Shown one piece after another: positions 1-42,632 of a stretch of DNA of 42,632 nucleotides. The stretch lies in assembly GCA_013151775.1 (NCBI GenBank), contig JAADHO010000052.1:1-42632 (forward strand), given 5' to 3'. Positions within the stretch are counted from its first letter, which is position 1; each line of letters starts with the position of its first letter. The position numbers were made by a program, and so were the translations under genes. The notes below the pieces were generated by a model. It did not search any database. It had not been told where the DNA came from and worked only from the letters and a program-made list of their open reading frames with translations. Source of the stretch: Deltaproteobacteria bacterium (GTDB taxonomy: Bacteria > Myxococcota_A > Polyangia > Polyangiales > Houyiibacteriaceae).

Positions 1-117
1 CCCGGCAGCGGAGCCGGCTGCGCCTGCCGCGTCGGACAACCCGACCAGGGCGGTCAGGGCGTGCTCTTCGGTCTCGGCCTCGCGGCCATGCTCTTCTGGC
101 GTCGACGTCGACGCTGA
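1..117 (+). CDS. C-terminal end of a MYXO-CTERM-sorted surface protein (partial)
   Basis: Only the last 38 codons lie in the window; the gene starts upstream. The tail reads Gly-Cys-Ala-Cys-Arg, a short Gly/Gln-rich spacer, a hydrophobic segment of about 13 residues, then Trp and five Arg before the TGA at 115-117. That order (Cys motif, membrane helix, Arg cluster at the very end) is the MYXO-CTERM sorting signal, known from myxobacterial surface proteins, where the tail is processed and the protein is held on the cell surface. The function of the rest cannot be seen. It is the best single clue to the source organism. Confidence 0.8.
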   Translation, partial: PGSGAGCACRVGQPDQGGQGVLFGLGLAAMLFWRRRRR

Positions 118-163
118 CTGGCACGCTCCGCAAAGCATGGCTCAGCAGGACTCTTGCCTCAGC

Positions 164-1192
164 TCAGGCTTCGGCCAGCTGCGGCACGCGCTCGAGTCCG
201 AGCGTGCCGTGGGCGTCGAGGTCAAGCCGTGACGCGGGCATCGATGCGAGCTCCGCCTCCGCCGCACGCAGGATGCTGTCCGCGTCGGGCAGCTGCAGCA
301 GGCGCCTGCGCAGGGCGCCCGCGTCGTCCACGGCGCGCAGCAGGAAACCGAGCTGCTCCTTCAGCGGGCCCACATGCCCGAAGCGCTTGCCCGGGTCGCG
401 CGCGCGAAATCCGGCGTCGAGCGCTAGCAGCCACTCGAACACGTCTTCACCGCTCGGTCGCTTCGGCTCTTCGCCCGCTCGGAGCGCGGCCAGCTGCGTG
501 AAGATCCATGGATTCCGCAGCGCGGGTCGCCCGATCATCACGCCCGCGGCGCCCGAGTCCCGCATCAGCCTCAGGGCGTCCGCCGCGTACCAGAGGTCAC
601 CGTTTCCGATCACCGGGATGGGCAGCGCTCGCGCCAGCTCGCGGATCACGCGCCAGTCGGCGACGCCCGCGTAGAGATCGCTGCGCCGCCGGGCGTGCAC
701 GACCAAGAAGTCGACCCCGGCGTCCACCAGCAGCCGGGCTCTCTCGAGGGCGCCCGCGTCGTCGTCCCAGCCGAGGCGCACCTTCGCGCTGAGCAGTCCC
801 GGCACCTGCGCGCGCATCGCAGACACCACGCGAAAGAGCAGCGCCGGATCCTTCAGCATCGCGGCGCCCACGCCTTTGCGGACCACGCGCGGCATGGGGC
901 AGCCGACGTTCAAGTCCACCACATCGGCGCCGGCCTCGGCCAAGAGCGCCGCGGCCTCGGCCATCTTCTCGATCTCGTTGCCCATCACCTGCACCGAGAG
1001 CAGCGCCTCGGGCGCCTTCACGACGGCGCGCGTCAGCACCTTCGCCGGCAGCGCAGCCCGGGACACTCGCACGAACTCCGTGCACACGAGCCCGACTCCG
1101 CCGCCTGAGGCGAAGCGCGCGCGCAGCGCCGGCCCCGTCACGCCCTCCATGGGCGCCAAGGCGCTAGCGGGCGCGAAGGGCAGCTTGACCAT
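164..1192 (-). CDS. dusC: tRNA-dihydrouridine synthase, DusC-like
   Basis: 342 residues, the usual Dus length. FMN-dependent enzyme that reduces a uridine in tRNA to dihydrouridine using NADPH in the cytoplasm. The N-terminus APMEGVTG (13-20) and the TEFVRV segment (38-43) resemble the DusC branch. The catalytic region LNVGCP has the active Cys at 98, followed by a Gly-rich KGVGAAML loop. FMN-barrel signatures follow: K137 in SAKVRLGW, H166 in VVHARR, IGNGD (195-199) and GVMIGRPAL (217-225). ATG start at 1192 with no strong ribosome site. It is transcribed alone, 36 bases downstream of the membrane-protein gene on the same strand. The family is certain; the exact tRNA position modified is inferred. 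Confidence 0.9.
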   Translation of the reverse strand: MVKLPFAPASALAPMEGVTGPALRARFASGGGVGLVCTEFVRVSRAALPAKVLTRAVVKAPEALLSVQVMGNEIEKMAEAAALLAEAGADVVDLNVGCPMPRVVRKGVGAAMLKDPALLFRVVSAMRAQVPGLLSAKVRLGWDDDAGALERARLLVDAGVDFLVVHARRRSDLYAGVADWRVIRELARALPIPVIGNGDLWYAADALRLMRDSGAAGVMIGRPALRNPWIFTQLAALRAGEEPKRPSGEDVFEWLLALDAGFRARDPGKRFGHVGPLKEQLGFLLRAVDDAGALRRRLLQLPDADSILRAAEAELASMPASRLDLDAHGTLGLERVPQLAEA

Positions 1193-1228
1193 CGCCTGTG
1201 CATAGCGCGCGCAGGCCGGGCTGTCTTC

Positions 1229-1777
1229 TCAGCCTCGACGCCGCGCCAGGGCGCGCAACACCCCGTAGTAGAGCACGGGAGCGGCCAGCCACACCAGCTG
1301 CGGGAAGAGCGTGATGGGCTGATGGTTGCACTCGAAGAGCGTCGGATTCCAGGCGTGGTCCCGGACGAAGGCCCAGCCGTCGTTCGAGGTGCTCGAGATC
1401 TCTACCAGGAGCTCGGAGAGCTGTCCCCAGACCAGCATGATGATCAGCGCTCTGCCGCTGAAGCGCGTCCACCAGCTCTCGTCACAGAAGCGCTGCGCGA
1501 GCCAGACCCCGACCAGAAAGAGCGCACCGTCCCAGAGCGTGTGGCTGACGAGGAAGATCGAGTAGTGAAGCGGCAGCGGCCGCACCCAATGGATGGTCGC
1601 CCACTCGCTGGTCTCGGCGCTGAGCACGAAGATCGGGATCTCCCAGATCAACCCGATGGCGGCGCCCGCCCAGAACAGACTCCAGATCAGCTTCTCGAGC
1701 TTGCCGGCGCGGTAGAGAGCGTAGATGACGAACGGGCATCCGAAACCGACGAGAAGGTCCAGCGAGTAGTAGAGCAT
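1229..1777 (-). CDS. Multi-pass membrane protein of unknown function
   Basis: 182 residues, strongly hydrophobic, with about five predicted membrane segments: near residues 2-22, 31-51, 72-96, 108-126 and 159-175. Acidic, Trp/His-rich loops lie between them (for example around the EWATIHWVRPLPLHY region and NHQPITLFPQ). I recognise no enzyme motif. The ATG at 1777 has a GGGGAC-like site just upstream. The C-terminus ends in four positive residues. It lies between the PLP-enzyme gene and dusC, all on the minus strand, but with 67 and 36 bases of spacing, so co-transcription is possible rather than clear. A small enzyme or sensor of the inner membrane is possible; no function is assigned. Confidence 0.7.
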   Translation of the reverse strand: MLYYSLDLLVGFGCPFVIYALYRAGKLEKLIWSLFWAGAAIGLIWEIPIFVLSAETSEWATIHWVRPLPLHYSIFLVSHTLWDGALFLVGVWLAQRFCDESWWTRFSGRALIIMLVWGQLSELLVEISSTSNDGWAFVRDHAWNPTLFECNHQPITLFPQLVWLAAPVLYYGVLRALARRRG

Positions 1778-1844
1778 GGGTGTCCCCGTGGTGCGCAGAC
1801 TACGCCGGATCCTTCGCCTCCACCACGGCCGGCGAAGGCTCTCG

Positions 1845-3305
1845 TCAGCCGAGCCCGACGCGCGCGTTGAACTCCGTGATCAGCGCGTCTAGCTCCGCGG
1901 CGTGATTCGGGATGGAGGTCCAGTAGCTGTCGTCGTACCACTGACGCTGGATCTCCTCGTAGCTCTTCCCCTGCTGCTCGACCCAGGTGTAGTACTTCAG
2001 ATTGTGGACGCGCTTGCGCTCCGGGTAGGTCAGCTCTTCGACGAAGTCCGTGCCCGTGCCGAGGATGTGGCGCTCGTGGGCGATGGCGGCGTCGGTCGCG
2101 CTGAATTCTCCGCGCTCCTGATTCAGCTCCTCGAGTCGGCTGCCATACATCTCGATGGAGTCCGTCAGCACCGTGATCACCACGTCCTGCTCGCCGAGCT
2201 CGTACCACTTCGCGAGCTTGATCGCCGAGAGCATGTTGGCGACGCCCGAGATGCCAAAGAGCGCGAGCCTCTGGATGAAGGCGTCGCTCAGGCCGCGCTC
2301 GCTGAGATAGCGCTTGCCCGCGGGCTCATTGAACAGGCGGATACCCGCCATGGCCGCCTCGTCGTCGATACCCATGACGAGATCCGTGTTCTTCACGTTG
2401 TGGATCCACGGTACGTGCTTGTCGCCGATGCCCTCGATGCGATGGGCGCCGAAGCCGTTGTCGAGCAAGGTCGGGCATTGGAGCGCCTCGCTCGCGGCGA
2501 TCCGGCAGTTCGAGAAATGCTTCTTCAGGTAGTCCCCCGAGGCGATGGTGCCCGCGGAGCCCGTCGTGAGCGCCACACCCCTGAGGGTGTCACCGGCGCG
2601 CATCTCGTGCTCGAGCACCTCGGCCATGGCACGGCCCGTGACCTCGTGGTGCCAGAGGTAGTTCCCGAACTCCTCGAACTGATTGAAGATCATCAGATCT
2701 TCGCCTGAGCCGCGGAGCTCGGCGCATTTGTCGAAGATCTCCTTCACGTTGCTCTCGGTGCCGGGCGTCTTGATGATCTCGCCGGCTACGTCCTCGAGCC
2801 AGGTGAAGCGCTCGCGGCTCATGCCCTCGGGCAAGATCGCCACGGACTCGCAGCCGAGTAGCGCCGAGTCGTAGGCGCCCCCGCGGCAGTAGTTGCCCGT
2901 GCTCGGCCACACGGCCTTCTGGCTCGTGGGATCGAATTGGCCCGTGACCAGTCGTGGGGCGAGGCAGCCGAAGGCCGCGCCGACCTTGTGTGCGCCCGTG
3001 GGAAACCACTTGCCCACCAAGGCGAAGATGCGCGCGGGCACGCCCGTGAGCGCCGGCGGAAGCTCGATGAAGTTCGCGCCTCCGAAGCCGCCGCCCTTGG
3101 CCACGGGCTCGTTGTGCCAGCTGATGCGGAAGAGGTTTCGCGGATCCACATCCCACAGCCCCACGCCCTTCAGCGCCGCCTTCGTGTCGTCGGGGATCAG
3201 CGAGGGATCCGCCATCTGCGCCAGGGTCGGGATCTTGATGTTGCGCTCTCGGGCGCGGGCGACGGCCTTCTCGAGGCCGGCTTCGTTCAGCGTGAGGTCG
3301 ATCAT
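1845..3305 (-). CDS. PLP-dependent fold-type II enzyme (cysteine/threonine/tryptophan synthase-like)
   Basis: 486 residues. The family is PLP enzymes of the TrpB/cysteine synthase/threonine dehydratase fold, in a long subfamily. The cofactor lysine is very likely K107 in PTGAHKVGAAFG. A substrate-loop motif PSTGNYCRGGAYDS follows, and a Gly-rich phosphate-binding loop TTGSAGTIASGDY lies near 248-260. The exact reaction is not evident; beta-elimination or beta-replacement on an amino acid is the family norm. Its ATG shares one base with the stop codon of the threonine synthase gene just upstream (TGATG), so the two are almost certainly co-translated. This suggests a step close to threonine, serine or cysteine metabolism. 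Confidence 0.8.
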   Translation of the reverse strand: MIDLTLNEAGLEKAVARARERNIKIPTLAQMADPSLIPDDTKAALKGVGLWDVDPRNLFRISWHNEPVAKGGGFGGANFIELPPALTGVPARIFALVGKWFPTGAHKVGAAFGCLAPRLVTGQFDPTSQKAVWPSTGNYCRGGAYDSALLGCESVAILPEGMSRERFTWLEDVAGEIIKTPGTESNVKEIFDKCAELRGSGEDLMIFNQFEEFGNYLWHHEVTGRAMAEVLEHEMRAGDTLRGVALTTGSAGTIASGDYLKKHFSNCRIAASEALQCPTLLDNGFGAHRIEGIGDKHVPWIHNVKNTDLVMGIDDEAAMAGIRLFNEPAGKRYLSERGLSDAFIQRLALFGISGVANMLSAIKLAKWYELGEQDVVITVLTDSIEMYGSRLEELNQERGEFSATDAAIAHERHILGTGTDFVEELTYPERKRVHNLKYYTWVEQQGKSYEEIQRQWYDDSYWTSIPNHAAELDALITEFNARVGLG

Positions 3306-4534
3306 CAGCTTCTCTCCGTGAGCGCGCTCGACAGGGCGTCGAGGCTCTTTTCGATGGTTGGGGGTGAGGCGCCGGCGGCGCGGGCGGCTGCGCCCACGTC
3401 CTTCAGGCCGGTGCCCGTGATCAAGAGCGCGACCTCGTCGCCCTGCGTGAGCGTGCCCTCGGCGGCGAGCTTCACCAGGCCGGCGTGGGCGGCTGCGGCT
3501 GCGGGCTCGGCGAAGACGGCGGCGTCACGCCCGAGCTCGGCGATGCTGCGCAGGATGGCCTCGTCCTCGACCACGACGAAGGCGCCGCCCGTCTCACGTG
3601 CGGCCCTCAGTGCGCGCCATCCGTCGCTCGGTCGACCCGCGGAGATGCTGTCGGCCACGGTCGCTGCCTCTACCTCGGGGACCTCGTCGCTGCCGGCGAA
3701 GAAGGCTTGGGCGATGGGGCTCGAGCCGCGCGCCTGCACACCGTAGAGCCGCGGCATGCGCGCGATCAGGCCGGCACCGAGCAAGTCCTTCAGCCCCTTG
3801 TGCACACCCGTGAGGATGTTGCCGTCGCCGACGGAGACGACGATGGCGTCGGGTACGCGCCAGCCGAGCTGCTCCGCGAGCTCGAAGCTCACCGTCTTCT
3901 TGCCTTCGACGGTGAATGGATTGGTGCCCGTGTTGCGGCAGTAGATGCCGAGCTCTGCGCTGGCTTCGGTGGCGAGGTCGAAGGCGTCGTCGTAGCTGCC
4001 GCGCACCAGGAAGAGTCGCGCGCCGAAGATCTGCAGCTGCGCCAGCTTGGCCGCGGGCGCCGACTCGGGCACCAGGATGATCGCCTCGAGGCCCGCCGCC
4101 TGCGCCATGGCGGCCAAGGCCACGCCGGCGTTGCCCGTCGACGCCGTGATGATGCGTGACTCACCCAGGGCCCGCGCGCGCTGCACTACCACGGCGCTCG
4201 CGCGATCCTTCAGCGAACCGGTCGGCTCGCGACCTTCGTCCTTGATCCACACCTGCCCGAGGCCGAGGCGCTTGGCCAGAGCGGGCGCCATGAAGAGCGG
4301 CGTCCCGCCGACGGTCGTCAGCGTGCCGTCCTCGGGGCTCGGCGCGTCCACCGGCAGCAGCGGGGCGTAGCGCCACATGCTGCGGTCGGCGGAGGCTTCG
4401 ATCTGCGCGCGCGCGTCGGCGGGCAGCTCCACACGCACGTCCAGGTTCGCGTGGCACGCCGGGCAGGTGCTCGACGCCTCGTGGGGCGCGAAATCCTCGC
4501 TGCAGCGAGCGCATGTGGTTCCGAGGAAGCTCAT
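3305..4534 (-). CDS. thrC: Threonine synthase with N-terminal zinc ribbon
   Basis: 409 residues from the ATG at 4534. An upstream in-frame extension to 4579 adds 15 residues before the zinc ribbon and is less likely. Threonine synthase converts O-phosphohomoserine to threonine with PLP. A zinc-ribbon pair CARC/CPAC (Cys 8, 11, 24, 27) precedes the catalytic domain, as in many thrC products. The PLP lysine is K109 in EPTGSLKDRA. TASTGNAGVALAA and the C-terminal TGTGLKD are the substrate- and phosphate-binding loops. It is the first gene of a tight pair with the PLP enzyme downstream (one-base overlap). A related cysteate or diaminopropionate synthase cannot be fully excluded, but threonine synthase is the best match. 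Confidence 0.87.
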   Translation of the reverse strand: MSFLGTTCARCSEDFAPHEASSTCPACHANLDVRVELPADARAQIEASADRSMWRYAPLLPVDAPSPEDGTLTTVGGTPLFMAPALAKRLGLGQVWIKDEGREPTGSLKDRASAVVVQRARALGESRIITASTGNAGVALAAMAQAAGLEAIILVPESAPAAKLAQLQIFGARLFLVRGSYDDAFDLATEASAELGIYCRNTGTNPFTVEGKKTVSFELAEQLGWRVPDAIVVSVGDGNILTGVHKGLKDLLGAGLIARMPRLYGVQARGSSPIAQAFFAGSDEVPEVEAATVADSISAGRPSDGWRALRAARETGGAFVVVEDEAILRSIAELGRDAAVFAEPAAAAAHAGLVKLAAEGTLTQGDEVALLITGTGLKDVGAAARAAGASPPTIEKSLDALSSALTERS

Positions 4535-4600
4535 GGGGCCGCCATCTTGCCACGTCGCGCACGGAAGGCACGCGACCAATCGCAGCTCATCGAGCTCGAC

Positions 4601-5965
4601 TCATCCGCGAGGTCGGCGACGTCGGCGACGTCGGCGGGTCGGAGGCGTCTCGACCTTGCTCTCTTGATGGGCCCACTCGGGCACGATCTCGCCACGGGCC
4701 TGCCTATCGATCATGAAGAGGGCGAGGGCCTCGGGGAAGTAGTCTCGTCGCGGCAAGGTGCCGAGCTTGCCCGAGCGCAGCCGCCGCTGGGAGGCGATCA
4801 GGGCTCGCATGCGATCCTTCAGGCGCCGCGGCAGCGTGAGGCGTTGGGTCAGCTCGAACATGAAGTCTTCGAAGGCTCGCGAGGGATCGCGGACGCCTTC
4901 GATGGCCTCCTCGATGGGCCCGAGGAGCAGCGCCGAGAGCGTCACCGCGTCCGAGGGCAGCTCGCCTTGGGCGTGCATGCGGTCGATGATCGCGAGGCGT
5001 GACCAGGTGAGCCCGGCGTCTGGCGCGTCGTCGTCCAAGAAGGCCGCCAGCTCGGGCAGCAGCTCCGCGAGCACCCCCGTGTCCCAGCAGAGATAGTACG
5101 AGCGGTGTCCCGCGCCTCCGCGCATGAAGCGCAGGATCTCCTCGAGCAGACGCGGCTTGGCGGCCCGTCCGAGGTCTGCCTTGTGGCGCACGATGGCGTC
5201 GTAGAGATCGGGATCGATGCCCATGTCGAGGCGAGCGCTGAACTTGATGGCGCGCAGGATGCGCACGGGATCTTCGCGCAGGCGCACGGCGGGATCGCCC
5301 ACGGCGCGCAAGACGCCGCCGAGCAGATCCGGCATGCCGCCGACGTAGTCGATGACCTGACCGCGTTCGAGATCGTAGAAGAGCCCGTTGATGGTGAAGT
5401 CGCGCCTGACGGCGTCTTCGTAGGGAGCGCCGAAGACGTTGTCGTTGCGGATCAGCAGATCCTCTTCGGCGGCGGCGCCGTCCGTGATGGGCACGAGCCT
5501 CACTGGAGGCGGGCCCGGCACCAGGGGGATGCCCTCGGCGAGGATGCCGGGGAGAGACTCGATGCGCTGGGCGGGATCCCGCCGGAAGGTGGCGGTCTCG
5601 ATGATCTTGCCGTCCGCGAAGAGGATGTGCGCCAGGCGAAAACGTCGACCGATGACGCGGCAGTTGCGGAAGAGCCGCCGCACCTCTTGGGGCAGCGCGC
5701 TGGTGGCCACGTCGAAGTCTTTGGGCGAGCGGCCGAGCAGCAGATCACGAACGCCACCGCCGACCAGGTAGGCCGTGTGGCCGTAGCGTGTCAGGCGCCG
5801 GAGCACCTTGGCGGCGTCGGGGTCCACACGCGCATCGGGGATGGGCCGGTCGTAGACGGCCGGCGGCGGCCCCTCCAGACGCTCGTCGCCGTCGTCACGG
5901 CCATCGTGTCGATCGTCTGTGGGGCGTTTGGCTTCCTCGGATGAGTCCATACTTCGGCGGCTCAT
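4601..5965 (-). CDS. pcnB: Poly(A) polymerase / tRNA nucleotidyltransferase family
   Basis: 454 residues from the ATG at 5965, which has an AGAGGA site 6 bases upstream. A longer reading frame to 6145 runs into the neighbouring lipoprotein gene and is rejected. Class II nucleotidyltransferase: the head shows YLVGGGVRDLLLGR (67-79) followed by the metal-binding KDFDVATSA with D83 and D85. The downstream RRDFTINGLFYD and the RL.EDPVRILRAIKFSARL segments are the usual conserved blocks of PcnB/Cca. A long acidic N-terminal extension and a C-terminal run of Arg residues point to poly(A) polymerase, which adds A-tails to RNA and promotes decay, rather than CCA-adding enzyme; the second is the main alternative. 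It is a single gene on minus. Confidence 0.85.
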   Translation of the reverse strand: MSRRSMDSSEEAKRPTDDRHDGRDDGDERLEGPPPAVYDRPIPDARVDPDAAKVLRRLTRYGHTAYLVGGGVRDLLLGRSPKDFDVATSALPQEVRRLFRNCRVIGRRFRLAHILFADGKIIETATFRRDPAQRIESLPGILAEGIPLVPGPPPVRLVPITDGAAAEEDLLIRNDNVFGAPYEDAVRRDFTINGLFYDLERGQVIDYVGGMPDLLGGVLRAVGDPAVRLREDPVRILRAIKFSARLDMGIDPDLYDAIVRHKADLGRAAKPRLLEEILRFMRGGAGHRSYYLCWDTGVLAELLPELAAFLDDDAPDAGLTWSRLAIIDRMHAQGELPSDAVTLSALLLGPIEEAIEGVRDPSRAFEDFMFELTQRLTLPRRLKDRMRALIASQRRLRSGKLGTLPRRDYFPEALALFMIDRQARGEIVPEWAHQESKVETPPTRRRRRRRRPRG

Positions 5966-6084
5966 GCCGTCCTCTCGCTTGGCCCTCGCGCCTCGGATGA
6001 GGCCACGCCCTCCCAAAAGCAAGGGCTCTTTAGCAACCTCCTCGGCCTGAGGCAACGCCGCAGCGTCGAAGGACGGTTTGCGCG

Positions 6085-8658
6085 TCAGGGCAGCTCGCGC
6101 GCCCAGATGAACCATTGGCCGTCGGGCAAGGCGCGCACGCCGCATTTGCGGCTCGAATCATCTTCGCCCCAATCGGTTCCGTCGGACTCGTCCGAGTCCA
6201 TGCCGCGGTCGTCGAAGTCGACGCTGAAGTCGCCCGTGTCGCCGCAGCTGTCCTCGCCTTCGAGGTAGCCCGAGGTGTTCCAATCGTCACCGAGGGGCAG
6301 GGAGACGCCGGCGATCAGATCCGTTCGCGCCGGCGCGGGGCGCGTGTAGCCGGCGCCCGCGTTCTCTTCGAAGCAGGCCGCCGCGTCGCTTCCCGTGGTG
6401 ATCTCCGCGTACCAGGCTACCGATCGGAACACGAGGTCGACCGCGAAGGCGCTGGCCGCCGGATCCGCGCGACACGAGAAGCGCAGGTCCGAGCTCGCGC
6501 CCATCACCGGGCGCATGCCGTCCCACACGCCCGAGTGTCCCGCCGCCGGATCGAGCGTCGCGAGGTCGTCGTAGTAGGCGCTGGCCTCGTCGTTCAACGT
6601 CGTCGTCCGCGTGGAGGCGACGAGCGTCCAGCCACCGCCGTCGGTCGTCATGTCGCAGTAGACCGTCGCCGGCGCGCCCGTGGGGTCGGGCAGGATGGTG
6701 TAGGCGCCGGAAGGATCCGCAGGGAAGGCTGCGTGGATCGCCGCGCAGCTCGACCGCGGCGCCGCGCAGACGTTGACCGCGCACTCGCCCGAGGCGCAGT
6801 CCGCGCCCAGCGTGCAGCTCGCGCCGTCCGGGCAGCCGAGGCAGCTGCCGCCGCAGTCGACGTTCACCTCGTCTCCGTTCAGGATGCCGTCGGCGCAGCT
6901 CGTGCACGCGCCCGCCTCGCAGCGCCCGCTCGCACAGTCGGCGTTCGCCGCGCAGCTCAGCGTGTCGGCGCAGCCATGGCAGCTGCCGCCGCAGTCGACG
7001 GCGCTCTCCGTGCCGTTCTGCACTCCGTCGACGCAGCTCGTGCATGTCCCCGCGTCGCAGCGCCCGCTCTCGCAGTCCCTGTCGACGCCGCAGCTCATGC
7101 CGTCCACGCAGGCCGCGCAGCTACCGCCGCAGTCCACGTCGCTCTCGAGTCTGTCGCGTAGACCGTCCGCGCAGGCCAAAGGGCGCACCCAGATCTGGAA
7201 CGAGGCGCCGCTCACGTCGCTCGTGCCGCACTTGGGCGTGTCGTCGTCCTCACCCCAATCCGTGCCATCGCTCTGGTTGCTGTCCATGCCGCGGTCGTCG
7301 AAGTCGACGGTGAAGTCACCGCTGTCTTCGCATCTGTCCTCGCCTGCGAGGTAGCCGGCGCTCCAGTCGTCGCCGAGTGGCAGGCTCGTGCCCGCGACGT
7401 TGTCACGCCGGGCGGGAGCCGGACGGGTGTAGCCGCTTCCGGAGCCCTCTTCGAAGCAGCTCATGGCGTCCGAGCCGGCCGTCCACTCGCGGTACCAGGC
7501 CACCTCGTAGAAGCTCAGGTCCACCGTCTGCGCGCTGTCGCTCGGCGTGGTCTTGCAGCTGAAGCGCACATCGCCGCCGGCGCTGAAGAGCGGCCTCAGA
7601 CCGTCCCAGATGCCCGTGTGTGCTGCGGTCGGCGTGAGCCGCGCGAGGTCCTCGTACCAATCGGAGCGCTCGTCGTTGAGCGTGCCCGCGAGGGTCGACG
7701 CGACCAAGGTCCAGCCGCCCCCGTCGGTGGTCATGTCGCAGTAGACGCGACGGATGGCGCCCGCTGGATCGGGCTGAATCTCGTACACGCCGGAGGGCAG
7801 GCTCGGATCACCCGAGAGCAGCTCGAAGCAGCTGCGTGCGCCCGCCACGCAGGCGCCCGCGTCGCACGTCCCCGAGGCGCAGTCCACGTCCGTGGTGCAC
7901 GCGCTGCCGGCCGGACAACGCGGACAGACGCCGCCGCAGTCTACGTCCGCCTCGCCGCTGTCGAGCGCGCTGTTGGTGCAGCTCGAGACCAAACAGAAGC
8001 TGAAGAGGCAGCGCGTGGAGACGCAGTCGGAGTCGAGCACGCAGCGCAAGCCGTCGGCGCAGGCGTCGCAGATCGCGCCTCCGCAGTCCACGTCGGTCTC
8101 CGTGTCGCTGAGCGCGCCGTCGACGCAGGCCGCGACAACGCAGATCTCCGCGCGACAGGCGCGATCGATGCAGTCAGCGTCCAGCGCGCAGCTCGCGCCC
8201 ACGCGGCAGGAGTTGGGACAGCTGCCGCCGCAGTCCGTGTCCGTCTCGTCACCGTTCGTGATTCCGTCGGAACAAGCGCCAGATTGACAGACGGCGCCCA
8301 TGCAGATGCCGCTCGCGCAGTCGCGGTTGAAGGCGCAGCTGACGCCCGCCTCGCAGCCGACGCAGGTGCCACCACAGTCCACGTCGGTCTCGTCGCCGCT
8401 GCGTCGACCGTCGCTGCAATGGGTCGGCAGCATGTTTGCGTCCGTGGAGGCGTCGAGCGCATCGGCCCCGGTGTCGACCTCCGCGTCCGTGCTGCCGTCC
8501 GCAGCGGCGCCGGCCTCGTCCTGCGCGGCGTCGAGGTCGGCGTCGAGCGTGGCGTCTGTCGCCGCTCCAGCGTCTCCGCGTCGGCCCGCGCCCGTGCAGG
8601 CGGTGCTCGCGATGAGCATCGAGAGGAGCGCGAAGCGAAGCCAACTCGTCTTTCTCAT
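6085..8658 (-). CDS. Cys-rich repeat lipoprotein with two fibrinogen-like domains
   Basis: 857 residues from the ATG at 8658, preceded by GGGTGAT. Signal peptide with lipobox IASTAC, then an Asp/Ala/Thr-rich linker. The body alternates: four Cys repeats of the form DG..NGDETDVDCGGSC..C..G.SC....DC.SG.C, a first fibrinogen-like domain (starts SGVYEIQPDP, YCDMTTDGGGWTLV), three more Cys repeats, and a second fibrinogen-like domain. The two fibrinogen-like domains each end in a DFDDRGMDS, SDGTDWGEDD-type acidic segment. Secreted and lipid-anchored at the cell surface; binding of carbohydrate or another cell is the usual role of such domains, not shown here. The layout looks like an internal duplication. 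Myxobacterial genomes carry many proteins of this kind. Confidence 0.85.
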   Translation of the reverse strand: MRKTSWLRFALLSMLIASTACTGAGRRGDAGAATDATLDADLDAAQDEAGAAADGSTDAEVDTGADALDASTDANMLPTHCSDGRRSGDETDVDCGGTCVGCEAGVSCAFNRDCASGICMGAVCQSGACSDGITNGDETDTDCGGSCPNSCRVGASCALDADCIDRACRAEICVVAACVDGALSDTETDVDCGGAICDACADGLRCVLDSDCVSTRCLFSFCLVSSCTNSALDSGEADVDCGGVCPRCPAGSACTTDVDCASGTCDAGACVAGARSCFELLSGDPSLPSGVYEIQPDPAGAIRRVYCDMTTDGGGWTLVASTLAGTLNDERSDWYEDLARLTPTAAHTGIWDGLRPLFSAGGDVRFSCKTTPSDSAQTVDLSFYEVAWYREWTAGSDAMSCFEEGSGSGYTRPAPARRDNVAGTSLPLGDDWSAGYLAGEDRCEDSGDFTVDFDDRGMDSNQSDGTDWGEDDDTPKCGTSDVSGASFQIWVRPLACADGLRDRLESDVDCGGSCAACVDGMSCGVDRDCESGRCDAGTCTSCVDGVQNGTESAVDCGGSCHGCADTLSCAANADCASGRCEAGACTSCADGILNGDEVNVDCGGSCLGCPDGASCTLGADCASGECAVNVCAAPRSSCAAIHAAFPADPSGAYTILPDPTGAPATVYCDMTTDGGGWTLVASTRTTTLNDEASAYYDDLATLDPAAGHSGVWDGMRPVMGASSDLRFSCRADPAASAFAVDLVFRSVAWYAEITTGSDAAACFEENAGAGYTRPAPARTDLIAGVSLPLGDDWNTSGYLEGEDSCGDTGDFSVDFDDRGMDSDESDGTDWGEDDSSRKCGVRALPDGQWFIWARELP

Positions 8659-8847
8659 ATCACCCGATCTTCGAGGCGAAACGCCTCCCAAGGAGAACTG
8701 AAGCAGTCTACACTGCTGTTGATCTCGCGACGATGCCAACCGACTCGAACGTCGGGGTGACCTCGCCGCCCATCGGAGTTAGAAGACGCCTCTCGTCGTG
8801 GGGGGCCGTGGCGAACCGCATCGGCCCCGTTCAACCATGGAGCTTCC

Positions 8848-10176
8848 TTGTCCAAGATCTTCGTCCTCGACACCAATGTCATCCTCCACGATCCGCGCGC
8901 GATCTATAAGTTCGAGGAGAACGACATCGTCATCCCCATCTTCGTCATCGAAGAGGTGGACCAGTTCAAGAAGGAGCTGTCGGAGCGTGGCCGCAACGCG
9001 CGACAGGTCGCCCGCAGCCTCGACGAGCTGCGCCTGCAGAACGGCCACACGCTCGAAGAGGGAGTGAAGCTCGAGAGCGGCGGCATCTTGCGAGTGGCGC
9101 TGCCCAAGGACGCCGCGCATCGCCCGGGATCGGATCACGGCGCCATGGATCGCGCGATCATGCGCACGGCGCTCGACGAGAAGAGTCAGCACCCGGAGCG
9201 CACGGTCGTCTTCGTGACCATGGACTCGAATCTGCGCATTCGGGCCGACGCTTTCGGCCTGCGAGCCGAGAACTACGAGGGCGGGCGCATCTCCATCGAT
9301 GACCTCTACTCGGGCATCTTCACCATCGACGCTCCCGCGGGCATGGTCGACGCCTTGGGACGCAGAGAGACCGTCGATCTCTCGCCCCTCGGTCCGGTGG
9401 AGGGCATGCACCCGCAGGCCGGCGTCGTGCTGCGTGATCGCGTCCAGCCGAGGCACACGGCCCTGGGACGCTACCTGTCCGCGAGCGACACGGTGAGGCC
9501 GCTGCGCGTCGGTCGAGAGGGCGCGTGGAATGTGCGCCCGAGGAATCTGGAGCAGTACTTCGCGCTGGATCTCTTGCTCGATCCCGAGGCGCATCTGGTG
9601 ACCCTCGTCGGCAAGGCGGGCACGGGCAAGACGCTGCTCGCCATCGCGGCGGGCATGCAGTCCGTGGTCGAAGATGGCCGCCACTCGCGCCTGCTGGTCT
9701 CGAGGCCGATCTTCCCTCTCGGCCGAGACGTGGGCTACCTGCCGGGCACCATCGAGGAGAAGCTGAACCCCTGGATGCAGCCGATCTTCGACAACCTCGA
9801 GTACATCTTCGGCACGGGTCGCAAGCGCGTGGGCGAGTTCCGCGAGTATCACGAGCTGGTCTCGGCGGGGATCATCCAGATCGAGCCGCTCACCTACATT
9901 CGCGGACGCTCCCTGCCGCATCAGTTCTTGATCGTGGACGAGGCGCAGAACCTGACACCCCACGAGGTGAAGACGGTGATCACGCGCTGCGGCGCCGACA
10001 CCAAGATCGTGCTCACGGGCGACCCCTATCAGATCGACAACCCCTACGTGGACTCGGCGAGCAACGGTCTGACGATCGTGGCCGAGCGCTTTCGCGAAGA
10101 GTCCATCGGTGGACATGTCACCCTGCTCAAGGGGGAGCGCAGCGAGCTCGCCGAGCGCGCCACGGAGCTGCTCTGA
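8848..10176 (+). CDS. PIN-PhoH ATPase (PhoH2-like RNA helicase/RNase)
   Basis: 442 residues. TTG start at 8848 with GGAG at 8838-8841; the nearby ATG at 8837 is out of frame. An N-terminal PIN domain (residues 4-150, first acidic site D8 in LDTN, then EEVD and later D126) is joined to a C-terminal PhoH ATPase with Walker A GKAGTGKT (255-262) and Walker B LIVDEAQN (361-368). This is the PhoH2 architecture, described in mycobacteria as an RNA-unwinding RNase. The length is full and all key residues appear present. The next gene starts within or shortly after its stop codon, so the two are likely co-expressed. Confidence 0.88.
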   Translation: MSKIFVLDTNVILHDPRAIYKFEENDIVIPIFVIEEVDQFKKELSERGRNARQVARSLDELRLQNGHTLEEGVKLESGGILRVALPKDAAHRPGSDHGAMDRAIMRTALDEKSQHPERTVVFVTMDSNLRIRADAFGLRAENYEGGRISIDDLYSGIFTIDAPAGMVDALGRRETVDLSPLGPVEGMHPQAGVVLRDRVQPRHTALGRYLSASDTVRPLRVGREGAWNVRPRNLEQYFALDLLLDPEAHLVTLVGKAGTGKTLLAIAAGMQSVVEDGRHSRLLVSRPIFPLGRDVGYLPGTIEEKLNPWMQPIFDNLEYIFGTGRKRVGEFREYHELVSAGIIQIEPLTYIRGRSLPHQFLIVDEAQNLTPHEVKTVITRCGADTKIVLTGDPYQIDNPYVDSASNGLTIVAERFREESIGGHVTLLKGERSELAERATELL

Positions 10177-10208
10177 GCGAGGCTCGACGAAGGGCCGCGC
10201 TCGACGCC

Positions 10209-11435
10209 TTGCTCGCGCAGGTGCAGCGAGCTGCACGCATCTTGCCCGCGCTGACCGTGCGTGGTGACGCGGCGGAGCGTTCCAGGCTCACGCGCGCCCT
10301 CGAGCGCGGCGAAGAGCTGAAGTTGGTGGAGCCGCCCCAGCGTCGCGTCCGCATCCTGCCCGCGCTGAAGGCCCTCGATCACGCACGCGAGCTCGCCAAG
10401 GACACACCGGCGGAGGCGCTCTACGCGGCGCGCATCGACGAATTGGAGCTCGAACTCTCGCTGCTCGCCTCGATCGGCGATGCCCGCGCCGTGCGGCCGA
10501 TCGTCGCGCGCCTGTACGGAAAGGGCGATCTACTCGTGCCCTTGGGAGAGAGTCAGCGCCCGGTGCGCGAGGTCGCGCAGCGCCTGCTCGACGATGTGCA
10601 GAACGAAGTGGAGGCGGAGTCTCTGCCGGCGGAGTCGGAGGGCGCTCCGAGCGCCGCGGGGCTGATGCGTGCGGCGGCGCATCACGCGCGCCTCGAGATC
10701 GAGCTGAAGGTGGACGCACGACTCGTCTCGGATGCTGCGGCGGGTGAGCGCACGGTCTACCTCGCGAATCGGCGCTTCGGTCTGCGCCAGGCGTCACGCC
10801 TCGCGGTGCACGAGGTGCTCGGACATCTGCTCGCGGGCGCCAACGGCCGGGCGCAGCCGCTGGGGATCTTCGCGCTGGGCACGGCGGGTTCCTTCGCGGA
10901 CCAAGAGGGAGTGGCGATCTACCTCGAGGAGGAGGCGGACCTGCTCGACGGCTATCGCGTGCGCACGCTGGCCGCCCGCGTGTTGGCGACGGACTCGATG
11001 CACGAGGGCGCGTCCTTGCACGAGACCACCCGCATGCTCCACCGCGAGCACGGCTTCTCCGCTCGTGACGCGGTCGTCATGGGTCTGCGCGCGCATCGAG
11101 GCGGAGGCGTGGCGCGGGACGCCGTCTACCTCTCGGCCTGGCTGCGCGTGCGCCACGCCATCGCCCACGGGCGCGCCACCTGCATGGAGCTGCGCAACGG
11201 CAAACTCGGCCTGGGAGATCTGCCGCTCGTGCGTGAGCTCGGACGCGACGGACTCGTGCGCCCTCCGGCGTTCCGAAGCGTCGCGGGCTACTACCCGTCG
11301 CTCGAGGGCGCGGACTCGTCTGAAACCCGCGGGCCGAAGCGCTCGTCGAGCCTGCGCGCCACGGCCTCGGGCACCAACCCGGAGACGTCTCCGCCGAGCC
11401 GCCTGGCCTCCTTGACCAGGTTCGACGCGACGTAG
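10209..11435 (+). CDS. DUF1704 / QEGLA-motif putative metallopeptidase
   Basis: About 408 residues from a TTG at 10209. A CTG at 10173 with GGAG 5 bases upstream (overlapping the phoH stop) and a GTG at 10221 are alternatives, and the true start is uncertain. The protein shows VHEVLGHLLA, an HExxxH zinc-site motif, followed about 30 residues later by FADQEGVAIYLEE, the QEGLA-type motif that names the family (DUF1704, often called flavohemoglobin expression-modulating protein; related to the MATCAP tyrosine peptidases). A peptidase activity is inferred. It follows the PhoH gene directly. Its last 48 codons overlap the 3' end of coaD on the other strand. Confidence 0.82.
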   Translation: MLAQVQRAARILPALTVRGDAAERSRLTRALERGEELKLVEPPQRRVRILPALKALDHARELAKDTPAEALYAARIDELELELSLLASIGDARAVRPIVARLYGKGDLLVPLGESQRPVREVAQRLLDDVQNEVEAESLPAESEGAPSAAGLMRAAAHHARLEIELKVDARLVSDAAAGERTVYLANRRFGLRQASRLAVHEVLGHLLAGANGRAQPLGIFALGTAGSFADQEGVAIYLEEEADLLDGYRVRTLAARVLATDSMHEGASLHETTRMLHREHGFSARDAVVMGLRAHRGGGVARDAVYLSAWLRVRHAIAHGRATCMELRNGKLGLGDLPLVRELGRDGLVRPPAFRSVAGYYPSLEGADSSETRGPKRSSSLRATASGTNPETSPPSRLASLTRFDAT

Positions 11436-11818
11436 AAGTAGGCGTCGTTGGCCATGATGAAGACCGTCTCGATCTCTTCGTTGAGGTGGCGGTTCATGTT
11501 GGCCATCTGCAGCTCGTACTCGAAATCGGCCACGGCTCTGAGCCCGCGCAGCACCACACGCACCTGCTTGCGGCGACAGTAGTCGACCAAGAGCCCGCCG
11601 AAGGAGTCGACCTCGATGCGCTTCGGGTCAGCGCCGATCTCCTTCACCGTCTCGCGGATCATCTCGATGCGTTCGTTCACGCTGAAGAGCGGACGCTTAC
11701 GTTCGTTGTCGAGCACGGCGACGACGATCTCGTCGAAGGCGACGAGGCCGCTCTTCAGGATGCTCGCGTGACCGTTGGTGATGGGATCGAACGAACCGGG
11801 ATAGATGGCTCGGCTCAT
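11291..11818 (-). CDS. coaD: Phosphopantetheine adenylyltransferase
   Basis: 175 residues from the ATG at 11818; an in-frame extension to 11863 would overlap rsmD and adds no conserved sequence. CoaD transfers AMP from ATP to 4'-phosphopantetheine, the next-to-last step of coenzyme A synthesis. The nucleotidyltransferase T/HxGH motif is seen as YPGSFDPITNGH (6-17). VLRGLR and the C-terminal SNLVKEARRLGGDVSGLVP are the other conserved blocks, though the SSS of the usual ISSSxxR is altered. It lies 26 bases after rsmD, the common rsmD-coaD pairing. The C-terminus extends about 10 residues past the family norm and overlaps the convergent DUF1704 gene. Confidence 0.93.
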   Translation of the reverse strand: MSRAIYPGSFDPITNGHASILKSGLVAFDEIVVAVLDNERKRPLFSVNERIEMIRETVKEIGADPKRIEVDSFGGLLVDYCRRKQVRVVLRGLRAVADFEYELQMANMNRHLNEEIETVFIMANDAYFYVASNLVKEARRLGGDVSGLVPEAVARRLDERFGPRVSDESAPSSDG

Positions 11819-11844
11819 GATAGGGCTCCGCGGAAAGGTGAGGC

Positions 11845-12420
11845 TCACGCGCTGGTAGGCCACTCGAGCAGGGATACTCGCGTGTCACCATAGCGATAGC
11901 GAGCCACGCTGGCGAGACGTTCGGGCAGGTCCACGGGATCTCGCGCCGCCTGCTCGAGCACTAGGTGTGCGCCCGGGGAGAGCAGCCCCGCCGTGGGCAG
12001 CGCGGCGAGCACGCTGAGGGCCGACTCGAGCTCGGCGTAGGGCGGATCCGCGAAGACCAGATCGAAGCCCTCGCCGCCCGTCTGACGCGCCAGACTCGGG
12101 AGCGTCTTGGGAGAGAGCGTCAGCCTGAGGGCGTGGGCCCGCTCGTCGAGCCCGAGCTGATGAAGGCTGGCGCGCAGAGCTCGAAGCGCGTGGGCGTCCG
12201 CCTCCACGAAGCAAGCCTCACGCGCTCCGCGGGAGAGCGCCTCGAAGCCCAAGGCGCCGGTCCCAGCATAGAGATCGAGCACGCGGGCGTCGCGCAAGAG
12301 TCCGCGCGCGTCCAAAGCCGACGCCAAGGCCTCGCGCACGCGCTCGCTCGTCGGCCGCGTCGCCTGATGGACTCGTCCGCCAAATCGACGACCCGAGAGC
12401 TCACCACCCACGATACGCAT
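11845..12420 (-). CDS. rsmD: 16S rRNA (guanine966-N2)-methyltransferase
   Basis: 191 residues. Begins MRIVGGELSGRR, the characteristic RsmD N-terminus, then RPTSERVREALAS. The SAM-binding loop is LDLYAGTGALGFEALSRGA, and the catalytic motif is FADPPY, the (N/D)PPY of N2-guanine methyltransferases. It methylates G966 of 16S rRNA during 30S assembly. Located 18 bases after the PEGA-protein gene and 26 before coaD, so the three may form one transcript. Confidence 0.93.
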   Translation of the reverse strand: MRIVGGELSGRRFGGRVHQATRPTSERVREALASALDARGLLRDARVLDLYAGTGALGFEALSRGAREACFVEADAHALRALRASLHQLGLDERAHALRLTLSPKTLPSLARQTGGEGFDLVFADPPYAELESALSVLAALPTAGLLSPGAHLVLEQAARDPVDLPERLASVARYRYGDTRVSLLEWPTSA

Positions 12421-12438
12421 GGGAGCGCGCCGTGAGCG

Positions 12439-13566
12439 CTAGAACCTCAGAGTGGCGGAGAAGTTGCCACCGTGGCGGCCGAAGGAGGAATCAAAGCGCA
12501 GGGCCATGCCCTGGGAGTCACTCTCCGAGCCGGAGTCGCGCAGCAAGAGCCAGGTGCCGACGCCCGCGGAGGCGACCGTCAGGCCTAAAAAGACGTACTG
12601 CAAGATCTCGAGGGTGTCCGCTTGGTTGCAGACGCTCGCGGCGCGAGCGAGGTTGAGGTCGTCCCCGTAGGCGTTGCCGTTCCGCGCCTCGGTGCAGGCG
12701 TTGAGGCTCATGGGGACGTTGTCGCGGAAGTCGTTGTAGCGGCGGTCGCTCCCCAGGCTGCTGATCTTCGCCATGCTCCAGATGGTCAAGATCGCGAACA
12801 GACCCGCGCCGCTCAGCGTGCCGATGGCGGGCCACGGGAGCCCCGGACCGCCACCACCGACCTCCTCGAGATGAGCCTCGACCGCGGCCTCTCGATCGGC
12901 CACGACGGTGACGCTGGCGCGGAAGGATTGGTGGCCATCGGCGGTGATCTCGATGCTGTGACGTCCCTCCGTGAGCTCCGTCGCGGTGAACACGCCGCCA
13001 TCGGCTTGGCCCGCGTCCTCGCCGTCGATGCGCACCATGGCGTCCTCCGGCTCGACGTCGACACGCAGGGAGCCGTGCATGGCGAGACCGGCCAGGCGCG
13101 CGATATAGCGACGTGCGTTGTCCCGGAGATCGTCGATATCCTGGTGCAGGTGGCTGATGTTGTCGGTGACGGATCGGGCGATCTGGCCCGCGTCAGCGTC
13201 GAAGAGATAGAGCGTCAGAGCGAAGTCGTATTGATCTCCAACGCTGGTGCGCCTCACGGTGCCGTAGATGACGCGCTGCGCCTCGAGGTCACCGGCGATC
13301 TCCGCCATGCAGGCCGCGTCGGGTTCATCACAGCCGTGGGCAAGGCTCATCTGGGAGAGGGAGATCTCCGCGTCCGAGACCTGCCAATCGGGCACCTGCG
13401 AGGCGGCGTGACGCAGCGCGCCCGTGAGATTTCTGGCGAACTCGTCGTCGCCTTCCACCGAGCGGATGCCGAGAATCGTGACGTTGGTCTGGGCCGCGGC
13501 CACAGCCGGGGCGACGACTCCGAAAGACGCGGCCATGAGAGCCAGGAATATGCCGTGCTTGAGCAT
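12439..13566 (-). CDS. Secreted/membrane PEGA-domain protein
   Basis: 375 residues with a signal peptide (cleavage near PAVAAA-QT). An AAGGAG ribosome site lies 6 bases before the ATG at 13566. The N-terminal half (about 25-165) resembles a TolB-N-like fold seen with many myxobacterial PEGA proteins. The PEGA-type beta module is near 168-235 (SLRVDVEPEDAMVRIDG, GRHSIEITADGHQSF). Two membrane helices (about 245-265, 318-338) then follow. PEGA domains are thought to act at the surface; no enzyme is expected. It is divergent from the YHS lipoprotein at 13816 and shares the intervening 249-base control region. Confidence 0.75.
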   Translation of the reverse strand: MLKHGIFLALMAASFGVVAPAVAAAQTNVTILGIRSVEGDDEFARNLTGALRHAASQVPDWQVSDAEISLSQMSLAHGCDEPDAACMAEIAGDLEAQRVIYGTVRRTSVGDQYDFALTLYLFDADAGQIARSVTDNISHLHQDIDDLRDNARRYIARLAGLAMHGSLRVDVEPEDAMVRIDGEDAGQADGGVFTATELTEGRHSIEITADGHQSFRASVTVVADREAAVEAHLEEVGGGGPGLPWPAIGTLSGAGLFAILTIWSMAKISSLGSDRRYNDFRDNVPMSLNACTEARNGNAYGDDLNLARAASVCNQADTLEILQYVFLGLTVASAGVGTWLLLRDSGSESDSQGMALRFDSSFGRHGGNFSATLRF

Positions 13567-13656
13567 GCGATCTCCTTGGAGCGCACTCTATCGCTCCTGC
13601 CCCCCTGCGGGCAACACTGCTGCCGCACGTGATGGGCTGTATTTTGCCGACCCTCG

Positions 13657-13694
13657 TGGCTGTTCTGGTCACGAGATTGACCGAGGGGGTTACA
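13657..13694 (+). promoter_or_regulatory. Tandem upstream activator sites A1, A2
   Basis: Two 17-base sites 21 bases apart, reading in the direction of the gene at 13816: A1 TGGCTGTTCTGGTCACG (13657-13673, weak) and A2 TGACCGAGGGGGTTACA (13678-13694). A2 fits TGACC-N5-GGTTACA, also found twice before the operon at 17838 and twice before the minus-strand gene at 24102. The arms are partly inverted (xTGACC/GGTTAC). The proximal site ends 59 bases before the -24 element at 13753. Binding by an unknown sigma-54 activator is inferred. Confidence 0.6.
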
Positions 13695-13752
13695 TCAGCA
13701 CGCCGGGGACCTTCGAAACAGGCTGAAAGCAGGTCCGCGCGGCCACGGAAGT

Positions 13753-13768
13753 TGGCCCACGTCTTGCT
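13753..13768 (+). promoter_or_regulatory. Sigma-54 (-24/-12) promoter of the YHS lipoprotein gene
   Basis: TGGCCCACGTCTTGCT matches the sigma-54 consensus TGGCACG-N4-TTGCW with exact GG/GC spacing. It ends 47 bases before the ATG at 13816. Confidence 0.75.
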
Positions 13769-13815
13769 GTAATCATAGCGCACCGTCAGGTAAGGCGGAC
13801 GCAAAGGAGTATGAC

Positions 13816-14244
13816 ATGCACAAGGCATGGGGTCTGATGGGTCTGGCTCTCTTGGGCGCGGCGGCGTGCTCGGGCGGGAGTGTCGAAGAAGAGAGCGCAC
13901 CGCTCACGACGGCGCCCGCGGCTGCGGCGACGCCCGCGGCTGAAGCACCAACCACGCAAGGAGGTCTCCAGCTCATCACGGAGGCCAACCAAGTGTGCAT
14001 GGTGAACAACCAGTTCATGGGTCGGGACCAGATCCCGATCGAGTTCGAGGGGCGCACCTACTACGGCTGCTGCGCCGGCTGCGTGACGCGCATCCAGACG
14101 GATCCATCGAGCCGCGCGGCCGTCGATCCGGTCACGGGACGCTCCGTCGACAAGGCCTCGGCCGTGATGGGCCAGGACTCCGAAGGCAACATCTTCTATT
14201 TCGAGAACCAGGACAGCTTCAGCCGCTACCGCGGTCAGGGCTGA
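13816..14244 (+). CDS. Lipoprotein with YHS-like metal-binding domain
   Basis: 142 residues, lipobox LGAAAC, then a low-complexity Ala/Thr/Pro linker. Residues about 52-120 resemble a YHS/TRASH-type module: VCMVNNQFM, then EFEGRTYYGCCAGCVTRI, with Cys clusters that would bind a metal ion. Such domains occur in heavy-metal handling proteins and copper chaperone-like factors. Ribosome site AAAGGAG lies before the ATG at 13816. It has its own sigma-54 promoter and tandem activator sites, and is divergent from the PEGA gene. A role in sensing or trapping copper or another soft metal in the periplasm is inferred. Confidence 0.78.
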   Translation: MHKAWGLMGLALLGAAACSGGSVEEESAPLTTAPAAAATPAAEAPTTQGGLQLITEANQVCMVNNQFMGRDQIPIEFEGRTYYGCCAGCVTRIQTDPSSRAAVDPVTGRSVDKASAVMGQDSEGNIFYFENQDSFSRYRGQG

Positions 14245-14258
14245 TCCGCTCGGCTAGC

Positions 14259-15554
14259 TCAGACCAGGCGCTTGGCGATCGCCTCCATGGGCTTCAGACC
14301 CGAACCGAAGCGCGCGATGGCCTCGCGATTCGAGGCGAGGTCACCATAGGAGATGAAGCGCACGTCCAGGTCCGCCACGCGACTGAAGGCCGGACGGTTC
14401 AGCTGATCTCGCACGTCGCCTTCGCGCTTGTCCGGCGCCACCAGGAACATGGCGCCCGTGGCTTGGCCTTCGCCTAACGCCAGGTCGAGCATGCGAACGA
14501 TGCCCGAGTAGATCGACGTCGTGTGCTCGACCTCGAAGGCTGCCGCCACCTCCGCGAGCTCTGCGTCGACCCAGAGGACGTCGATCAAACGGATCGAGTC
14601 GCGGGCCGCCGAGCGCTCCACCGCGTCGGGCAGACGCTCCAGGCATCCGTCGGCTAGCCTGCCCGTGCCGCACTCTCGGTTCTGATCGTTGCTGGCGATC
14701 CAGACTTGGAATCCTAGCGCCAGACCGAGGTCGCGCAGCCAGCCTTGGATCTCGACGTGGGTGCGCTCGCCGTCGCGCGCGGCCTGCATCGCGCGGCTCG
14801 CGCGGCTCGCCTCCAAACGCACCTGCGCCAGATCCTCCTGCCAACGCGCTAGCGCGGCCTCGCCTTCACCTCGAGGCGGTGCGGGGTAGCGCCCCGAGCC
14901 CAGATCGAAGAGCAGCCCGGCGATGGCGCCGAGGTCATTCGAGAGGACGTCTCGATACTCGGCGTTGAGCTCGAGGATTCCGCGCCGCATGGCCAGGTAT
15001 TGCTCCCAACGACCGAGCTTCACCTTCGCCCCGGTGAGCGCGTTGTAGCCCTTCACGATCGCCGTGTTGAAGGGCGTGACCGTGGTGGGGTGCAGAAAAT
15101 ACAGCAGGTTCGCCGCCGCGGGACCGAGCCCTTTGATGCCCACGCGATCGAGCGCCTGAATGGCCGCGATGATCTTCGCCTCTTCGCCACCGCAGCAGGT
15201 GCAGACATCGAGAAAGTGAGCGAAGGCGAGCTGATTCTCGCGATTCTCGTAGATGTCCGGGATCCGTAGCTTCGGTTTCCACAAGAACGCGTGGTCGGCT
15301 CCGCGGAAGATCTGCCGCTGCTCCGCGATGGACTTCACGACGGTCTCGAGGGACGAATGCTTGTACACATTACCAAAGGTGTTGTCCTCGATATCGGCGA
15401 TCACCGAGAGGATGCCGCGACGGATAGAGCGGAAATTCTTGATCCGCTCTTCCCAGAGGAACCACGTCTTGTAGGTGCCCGCCTCGTCTTCACGCCAACG
15501 GGCGAGCAGTCGCCGCATGGGCTCGGCCTCGGGACCGGCGTAGGTGTGTGGCAT
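14259..15554 (-). CDS. Stand-alone nuclease-like protein (HhH-like N-half, PD-(D/E)xK-like C-half)
   Basis: 431 residues. N-terminal half: a CTCCGGEEAKI segment (118-128) and VGIKGLGPAAANLLYFLHP (138-156), which looks like a helix-hairpin-helix DNA-binding element. C-terminal third: HVEIQGWLRDLGLALGFQVW, then IDVLWVDAEL with D325, and AFEVEHTTSIYSG with E341 and E343, a spacing compatible with a PD-(D/E)xK nuclease core. No methyltransferase or helicase is adjacent, so a classic restriction system is not seen. Likely a DNA-damage, repair or defence nuclease. It is convergent with the YHS lipoprotein gene (14-base gap). Family assignment is by motif only. Confidence 0.6.
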   Translation of the reverse strand: MPHTYAGPEAEPMRRLLARWREDEAGTYKTWFLWEERIKNFRSIRRGILSVIADIEDNTFGNVYKHSSLETVVKSIAEQRQIFRGADHAFLWKPKLRIPDIYENRENQLAFAHFLDVCTCCGGEEAKIIAAIQALDRVGIKGLGPAAANLLYFLHPTTVTPFNTAIVKGYNALTGAKVKLGRWEQYLAMRRGILELNAEYRDVLSNDLGAIAGLLFDLGSGRYPAPPRGEGEAALARWQEDLAQVRLEASRASRAMQAARDGERTHVEIQGWLRDLGLALGFQVWIASNDQNRECGTGRLADGCLERLPDAVERSAARDSIRLIDVLWVDAELAEVAAAFEVEHTTSIYSGIVRMLDLALGEGQATGAMFLVAPDKREGDVRDQLNRPAFSRVADLDVRFISYGDLASNREAIARFGSGLKPMEAIAKRLV

Positions 15555-15701
15555 GCGCGTATCTCTCGTGGTCTACGATTGTCTACGTGACGTCGCGGCG
15601 AAGAAGCTACCGAAGTTGAACGTCTCTTCGCGCATGTTACCAAACACGGACATCATATGTCCCGGAATATCGAGCAGTGGATGTCTACAGATCGACAATC
15701 A

Positions 15702-16679
15702 TCAACTTCCATCGCGGGCCAACCAGGCTGTGGCGTTGAGCATGAACACGGCGTTGTCGACCTCTCCCCAACCGTCGTAGAGCCTGGCGTCGCAGCCACT
15801 GCAGGTGCCATCGTCGACGGAGCTCGAGTCGCCGAGCACGACCAAGCGGCCTCCGGCGGCGAGGGAGGAGCTGACGAGCATGCCGCCCTGTCTCGAGCGC
15901 ACCACAACTACGGCGGACGCGTTTCTCCCGGTCGTCGAGACGCTGGTGCCCGAGTGGAACTTCAGCCGAGAGGCGACCCCGAAGGGTCCCGAGTCGATGG
16001 CCGCGGCGGAGGAGGTGCTCGACCCGAAAGAGCCGTCCTGACCGATGGTGTTCCCGTCACAGCGCACCCCGAAGCCGTCGAGGGGAGCTGCGCTGAGCAG
16101 CGTGTTGATCACCCGCCAGGCCTCGGTGCAGGCGGTGCAGCGCTGTGCGCCGGAGTGATCCGCGACCAGCAGGATGCCGCCGCCGCGCTCCGCGAAGCGC
16201 CCCAGGGCGACGCGCTCCTGAGCCGTGAAGGGCGCCTCGGGCTCGACCGAGATGAACACGTCGAATTGCTCGAGGTCGCCCGGACCGCCGTCTCCCAGAG
16301 TCAGCGCCTCGCCCGAAGGCAGCTGACGAATGCTGTAGCGCTCGGTCGCGTGCAGGTCGAAGGCCCACGCGGAGATGCCCCCGGACCATTGGGTCTCGCG
16401 ATCGGGGTGGGGCGGCGCAGGCGTCGCGCCCATGTCGACGATCCAGTCGGCGTTGCCCACGGAATTCAGGTGGGCCGCGTCGAAGAGAACTCGGAAGCTG
16501 CGGGGACTCGCGTCTGGGCGATCGCCAGCGTCCGTGGGCGACCCGCCATCTCGCGTGATAGGTTGGGCGTCCGTCGAGGCGTCACGGGCAGCGGACACGC
16601 CGAGACTGCACGCGGGAACGAATGCGCTCAGCAGACACAATGACCAGGCTCGACGTGTTCGGGATAGCCGCAAGCGCAT
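15702..16679 (-). CDS. Lipoprotein with a glutamine-amidotransferase-like (DUF4350-type) fold
   Basis: 325 residues. Signal peptide ends in the lipobox-like FVPAC, followed by a Ser/Asp/Ala-rich linker to about residue 60. The body begins VLFDAAHLNSVG and contains FDVFISVEP, RFAERGGGILLVADHSG (170-186) and GRLVVLGDSSSVDDG, all blocks of a Rossmann-like, class I glutamine-amidotransferase-type fold usually without the catalytic Cys, as in DUF4350/GldG-like surface proteins. A CTACTEAW Cys pair and DGTCSGCDARL near the end are distinctive. Divergent from the CxxCH lipoprotein with 47 bases between start codons. No enzyme role is evident. Confidence 0.6.
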   Translation of the reverse strand: MRLRLSRTRRAWSLCLLSAFVPACSLGVSAARDASTDAQPITRDGGSPTDAGDRPDASPRSFRVLFDAAHLNSVGNADWIVDMGATPAPPHPDRETQWSGGISAWAFDLHATERYSIRQLPSGEALTLGDGGPGDLEQFDVFISVEPEAPFTAQERVALGRFAERGGGILLVADHSGAQRCTACTEAWRVINTLLSAAPLDGFGVRCDGNTIGQDGSFGSSTSSAAAIDSGPFGVASRLKFHSGTSVSTTGRNASAVVVVRSRQGGMLVSSSLAAGGRLVVLGDSSSVDDGTCSGCDARLYDGWGEVDNAVFMLNATAWLARDGS

Positions 16680-16726
16680 CGGGCGTGCGCCTGCAATTTG
16701 CGTACCGCAATTCGGGACATTGGCCG

Positions 16727-17107
16727 GTGAGGCTGTGGTTGTCCCTGGTCGCGCTGTGCTGGATCTCTGGCTGTCAGGAGAGCGAGCCGATCTCCGGCAT
16801 CACGCTGATGGATGGCGGCACGGCCGGCAGCGACACGAGCGTGGACGCCCCAACGTGGACGAACTTCGCCAAGCCCTTCTTCGAGTCCTACTGCGTCGGC
16901 TGCCACGCCGCCTTTCGCAACTACACGACTCGTGAGCACGTGACGCGGGACGCATACTTCATCCGCTGTGGCGTGTCTCCCGAGCCCCTGGCCCTGTGCC
17001 CGGTGGACATCCCCCTACCTCGCCAATACCCCTACGGCGAGGGTCCTGCGCCCGACGATGGAGAGCGCCGCCGGATGGTCGAGTGGTTCGATGACGGCAT
17101 GCCCTGA
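16727..17107 (+). CDS. Lipoprotein with a c-type heme-like CxxCH motif
   Basis: 126 residues from the GTG at 16727. This start puts the lipobox (WISGC) directly after a short hydrophobic stretch; an upstream ATG at 16622 would overlap the divergent gene and give no signal peptide. The mature part contains WTNFAKPFFESYCVGCHAAF, with a single CxxCH, and an ERRRMVEWFDDGMP ending. CxxCH suggests one covalently bound heme in a small outer-membrane or periplasmic electron carrier. It is paralogous to the next gene. Confidence 0.62.
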   Translation: MRLWLSLVALCWISGCQESEPISGITLMDGGTAGSDTSVDAPTWTNFAKPFFESYCVGCHAAFRNYTTREHVTRDAYFIRCGVSPEPLALCPVDIPLPRQYPYGEGPAPDDGERRRMVEWFDDGMP

Positions 17108-17209
17108 GGGCGCAGGCGCAGCATCCCGACCCGTGCACGTGCCCTTCGACCCATATCTCGCCACACGATCTCACTTTACGTAACGTTAGGTAGGCGCTAC
17201 AGACACTCG

Positions 17210-17656
17210 ATGTTGCACACACCGACCCGCGCTGCGCTCTGCCTCCTCTTCCTACTCACCGCCTGTGGCGACGACAGCTCGCCCGTCGACGCCACGCTGC
17301 CGATGGACGACGCCGCGCTGCCGCCTGCGGACGCTGCGAGCGACGCCGACCTGATGGACAGCGGCGTGACGCCGGCCCCAGACGCCGCCATGGCCGACAC
17401 CTGGACGGGCTTCGCCCAGACATTCTTCGCCGACTACTGCGTGGCCTGTCACGCGGGCGGCACGCGGGACTACCGCAGCATGACGGAGGTGATGCGGGAC
17501 TCGAGCACCATCGCCTGTGGCGTCAGCCCCACGCCGCGCGCGGGCTGTACGGGCTTCCCTCCGCCCGGGCAGTTTCCGGTGGGCAGTGGCCCGAAGCCTA
17601 GCGACGCGGAGCGTGAGCGCTTGGTCGCCTGGATCGACGCGGGCTTGCCCGAATAG
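17210..17656 (+). CDS. Second CxxCH lipoprotein, paralog of the gene at 16727
   Basis: 148 residues, lipobox LLTAC, then a Asp/Ala-rich linker. It shares with its neighbour WTxFAxxFFxxYCVxCH, a conserved Cys-Gly-Val-Ser-Pro block (IACGVSPTP here, IRCGVSPEP there), a following Cys, and a final ERLVAWIDAGLPE. The pair clearly arose by duplication. Heme binding is possible with a single CxxCH, but no axial Met can be fixed by eye. The gene is preceded by a short region without a clear promoter. Confidence 0.66.
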   Translation: MLHTPTRAALCLLFLLTACGDDSSPVDATLPMDDAALPPADAASDADLMDSGVTPAPDAAMADTWTGFAQTFFADYCVACHAGGTRDYRSMTEVMRDSSTIACGVSPTPRAGCTGFPPPGQFPVGSGPKPSDAERERLVAWIDAGLPE

Positions 17657-17664
17657 CCGCGAAT

Positions 17665-17704
17665 CTGACCGTCTCGGATACACGCACTAACCGAGAGAGT
17701 TACA
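17665..17704 (+). promoter_or_regulatory. Tandem upstream activator sites B1, B2
   Basis: B1 TGACCGTCTCGGATACA (17666-17682) and B2 TAACCGAGAGAGTTACA (17688-17704), 22 bases apart, reading towards the operon that starts at 17838. B2 ends 51 bases before the -24 element at 17755. Same 17-base pattern and near-identical geometry as the sites at 13657 and 24238. Confidence 0.65.
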
Positions 17705-17754
17705 GAACGCTGAGAATACCGACGCGCGGCACGGATCTACACGCCGAATCGACT

Positions 17755-17770
17755 TGGCCCGCTGCTTGCT
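17755..17770 (+). promoter_or_regulatory. Sigma-54 promoter of the HAMP-nhaA operon
   Basis: TGGCCCGCTGCTTGCT fits TGGCACG-N4-TTGCW with the GG and GC pairs correctly spaced. It ends 67 bases before the GTG at 17838. Confidence 0.78.
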
Positions 17771-17837
17771 AAGTCTCTCGCCGAGGTCCATGGCGATCGA
17801 TTGAGCGAGCGCCGCAGCGGATCCGAGGAGTCCCGTC

Positions 17838-18395
17838 GTGAAAAAATCCCTCAGCCTCTCCACCCTCGCAGCCGCTGCTACCGCACTCGCTCTAATCTTC
17901 GCCATGGGCCTCTACGCGGGGTATCAACACGTTCAGACCGGGGTCTCCTGGGAGAGCCTGTTCTTCACCCACGCCTGGCACGTCATCGCCCTCACCGCAA
18001 CGGTCGAGGTCGTGCTGGTGGTCGCCCTGCGAACCACGGTCTCGGACCCCATCCGCCGAGTGAACAAACACCTCTACGGAGTGGCCACGGGTCACGTGAA
18101 GCCGCTGGTGCTGTCGTCACAGGTGGAAGAGGTGGAGGAGCTCGTCAGTGGCGTGAACGCCATGGTCAAGCGCCTCGAGATGAGCCGCGATGAAGACGCC
18201 TTGCAGCGCTCAGACGAAGATCTCGCAGCCCTCGCCGAGCTGGTGCAGCGACTCGACCCGGACAACGGTGAGGCCATGGTGCGCCTCTCGCGTCTGGAGC
18301 GCGCTCTCTCGAGCGTACCCCGTCCGTCGAGCTACCCGCCGAAGCTACCGCAGGCGAACGAGGTCGTGGACTATCGCCTCGCCGCCCTCGTCTGA
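17838..18395 (+). CDS. Membrane HAMP-domain protein without an output domain
   Basis: 185 residues. GTG start with GAGGAG 7 bases upstream. Two membrane segments (about 8-28 and 46-66) enclose a periplasmic loop of under 20 residues. A HAMP-like helix pair follows (SDPIRRVNKHLYGVATGHVKPLV, VEEVEELVSGVNAMVKRLEMS). The C-terminal 70 residues look like a coiled coil or linker with no kinase, cyclase or methyl-accepting domain. It may pass a membrane signal to a partner, or be a regulatory partner of NhaA. First gene of a block behind a sigma-54 promoter; 15 bases before nhaA. Confidence 0.72.
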   Translation: MKKSLSLSTLAAAATALALIFAMGLYAGYQHVQTGVSWESLFFTHAWHVIALTATVEVVLVVALRTTVSDPIRRVNKHLYGVATGHVKPLVLSSQVEEVEELVSGVNAMVKRLEMSRDEDALQRSDEDLAALAELVQRLDPDNGEAMVRLSRLERALSSVPRPSSYPPKLPQANEVVDYRLAALV

Positions 18396-18410
18396 AGTGA
18401 GCGACAGGTC

Positions 18411-19649
18411 ATGAACAAGCTCGCACACAGAGGCTTGCGCCTGCTCTCGGAATTCTCCATTCCGCTCATCTCCGGTGTGGTCGTGGCGCTCATCTGGGCC
18501 AACGTCGCACCCGAGAGCCACGAGGCCCTGCTGCGCTGGTCGCCGCTCACCGATCTGGGCGTCGACGGCGTGGAGTGGCTGGACTTTCACTTCCTCGTGA
18601 ACGACGTCTTCATGGCGTTCTTCTTCGGCATCGCCACCAAGGAGATCGTCGAGAGCGTCCTACCCGGCGGCGCCCTCAATCCCCCACGGAAGGCGGTCAA
18701 CCCACTGTTGGCCACGCTCGGTGGCGTGCTCGGACCGATCGCCGTCTACCTGGTCTTCGTGTTGATTCGTGGCGACGGCTCCCTCACCCATGGTTGGGGC
18801 ATCCCCACGGCCACGGACATCGCCCTGGCGTGGCTCGTGGCGCGCATGGTCTTCGGCAAGGGTCACCCTGCCGTCAGCTTCTTGTTGCTGCTCGCGGTGG
18901 CGGATGACGCCATCGGGCTCGGCATCATCGCGGTGTTCTATCCCGATCCAGCGCACCCCGTTCAGCCCCTGTGGCTGGTGGCCGTGCTGGCCGGCATGCT
19001 CGCCGCCGGTGGCCTCAACAAGCTGAACGTCAAGAGCCCGTGGCTCTACCTGATCGGGCCCGGCGTGCTGTCCTGGTATGCGCTCCACTCCGCGCATCTG
19101 CACCCCGCCCTGGCGCTGGTGGCCATCGTGCCCTTCATGCCCCACGCGACTCACGACGAAGGCCTCTTCGTACACCAGGACGGCGCTCCTCAACAACGCG
19201 ACACCTTGAACAACTTCGAGCGCGCGTTCCGCCTGCCCGTCGACTTGGGGCTCTTCGCCTTCGGTCTGGCCAACGCCGCCGTGCCGCTCTCCGGTGTGGG
19301 CGACGCCACGATCGCGGTGCTGGTCGCGCTGCTGGTCGGCAAGACCTTCGGCATCTTCGGCTTCAGTCTGCTGGCGGAGCGCTTCGGCTTCCCGCTGCCG
19401 CAGGGCATGAACCGACGCAGCCTGTTCGTCGCGGGCATAACCGGCGCCCTCGGGCTGACGGTCGCACTCTTCGTGGCGGGAGTCGCCTTCACCGATCCGG
19501 GCCTGATGGGCGCGGCGAAGATGGGCGCCCTCGGCAGCGCCATCGCCGCCCCTGTGGCGCTGATCGCGGGTCGTCTGCTACGAGTACGCGAGGTCGACGC
19601 TGTGGCGAAGACTGAAAATCAGGGACCAGTCGTCGGCGCGGCGGCTTAG
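18411..19649 (+). CDS. nhaA: Na+/H+ antiporter NhaA
   Basis: 412 residues, multi-pass, the family length. NhaA exports Na+ (or Li+) in exchange for two H+ across the inner membrane. The catalytic aspartates are seen as VADDAIGLG (D165, D166), and the conserved TATDIA lies at 133-138. The N-terminal SGVVVALIWAN and the NDVFMAFFFGIATKEI segment are typical. The C-terminal tail after residue 395 is slightly long and Lys/Glu/Gln-containing. Its place in a sigma-54 block with periplasmic metal and redox proteins suggests a stress-response role rather than housekeeping. Confidence 0.93.
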   Translation: MNKLAHRGLRLLSEFSIPLISGVVVALIWANVAPESHEALLRWSPLTDLGVDGVEWLDFHFLVNDVFMAFFFGIATKEIVESVLPGGALNPPRKAVNPLLATLGGVLGPIAVYLVFVLIRGDGSLTHGWGIPTATDIALAWLVARMVFGKGHPAVSFLLLLAVADDAIGLGIIAVFYPDPAHPVQPLWLVAVLAGMLAAGGLNKLNVKSPWLYLIGPGVLSWYALHSAHLHPALALVAIVPFMPHATHDEGLFVHQDGAPQQRDTLNNFERAFRLPVDLGLFAFGLANAAVPLSGVGDATIAVLVALLVGKTFGIFGFSLLAERFGFPLPQGMNRRSLFVAGITGALGLTVALFVAGVAFTDPGLMGAAKMGALGSAIAAPVALIAGRLLRVREVDAVAKTENQGPVVGAAA

Positions 19650-19656
19650 GTCACAT

Positions 19657-19687
19657 CTACCGAGCGGACCACTAACCGAGTGGACCA
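19657..19687 (+). repeat. Short direct repeat upstream of the DUF3347 gene
   Basis: CTACCGAGCGGACCA (19657-19671) is followed at once by CTAACCGAGTGGACCA (19672-19687). The first half resembles the B2 activator site (TAACCGAG), but the second arm is missing and no -24/-12 element follows before the start at 19739. It could be an operator for an internal promoter; function unknown. Confidence 0.4.
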
Positions 19688-19738
19688 TTTCACCCCAAGG
19701 GGTCGCAGACCATGTGACCCCGACGACTGGAGTATCTC

Positions 19739-20275
19739 GTGAAGAACACAACCTCATCCCTGGCTGTGGTCGGGCTCTTGGTCCTGATGGGCTGCTCCGA
19801 CAGCTCCGACGCTCCTGCCGCCCCCGAGACCGCATCCGAACCCAGCGCAGAGGCACCGAGCGCAGGGCCAGCGAGCGCGGCGCTCGACAGCGTGTTCTCT
19901 GAATACGAGCAGATCCGTGACGCGTTGGTGCGAGACGAAGCGTCGCAGATCGCCGCGGCAGCCACCCGCATCCACGACCAAGCCCAAGGCATCCACACGC
20001 CCGCGCTGCAGGCGCGCATGACCGAAGTGGCGAGCGCCGCCGAGGCACTCTCCCAAGCCGACGCCGCCGATCTCCCGGCCGTGCGCCGCGCCTTCGGAGC
20101 GCTCAGTCAGCCGCTGGTGGCGCTGCTCGACGAGAACGCCGAGCTCGCGAGTAACCGATACGTCTTCGAGTGTCCCATGGCCGAAGGCTATGGCCGCTGG
20201 ATCCAGCCGACCGAAGAGCTGCAGAACCCCTACATGGGTACGATGCAGCCGACCTGCGGCCAGGCTGTCCCTTGA
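19739..20275 (+). CDS. DUF3347-type lipoprotein
   Basis: 178 residues. GTG start with GGAG about 8 bases upstream. Lipobox LVLMGC; Ser/Ala/Pro linker; then a helical domain (EYEQIRDALVRDEASQIAAAA.RIHD..) ending in the conserved FECPMAEGYGRWIQPTEELQNPYMGTMQPTCG, the signature of DUF3347. That domain occurs in efflux-pump periplasmic proteins and other copper- or metal-linked envelope proteins; the terminal Cys-Pro-Met and Met-x-x-x-Cys-Gly are plausible metal ligands. Fourth-kilobase member of the block 17838-23842, following nhaA after 89 bases that hold a direct repeat. Confidence 0.76.
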   Translation: MKNTTSSLAVVGLLVLMGCSDSSDAPAAPETASEPSAEAPSAGPASAALDSVFSEYEQIRDALVRDEASQIAAAATRIHDQAQGIHTPALQARMTEVASAAEALSQADAADLPAVRRAFGALSQPLVALLDENAELASNRYVFECPMAEGYGRWIQPTEELQNPYMGTMQPTCGQAVP

Positions 20276-20345
20276 GCGCGGACTACCTCTCACAGATCGC
20301 GAACGCGTCCCGATCACCCGCCGTAGCCGACGGGCGCTCGACTCG

Positions 20346-21685
20346 ATGAGTCGCGAACCGGGTCTCTACTTGCGTCAGGGGAGCCGCTCGGCTCTGGGCC
20401 GTGTTGCGCTCTACCTGTTGATCGTGCTCTCGCCCTTGGCCTTCGCCTTCGCCGCGCAGGCCGAGACGGATCATCCGCTGCTCCAAGAGATCGCGAAAGG
20501 GCTCGCGCTCACGGCCTTCGCCATCGTGGCGCTGCAGCCGGTCTTGGCCGCCCGCTACCGCTGGGTCGAGCGACCCTTCGGCCAGGACACGCTCTACCGC
20601 TTCCACCGCAACATGGGCATGTTCGCCGGTGTGCTGCTGCTCGCGCACCCGATCCTCTACGCCGCCGGGGGTGAGTGGGATCTGCTCTACAGCTTCGAGG
20701 GAGGCTGGGAGGTGGCCCTCGGTCGGGTCGCCTTGCTCGCGCTCGTCGGCATCATCCTGACGTCGGTCTTCCGGACGTCCATGCGACTCGACTTCGAGAC
20801 CTGGCGCGGCGTCCACAACGGCCTGGCGCTCAGCCTGCTCGTGCTCGGTTTCGTGCACAGCGTGGCCGCGGGCGGAGACTTGAGCGAGTGGCCCATGCGC
20901 CTGGTCGGGCTGATGCTCTTCTCCCTCGGCTTCGTGAGCCAGCTGGCGCACTTCCGCTCGGTGCACAGCCGAGAGCACGCGACGGAGTTCGTGGTCGTCC
21001 GCGTGACCCCGGAGACCGCCGACGTGTGCAGCCTCGAGCTGAAGCCGGCGAGACCCGAGCTCGGGATCGACCATCTGCCAGGCCAATTCCTCTTTCTCAC
21101 CCTGCACCGGGAGTCGGGACCGACCGAGGAGCATCCCTTCAGCATCGCCTCCGCTCCGTCCAGAGACGGCCACGTGACGGCGACCATCAAGGCCTCCGGA
21201 GACTTCACGCGCAGCATCCGCGACACCGAGGTCGGCGATCGTGCGTGCGTGCGCCCTTCGGTCGCTTCTCACACCTGCTGCACGACGAGCAGGATCCGAT
21301 GGTCTTCGTCGCGGGCGGCGTGGGCGTCACACCCATGCTCAGCATGCTGCGACACATGCACCAAGAAGGCAGCGACCGCTCCGTGCTCTTGCTCTACGGC
21401 AACCGCACGCAGGCGGACATCGTGGCGCGCGCCGAGCTGGATGAGATCGCGGCGTCGGGCAAACCCTCGCTGCGGGTGGTGCACGTCTTGAGCAAGGCTG
21501 ACGCGAGCTGGCAGGGGGAGACCGGGCGCATCGACTGCGGCTGCATCGAGCGACACGCGGGTGGACTCGACGACAGAGCCTTCTACGTGAGCGGACCTCC
21601 CATGATGATCGACGCCGTGGTGCGCACACTGCGCGAGTCGGGCGTGCCGGATCGCCACATTCACTTCGAGCGCTTTTCCCTATGA
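20346..21685 (+). pseudogene. Ferric-reductase-like flavocytochrome with a frameshift (about 446 aa if restored)
   Basis: Starts at ATG 20346. The N-terminal half is a ferric-reductase-like membrane domain with several helices and conserved His (YRFHRNMGMFAGVLLLAHPILY, GVHNGLALSLLVLGFVHS), heme-binding in the family. An FAD-binding barrel (DHLPGQFLFL, EEHPFSIASAPS) and NAD-binding domain (VFVAGGVGVTPMLSMLRHM, FYVSGPPMMID) follow. The frame breaks near 21242-21254, inside the tetranucleotide run CGTGCGTGCGTGCG: the first part is read in one frame, the rest in the -1 frame. One more CGTG unit would restore GDRACVRAPFGRF, exactly the expected spacing to the conserved PFGRF. So it is either a phase-variable gene, a broken gene, or a sequencing error. 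The predicted role is transmembrane electron transfer to metal ions or quinones. Confidence 0.75.
21243..21256 (+). repeat. Tetranucleotide run at the frameshift
   Basis: Three CGTG-type units in a row (gatCGTGCGTGCGTGCGccc). The run lies exactly where the flavocytochrome reading frame changes by -1, and gaining one unit restores the family's spacing. Coordinates are within a few bases. Confidence 0.6.
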
Positions 21686-21710
21686 CCTGGGCTGGGCAAG
21701 GAGAGAACCT

Positions 21711-22244
21711 ATGAAGAGGACGAAGAGCGCGATGCTCGCCACCCTGGCTGTCATGCTGCTCACGACCACGGGGGTGGTGGCCCTGGCCTTGGTCCGGGCT
21801 GACGGAAGCGAAGCCGGCGAACACGGACACGGCGAGGCCGGCGAGGCCGATGAGGCCGGTGGACACGGCGAGGCCGGCGAGGCCGGTGGACACGACGAGG
21901 CCGACGAGGCCGGTGGACACGGCGAGGTCGGCGAGGCCGGTGGACACGACGAGGCCGACGAGGCCGGTGGACACGGCGAGGCCGGCGAGGCCGGTGGACA
22001 CGACGAGGCCGACGAGGTCGAGGTCGACGGGACCGAGGTCGGGGAAGAGGGAGAGCTCGAATCGGGTGACACCGGCTCTCCGACGGGCGCCGCACTCCCT
22101 CGAGGTGTCGCCCCGCCCGAGCCGACGGAGCCGACGGAGCAGCACGACCCCGGGGTTCGCGGGCGCGGAGCTTCGCACTCCGGTTCGGGCGACCACCGCA
22201 GGCGGCGACCCTCGAAGAACCACGGTTCGTCGAGCCACAACTGA
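21711..22244 (+). CDS. Exported His/Glu/Gly-rich repeat protein
   Basis: 177 residues with AAGGAG 8 bases before the ATG. Signal peptide or single membrane segment (residues 7-29), then a region of six 9-residue repeats GGHxEAxEA alternating Gly-Gly-His-Gly-Glu and Gly-Gly-His-Asp-Glu forms. The C-terminus is basic and Ser/His-rich. Repeating His and Glu residues are a plausible low-affinity metal (Ni, Zn, Cu) or proton buffer in the periplasm. I know no named family. It is located in the sigma-54 block between the flavocytochrome and the membrane synthetase. Confidence 0.66.
   Translation: MKRTKSAMLATLAVMLLTTTGVVALALVRADGSEAGEHGHGEAGEADEAGGHGEAGEAGGHDEADEAGGHGEVGEAGGHDEADEAGGHGEAGEAGGHDEADEVEVDGTEVGEEGELESGDTGSPTGAALPRGVAPPEPTEPTEQHDPGVRGRGASHSGSGDHRRRRPSKNHGSSSHN
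21858..22019 (+). repeat. Six 27-bp coding repeats (three 54-bp doublets)
   Basis: 162 bases = 6 x 27. Units code GGHGEAGEA, GGHDEADEA, GGHGEVGEA, GGHDEADEA, GGHGEAGEA, GGHDEADEV, alternating G- and D-forms, so the array grew as 54-base doublets. Length variation between strains would be in frame. Confidence 0.85.
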
Positions 22245-22272
22245 GCGTCTCGAGTTCGCGACTTGGCGGCGC

Positions 22273-22325
22273 ATGAGTCTGGCACGCTACCTGCACGAGC
22301 CGCGCGCATGAGGTTCGCAGGGTGA
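22273..22325 (+). other. Two tiny overlapping leader ORFs before the synthetase gene
   Basis: ATG at 22273 opens 12 codons ending at TGA 22309-22311, which overlaps the ATG at 22308. That second start opens five codons ending at TGA 22323-22325, which overlaps the GTG start of the synthetase at 22322. Both junctions are ATGA or GTGA overlaps. The chain could couple translation; it may also be chance in GC-rich sequence. Confidence 0.3.
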
Positions 22326-23842
22326 TACGGAAAGTGCCCACTCGGGGGATGCCCTTGGGGTGGCGCGTGGGCATCGCCACGGGCATCGCCGTCACCATCG
22401 CCATGGGACCGGTCGCGATCTTCCAAGGCAGCCTCGCCCGAGACGCCGCCATGGCCGAACGCACCCAGACGCTGCGGCTGGTGGCGGCGCCGCTGGTCAC
22501 GGACCTGGAGCACGCCGGCGGGCCCGCCGAGGTGCAGATGGCCTTGGCCAGGTTCCGCCAAGCCTTCGTTCACCGAGGGCTGCCCGTGCCCGAGGTCGAG
22601 CTCGAGCCCGGCGGGCCCGATCCCGGCGATGATCCACCGGCGAGCCTGAGCTTGCCCGTCTCGGTCGCGAGCCTCGCGGGAGGCCGAGGCACGCTGCGGC
22701 TGACGATGCCTGCGAGCCTGATGGTGCGTCGAGATCGTGAGGCGCTCGCGGGCTGGGCGCTGCACCTGCTCGCGACCTTGACCGTAGTGATCACCTTCCT
22801 GCTGGTGGTGCTGCGCTACTTGGTGGTGCGCCCGCTCGCGAGGTTGGTGGACGCGGCGCGCAAGATGGAGATGGGCTACTGGCACGCGGTGCGCGATCCC
22901 GGCGGGGCGTGGGAGGTCCGCTGGCTCGCATGGCGCTTCTCCGAAATGGGCCGTCAGCTCGATCTGGCCGTGAAGAATCTCGTGCACGCGGAGCGCGCTG
23001 GAGCGTTGGCGGCGCCGAGCAGCCCCGAAGACGCGCCCGACTGCGACGCCTGTGAGTCCGCCGCCCCGACGACGGAAGCCAGCGCGGACACGCAGAACGC
23101 CCACTACGACGCAGCGGCCGACGCAGTGGATGTCGCCAACGCCAGAGCGCAGCGGCGCGAGCAGGACGCGGTGCTGCGCCGACTCCGAGGCGTGTCCGAG
23201 CGGCTCGCCCACGGGCTGGCGGCCGGCACACCCGATCTGAAGCTCGCCCGAGTCACGTGGGACGAGCACGCTTCGGAGGCCGAGCGACGCGGCGACATGG
23301 GCTTGGCGGCGCTGCTCGAAGACCTGGCGTTTCGGACGCTGCACCCGGACACCTACGCCGAGCTAGAGCTGTCGCTGCACCTCGGGCGAGAACGGCGAAG
23401 TCTGTGGGTGAAGCTGCAAGGACGCGCCCTCGAGCGCCTGCTCGAAGACGCCGGCTGCCCGGCGCTGACGGTGAAGCATCGCGTGAAGAGCACGGCCAGC
23501 GTCTACCGAAAGATGCAGGCCAAAGGTCTCGAGCTAGACGAGGTGCACGACCTCTTCGCGTTTCGTGTCGTCGTGCCCCGGGAGCAGGACTGCTACCTAG
23601 CTCTCGGCGTCATCCACCGCTCCTTCGAGCCCCTGCTCGGGCGCTTCTCGGACTACATCGCGTCTCCCAAGCCGAGCGGATATCAGAGCCTCCACACCAT
23701 CGTTCGCCCGCTGGATCCTGGAGCGCCGATCTTCGAGATCCAGATCCGCTCCGAGGCGATGCACACGCTCGCCGAGTCCGGATCCGCGGCGCATTGGCGC
23801 TACAAGCGCGAGCCCATCACGCACGCCGAGCTGGACCTGTGA
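22322..23842 (+). CDS. Membrane-bound HAMP-RelA/SpoT (p)ppGpp synthetase
   Basis: 506 residues from GTG 22322 with GAGG 8 bases upstream; GTG 22334 and ATG 22349 are alternatives. Order: membrane helix 1 (about 13-33), periplasmic domain of about 105 residues, helix 2 (about 142-166), HAMP-like segment (167-215), linker, then a RelA/SpoT synthetase domain (about 325-495). The synthetase has the expected residues: HRVKS with R387 and K389, VHDLFAFR with D410, PSGYQSLHT with Y454, FEIQIRS with E472, and the closing ESGSAAHWRYK. LEDLAFRTLHPDTYAEL (332-348) matches the segment that follows the HD hydrolase in long RSH proteins; no HD, TGS or ACT domain is seen. So it looks like a synthetase whose hydrolase half was replaced by a transmembrane HAMP sensor. 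It would make pppGpp/ppGpp from GTP/GDP and ATP in response to an envelope signal. Last gene of the sigma-54 block. Confidence 0.85.
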   Translation: MIRKVPTRGMPLGWRVGIATGIAVTIAMGPVAIFQGSLARDAAMAERTQTLRLVAAPLVTDLEHAGGPAEVQMALARFRQAFVHRGLPVPEVELEPGGPDPGDDPPASLSLPVSVASLAGGRGTLRLTMPASLMVRRDREALAGWALHLLATLTVVITFLLVVLRYLVVRPLARLVDAARKMEMGYWHAVRDPGGAWEVRWLAWRFSEMGRQLDLAVKNLVHAERAGALAAPSSPEDAPDCDACESAAPTTEASADTQNAHYDAAADAVDVANARAQRREQDAVLRRLRGVSERLAHGLAAGTPDLKLARVTWDEHASEAERRGDMGLAALLEDLAFRTLHPDTYAELELSLHLGRERRSLWVKLQGRALERLLEDAGCPALTVKHRVKSTASVYRKMQAKGLELDEVHDLFAFRVVVPREQDCYLALGVIHRSFEPLLGRFSDYIASPKPSGYQSLHTIVRPLDPGAPIFEIQIRSEAMHTLAESGSAAHWRYKREPITHAELDL

Positions 23843-23859
23843 GCCAGGCTGGAGCGGAC

Positions 23860-24102
23860 TCAGGAGTGGTGCATGCTCATGCTCGATTGGGCGGGCGAAT
23901 CGAAGCGTCCCTGCGCGTGGTACTGAAACCAGAAATAACTAGTGCAGAGCGAGGCGCCGACTCCGCCCAGCAGCAGCACCAAGCCCGCCGCTCGCAGCAG
24001 CTTGGCCGGAGCCTCCTTGGCGGCGAGATGCAAGAGCACGAGCCCCGCCGCCGCGGCGAAGAGCTCGAGCATGAACGCGATGTCTCCCAAGAACTGACTC
24101 AT
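23860..24102 (-). CDS. Small two-helix membrane protein under sigma-54 control
   Basis: 80 residues from the ATG at 24102, with GGAGG 7 bases upstream; a longer frame to 24474 would run through the promoter region and merR and is rejected. Two hydrophobic segments (about 8-26 and 36-54) frame an ApaK-type basic loop, then SLCTSYFWFQYHAQGRF and a Met/His-containing tail (SMSMHHS) that might bind a metal. Convergent with the synthetase gene (17-base gap). A sigma-54 promoter and tandem activator sites precede it. Function unknown. Confidence 0.68.
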   Translation of the reverse strand: MSQFLGDIAFMLELFAAAAGLVLLHLAAKEAPAKLLRAAGLVLLLGGVGASLCTSYFWFQYHAQGRFDSPAQSSMSMHHS

Positions 24103-24168
24103 CGAAGCCTCCGTGTGCTCGTGGCGGGCGCCACGGTAGCGCGGCGGGATCACCCACGCGTGTCCAAC

Positions 24169-24184
24169 AGCAAGCACCGTGCCG
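24169..24184 (-). promoter_or_regulatory. Sigma-54 promoter of the 80-aa membrane protein
   Basis: On the minus strand CGGCACGGTGCTTGCT, matching TGGCACG-N4-TTGCW at all but the first base. It lies 66 bases before the ATG at 24102. Confidence 0.75.
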
Positions 24185-24237
24185 CCGGTCCCCGCCGGGA
24201 TCGCAGGACGTACAGCAACACCTCCAGGGGCTGATTC

Positions 24238-24275
24238 TGTAACCGATGAGGTCACCAGTGTAACCCATTCGGTCA
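24238..24275 (-). promoter_or_regulatory. Tandem upstream activator sites E1, E2
   Basis: In the direction of the minus-strand gene: E1 TGACCGAATGGGTTACA (24259-24275) and E2 TGACCTCATCGGTTACA (24238-24254), 21 bases apart. Both fit TGACC-N5-GGTTACA exactly. The site nearer the promoter ends 53 bases from the -24 element at 24184. These are the best copies of the pattern in the window. Confidence 0.72.
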
Positions 24276-24329
24276 AATTGACCTCGGATCCCCTGATGAT
24301 CGGCGCTGGACTCTGGGACATGGAGTCGC

Positions 24330-24360
24330 TTGACTCTGTACCACGGTACAGGGTGTAGGT
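24330..24360 (+). promoter_or_regulatory. mer-type promoter/operator for MerR
   Basis: -35 TTGACT (24330-24335), a perfect inverted repeat CTGTACC-AC-GGTACAG (24336-24351) and a -10-like GTAGGT (24355-24360) with the long 19-base spacer typical of MerR-controlled promoters. MerR bends and untwists this spacer when its metal is bound. The start codon of merR at 24398 lies 37 bases downstream. Confidence 0.88.
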
Positions 24361-24397
24361 TGTCTCTGCAGATGCCAGCTGATGGCCTGGAGGCAAC

Positions 24398-24832
24398 GTG
24401 AGAGATTCGGCACAGACCACTACCCTGACGATCGGAAAGATCGCGCGGAGCGCCGGCGTGGGCGTGGAGACCATCCGCTTCTACGAGCGCGAGAAGCTCT
24501 TGCCAGAGCCGGCTCGCGATCCCTCGAGCGGATACCGGCGATACACGGAGAGCACGATCTCGCGGCTCCAGTTCATCGCGCGAGCCAAGGAGCTTGGGTT
24601 CACTCTGCGCGAGACGCGTGAACTTCTGGACCTTCGCGCCGGCTCGGCGACCTGCGGGACGCTCCGCTCGCGGGCGGAGGAGAAGCTCGATGACATACGG
24701 CGCCGAATTCAGGACTTGCGACGCATCGAGCAGGCGCTGCTGACGCTCTCCGAGGCCTGCCCCGGCGCGGGTGGACTCGAGGCCTGCCCGATCCTAGCCG
24801 CGCTCGAAGGAGGATTCGGCGATGCGGGTTGA
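24398..24832 (+). CDS. merR: MerR-family metal-responsive regulator
   Basis: 144 residues. GTG start with GGAGG 4 bases upstream. An N-terminal winged helix (TIGKIARSAGVGVETIRFYEREKLLPEP) and the RYTESTISRLQFI segment are classic MerR. The metal site is plausible: Cys in SATCG, then CPGAGGLEACPIL, which matches the three-Cys arrangement of mercury-type MerR (Hg bound by one Cys of one subunit and two of the other). It autoregulates from the operator just upstream and would also drive merC and the thioredoxin-like gene, whose starts overlap the preceding stops. Other soft metals (Zn, Pb, Cd) cannot be excluded. Confidence 0.85.
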   Translation: MRDSAQTTTLTIGKIARSAGVGVETIRFYEREKLLPEPARDPSSGYRRYTESTISRLQFIARAKELGFTLRETRELLDLRAGSATCGTLRSRAEEKLDDIRRRIQDLRRIEQALLTLSEACPGAGGLEACPILAALEGGFGDAG

Positions 24833-25370
24833 GAACGCGTCGGCCACCCTGCATCGATCCGTCGCAGCTCCCGGCTCGGATGGCAGCGGCTTCTCGTGGC
24901 GGCGTCTTGGCGCAGCGGTCCCGAGCGTGGCCTTCGGCCTGCTCCCCAAGATCGCGTGTCCGGCGTGTTGGCCCGCGTACGCCGGTGTGCTCAGTAGCTT
25001 CGGGGTGTCCTTCCTGATCGACGCTCGCTACCTCTTCGCGCTCACCGCGGCGTTCCTCGCCGTCGCGCTCTTCTTCCTCGGCTTTCGTGCGCATCGGCGG
25101 CGGGGCTACGGCCCACTCATGGTCGGGAGCGTGGCCTCCGCGGTGTTGCTGATCGGCAAGTTCTACCTCGAGAGCGACCCCGCGATGTTCAGCGGCGTGG
25201 GCCTGCTGATGGGCGCCTCATTCTGGAATTCGTGGCCTCGCAGGCTGGCCACATCGCCTGCGTGTTCGGTGTGTGAGCCGTCCGCGGAGGTCAGGTCGTG
25301 CTGTGACGCGACGACATCCCCACCCGCGACCGCGTGCTGCGAGTCGCCCACACAAGGAGAATCATCATGA
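24822..25370 (+). CDS. merC: MerC-like membrane mercury/metal transporter with Cys-rich tail
   Basis: 182 residues. ATG at 24822 lies inside merR's 3' end (11-base overlap). The protein has four membrane helices and KIACPACWPAYAGVLSSFG in the first, the paired-Cys helix of MerC. YGPLMVGSVASAVL and SGVGLLMGASFWNSW are the other conserved helices. A C-terminal extension of about 45 residues carries at least six Cys (CSVCEP, CCDATT, ACCES) and is unusual for MerC. It would move Hg(II) or another thiol-binding metal into the cell, and the tail may pass it on. Its stop overlaps the next start (ATGA). Confidence 0.82.
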   Translation: MRVENASATLHRSVAAPGSDGSGFSWRRLGAAVPSVAFGLLPKIACPACWPAYAGVLSSFGVSFLIDARYLFALTAAFLAVALFFLGFRAHRRRGYGPLMVGSVASAVLLIGKFYLESDPAMFSGVGLLMGASFWNSWPRRLATSPACSVCEPSAEVRSCCDATTSPPATACCESPTQGESS

Positions 25371-25633
25371 GTCAACGTCAGATCGAGATCTTCAGCGCCG
25401 GATGTGCCGCGTGCAGCGACACCATCGAATTGGTCCACAGCATGGTCTGCGGGTCATGCTCGGTGGAGGTCCTCGACATGCATGACGCCGAGGTCGCTGC
25501 TCGAGCACGCGACCTGGGAATTCGCTCCGTCCCTGCCGTCGTGGTCGACGGCAAGGTCGCAGACTGCTGCGCATCTCGCGCGGTCGACGAAGGCACGCTC
25601 CGCGCCGCAGGAGTCGGTCAGCCCACGACCTGA
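25367..25633 (+). CDS. Thioredoxin/glutaredoxin-fold small protein of the mer operon
   Basis: 88 residues from ATG 25367, overlapping merC's stop. The sequence IEIFSAGCAACSDTIELV has a CxxC at the first helix, then MVCGSCSVEVLDM, a second CxxC, and GIRSVPAVVVDGKVADCC with the cis-Pro motif of the thioredoxin fold. Similar small proteins occur in mer-type operons, where they may accept or reduce a metal-thiol complex. It is not a classical MerP, which has a GMTCxxC helix and a different fold. Six Cys residues in 88 suggest metal binding. Confidence 0.75.
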   Translation: MSQRQIEIFSAGCAACSDTIELVHSMVCGSCSVEVLDMHDAEVAARARDLGIRSVPAVVVDGKVADCCASRAVDEGTLRAAGVGQPTT

Positions 25634-25644
25634 GCGTCGAGGCG

Positions 25645-25664
25645 AGCGAGCACGCAAGCTCGCT
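25645..25664 (+). terminator. Possible hairpin after the mer-like operon
   Basis: AGCGAGC-ACGCAA-GCTCGCT, a perfect 7-bp stem 12 bases after the stop codon. The following sequence is not T-rich, so an intrinsic terminator is only possible. Confidence 0.35.
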
Positions 25665-25686
25665 GGATCCTCCTCTGCTCGATCAC

Positions 25687-25707
25687 TTGACAGCGAGTTC
25701 GTGTCAA
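25687..25707. promoter_or_regulatory. Inverted repeat before the three-paralog operon
   Basis: TTGACA-N9-TGTCAA, a perfect 6-bp dyad, 61 bases before the ATG at 25769. TTGACA may also act as a -35 element. Likely promoter/operator. Confidence 0.45.
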
Positions 25708-25768
25708 TCCCACTCTGTCGCCGCCAGCGCCCGTCGGATACGGTCATCCGGAATCAAAGGTGGCTCCG

Positions 25769-26716
25769 ATGGTTGTACGAAGGATGGCGACGAGGGCTAG
25801 ACGGATCGTGGATCGTGCGTGCCTCGCCGCGCTGGTCGGCGCGCTGCTTTGTGCCGCCAGCGCCAGTGCGCAGGAGCCGGCGCCCGAGCCCGGGACACAA
25901 GAGCCCGGGGCACGAGAGCTCGATGCTCGAGCGCCCGAAGCGGACTGTACGGTTCAGCAGCGCGCACCGGACGTCATCCTGCTGCAGGACGGGACGCGGC
26001 TGCGCGGGCTGATCGCATCGACCACGCCCGCGGAGACCGTGCTGCTCTTGGCGAGCGGCGAGCGACGAGTGCTCGAAGCCAGCACGATTCAGCAGATCCG
26101 AAGGGCGCGTGCCGCGAGCACCGAGCCCGAGCGCCGACCCGACGCCGACACGAGCGTGGTGGGAGAGGCGACGCAGCTTCATCTGCGCGGATCGGACGAC
26201 GGAGGTGAGCCCGTGACCTTCTACGCGGTGGCCGGTACGCGAGTGTCCGCGCCACCACGCACCGACGGCATGAGCAACCTCAACCGCAGCATGATGCGGC
26301 TGAACGGTGACGCTCCACAACGCGGGTTCTGGCTACTCGAGCGCCTCTGCACCGCACCCTGCGACGTCGACTTGGCGGTGGGAAACTACTCTCTGGCGGT
26401 GGCCCGAGGGACGGCTGTGCCGACGCTGCTGGGCGCACCGGTGAACGTCCTCGCAGAGACCACCCTCGAGGCCCGGATCACGTCCCATGCGGGCTCGCGC
26501 TGGGCCTTCGGCCTGACCTTCGTCGGGGGGATCCTGCTGGGGACGAGCACCATGCTCGCGGGCTTCGCGGCGGCAGACGACGGAGCTCCCAACCTACCGG
26601 TCATGCTCAGCGGGCTCGGGCTGATCGTCGGCGCGCTGATCGGCGGGATGATCCTAGCGGGCGTGCTCGACCTCGACGACGACGTGGACGTTCGCACGCA
26701 GAGGACCGCACGATGA
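25769..26716 (+). CDS. Secreted/membrane paralog 1 (beta-barrel-like N-domain, two C-terminal helices)
   Basis: 315 residues from ATG 25769 (AAAGG about 9 bases upstream); a GTG at 25760 adds three residues. Signal peptide to about residue 35. A small beta-rich module ILLQDGTRLRGLIASTTPAETVLLLASGERRVLEAS recalls an Sm/SH3-type fold. The central region ends with LCTAPCDVDL. Two membrane helices near the C-terminus precede an acidic, Asp-rich tail. First of three paralogs with ATGA overlaps, so certainly an operon. No enzyme motif. It may be a cell-envelope assembly or stress protein of unknown class. Confidence 0.72.
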   Translation: MVVRRMATRARRIVDRACLAALVGALLCAASASAQEPAPEPGTQEPGARELDARAPEADCTVQQRAPDVILLQDGTRLRGLIASTTPAETVLLLASGERRVLEASTIQQIRRARAASTEPERRPDADTSVVGEATQLHLRGSDDGGEPVTFYAVAGTRVSAPPRTDGMSNLNRSMMRLNGDAPQRGFWLLERLCTAPCDVDLAVGNYSLAVARGTAVPTLLGAPVNVLAETTLEARITSHAGSRWAFGLTFVGGILLGTSTMLAGFAAADDGAPNLPVMLSGLGLIVGALIGGMILAGVLDLDDDVDVRTQRTAR

Positions 26717-27510
26717 GTTCAGCCCGTCACCTATGCTGCGTTGGGGTCGTGCTCTTGGCCAGCGGGAGCGCCTCGGCTCTGGCGCAACCGGCCTGCGACC
26801 AAGACCAAGACCAAGTCGTGCTGCGCTCTGGCGAGACGCTCCGGGGCGTCGTGGCCGAGTACGCACCCGACGGCGCCCTGACCCTCGTCCTGCCCTCGGG
26901 TGAGACGCGCGAACTCGAGGCGAACGAGGTGGGCAGCGTGGTGACGGCCGAGGCCCGCAACGACGTGGCTAGCGCACGTGAGACGCCGCGGCCCGTCGCT
27001 AGCAATCCGCGCTCCGCGGCACCTCGCGTGCGCGTGCGCCTGCGGTCTGATGACGGGAGTCCTCTGGCCTACTCCATCGAGGCCTATGCCTACCGCCCGC
27101 AGACGGTCGGCGCGGGTCAGGGACGCCGAACCAGCACGTCGCTGCTCACGGGCTACCGCTTTCTATGTCGCACGCCGTGTGAAGCCTTGCTGCCTCGAGG
27201 CGCTCAGCTCTTCGGTGTGGCTCGGCCTGGAGAAGACCCCGTGATGGCCGACGCCCTCACGCTGATCCACGGACCGACCACCGTCGTCGCACATCTGCAG
27301 GACCGCAGCTCTACCCGCATGCTCGGGCTCGCGATCGCGATCGTCGGAGCCGCGGCCGGCGCGGCCCTGGGCGTCGTCGCCGGCTTTCAAGACAACTCGA
27401 CGAGCCGCTTCCGCCTGATCGGCGCGGGCGCGCTGGTGGCGGTGAACTTTGCGCTGGTAGGCGGCATACTCATGTGGCTTCCGGACCGAGCCCAGGTGAG
27501 CGCTCAATGA
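26713..27510 (+). CDS. Secreted/membrane paralog 2
   Basis: 265 residues. ATG overlaps the previous stop (ATGA). Signal peptide, then VVLRSGETLRGVVAEYAPDGALTLVLPSGETRELEANEV (the same module as paralog 1), a middle region with LCRTPCEALLPRGAQLF, and two hydrophobic segments in the C-terminal 70 residues. Shorter than paralog 1, without the acidic tail. Co-translated with both neighbours. Confidence 0.72.
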   Translation: MSSARHLCCVGVVLLASGSASALAQPACDQDQDQVVLRSGETLRGVVAEYAPDGALTLVLPSGETRELEANEVGSVVTAEARNDVASARETPRPVASNPRSAAPRVRVRLRSDDGSPLAYSIEAYAYRPQTVGAGQGRRTSTSLLTGYRFLCRTPCEALLPRGAQLFGVARPGEDPVMADALTLIHGPTTVVAHLQDRSSTRMLGLAIAIVGAAAGAALGVVAGFQDNSTSRFRLIGAGALVAVNFALVGGILMWLPDRAQVSAQ

Positions 27511-28451
27511 GCACGGCGCGAATGCTGTGGACCGCGATCGTCACGACATCGCTGCTGACGCCACTCGTGCCGACGTCAGCTCGTGCGCAAGGCGCCGCGG
27601 CGCTCGCCTCCCCGTCCCAGGACTCCGCCGACGAAGCCACGCCCGAGACGCGCGAGCAGGACTCCGCCGACGAAGCCACGCCCGAGACGCCAGGCGAGCA
27701 GCCACGCATCATCCACCTCAGAAGAGGAGGTTTTCTGCGAGGCGTGGTGATCCGCAGGACGGACGACACGCTCGTCGTGCGCCGGATCGATGGCGAGACC
27801 GTGCGCATTCCGCGGGCGGACGTGGCGCGAACTGCTCCGATGAATGAGACCCCGCGACCACGCGAGCGGCGTATTCGCGTGCATTTCGTGTCGGATCGAC
27901 CCGGCGTCGCCTTGGACATGGCGCGCGGTGACCATCAGCGCTTCGTGCTCGCCAACTCCGGCAGCCCGCCCGTCAACTTCGGCACAGCTAGCTCTCGCGC
28001 GTCCCAGACGACGGTCACGGTGCAGACAGAGCTCGCGAGTGACCGCGAGCGTGTGTGCATCGCGCCTTGCTCCTTCGAGGTCGCGCCGGGGCGCTATCGC
28101 TTCGCCTTGGCGATCGGCAACCAGCTCTCGCATCCGTCTCCTCCCTTCGAGCTCAGAGCGCCGACCGAGCTGCGCGGCATCTTCGAGTCACACCGGGCGA
28201 GTCGCAGACTGGGCGCCATCCTCGCCCTCTCCTCACCACTGATCGCCGTGGCTACCTTCGCCATGATATTTCTCCAACCCGATCTGGCGGTGGCTAGCTT
28301 CGCCATCGGGACGACGCTCTTCGTGGGCAGCGCGATCAGCGGCTTCGTCCTGCTGCTGCGTGAAGACCAGACCCGATTCGAAAGCCGCCCTCTCTCCCGC
28401 CGCCCACGTGCACCACGGGCGTTGATGCTGGCCTATCGTCGCGCGCTGTGA
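27507..28451 (+). CDS. Secreted/membrane paralog 3
   Basis: 314 residues from ATG 27507, overlapping the stop of paralog 2 (ATGA). A signal peptide and a 13-residue repeat QDSADEATPETRE/PGE precede the module IHLRRGGFLRGVVIRRTDDTLVVRRIDGETVRIPRADV. The centre contains CIAPCSFEVAPGRYRFALA. Two helices near the C-terminus are followed by an Arg-rich tail. Same layout as paralogs 1 and 2: SH3-like module, C-x(2)-PC motif, two helices. Confidence 0.72.
   Translation: MSTARMLWTAIVTTSLLTPLVPTSARAQGAAALASPSQDSADEATPETREQDSADEATPETPGEQPRIIHLRRGGFLRGVVIRRTDDTLVVRRIDGETVRIPRADVARTAPMNETPRPRERRIRVHFVSDRPGVALDMARGDHQRFVLANSGSPPVNFGTASSRASQTTVTVQTELASDRERVCIAPCSFEVAPGRYRFALAIGNQLSHPSPPFELRAPTELRGIFESHRASRRLGAILALSSPLIAVATFAMIFLQPDLAVASFAIGTTLFVGSAISGFVLLLREDQTRFESRPLSRRPRAPRALMLAYRRAL
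27618..27689 (+). repeat. Coding direct repeat, 39-bp period
   Basis: Two copies of the 33-base segment coding QDSADEATPET, the first at 27618, the second at 27657, inside paralog 3. Recent duplication in a linker. Confidence 0.7.
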
Positions 28452-28521
28452 ACCGGGCAGCTCGAACATCCCCGCGCCCTCTGCCGCCCAACACGCCGTT
28501 TTCTTGGTAGAGTCGCCGGGC

Positions 28522-29067
28522 ATGAACCGCCAGCAAATCCCCTGCACGACCTGTGGTGCCCCCGTTGACTGGAACGGGAGCTACAGTCGCTCCGTCGAGT
28601 GTTCCTATTGTGGAGCCAGCTTCGTTCCGTCCGCCACAGGCACCGAAGACGTATGGCTGATGACCGACCGCGTCGCCCGCGCGCGCTACGAGTTCAAAGG
28701 CACCCTCGACTCCCTGGCGCAAGACATCCGCTTCGAGGTGATGCGTGCCCAGGATTGGAGCAGCCTCGACCGAACTTTCGTGGCAGAGGCAGCGCGCCTG
28801 GAGGAAGCCGGAGCCATCCGTCGGCTCGCGAGCTTCTGGGCCGCCAGCCCGCATCCTCCAATCTTCCGCGCGCTTCAGAACGGTGAATTCGTATTTGAAG
28901 ATCAACGAGCACGATTCAAGGCCGATCAGGAGCTGGTCTGGGCCTGCCCCATGACCCGTGACCGCTTCGATTTGCGGTTGCCTATCCTAGTAGGGGATTT
29001 TCAAAGCGAACGAATTCAGCGATTGTGTGGCGACATGGCCAACGCAATGATGGGCCGAATGTCATGA
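28522..29067 (+). CDS. Small protein with N-terminal zinc ribbon (paralog of 29083)
   Basis: 181 residues from ATG 28522; a TTG at 28504 would add six. N-terminal zinc ribbon CTTCG / CSYCG (C8, C11, C27, C30). The following helical domain shows QDIRFEVMRAQDW, FWAASPHPPIFRAL, WACPMTRD and LCGDMANAMMGRM. The second part is shared with the next gene; I know no named family. The Cys-Pro-Met and Cys-Gly-Asp-Met motifs are conserved between the two copies and could form a metal site. Not membrane-targeted. Promoter not evident. Confidence 0.62.
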   Translation: MNRQQIPCTTCGAPVDWNGSYSRSVECSYCGASFVPSATGTEDVWLMTDRVARARYEFKGTLDSLAQDIRFEVMRAQDWSSLDRTFVAEAARLEEAGAIRRLASFWAASPHPPIFRALQNGEFVFEDQRARFKADQELVWACPMTRDRFDLRLPILVGDFQSERIQRLCGDMANAMMGRMS

Positions 29068-29082
29068 TCAGGAGACAGTAAT

Positions 29083-29616
29083 ATGTGGGATATATTGAAG
29101 AAGTTCTTCGGCGAAACCGGGTACATCACGAAGATGGACACAGAACCGGAGAGTCCAGATCCTGATCCCAATGATGTCTGGGCGTTTACGGATCCAGATG
29201 CTCGCGACACGTACGAGCAGCAAGGCAAGAGGGCAAAACTAGAGCAAGACATTCGCTTCGAGGTGATGCGTGGAGAGCCCTGGCGAGCTGAAGATCTCGA
29301 GTACAAGCGAGAGCTACGACGCCTGTTGCAAGAGGGCACCATCACCGACAAAGGTTCCTACTGGTTCTCGAGCCCGTTTCCGACGGTGTATCGTGCGAAA
29401 AAGTCTGGCACACTGAGCGTCGCGGGGAAGACGTTTTCCTTCCGCAAGAACGACGACATCGTGTATCAATGCCCCATGACGCGTGACATGAAGGGTCATT
29501 CTGGAGATCCGGTGCTCGTGGCGCAGCTCAAACCAACGTCCAAGTCGACGCTCTGCGGTGACATGAGCAGCGCGATGAAGGGCGGCATGGGCGGGGGCGG
29601 CATGGGCGGCATGTAG
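29083..29616 (+). CDS. Paralog of the preceding protein, without zinc ribbon
   Basis: 177 residues. It lacks the ribbon but keeps QDIRFEVMRGEPW, YWFSSPFPTVYRA, YQCPMTRD and LCGDMSSAMKG, so it is a duplicate of the gene at 28522. It ends in a Gly/Met-rich GGMGGGGMGGM tail. Its first 250 bases are lower in GC than the neighbours. It follows with 15 bases of spacing, so the two are likely co-transcribed. Confidence 0.62.
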   Translation: MWDILKKFFGETGYITKMDTEPESPDPDPNDVWAFTDPDARDTYEQQGKRAKLEQDIRFEVMRGEPWRAEDLEYKRELRRLLQEGTITDKGSYWFSSPFPTVYRAKKSGTLSVAGKTFSFRKNDDIVYQCPMTRDMKGHSGDPVLVAQLKPTSKSTLCGDMSSAMKGGMGGGGMGGM

Positions 29617-29714
29617 CGCCCCTTGGCTCGAGCATCTCGCACGAGCCCCTACCAGCCCGCGACAACATCCTCCGAGGGCTGGCTCGCATGTCAGCTTGGC
29701 GATAACGTTGGGGC

Positions 29715-30761
29715 ATGCGCTCTCGCTCGCCGATCTTCGCCAGCCTCGCCGTGTCCCTGATGCTCACCGGCTGCCTCAGTAACAGCTACCGAGTTCACCC
29801 GGATGAACTTCAACGTATCGCCCGTTTGCCACCCGACCAACACGGTGGCGCCATCCGCGCGACACAAGGCTTCCTGACCTCGAGTCAGCCTCCCGAGCAG
29901 GCGCCCCAGATCGTCCTGGTGGACTCGGATCCCCTGTACACATCCGTCGGTCCCGTGGGTCCCGTGCACGGACGCGGCGGGCATGGCGGCGGTGGACATG
30001 GCGGCGGCGGACATGGCGGCGGTGGCGCTCAAACCGGCAGCGCGTCTCTGGACGCGGACATGGCGGCGGTGCTGGTCTTCTTGGCCGTGCTGGCGTCCGT
30101 CGGCTTGGCCGTCTCCGAGGGCGCTCGCTACGACGGCTGGGTCGCCACCGACCCCAACACACCCCTCTACCTGCACATGCCCGAGGGCTGGCGACAGCTA
30201 CCCCTCGGCTATCTCGATGACGCCACGGCGGCGCGTGCGGACTACGGTGTGCTGCTCGACCGAGGCACACGTTTTCAACGCCTCGAGCGCGCTCCCCTCG
30301 ACCGCGTGGGCATGACCTACTCGGTGGATCTCGGCGCAGGCCGTCTCGACGGGCAAGGGCTCGGCGACTCGTGGGGCTTCTCGAGCCGGATCTCCTTCGG
30401 CGGCTTCTTCCTGCCTTGGCTCGGCGTGGTCGGGACCCTCGGGTTGGCGTGGTCGGACGATGGTCTGGACACCATCTTCGTGGGTCGCTATGGCGGCGAA
30501 GTTCAAGCCTTCCCCCTGGCCATCGACCGCGTGCACTTCGGAGGCTACGTCGGCGGCGGCTATCAGCGCGCCAAGCGCGACGTGAATCTAGACGCGACCT
30601 TGGTGCGCAGCACGCCGTACTACAGCGTCGGAGGGATCGTCCAACTCGAGCTCACCACGCGTATGGCGCTCACCCTGCGGGGTGGCGAGAGCGTGATCGC
30701 CGCTGTAGGTGGCGGCGTCCTGATGTCGCCTGAACTCTCCGTCGGGCTCGCCATCTATTGA
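29715..30761 (+). CDS. Lipoprotein with Gly/His repeat and a C-terminal beta-rich domain
   Basis: 348 residues. Lipobox LMLTGC. Residues about 84-104 hold HGRGGHGGGGHGGGGHGGGG, a glycine-histidine low-complexity stretch. A hydrophobic segment follows (AAVLVFLAVLASVGLAV), and the C-terminal 200 residues have alternating Gly/aromatic strands (FSSRISFGGFFLPWLGVVGTLGLAW, YVGGGYQRAK) like an outer-membrane beta-barrel or surface protein. Metal binding by the His run is possible. Convergent with the sigma factor gene. Function unknown. Confidence 0.6.
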   Translation: MRSRSPIFASLAVSLMLTGCLSNSYRVHPDELQRIARLPPDQHGGAIRATQGFLTSSQPPEQAPQIVLVDSDPLYTSVGPVGPVHGRGGHGGGGHGGGGHGGGGAQTGSASLDADMAAVLVFLAVLASVGLAVSEGARYDGWVATDPNTPLYLHMPEGWRQLPLGYLDDATAARADYGVLLDRGTRFQRLERAPLDRVGMTYSVDLGAGRLDGQGLGDSWGFSSRISFGGFFLPWLGVVGTLGLAWSDDGLDTIFVGRYGGEVQAFPLAIDRVHFGGYVGGGYQRAKRDVNLDATLVRSTPYYSVGGIVQLELTTRMALTLRGGESVIAAVGGGVLMSPELSVGLAIY

Positions 30762-30768
30762 GTGCGCG

Positions 30769-31491
30769 TCAGGCGCTCCCCGGCGCCCACTTCTTCTCCG
30801 GGAGCAGCTCTCTGATCGCGTGGTCGAGGCGCTCATCCACACGATAGCCGCTGATCTTTCGCGCGCGCCTGCGGATATGCGTGGGCGTCGGTTCCTTCTG
30901 CAGGCGATTCATCTCCGCGCGGAGTTGCTTGCGTGCCTCGTGAACACGCCACGCGACGGTGCCTTCCGTCGTGTTGAGGACCACGGCGGCTTCCCTGTGG
31001 CTGAGCCCCTGCAACGTCGTGAGCACGACGGTCGTGCGCAAGATCTCGCTGAGCTGGTCGAAGCCGGCGAGCAGGTGCGCGTAGGACTCCGAGAGCTCGA
31101 GAGCGCGCCGGGGATCTCCCTCGGCGTCCACCGCGACGGCGGCGGCGAGGCGGGGATCGTCGAGGCCCACCGTCCTGCGGCGCCCGCGATCGCGCTTTAC
31201 GTTCAAGGCACGGTGCAGCGCGATGCGATAGAGCCAAGTGAAGAACTGACTGCGCCCTTCGAAGCTCCCGAGCTTGGCGTAGGCGCGCAGGAAGGCGTCC
31301 TGGGTGATATCGTCCGCGTCGGCCGGCCGCCCCGTGAGGTGCAGCGCGAGGGCGTAGATGCGCGGACGGTAGCGCCGGAACAGTTCCTCGAAGGCGCGCA
31401 CGTCTCCGGCCTTCGCCCGCTCCACGAGCTCGGACGCCTCGAGCGCCTTGCGATGCACGGCTTCATTTGGTTTATCGTCGAGCGCCACCAT
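30769..31491 (-). CDS. ECF-like RNA polymerase sigma factor
   Basis: 240 residues from the ATG at 31491, next to GGAGGT; GTG 31488 and GTG 31512 are alternatives with better or similar spacing. Sigma-70 region 2 is seen as AFEELFRRYRPRIYALALHLTGRPADADDITQDAFLRAYAKLGSFEGRSQFFTWLYRIALHRALN (in parts), and region 4 as LQGLSHREAAVVLNTTEGTVAWRVHEARKQLR. A 50-residue basic tail after region 4 is longer than usual. No anti-sigma factor gene lies beside it. Probably an extracytoplasmic-function type regulator, its target unknown. Confidence 0.82.
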   Translation of the reverse strand: MVALDDKPNEAVHRKALEASELVERAKAGDVRAFEELFRRYRPRIYALALHLTGRPADADDITQDAFLRAYAKLGSFEGRSQFFTWLYRIALHRALNVKRDRGRRRTVGLDDPRLAAAVAVDAEGDPRRALELSESYAHLLAGFDQLSEILRTTVVLTTLQGLSHREAAVVLNTTEGTVAWRVHEARKQLRAEMNRLQKEPTPTHIRRRARKISGYRVDERLDHAIRELLPEKKWAPGSA

Positions 31492-31743
31492 CACCTCCGA
31501 ACCTTGACACACTCACTCCTTGGCTCACAGTCGCCCGGGAGCCACACACCTCCGTGGAGGTCAAACTTAGAGACGTGCGAAGACGCACGAGGATCCATCA
31601 CCGAGGCTGATTTCCCGGGAATCAACTCGACCTCGAGCAGTGTCATTGTAACGCGAACCTGGCGACGGCCGACTGACATCCCCAAATGGGGCTAGTTCGA
31701 TGGTCGCTTGCCCCCCTCCCTGCGATCTGGTAACCCAACCCAT

Positions 31744-31778
31744 ACTTTCGCACGCCTTGCGCGAAAGTTCTTTTATTT
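31744..31778 (+). terminator. Hairpin with T-run in the mreB leader
   Basis: ACTTTCGC-N9-GCGAAAGT, a perfect 8-bp stem, followed by TCTTTTATTT: the look of an intrinsic terminator in the + direction. The only gene upstream in that direction is far away, so it may end a leader RNA of mreB (attenuator) or a small RNA. The rest of the 340-base intergenic stretch 31492-31831 holds one small palindrome (CCCC-AAAT-GGGG, 31680-31691) and no gene that I can support. Confidence 0.55.
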
Positions 31779-31789
31779 CAGTGGATTAG

Positions 31790-32866
<1,077 letters not shown>

Positions 32867-32926
32867 GGCCGCCAGTCGACGCTTAGTGCGCATGGCGCTA
32901 GCGTTGCCGGCGCCGAGTCATTCGCC

Positions 32927-33802
32927 ATGAGCTATTTCAGACGCTTCAGGGATCTCGCCCTCGCCCTCATCTTCCTCTTCTTGCCCTTCCTCGTGCTGAA
33001 GGCCCACCTCGCCAAGCCGGGTGAGCAGAGCGCCCTCGACTCGGGCATCCTGAATTTCTCGGCGCCCCTGCAGTGGGTTTCCACCGAGGCCGCACGCGCG
33101 GCGTCCGACGTGATCGAGGATTACGTCTACCTGGTCGATGTGAAGCGCGAGAACGAGCGCCTTCAGCTCGAGAACGAGCGCCTGCGCGACGAGGCTCGCG
33201 CCCTGCGCTTGGCCGGGCGTGAGAATGGTCGACTCCGAAACCTGGTGGGCCTACGCGAGCGTCTAGGTGGCGAGGCCGTCAGCGCAGAGGTGATCGCCAA
33301 GGAGATCTCACACTTCTTTCGCGTCACACGCATCCGCATCGATCGCGGAGAGCGGGACTTCGTCCGCAGTGGCATGCCCGTGGTCTCGACACAGGGCCTC
33401 GTGGGTCAGGTGCGCCGCACATGGGGACGCTACGCGGACGTGCTCCTGACGGTCGACCGCACGAGCGCCATCGACGTGGTTGTGCAGCGCACGGGCGCGC
33501 GCGGCATGCTGCGCGGCACGGGTGAGGACGACCGCTACGTCTGCCGCATCCAATATCTCGAGCGCGAGGATGAAGTGCGCGTCGGAGACGAAGTCTACAC
33601 CTCGGGAATGGGTCAGCGCTTCCCGGCGTCTATCCTCGTGGGCTATGTGACCAACGTACGGCAGCGCGACTTCGGCCTGTATCAAGAGGCCGAGGTCACT
33701 CCCTCCGTGCGCTTCTCGAGCCTCGAACAGGTGTTGATCCTCGGCAGCGGCTCGCGACAGCAGGAGGCCGTGGGAGGTGCCGAAGACGAGGAGGCTCCCT
33801 AG
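32927..33802 (+). CDS. mreC: Cell-shape protein MreC
   Basis: 291 residues. One N-terminal membrane helix (about 10-27), a coiled coil (residues 60-105, KRENERLQLENERLRDEARALR), and a beta-domain with VGQV...VLLTVD, YVTNVRQRDFGLYQEAEV typical of MreC. It is a periplasmic scaffold linking MreB to the wall enzymes. The C-terminus is Glu-rich. mreD starts at the base after its stop. Confidence 0.93.
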   Translation: MSYFRRFRDLALALIFLFLPFLVLKAHLAKPGEQSALDSGILNFSAPLQWVSTEAARAASDVIEDYVYLVDVKRENERLQLENERLRDEARALRLAGRENGRLRNLVGLRERLGGEAVSAEVIAKEISHFFRVTRIRIDRGERDFVRSGMPVVSTQGLVGQVRRTWGRYADVLLTVDRTSAIDVVVQRTGARGMLRGTGEDDRYVCRIQYLEREDEVRVGDEVYTSGMGQRFPASILVGYVTNVRQRDFGLYQEAEVTPSVRFSSLEQVLILGSGSRQQEAVGGAEDEEAP

Positions 33803-34348
33803 ATGGCTGTCTTCCTCTCGAGCGCGCTGATGTTCGCCTTTGGCTTCGGCCTCTTGATCTTGCAGTCGTCCTTGGCCGTGCTCTTCGGTAACCACTCCTA
33901 TGCGCCGAACCTGATCCTGCCCATCGCGATCTTTCTCGGCGTCTCGCCCGACGTGCAGCTCGGACGCGGCGCCGCTCTGGCCTTCAGCCTCGGGTACGTT
34001 CTCGACCTCTTCTCCGGCAACCGCCTGGGCCTCGCCACCTTCCTGATGGTCGCCACCTTCATCCTGACGCGAGTAGCGGGGCTCCGGCTCTTCCTTCGCG
34101 GCCCACTCTTTCAAGTGGCGCTGACCTTCCTCGTCAGCCTCTTGATCGGGGGCGCGAGTCTGGCGCTGCGGGCGGTCTTCGAGCACCAGCCGCCCTTCGA
34201 GATCGGCGGCGCGCTCTCCACCGGGCTCGATCTGATCGGCCCCGCCATGGTCACCGCCATCGCCGCGCCGCTGATCTTCGCGCCGGCGCGTCGCATCGAG
34301 GCCATCGGCTCACGTCGCCGCGACGAGACGCGGGCGACGACTCCGTGA
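33803..34348 (+). CDS. mreD: Cell-shape membrane protein MreD
   Basis: 181 residues, about five or six membrane helices, basic C-terminus. The identification rests on position between mreC and mrdA and on the hydrophobic profile with the PNLILPIAIFLGVSPDVQLGRGAALAFSLGYVLDLFSGNRLG region (shown in part), typical of MreD. It spans the inner membrane and completes the MreBCD complex. Its stop overlaps the GTG start of mrdA by four bases (GTGA). Confidence 0.85.
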   Translation: MAVFLSSALMFAFGFGLLILQSSLAVLFGNHSYAPNLILPIAIFLGVSPDVQLGRGAALAFSLGYVLDLFSGNRLGLATFLMVATFILTRVAGLRLFLRGPLFQVALTFLVSLLIGGASLALRAVFEHQPPFEIGGALSTGLDLIGPAMVTAIAAPLIFAPARRIEAIGSRRRDETRATTP

Positions 34349-36228
34349 CGCTGCTCTCCCAGCGACGCGAGGTCGGCGAGTTTCGCAAGCGCTACAAGTG
34401 GATGGCGCTGGTCGCCGTGCTCGCCCTCGGGGGGCTGTTGATCCGCCAGGGCATGCTCTCCCTGGTCGAATACGACGAGTGGAACCTGCGCGCGCGCCAG
34501 AACATCACCAAGACCATCTCCCTGCCGGCGACGCGCGGGCTGCTGCGCGACACCCAAGGTCACATCATCGCGGACAACCGCCCCTCCTACGATGTGTTCA
34601 TCACGCCTCAATTCATGGATCCCGAGCGCGATGTCGACACCCTCGCGCGGCTGATGGACCTCACGGAGGACGCAAAGGAGAGCCTGCGCGCCCGGCTCGA
34701 TGCCGTCCCTCTCAGGCGTCGCACGCACCAGATCCGCATGTTCACGGACATCAGCCGTGACCAACTCGCCGCCCTCTCGACCCACGCCCGAGAGCTGCCC
34801 GGCGTGGACGTCGTGGCCACCCCCGTGCGCCGCTATCCCTACGGTTCCCTGGCCGCCCACGCCATCGGATACTTGAACGAGGTCAGCGCCGACGATCTCG
34901 CGGCGCATCCCGGCGAAGGCTATCGAGCAGGAGACGTGATCGGCCGCACGGGCGTCGAGCACGCGTTCGAGAGCTATCTGCGTGGACACCGTGGCTTCCG
35001 GCGCATCCTGGTCGACGCGCGCGGCCGGCATCAAGAGGACCACGGCGGACTCGCGCCCGTGCGTGAGACCACGGAGGAGCCGATCCCTGGTCGTGATCTC
35101 GTGCTCACCCTCGACATGGATCTGATGAACCGCATCCAGCGCGCCTTTCGCGGCCAACCCTCGGGCGCCGTGGTCGTGGTCGAGGTGCACACCGGTCGCA
35201 TCCGCGCGCTCTACTCCAAGCCCTCCTACGATCTCGGCGAGATCAGCGGACACCTCACGGCGGAACGCTACCGCGAGCTGCTCGACGATCCCTTCCGGCC
35301 GCTGATCGACAAGACCATCTATGCCAGCTATTTCCCGGGCTCGACCTTCAAGCCCTTCACCGCGCTCGCGGCCCTCGAGCTTCCGGGCTTCGACCCGGAG
35401 CATCGCTACAACTGCCCGGGCTATTTCGAGATCGGCCATCAGCGGCTGCGCTGCACCTCGGTGCATGGCGACGTCGGGCTGCACCCTGCGCTGGTCCACT
35501 CCTGCAACGTCTACTTCTGGCACATTGGAGAGCTCGTGGGACTCGAGCGCCTGAACACCTTCGCCAGAGACTTCGGCCTAGGAGCGCGCACTGGTGTGGG
35601 CATCAACGCCGAGTCCTCGGGCTTCCTGGCGGACCGCGACTGGTACGTGGAGCACTATGGCCGTTTCAAGACGGGCTACACGCTCAACACTGCCATCGGG
35701 CAGGGCAACACCCGCGCCACCGTGTTGCAGATGGCATTGGCCTATGCGGCGCTGGCGAATGGCGGCGACGTGTACGCACCTCAGCTCGTCGAGGCGATGC
35801 GCGCCCCGGACGGCACGACCATCGAGGAATTTCCGCCGCGTCTTCGACATCACATCAACGTCACACCCGAGCACCTCGCCGAGGTCGTCAGCGGTATGCG
35901 GGGCGTGGTCAACGAGGTGGGCGGGACCGCCTACGCCGCGCGCATCGAGGGCGGCGTGACCGTCGCGGGCAAGACGGGCACGGCGGAGGTGGCGCGCCGC
36001 AGGTTCCGGCATCGCGACCCCCGGCGAGCCTGGTACTTCAACCGCAGCCACGCCTGGTTTGGTGGCTTCGCGCCAGCCGATGATCCCGAGATCGCCATCA
36101 TCGTGCTGGTCGAACACGGCGGCGCCGGCGGGCGCACTGCCGCGCCCATCGCCATGCGCGTGATCCAAGACTACCTCGGCGGACGCGCCGACCAGAGCGC
36201 CTCGAACGCTGCACCGGGGGGTGGCTGA
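34345..36228 (+). CDS. mrdA: Penicillin-binding protein 2 (peptidoglycan transpeptidase)
   Basis: 627 residues. GTG start overlapping mreD's stop. One membrane anchor (about 19-35), a dimerisation domain (residues 55-240, ending PIPGRDLVLTLD), then a transpeptidase domain with the three active-site motifs: S333-T-F-K336, S386-C-N388 and K543-T-G545. Cross-links peptidoglycan during lateral wall growth with RodA as glycosyltransferase partner. The next gene shares one base (TGATG), so they are co-translated. Confidence 0.95.
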   Translation: MTLLSQRREVGEFRKRYKWMALVAVLALGGLLIRQGMLSLVEYDEWNLRARQNITKTISLPATRGLLRDTQGHIIADNRPSYDVFITPQFMDPERDVDTLARLMDLTEDAKESLRARLDAVPLRRRTHQIRMFTDISRDQLAALSTHARELPGVDVVATPVRRYPYGSLAAHAIGYLNEVSADDLAAHPGEGYRAGDVIGRTGVEHAFESYLRGHRGFRRILVDARGRHQEDHGGLAPVRETTEEPIPGRDLVLTLDMDLMNRIQRAFRGQPSGAVVVVEVHTGRIRALYSKPSYDLGEISGHLTAERYRELLDDPFRPLIDKTIYASYFPGSTFKPFTALAALELPGFDPEHRYNCPGYFEIGHQRLRCTSVHGDVGLHPALVHSCNVYFWHIGELVGLERLNTFARDFGLGARTGVGINAESSGFLADRDWYVEHYGRFKTGYTLNTAIGQGNTRATVLQMALAYAALANGGDVYAPQLVEAMRAPDGTTIEEFPPRLRHHINVTPEHLAEVVSGMRGVVNEVGGTAYAARIEGGVTVAGKTGTAEVARRRFRHRDPRRAWYFNRSHAWFGGFAPADDPEIAIIVLVEHGGAGGRTAAPIAMRVIQDYLGGRADQSASNAAPGGG

Positions 36229-37340
36229 TGGCCCTCGTCCGCACCATGCGCGATCAGTTCGATTGGGCGCTCTTCGTCGCTGTGGCGGCGGTCTCCGTGC
36301 TTGGCGTGATCAACCTCTACTCCGCCACCAGCGCCAGCCCCGGCCACGCGGACCTCTACATTCAACAGATCTACTGGCTCACCCTCGGCGCGGGCGTCGC
36401 GACCTTGATCGCGTCCATCGACTACCGGCACTACGAACGCTACGGCTGGGTCGCCTATGGCGTGGGCATCGTGCTCTTGATCCTCGTCTTCCTGCTCGGG
36501 CGCAGCATCCGCGGCTCGACCCGCTGGATCCCCATCGGCGGATTCAGCCTTCAGCCCAGCGAGCTGATGAAGGTCTTCTTGATCATCGCCCTGGCGAAGT
36601 ATCTGCACAACGACCCGAAAACCGGCGGACGCACGCTGAAGGATTTGGTCGTACCAGGGCTGATCCTCGCGTTGCCCATGGTGCTGATCCTGAAGCAACC
36701 CGATCTTGGAACTGCGCTCATCTGTGCCTTCGTCTTCGGCACGATCATGGTGCTGACGAACCTGAAGCTGCGCTCACTCTTCATGCTCTTCCTCGGCTTC
36801 GCCGTCAGCGCACCCTTGACCTGGTTTTACCTGCTCGAAGACTACCAAATCGGGCGTATCGTCTCGTTCTGGAATCGCATCTTCGGCAACGATCAGGATG
36901 TTCTCGATTCAGGTTGGCACACGCATCAATCGCTGATCGCGATTGGAAGTGGCGGGTTCTGGGGCAAGGGATTCATGCGTGGAACACAAAACCAGTTTCA
37001 CTTTCTCCCAGATCAGCAGAGTGACTTCCCCTTCGCCGTGTGGTCAGAGGAGCACGGCTTCGCTGGCGCCGTCGTCCTGATCGGCCTCTATCTCTTCCTC
37101 GTGCTCTGGGGCCTGCGCATCGCGTCGCAGGCTAAGGATCGCTTTGGCGCCGTGGTCGCTGTGGGCGTGTCGGCCCTGATCTTCTGGCACGCGGTGATCA
37201 ACTTCGGGATGGTCATGGGCATCTTGCCCGTCGTCGGGCTGACTCTGCCCTTCTTCTCCTACGGCGGCTCGAGCGTGCTCACCATGATGATGGGAGTCGG
37301 CCTGCTGATGAACGTCTCCATGCGCCGCTTCTCCTTCTGA
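36228..37340 (+). CDS. rodA: SEDS-family peptidoglycan glycosyltransferase RodA
   Basis: 370 residues, about ten membrane helices. SEDS signatures are seen: IRGSTRWIPIGGFSLQPSEL, KQPDLGTALI and a large extracellular loop with SGWHTHQSLIAIGSGG, FLPDQQSDFPFAVWSEEHG, where the catalytic Asp resides. RodA polymerises glycan strands with MrdA. It is the last gene of the rod-shape operon, convergent with the sigma-54 activator gene five bases away. Confidence 0.95.
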   Translation: MALVRTMRDQFDWALFVAVAAVSVLGVINLYSATSASPGHADLYIQQIYWLTLGAGVATLIASIDYRHYERYGWVAYGVGIVLLILVFLLGRSIRGSTRWIPIGGFSLQPSELMKVFLIIALAKYLHNDPKTGGRTLKDLVVPGLILALPMVLILKQPDLGTALICAFVFGTIMVLTNLKLRSLFMLFLGFAVSAPLTWFYLLEDYQIGRIVSFWNRIFGNDQDVLDSGWHTHQSLIAIGSGGFWGKGFMRGTQNQFHFLPDQQSDFPFAVWSEEHGFAGAVVLIGLYLFLVLWGLRIASQAKDRFGAVVAVGVSALIFWHAVINFGMVMGILPVVGLTLPFFSYGGSSVLTMMMGVGLLMNVSMRRFSF

Positions 37341-37345
37341 CGCCA

Positions 37346-39211
37346 TCAGCTCGGATCCGCGGACTCCATCTGTTTGAGGCGGCGCCAGAGCGTGGTGCGG
37401 CCGATGCCGAGCAGCTTTGCGGCGGCGGCGCGTCGGTACTTGGTCTGTTCGAGGGCGCGCCGGATCTCGTCATCCGTGGGCCAGCGTGACGCGAGGGTCG
37501 CGGCGGGCGCTGTGGGGACGCTGAGCGCGGGCGCTGTGGGGACGCTGAGCGCGGGCGCTGTGGCTGGCTCGGGTCGCTCGGCCGGGACGTCTTCGGGACC
37601 GCCCGCGTGGTCACGCCCGGCAGTCGCCCCCACGACCTCCGCGGGTAGATCCTCGCGATGGATCGTCTGCCCCTCGCACACGGCGTTGGCGTACTCGAGG
37701 GCGTTCTCGAGCTGACGTACGTTGCCGGGCCAGTCGTGGGAGAGCAGGGCGCGCATGGCCGGTGGCGAGAGCCTGAGCGAGCGCCCGCGGCGTTGCCCGA
37801 TGCGCTCGAGCAGCTCGGCGATCAACAGCTCCACATCCTCGCGTCGCGCGCGCAGAGGCGGCAACCAGATGGGCACCACGTCGAGGCGATAGTAGAGGTC
37901 CTCGCGGAAGCGGCCTTGGGCCACGCGCTCGAGCAGGTCGTGGTTCGTCGCAGCCACCACGCGCGCCTCGAAGCGACGGGTCTTGGTCTCGCCCACGCGC
38001 TCGAAGACGCGCTCCTGCAGCACGCGCAAGAGCTTCACCTGCAGTGGCAGGGGCATGTCGCCGATCTCGTCGAGCAAGATGGTGCCGCGCCCCACCACCT
38101 CGAAGCGCCCGAGCTTGTCGCGGATGGCGCCCGTGAACGCGCCCCGCGCGTGTCCGAAGAGCTCGCTCTCCAGCAGATCCGCCGGCAGCGCGCCGCAGTT
38201 CACGGCGGCGAAGCTCTCGTTGGCACGCGACGACCGGGCGTGAACGGCACGCGCCACCAGCTCCTTGCCGGTCCCGCTCTCGCCCGTGATCAACACGCTC
38301 GCGTCGCTGTCGTGCAGGTGCTCGATCAATTCGAAGATGCGGCGCATGCGCGGCGAGCGCGCGACCATGCCCTCGAAGCGCATGGCTCCGTCCTCCGCCC
38401 CGGCCTCGGTGGGCGTCTCGGGGCGCAGCACCACCAACACATGGGGCGAGCGTCCCGGCGCCGGCGCGCAGTCCGCCTCGATGAGATAGGGCGCCGCCGT
38501 GACAGACACCGCCCGATCCTCGCCCGCCACGTCGCGCAAGATCGCGCGCCAGCCCTCGCGTCGCTCACCCGCCTCGAGCGCCGCGCGGAAGTGACTGCCT
38601 TCACCGAAGAGCTCCTCGCCCAGATGCTCACTCGCGTTCTCCCCGGCCAGATCGTCCACGCCTCGACCCACCAGCTCGGCGAAGGCGGTGGAGGCGCGAC
38701 GGATGATCATGTCCGCGTCGAGCAGGAGGTGAGCGCGCCCGAGCGCCCCGAGCATGCGCTCCATGCCCGTCCAAGCGTCCACGCGCGTCTCACCCTCTCT
38801 CAGCTCGTGGAAACGCTCCACGGCGCCGAACACCACTCCCTGCGCGTTGCGCAGCACGCTAGCCGTCTTGACGATGCGCGTCTCCTGCCCGTCCGCGCGG
38901 AAGAGATCCAGCGGCACGTGGTCGATGCGACCCCGCTCGAAGACTCCACACGAGGCCAGGCAGCTCGCACACTTGATGCCCGCTAGACAGTGACGCCCGA
39001 GCACCTCGGCGCGCTCGAAGCCCGTGATCCGCTCCGCTGCGGCATTGAAGATCAAGAGCGTGCGCTCCCGGTCCACCACGATCAGCCCCTCGTCCATGCT
39101 GTCCGCCACCGCCTCGAGCAACGCGAGCTCGCCGCCCACAGACGTCGCCATCTGTCGGAGCTGCGCTCTCGCTTGGGCCCGCCTCAGCTCGCCGCCGTGC
39201 TCTCTCTCCAT
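37346..39211 (-). CDS. Sigma-54-dependent activator with two PAS domains
   Basis: 621 residues from the ATG at 39211; a GTG at 39244 would add 11 residues and overlap an activator-type palindrome. PAS 1 (about 30-130) carries HCLAGIKCASCLASCGVF, a Cys-rich segment often found in sensors of redox or metal/sulfur signals. A second PAS-like domain lies at about 150-250. The AAA+ domain (about 275-500) has GESGTGKE, GAFTGA (the sigma-54 contact loop) and a Walker B DEIGDM. A Pro/Ala-rich linker with a short repeat precedes a Fis-type helix-turn-helix (RRAAAAKLLGIGRTTLWRRL). Divergent from the sulfide-oxidation operon, which has a sigma-54 promoter, so it probably activates it. Confidence 0.88.
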   Translation of the reverse strand: MEREHGGELRRAQARAQLRQMATSVGGELALLEAVADSMDEGLIVVDRERTLLIFNAAAERITGFERAEVLGRHCLAGIKCASCLASCGVFERGRIDHVPLDLFRADGQETRIVKTASVLRNAQGVVFGAVERFHELREGETRVDAWTGMERMLGALGRAHLLLDADMIIRRASTAFAELVGRGVDDLAGENASEHLGEELFGEGSHFRAALEAGERREGWRAILRDVAGEDRAVSVTAAPYLIEADCAPAPGRSPHVLVVLRPETPTEAGAEDGAMRFEGMVARSPRMRRIFELIEHLHDSDASVLITGESGTGKELVARAVHARSSRANESFAAVNCGALPADLLESELFGHARGAFTGAIRDKLGRFEVVGRGTILLDEIGDMPLPLQVKLLRVLQERVFERVGETKTRRFEARVVAATNHDLLERVAQGRFREDLYYRLDVVPIWLPPLRARREDVELLIAELLERIGQRRGRSLRLSPPAMRALLSHDWPGNVRQLENALEYANAVCEGQTIHREDLPAEVVGATAGRDHAGGPEDVPAERPEPATAPALSVPTAPALSVPTAPAATLASRWPTDDEIRRALEQTKYRRAAAAKLLGIGRTTLWRRLKQMESADPS

Positions 39212-39232
39212 GCAGTCAGTATTGGACGCGCT

Positions 39233-39308
39233 CAAACGTTCCACAAGGGGGCCACGAAACGTTTCGACACGTTTCGCTCCGTTCCATTACGAACGAACGA
39301 AACGTTCC
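39233..39308. promoter_or_regulatory. Repeated GAAACGTTYC sites (candidate activator sites)
   Basis: CAAACGTTCC (39233-39242), GAAACGTTTC (39256-39265, inside a perfect 12-bp palindrome CGAAACGTTTCG at 39255-39266), a half site ACACGTTTCG just after it, and GAAACGTTCC (39299-39308). The spacings of 23 and 43 bases are close to two and four helical turns. They lie 51-126 bases before the -24 element of the SQR operon and just upstream of the activator's own start, so self-regulation is possible. Confidence 0.62.
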
Positions 39309-39358
39309 GCTCATGGCGCCGTCTCGGAAATATGCCTGTAATCATAGGGTTTTATACT

Positions 39359-39374
39359 TGGCCCAGGCTTTGCG
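39359..39374 (+). promoter_or_regulatory. Sigma-54 promoter of the sulfide-oxidation operon
   Basis: TGGCCCAGGCTTTGCG matches TGGCACG-N4-TTGCW apart from two positions, with exact GG/GC spacing. Ends 40 bases before the GTG at 39415. Confidence 0.74.
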
Positions 39375-39414
39375 ATAGAAGCACACTGAACGACGTGAAA
39401 CACGAGGAGACGAC

Positions 39415-40650
39415 GTGAAGAAGCTCTTGATCCTGGGCGCCGGTACTGCCGGAACGATGATGGCCAACAAGCTGCGGCGCAGGCTCGACCCCGTGGAGTG
39501 GGAGATCACCATCGTGGATCCCGACCCCATCCACTACTACCAACCCGGCTTCCTCTTCGTGCCCTTCGGCGTGTACGAGAGCCACGAGCTGAAGCGCCCG
39601 AAGACCGAGTTTTTGCCCGCCGGCGTGACGCTGCGCGCCGAGACGGTCGAGGTGGTGGAGCCCGACAAGAAGCGCGTGAAGCTTCAGGGACGCACGGAGT
39701 ACCTTCACTACGACGTGCTGATCGTCGCCACGGGCACCCAGATTCAACCCGGCGAGACCGAGGGCTTGCTCGGCGAGGGCTGGCGCAAGGACATCTTCGA
39801 CTTCTACTCCTTCGACGGCTCCGCGGCGCTGCGCAAGAAGCTGCAACACTTCGAGGGCGGGCGCGTGGTGCTCAACGTCGCCGAGATGCCCATCAAGTGT
39901 CCCGTGGCGCCCCTCGAGTTCCTCTTCCTCGCGGACTACTACTTCCACACGCAGGGCATCCGCGACAAGGTCGAGCTCGTCTACGCCACGCCCCTCGACG
40001 CCGCCTTCACCAAGCCGCGCGCGGCGGAGCTGCTCGGCGGTCTACTCGAGCAGAAGGGCGTGAAGGTCGTCCCCGATTTCAACCTCTCCGAGGTGAAGGC
40101 GGGCGAGAAGAAGATCGCCTCCTACGACGGCAAGGAGCTCGACTACGACCTCTTCGTCTCCATCCCCGTGAACATGGGCGACGCTCTGTGGGAGCGCTCG
40201 GGACTCGGCGACGAGCTGAACTACGTAGCGACCGACAAGCACACGCTCGCCGCCAAGCAGATGAAGGACGTCTTCGTGCTCGGTGACGCCACCGACCTGC
40301 CCAGCTCCAAGGCGGGTTCCGTCGCCCACTTCGAGGCCGAGGTGCTGACCGAGAACGTGCTGCGTCAGATCGAAGGTCAGGCGTTGCTGCCCGACTTCGA
40401 CGGACACGCCAACTGCTTCATCGAGTCGGGCTTCGGCAAGGGCCTATTGATCGACTTCAACTACACGACGGAGCCGCTGCCCGGGAAGTTCCCGCTGCCT
40501 GGCGTCGGTCCCTTCTCGCTCTTGGCCGAGAGCAAGATGAACCACTGGGGCAAGATGATGTTCCGCTACGTCTACTGGAATCAGCTGATCCGTGGCGTGG
40601 AGCTGCCCCTCGAGGCGCAGATGGTGATGGCCGGAAAGCAGGCGGCGTGA
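39415..40650 (+). CDS. sqr: Sulfide:quinone oxidoreductase-like flavoprotein
   Basis: 411 residues. GTG start with GAGGAG about 6 bases upstream. FAD/NAD-binding family: LLILGAGTAGTMMANKLRR (4-22) binds FAD ADP, VLIVATGTQ and DVFVLGDATDLPSSKAG are the second nucleotide motif. Two Cys typical of SQR, C162 in IKCPVAP and C334 in HANCFIES, are present; a third is not obvious. SQR oxidises sulfide at the membrane and passes electrons to quinone. The tail after residue 350 is amphipathic and Phe/Leu-rich, as membrane-associating SQR ends are. First gene of a four-gene operon; its stop overlaps the next start. Confidence 0.84.
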   Translation: MKKLLILGAGTAGTMMANKLRRRLDPVEWEITIVDPDPIHYYQPGFLFVPFGVYESHELKRPKTEFLPAGVTLRAETVEVVEPDKKRVKLQGRTEYLHYDVLIVATGTQIQPGETEGLLGEGWRKDIFDFYSFDGSAALRKKLQHFEGGRVVLNVAEMPIKCPVAPLEFLFLADYYFHTQGIRDKVELVYATPLDAAFTKPRAAELLGGLLEQKGVKVVPDFNLSEVKAGEKKIASYDGKELDYDLFVSIPVNMGDALWERSGLGDELNYVATDKHTLAAKQMKDVFVLGDATDLPSSKAGSVAHFEAEVLTENVLRQIEGQALLPDFDGHANCFIESGFGKGLLIDFNYTTEPLPGKFPLPGVGPFSLLAESKMNHWGKMMFRYVYWNQLIRGVELPLEAQMVMAGKQAA

Positions 40651-41414
40651 TGGCCGCCGCGACCCAAATGGCGGTCCCACCCGTGCGCCGGATGAGCACC
40701 CCACAGGGTGAGCGCATGGACGCCATGGATGCCAAGCTCGACATGCTCCTCGAGCAGGTGACGCATCTGAATCGACGTGCGATCGCCATGGAGGAGTTGG
40801 GAAGCGAAGGCGCGCGCATCGCCAAGGACGCCATGCTGGTGGTGCAGGACGAGCTGAGCCAAGTGGAGGATCAGTTCAACACCGAACAGCTCGCCCTGCT
40901 CACGCGTAAGCTGCTACGCAGCACGCCGCGCCTGGTCACGCTGCTCGACACGCTCGAGAGCGTCGACAGCCTGGTGACGGAGGCTGGGCCCTTGGGCAAA
41001 GAGGTGCTCGGAGACCTGGTGGAGCATCTTCAGCTGGCCGAGGAGCGTGGCTACTTCCGTCTGATCCGAGGCGGCATGGACCTCGTGGATCGGGTCGCCA
41101 CGCACTACACGCAAGAGGACATCGACAAGCTCTCGGACAACATCGTCTTCATCCTCGACACGGTGAAGCGCATGACGCAGCCCGAGATCCTCGGCAGCGT
41201 GAATCAGGCCTTCGAGGTGCTCGACCGTCCCGGAGACGAGGTACAGCCCGTGGGCCTCTGGGGGCTGCTGCGCGCCATGCGTGACCCCGAAGTACAGAAT
41301 GGTGTCGGGCTGATGATCGCGGTTCTACGTCAAGTGTCACGCGGGCCCAATGGCGCCGCCACGAATCCAACTGAAACACCAAATCAAAGCGTCGCTGAAG
41401 ACGCAAAGGAGTGA
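40650..41414 (+). CDS. DUF1641 protein, SQR-operon partner
   Basis: 254 residues from the ATG at 40650, which shares one base with the SQR stop (TGATG). Mostly helical, no signal peptide. The segment RLVTLLDTLESVDSLVTEAGPLGKEVL and EILGSVNQAFEVLDRPGDEVQPVGLWGLLRAMRDPEVQNGVGLMIAVLR (in part) match DUF1641, a family found beside SQR and related oxidoreductases. Role unknown; it may help quinone or electron transfer, or assembly. Confidence 0.82.
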   Translation: MAAATQMAVPPVRRMSTPQGERMDAMDAKLDMLLEQVTHLNRRAIAMEELGSEGARIAKDAMLVVQDELSQVEDQFNTEQLALLTRKLLRSTPRLVTLLDTLESVDSLVTEAGPLGKEVLGDLVEHLQLAEERGYFRLIRGGMDLVDRVATHYTQEDIDKLSDNIVFILDTVKRMTQPEILGSVNQAFEVLDRPGDEVQPVGLWGLLRAMRDPEVQNGVGLMIAVLRQVSRGPNGAATNPTETPNQSVAEDAKE

Positions 41415-41416
41415 AC

Positions 41417-41731
41417 ATGCCGAGCATCGATGTCAACGGAACTCCCATCGAGGTCAACGCCGATGGCTTCCTCGTCAATCCAGACGATTGGAACGAGTCC
41501 GCCGCCGGAATCCTAGCCGCGCAGGCGGGGATCAGCCTGACGCCACGTCATTGGGACGTGATCAACTTCTGCCGCAAGGACTTCACCGCGACAGGAAAAT
41601 CCCCCGGCGTGCGCCGTATCACCAAGGTCGGTGGCGTACCCACCAAGGAGATGTACGCGCTCTTCCCCGGCGGCCCCGGAAAGCTCGCCGCGAAGCTGTC
41701 AGGACTCGAGAAGCCCAAGGGCTGTCTCTAA
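41417..41731 (+). CDS. tusE: TusE/DsrC-family sulfur-carrier protein
   Basis: 104 residues from ATG 41417 with AAGGAG 5 bases upstream; a GTG at 41411 overlaps the DUF1641 stop. DsrC/TusE fold: VNADGFLVNPDDWNE and PGVRRITKVGG. The tail ends KPKGCL, the conserved penultimate Cys that carries a persulfide. The second Cys of true DsrC, ten residues upstream, is replaced by Ala/Lys, so this is the single-Cys TusE-like type. A cysteine in NFCRKDF is not the usual partner. Likely sulfur carrier for persulfide from SQR. Confidence 0.82.
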   Translation: MPSIDVNGTPIEVNADGFLVNPDDWNESAAGILAAQAGISLTPRHWDVINFCRKDFTATGKSPGVRRITKVGGVPTKEMYALFPGGPGKLAAKLSGLEKPKGCL

Positions 41732-41768
41732 ACAGAACACCGCCCACGTGGCAAAACAGGAGATTATC

Positions 41769-42296
41769 ATGGCAACGCTAGCGACCGAGCAAAACGCACC
41801 CGCCCCGCCCATCCCTCAGCCCGAGCCAGAGCTCGAGCCGATCAAGAAGGTGTCGATCATCTGCTCCAAGGGCAGCCTCGACATGGCCTATCCGGGGCTG
41901 ATCCTCGCGAACGCCGCGCGCATGTCCGGCATCGAGGTCACCCTCTTCTTCACTTTCTGGGGGATGGATATCGTCACCAAGAAGAAGCTAGATCACCTCG
42001 CCGTGTCACCCGTAGGCAACCCGAGCATGGGCATGCCAACCTTCCTCGGAGGTCTCCCGGGCATGCAAGCCATGGCGAGCCACATGATGAAGAAGAAGAT
42101 GGACGAGCTCGACATCCCGCCCGTGAGCGAGATGATCGAGACCCTCGCCGACTCGGGTGCCGAGATCTACGCCTGTCGCCTCGCCGCCGACATGATGGGC
42201 CTGACCGAGGAAGACCTAGTGCCGCAGGTGAAGGAGATCATCAGCGCCATGGATTTCTTCGACCATAGTAAGGGCGCCAACATCATCTTCATCTGA
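41769..42296 (+). CDS. DsrE2-like sulfur-carrier/sulfurtransferase protein
   Basis: 175 residues from ATG 41769 with CAGGAG 7 bases upstream. After a Pro/Glu linker comes KKVSIICSKGSLDMAYPGLILANAARMSGIEVTLFFTFWGMDIV, a DsrE/DsrF/DrsH-like fold (shown in part), and YACRLAADMMGL with a conserved Cys. It matches the DsrE2 type, which works with TusA/rhodanese/SQR in passing sulfane sulfur to cytoplasmic oxidation. Last gene of the operon (38 bases after tusE). Confidence 0.85.
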   Translation: MATLATEQNAPAPPIPQPEPELEPIKKVSIICSKGSLDMAYPGLILANAARMSGIEVTLFFTFWGMDIVTKKKLDHLAVSPVGNPSMGMPTFLGGLPGMQAMASHMMKKKMDELDIPPVSEMIETLADSGAEIYACRLAADMMGLTEEDLVPQVKEIISAMDFFDHSKGANIIFI

Positions 42297-42526
42297 CGGC
42301 GGGCCCAGCCGGGGCCGCTGAGCGGCTTACCTCCTCGCCACGACCCTCGCGGTACGCTGTACCGCTTCGGCCCGGCGACGTACGCGATGACGAGGGAAGG
42401 TCCTCGCGCAGCGAGGTCCGTCCCATTCGACTCACACTTGGTTCGGCCTCGACTTCGTTGGGGTGGCTGAGCCATCACCGCCGCTGCGGTCCTTCACGCA
42501 CGTCACCCGAGTCACAACCGCAACTT
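42297..42526. other. Intergenic stretch after the sulfur operon
   Basis: No gene recognised. One imperfect hairpin, GGTCCTCG-CGCAG-CGAGGTCC (42399-42419) with a central mismatch and no T-run. Otherwise nothing I can support. Confidence 0.5.
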
Positions 42527-42632
42527 AGTCGAGGCGTCGACGTGCGCCCCGAGGCGTCGACGTGCGTAGTCGAGGCGTCGACGTGCGTAGTCGAGGCGTC
42601 GACGTGCGCCCCGCGGCGTCGACGTGCGCCCC
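42527..42632. repeat. Tandem repeat of 20-21 bp, five copies, running off the window
   Basis: GAGGCGTCGACGTGCG at 42531, 42551, 42572, 42593 and GCGGCGTCGACGTGCG at 42613, period 20, 21, 21, 20, each ending in CCCC or TAGTC. Each unit contains CGTCGACG, a palindrome. No unique spacers, so not CRISPR. Confidence 0.85.

Follow-up and report, generated by a model that had tools for sequence, protein, structure and literature searches.

A membrane HAMP segment joined to a RelA/SpoT synthetase domain in a rare protein family

Control of (p)ppGpp, a starvation alarm signal, is known mainly through cytosolic inputs: the state of the ribosome, carrier proteins and the transcription of small synthetases. 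The 42,632-nucleotide stretch analysed here (the window) carries a gene that raises the question of whether a (p)ppGpp synthetase can also take its input from a receptor in its own chain. The first-pass annotation read the product as a membrane sensor with a HAMP segment fused to a synthetase. Profile searches, hydropathy, an AlphaFold2 model and six relatives all bear out this build. The protein, here called HAMP-RSH, is an RSH synthetase with a membrane-receptor input, a real but rare receptor type. Its reading frame opens with a GTG at 22322, with a GAGG about 10 bases 5' of it, and ends with the stop at 23842. The gene and the parts of its product are as follows.

22322..23842, + strand: HAMP-RSH gene, whose 506-aa product joins a membrane sensor to a RelA_SpoT synthetase
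22358..22426, + strand: first TM helix, approximately residues 13-35 (hydropathy maximum at 16-34, score 2.02)
22427..22747, + strand: periplasmic sensor segment, residues about 36-142 (~107 residues), alpha-alpha-beta-beta-beta in the model
22754..22816, + strand: second TM helix, approximately residues 145-165 (hydropathy maximum at 146-164, score 2.58)
22814..22990, + strand: HAMP region, residues 165-223 (59 residues in 7 of 7 relatives; NarQ profile E 1.3e-4)
22991..23182, + strand: low-complexity tether, residues 224-287 (39-65 residues in relatives; pLDDT < 50 at 229-266)
23138..23341, + strand: C3HB-like helices, approximately residues 273-340 (7oiw_A 135-350 is the counterpart of modelled residues 274-493)
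23342..23809, + strand: (p)ppGpp synthetase domain, residues 341-496, with PF04607 at 386-496 (profiles, structure match)

Domain order of the HAMP-RSH protein

From the N-terminus, the order is TM1, periplasmic segment, TM2, HAMP, tether, C3HB and RelA_SpoT synthetase. The two membrane helices originally placed around a periplasmic domain coincide with the two hydropathy peaks, and the stretch ahead of TM1 has a net charge of +4 and is predicted to be cytosolic. The predicted topology places the N-terminus and the synthetase in the cytosol and the sensor segment in the periplasm. The AlphaFold2 model, built from a 7-row alignment (mean pLDDT 75, pTM 0.42), contains helices at 12-63, which covers TM1, 68-84, 131-183 and 197-229, three strands in the periplasmic segment (91-96, 108-113 and 123-128), a disordered stretch at 229-266, and then further helices and the synthetase fold.

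Taken alone, the periplasmic segment has weak similarity to the sensor domains of ParS, WalK and CusS (Z 5.3-5.8). Since these matches tie with unrelated folds (ribosomal proteins), we claim no fold for this segment, and Foldseek gave no match for it at E < 0.001. The N-terminal half of the protein aligns with a WalK model at Z 10.5 and 9.8; because long helices contribute to this alignment, the match is only suggestive. The Pfam HAMP profile scores weakly on the window protein alone (14.7 bits against a cut-off of 25), but the NarQ, GepA and SiaA profiles align over its TM2-HAMP portion, the best relative scores E 1.7e-5, and the HAMP hallmarks P171, L172, L175 and E198, along with G185, are invariant in the seven relatives. 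With two TM helices and HAMP directly after TM2, the protein has the layout of a HAMP transmembrane receptor, with a sub-cut-off Pfam score in the window copy.

The C-terminal half is a clear synthetase. RelA_SpoT PF04607 matches with E 6.4e-36 (123.5 bits; cut-off 27), the TIGR00691 RSH profile matches residues 308-498, and E. coli RelA (PDB sequence) aligns with residues 309-496 at E 2e-36. The modelled residues 274-493 superpose on S. aureus Rel with Z 23.4 and rmsd 3.0 over 215 aligned residues. The PF04607 domain, together with this match to Rel and other long RSH structures, places HAMP-RSH in the RSH superfamily. The segment that normally follows HD, also said to be kept, is the C3HB three-helix element, which spans 135-195 in RelSeq numbering (HD 5-159, SYNTH 176-341; PMC7983052). 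These helices have been retained from long RSH. Profile searches of the 506-aa protein gave no match to HD, TGS or ACT, in agreement with the claimed absence of all three. Residues 1-270 are occupied by the TM, periplasmic, HAMP and tether parts, with no HD hydrolase domain, and the chain ends 10 residues past the synthetase domain, with no C-terminal TGS/ACT half.

Relatives and domain-wise conservation

A family search for HAMP-RelA_SpoT builds had been proposed, and we ran it with residues 1-230 alone as the query against 379 genomes of the window's phylum. This recovered six further genes in five other genomes (two in G241 and one each in G284, G271, G198 and G308). Each of the six encodes a TM-periplasm-TM-HAMP-tether-synthetase fusion, 32-38% identical to the window protein. 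Profile searches of the 379 genomes, and of the orders and class to which the positive genomes belong, added no HAMP-RSH, and a whole-protein search of 145 nearer relatives also found none. The family is rare and patchy, occurring in 6 of 379 genomes within the one phylum searched. A scan of genome contigs with the window protein as single query returned only two ordinary RSH genes.

Two trivial origins were considered and rejected. An assembly chimera is contradicted by the presence of the same fusion in seven genes from six genomes, and also by a GC of 0.689, equal to that of the contig. A plasmid or phage origin was rejected on searches of plasmids and viral contigs: on plasmids, neither the N-terminal half nor a small HAMP protein encoded upstream (see below) had a match, and the whole protein had none at 80% coverage; viral contigs gave no match.

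We built a tree on the synthetase domain alone, using the seven HAMP-RSH, 37 long-type RSH and one small synthetase. The seven domains form one clade (support 100/99) placed among the long RSH, and its stem measures 1.22 changes per site. A single clade is consistent with one fusion event and an origin from a long RSH. The clade appears to sit among the long RSH, but so long a stem leaves the identity of its closest sister group uncertain.

Conservation differs by domain. Mean identity in the seven is 50% in HAMP, which is constant at 59 residues, 48% in the synthetase and 43% in the C3HB-like part (53 residues in 7 of 7). It drops to 31% in the periplasmic segment, where few residues are invariant (e.g. 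E63 and F78), and to 23% in the tether. This pattern of identity and length indicates that HAMP, as the relay, and the enzyme are both kept by selection, whereas the tether is free to drift. It also bears on whether the protein senses anything, as TM-HAMP could serve solely to anchor and dimerise a constitutive membrane-tethered synthetase. The disordered, length-variable tether between HAMP and enzyme would fit such a protein, as would a periplasmic segment with no confident ligand-binding fold. However, HAMP is conserved at least as well as the enzyme, and a folded alpha/beta periplasmic segment with its invariant residues has been kept, so we consider constitutive synthesis improbable.

Five of the seven HAMP-RSH (L055, L057, L058, L059 and L060) carry a short C-terminal tail past the synthetase that is amphipathic and mostly basic, for example GLLGRLFPR or FWKSLVSGF. 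The window protein has no such tail.

The active site and other synthetases in the host genomes

The synthetase core was initially credited with a full catalytic set, which is slightly overstated. Eight residues (R387, K389, K397, D410, R415, K450, Y454 and E472) are indeed invariant in the 7 relatives and 36 long RSH. By correspondence with PMC7983052, the adenine-sandwiching pair of arginines is R387 and R415, the Mg/catalytic acids are D410 and E472, and the guanine-stacking Tyr is Y454. Two other positions are non-canonical. The guanosine-contact Asn, which is N306 in RelSeq and sits in a loop at the guanosine ring (PMC7983052), is Ser452 in the window protein; this position is Ser in 3 of 7 HAMP-RSH (window included), whereas the other four and every one of the 36 long RSH have Asn. 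The lysine of the RxKD motif is Ser443 in the window protein only, among the seven. Position 392 is Ala in all seven HAMP-RSH and mostly Tyr in long RSH.

These substitutions could be read in two other ways. The protein may be an active pyrophosphokinase whose acceptor has been altered by the Asn to Ser change, such that it emits (p)ppApp, pGpp or modified RNA. Position 452 does belong to the guanosine-ring loop and departs from the Asn found throughout the long RSH, and RSH enzymes that use adenosine or tRNA acceptors exist (PMC12691689; PMC8832971). Against this, four of the seven keep Asn and all seven keep the stacking Tyr, which makes a family-wide change of product unlikely, and no antitoxin-like partner is seen. 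We regard an altered acceptor as unlikely overall. The second option is a pseudoenzyme, in which a dead synthetase would act as a binding module, for example by capturing or inhibiting the long RSH or by binding guanine nucleotides. S443 and S452 in the window protein and the long stem branch of the clade point in this direction. Yet eight invariant catalytic and nucleotide-binding residues at about 35% overall identity are not expected of a dead enzyme, and we give this option a low probability.

The first-pass annotation advised a check for a hydrolase encoded elsewhere, and the window genome has a long RSH of 716 aa on contig C121. As its HDVVED motif is intact and it also contains RFKD, it is probably bifunctional. 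The other five host genomes also each carry one or more RelA_SpoT genes of the long-RSH type besides HAMP-RSH. G271 has four RelA_SpoT genes: alongside its long RSH and HAMP-RSH it encodes a small synthetase of 195 aa and a divergent one of 368 aa, and this set includes loci L095 (C76) and L089 (C18). A genome of the same order, G103, encodes a shortened RSH (L093, G103 C1:7333500-7337500) that has a synthetase and ends in a TGS-like part but seems to lack an intact HD motif; this genome also carries other RSH genes.

Known systems, possible signalling and genomic surroundings

HAMP-RSH shares C3HB and synthetase with the long RSH (Rel, RelA, SpoT), mostly at 40-49% identity over about 190 residues in related genomes. 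Unlike them, it has no HD, TGS, helical, zinc-finger or ACT domains, has a membrane receptor half in front, and differs in the active-site region by A392 and, in part, S452. The small alarmone synthetases (RelQ, RelP, RelV) are similar in having a synthetase without a hydrolase, but HAMP-RSH keeps C3HB, resembles long RSH more closely in sequence and possesses TM, periplasmic and HAMP parts in addition. With 506 aa, a receptor half and C3HB, it is not a small alarmone synthetase, and it groups among the long RSH in a tree that includes one small synthetase. The HAMP histidine kinases NarQ, WalK and CusS resemble it in their two TM helices, periplasmic segment and HAMP, with similarity at both the profile and model level. 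Membrane diguanylate cyclases such as DgcN also have two TM helices, a periplasmic segment and HAMP. In these HAMP receptor enzymes the output is a kinase or GGDEF domain, whereas in HAMP-RSH it is a RelA_SpoT pyrophosphokinase.

The statement that long RSH are cytosolic and small synthetases sensorless needs qualifying, with two exceptions. The exported alarmone synthetases SaEAS and VpEAS combine a synthetase with an N-terminal membrane-targeting segment and are secreted via a signal peptide or secretion system (PMC12691689); in HAMP-RSH, by contrast, the predicted topology brings the enzyme back into the cytosol by way of the second TM helix and HAMP. The Ca2+-binding RSH of plants (Rsh4/CRSH; PMC3153485) has a dedicated sensor module, an EF-hand, joined to RSH, but it is a plant protein with a calcium-binding module and no membrane receptor. 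No description of a HAMP-RelA_SpoT protein was found in the literature searched, a coverage that excludes the 2020 toxSAS paper, and the words transmembrane and HAMP are absent from the Atkinson 2011 RSH classification with its 30 subgroups.

Judging from sequence and the predicted structure, we favour with moderate confidence a HAMP-RSH that acts as a membrane receptor with a stringent-response synthetase as its output. This is supported by the synthetase domain and its catalytic residues, the fold match to long RSH with C3HB, the TM helices with their charge pattern, the HAMP evidence, the single synthetase clade and the long-type RSH genes in every host genome. It is also supported by constraint on both HAMP and synthetase, HAMP and C3HB being constant in length, and by the recovery of six same-fusion relatives with the N-terminus alone. 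It is weakened by Ser at the guanosine-contact Asn in three of the seven and Ser443 for Lys in the window protein, as well as by the disordered tether of varying length, a periplasmic domain with no confident fold match and neighbours that are not common to most relatives.

Such a receptor would dimerise through HAMP, and a periplasmic signal would change the HAMP packing. The signal may be metal, redox or ion stress, judged solely from the neighbouring genes in the window. The change in HAMP would affect how the two tethered C3HB-synthetase units pair or how freely they move, and would thereby raise or lower the output of the product, presumably (p)ppGpp. With a tether this long, disordered and variable, HAMP is unlikely to act on the enzyme through a rigid coiled-coil relay; we favour a mechanism in which the enzyme units change their pairing or proximity over one based on a rigid rod. 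C3HB and synthetase would act in the cytosol, the site of ATP and GTP. The HAMP input would take the place of HD and the ribosome-sensing C-terminal half, with (p)ppGpp breakdown left to the cell's long RSH and its HD domain. Envelope-to-(p)ppGpp signalling of this kind could give extracellular conditions a direct route to the stringent response. A conserved receptor that includes the synthetase in its own chain would be for (p)ppGpp what membrane-bound diguanylate and adenylate cyclases are for their products, and would make it testable which outside signals directly raise (p)ppGpp. HAMP-RSH also offers a natural experiment on C3HB-synthetase control once HD and the C-terminal half are removed.

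HAMP-RSH is the final gene of a co-directional run on the + strand that starts at 17838. The preceding genes are as follows.

17838..18395, + strand: small two-TM protein, 185 aa, with a HAMP-like region and HxWHV, without output domain; possible partner
18411..19649, + strand: NhaA-type Na+/H+ antiporter (PF06965 E 5e-58)
19739..20275, + strand: DUF3347 lipoprotein (PF11827 E 6.5e-8)
20346..21685, + strand: ferric-reductase-like FAD protein, frame broken near 21250 (PF01794 E 1e-14, PF08022)
21711..22244, + strand: gene immediately 5' of HAMP-RSH, for a small Gly/Glu/His-rich protein with a single membrane helix at its N-terminus

No gene neighbourhood is common to most HAMP-RSH relatives, and four of their six contigs are shorter than 10 kb. 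In the window, the gene for the small HAMP protein lies 4 kb upstream of HAMP-RSH. A homologue in G241 (L055 3251-3817; 33% identity over 175 aa, E 3e-28) has its stop 4 nt ahead of the likely HAMP-RSH start. Strong matches occur in only 3 of 379 genomes, two of which hold HAMP-RSH (hypergeometric P 6e-4, or 0.026 without the window genome). The third copy, in G093, adjoins a multicopper-oxidase-like gene, named from sequence inspection. All three small HAMP proteins have HxWHV at the start of TM2, which at the membrane surface is a possible metal or haem site. The linkage, seen in two cases, is suggestive. The two proteins might form a module in which the small HAMP protein pairs with HAMP-RSH through HAMP and supplies or tunes the signal, such that extracellular metal, redox or ion stress would switch (p)ppGpp synthesis directly and independently of the ribosome; we consider this more elaborate arrangement doubtful.

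The small HAMP family measures 174-188 aa over its three loci (window 17838-18395, L055 3251-3817 and L075 1786-2310). In the ferric-reductase-like FAD/NAD protein, the C-terminal part is in another frame from about 21250, due to either a gene frameshift or an assembly error. The protein at 21711-22244 had no family match and consists mostly of repeated Gly/Glu/Ala/His segments of the GGHGEAGEA type, which may bind metal. Beyond HAMP-RSH, a MerR regulator, a MerC-like membrane protein and a thioredoxin-like protein lie in a row at 24398-25633, a small cluster of the mercury/metal type.

Follow-up and report, generated by a model that had tools for sequence, protein, structure and literature searches.

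We propose, at a probability of about 0.85, that a sigma-54 activator turns on the adjacent operon for sulfide:quinone oxidoreductase (SQR), DUF1641, DsrC and DsrE2 by DNA looping from sites at 39233-39308, in response to a sulfur or redox signal. The window (the whole stretch of DNA that was analysed, 42,632 nt) comes from a genome of 6.05 Mb, and the features concerned are presented in Table 1. The sequence itself shows how the genes are arranged, where the sites and the promoter element lie, that these are conserved with the activator's clade and that sulfur genes adjoin it. From this we infer that the activator binds the sites, activates through a loop and regulates its own gene, and also what signal it senses. 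In detail, a one-component activator would bind the array, situated ~70-135 bp before the -12 element, and would contact RNA polymerase-sigma54 at 39359-39374 through the loop, and the contacted polymerase would then switch on the four-gene operon. Sulfide, sulfane sulfur or a linked redox change would be the cue for the PAS domains, and site 1 may in addition restrain the activator's own gene. Since relatives keep this arrangement beside sulfide-oxidising or sulfur-reducing genes, the region probably serves as a local sulfur-chemistry switch of the same general kind as the FisR system.

Table 1 Coordinates of the activator gene, the intergenic sites and the SQR operon in the window.
Feature	Position	Strand	Remarks
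Sigma-54 activator, PAS(Cys4)-PAS-AAA+-Fis-type HTH, 621 aa	37346..39211	-	ATG 39211
First PAS, Cys75/Cys81/Cys84/Cys88 (C-x5-C-x2-C-x3-C)	38795..39211	-	PAS folds are the top PDB matches
Site 1, CAAACGTTCC	39233..39242	+	Closest to activator start; possible autoregulation
Site 2, GAAACGTTTC	39256..39265	+	Perfect palindrome
Degenerate site, GACACGTTTC	39266..39275	+	Single good half-site
Site 3, GAAACGTTCC	39299..39308	+	
AT-richer stretch, enhancers to promoter	39309..39358	+	54% AT vs 33% in the window
-24/-12 element, TGGCCCAGGCTTTGCG	39359..39374	+	GG 39360-39361, GC 39372-39373; similar ones upstream of SQR in relatives
Type III sulfide:quinone oxidoreductase, selenoprotein-subtype family, Cys here	39415..40650	+	NF049943, 635 bits (cut-off 525)
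DUF1641 protein	40647..41414	+	PF07849, 7e-14
DsrC/TusE-like sulfur carrier	41411..41731	+	PF04358, 3e-31; TIGR03342
DsrE2-like sulfur carrier	41769..42296	+	PF13686, 4e-38; NF047629, 112 bits (under cut-off of 210)

The activator has the features of a sigma-54 enhancer-binding protein, namely an AAA+ domain with the Walker A motif GESGTGKE and the GAFTGA loop in its translation, and a C-terminal Fis-type HTH (Pfam matches PF00989/PF13426, PF08448, PF00158 at 1.8e-67, PF25601 and PF02954 HTH_8). Its whole-protein structure model was poor (mean pLDDT 71, pTM 0.42). By eye, the linker that precedes the HTH contains APALSVPT repeats, encoded by a near-perfect ~23-bp repeat at 37500-37565. The SQR scored over the cut-off of its family model and carried the two conserved cysteines of type III enzymes, Cys162 and Cys334, which were invariant in 13 aligned sequences. 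Beyond the operon, a gaggcgtcgacgtgcg-like unit was seen by eye to be repeated in tandem at the contig end (42510-42632).

The sequence-only reading had described three near-identical palindromes and a half site between the two genes, spaced by about two and four helical turns and lying close to the activator's own start. All of this was borne out: the palindromes were found at 39233, 39256 and 39299 with the half site at 39266, the measured steps were 23 and 43 bp, and the start of site 1 lies 22 nt from the likely ATG, on its upstream side. Measured from the -12 GC, the four site centres are ~135, 112, 102 and 69 bp upstream. Together with GCCAC at 39251, site 2 can also be read as a pair of half-sites with a 5-bp spacer (GCCACGAAACGTTTC). 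Across the whole window, the GAAACGTTYC pattern at up to two mismatches was not enriched (33 matches vs 38.7 expected), so only the clustering and the conservation of the sites count as evidence. At up to one mismatch there were five positions, four of them inside the 76 bp at 39233-39308 and the fifth at 38810, within the activator gene.

A genome-wide scan for GAAACGTTYC near sigma-54 promoters, which had been suggested as a check, singled out the window's combination, but it returned no further paired place linked to a promoter element of at least 19. Exact matches occurred at six places in the genome, two being the sites described here, 43 bp apart; GAAACGTTTC had a single occurrence, at 39256. 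None of the four remaining places had a -24/-12 element of at least 19 downstream of paired sites, the weaker cases being an element of 18.5 at +101 (L006) and one of 19.0 on the opposite side at -224 (L003). Exact GMAAC-N5-GTTKC was found at five places, fewer than the reversed control pattern (10), and GMAACGTTKC at four. With these patterns no wider regulon emerged from the genome, the window alone combining paired sites with a -24/-12 element of at least 19 downstream of them. Given that no second place combined sites and promoter, the system looks like a single-target local switch at the pattern strictness used, which looser sites could escape.

The promoter had been predicted to lie before the SQR operon and to end at 39374, which is correct as the GC falls at 39372-39373. 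With its GG-N10-GC core, its agreement with the -24/-12 consensus at a gene start and its conservation, TGGCCCAGGCTTTGCG is a predicted sigma-54 promoter. By itself it is weak evidence, because such strings are not rare in this GC-rich window (eight of at least 19, both strands). Upstream of type III SQR genes, elements of at least 19 occurred within 120 bp at 9 of 24 loci, the window counted, compared with 0.9% of random 120-mers from the same loci (L010, at a contig start, was left out). The AT-richer stretch between sites and promoter is a possible bend or IHF region. On the activator side, the position of site 1 makes autoregulation of the activator gene plausible; an alternative activator start, GTG 39244, would overlap this site. 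The activator start in L199 is also crowded by GTTTC/GAAAC elements, and L200, whose activator gene is not divergently placed, has GTTGTAAC/GTTGCAAC elements at the activator start.

We searched 377 genomes of the phylum with the activator, and 20 matched at E<=1e-95, the window's own genome included. For the clade set, an acidobacterial locus (L190) was added, and G317 (L213), which fell outside, was used as the outgroup. In a FastTree phylogeny, 20 activators formed one clade (support 0.99) that contained 0/29 paralogues from the window's own genome. Within it, a subclade of six (support 0.86) comprised the window, L199, L200, L201, L202 and L203, and two PAS domains were present in all five subclade members with a readable N-terminus (L202 is cut there).

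The visible neighbours of the clade were linked to sulfur or cytochromes throughout. An SQR operon stood beside the activator in 6/20 members (window, L199, L200, L202, L110, L190). In 9/20 (L201, L203, L205, L206, L207, L208, L211, L214, L215; L211 only up to PsrA) the activator adjoined an operon for a multihaem cytochrome, a PsrA/PhsA-like molybdopterin oxidoreductase, an Fe-S protein, NrfD and a YeeE-type transporter, as annotated with Pfam on L201 and L205. The cytochrome gene alone was seen at the contig end in two more (L209, L212), and the downstream side was cut off in three (L204, L210, L216). Thus, all 17 visible targets were either type III SQR (6) or multihaem-cytochrome/polysulfide-reductase-like (11) operons. 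With 9/20 members beside a reductase-type operon, the signal need not be sulfide.

The sites followed the clade. Upstream regions were readable in 16 of the 20 members (L204, L209, L212 and L216 end with the contig), and in 14 of these 16 a half-site pair with spacer 0 or spacer 5 (one mismatch or none) preceded a -24/-12 element; L199 and L200 showed spacings of 3 and 4 instead, and had neither spacer 0 nor spacer 5 at this stringency. In ten loci, inverted GMAAC/GTTKC pairs at up to one mismatch occurred 17 times with spacer 5 (0.23 expected) and nine times with spacer 0 (0.38 expected), figures that lean high because the half-site letters were picked by eye from the same ten loci. Fairer tests gave the following. 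Exact GAAAC half-sites numbered 22 in the nine upstream regions other than the window's (shuffle mean 4.1, maximum 9), and GAAACGTTYC at up to one mismatch was present in 5/9 (mean of 0.21 and maximum of 2 in shuffles). Five regions picked by gene adjacency alone contained eight half-sites compared with a mean of 2.3, and 0/500 shuffles scored as high. At six held-out loci (five placed by their PsrA start and L210 noticed through its sites; L206-L208 are close relatives), a spacer-5 site lay within 160 bp upstream of the -24/-12 element in 6/6 (shuffle mean 0.225, maximum 3, 1000 shuffles), and a spacer-0 site in 0/6.

A matrix built from 27 sites added positions beyond the search pattern, T at -8 (72%) and R at -2 (96%) with their mirror images, and the predicted main site of the clade is TGMAAC-R-N3-Y-GTTKCA. 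A 26-site matrix from which the window was omitted ranked position 39250 second, 39255 11th and 39265 12th of 42,616 window positions, with site 3 (39293) 38th and site 1 (39227) 57th; of the window's 17 strongest half-sites, four fell in the stretch of these sites. The original proposal of GAAACGTTYC as the enhancer through which the adjacent activator acts on SQR is therefore supported by comparison as to the place and the pairing of the sites, but needs amending as to their form: the usual clade site has spacer 5, and the window's palindrome is a contracted version. The window sites are mostly spacer 0, and only site 2 can be read as G-N13-C, the geometry expected for a dimer of Fis-type HTHs (Fis, NtrC). 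Because the recognition helix reads GRTTLWRRLK in the window and mostly SRTTLWR(K/R)(M/L)(K/R) in other clade members, the DNA specificity of the window activator may have shifted. Alternatively, the contracted sites may be bound by overlapping dimers that use one good half-site each.

As to the signal, Cys75, Cys81, Cys84 and Cys88 were invariant in 12/12 aligned first-PAS domains. Seven of these domains come from non-clade activators, and two of the seven activators (L096, 5236-6621; L098, 5399-6640) adjoin DsbD-thioredoxin genes. A further activator outside the clade, not in the cysteine alignment, adjoins a molybdopterin/Fe-S/NrfD operon (L099, 3019-6966), and these three neighbourhoods hint at a broader thiol/sulfur theme. 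Searching with the PAS region gave no match in the named genomes and three distant PAS proteins among plasmids. Modelled alone with AlphaFold2, the first PAS reached a mean pLDDT of 89.8, with 72 for residues 81-90 near the Cys loop. In a second group within the clade the second PAS is the only one and the Cys4 motif is missing, yet the neighbour operons are the same; the motif may therefore modulate a signal or contribute one, instead of being the sole sulfur sensor. The Cys-rich PAS had been put forward as a sulfide/redox sensor, and this remains only plausible: the invariance of the four cysteines speaks for it, whereas the origin of 7/12 domains outside the clade and the operons shared with members lacking this PAS speak against.

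The same data bear on a serious though somewhat doubtful alternative, in which the operon is indeed under the activator's control while the cue is something other than sulfur species, such as oxygen or redox through a flavin or Fe-S cluster, or the quinone state. Comparison of the first-PAS model with the PDB returned PAS/LOV domains, flavin- and haem-PAS structures being among the best matches, and the four cysteines could hold an Fe-S cluster or zinc. The clade members beside reductase-type operons, and those that keep their neighbours without a Cys4 PAS, fit this view as well. Set against it, every visible clade target is a sulfur- or cytochrome-linked operon, and FisR provides a precedent for the sensing of sulfane sulfur.

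A sigma-54 activator encoded far away in this genome could be the one that uses the sites, with the neighbouring activator regulating something else, but we consider this improbable. The genome does offer candidates (a search with the activator gave 40 matches at E<=1e-20, the activator itself counted), and many SQR operons of this class have a -24/-12 element, some of them without an adjoining clade member. However, half-sites and activator clade co-occur in 14/16 readable loci, one of them acidobacterial, and none of the 29 paralogues groups with the clade. A LacI/GalR-type (Cra/RbsR-like) repressor unrelated to the activator might instead use the GAAACGTTTC palindromes as operators, but this is hardly credible and largely refuted. 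Although the string coincides with the core used by E. coli Cra-type regulators, and the papers containing it include one on Cra, this assembly has no LacI-family HTH (PF00356: 0 matches in the genome and none over the cut-off in nine genomes, with 9/14 control genomes matching) and the sites track the activator clade.

Control of SQR by an adjacent sigma-54 activator is a lineage trait and not a general one, as a search of the named genomes with the SQR alignment gave 80 loci and a whole activator lay upstream of SQR in L190 and L191 only (L191 has the same sequence as L199). Other activator traces among the 80 were a fragment at L180 and matches to the PAS alone at L162 and L173. Separately, a CGCA-N5-TGCG palindrome, with spacer 5 only, was found within 260 bp upstream of SQR at 12 of 24 other loci (L008, L009, L014, L016, L017, L019, L020, L021, L022, L024, L026, L028; L010, at a contig start, was left out and L168 added) compared with 0.61 expected from shuffles. 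Several precede good -24/-12 elements, which suggests a second enhancer type whose activator is encoded elsewhere than beside the operon. By eye, L008 and L011 have a short ArsR-like regulator gene just upstream of SQR, apparently in the place of the sigma-54 system.

In the literature searched, which lay mostly outside subscription journals, we found no account of this activator clade or of its site in this role, and no described sulfide regulon for the phylum. It is quite possible, and we suggest tentatively, that this is an undescribed, mainly Myxococcota clade of sigma-54 activators in which one code, TGMAAC-R-N3-Y-GTTKCA, serves opposite arms of sulfur redox, sulfide oxidation or polysulfide/thiosulfate-type reduction depending on lineage, and in which the C-x5-C-x2-C-x3-C PAS is a new sulfur/thiol-redox sensor distinct from those of FisR, CstR and SqrR. 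The outcome is a predicted DNA code and an orthologous set of loci for sigma-54 control of sulfur redox. Two questions can now be put to a direct test: does the Cys4 PAS sense sulfane sulfur or thiols, and how does a Fis-type dimer read 5-bp-spaced and contracted palindromes alike?

Among known enhancer sites, that of NtrC-type activators is TGCACY-N5-RGTGCA. The clade sites resemble it in having inverted half-sites with a 5-bp spacer and G/C at -7/+7, several of them upstream of a -24/-12 element; they differ in the half-site itself (TGMAAC, not TGCACY), and those of the window are mostly spacer 0.

The closest functional parallel is FisR of Cupriavidus pinatubonensis JMP134, reportedly described by Li et al. 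in 2017. It is a Fis-type sigma-54 activator of sulfide-oxidising genes that senses sulfane sulfur through cysteines (PMC9774590, PMC12170894, PMC9495516), with three conserved cysteines and a tetrasulfide link between Cys53 and Cys64, 11 residues apart (PMC9774590, PMC9495516). Here, too, a sigma-54 activator adjoins an sqr operon with a -24/-12 promoter. In contrast to Cupriavidus FisR, the cysteines of the first PAS follow each other in steps of 6, 3 and 4, with no pair 11 residues apart, and the operon combines a type III SQR with DUF1641, DsrC and DsrE2. Given the different cysteine spacing, we regard the predicted activator as resembling FisR in function without assigning it to FisR by descent. 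FisR of Acinetobacter baumannii is required for sulfide induction, is divergent from a PDO1-SQR operon with a predicted sigma-54 promoter and is without the regulatory cysteines of Cupriavidus; the terms 'inverted repeat', 'UAS' and 'binding site' are all absent from the main text (PMC7315123). The window shares with that system a regulator gene that diverges from an SQR operon preceded by a predicted sigma-54 promoter. Finally, SqrR, BigR and CstR are described as persulfide-sensing proteins that control sulfide-oxidation genes by cysteine chemistry (PMC7315123, PMC12170894), but these are repressors, whereas the regulator in the window is a predicted sigma-54 activator.
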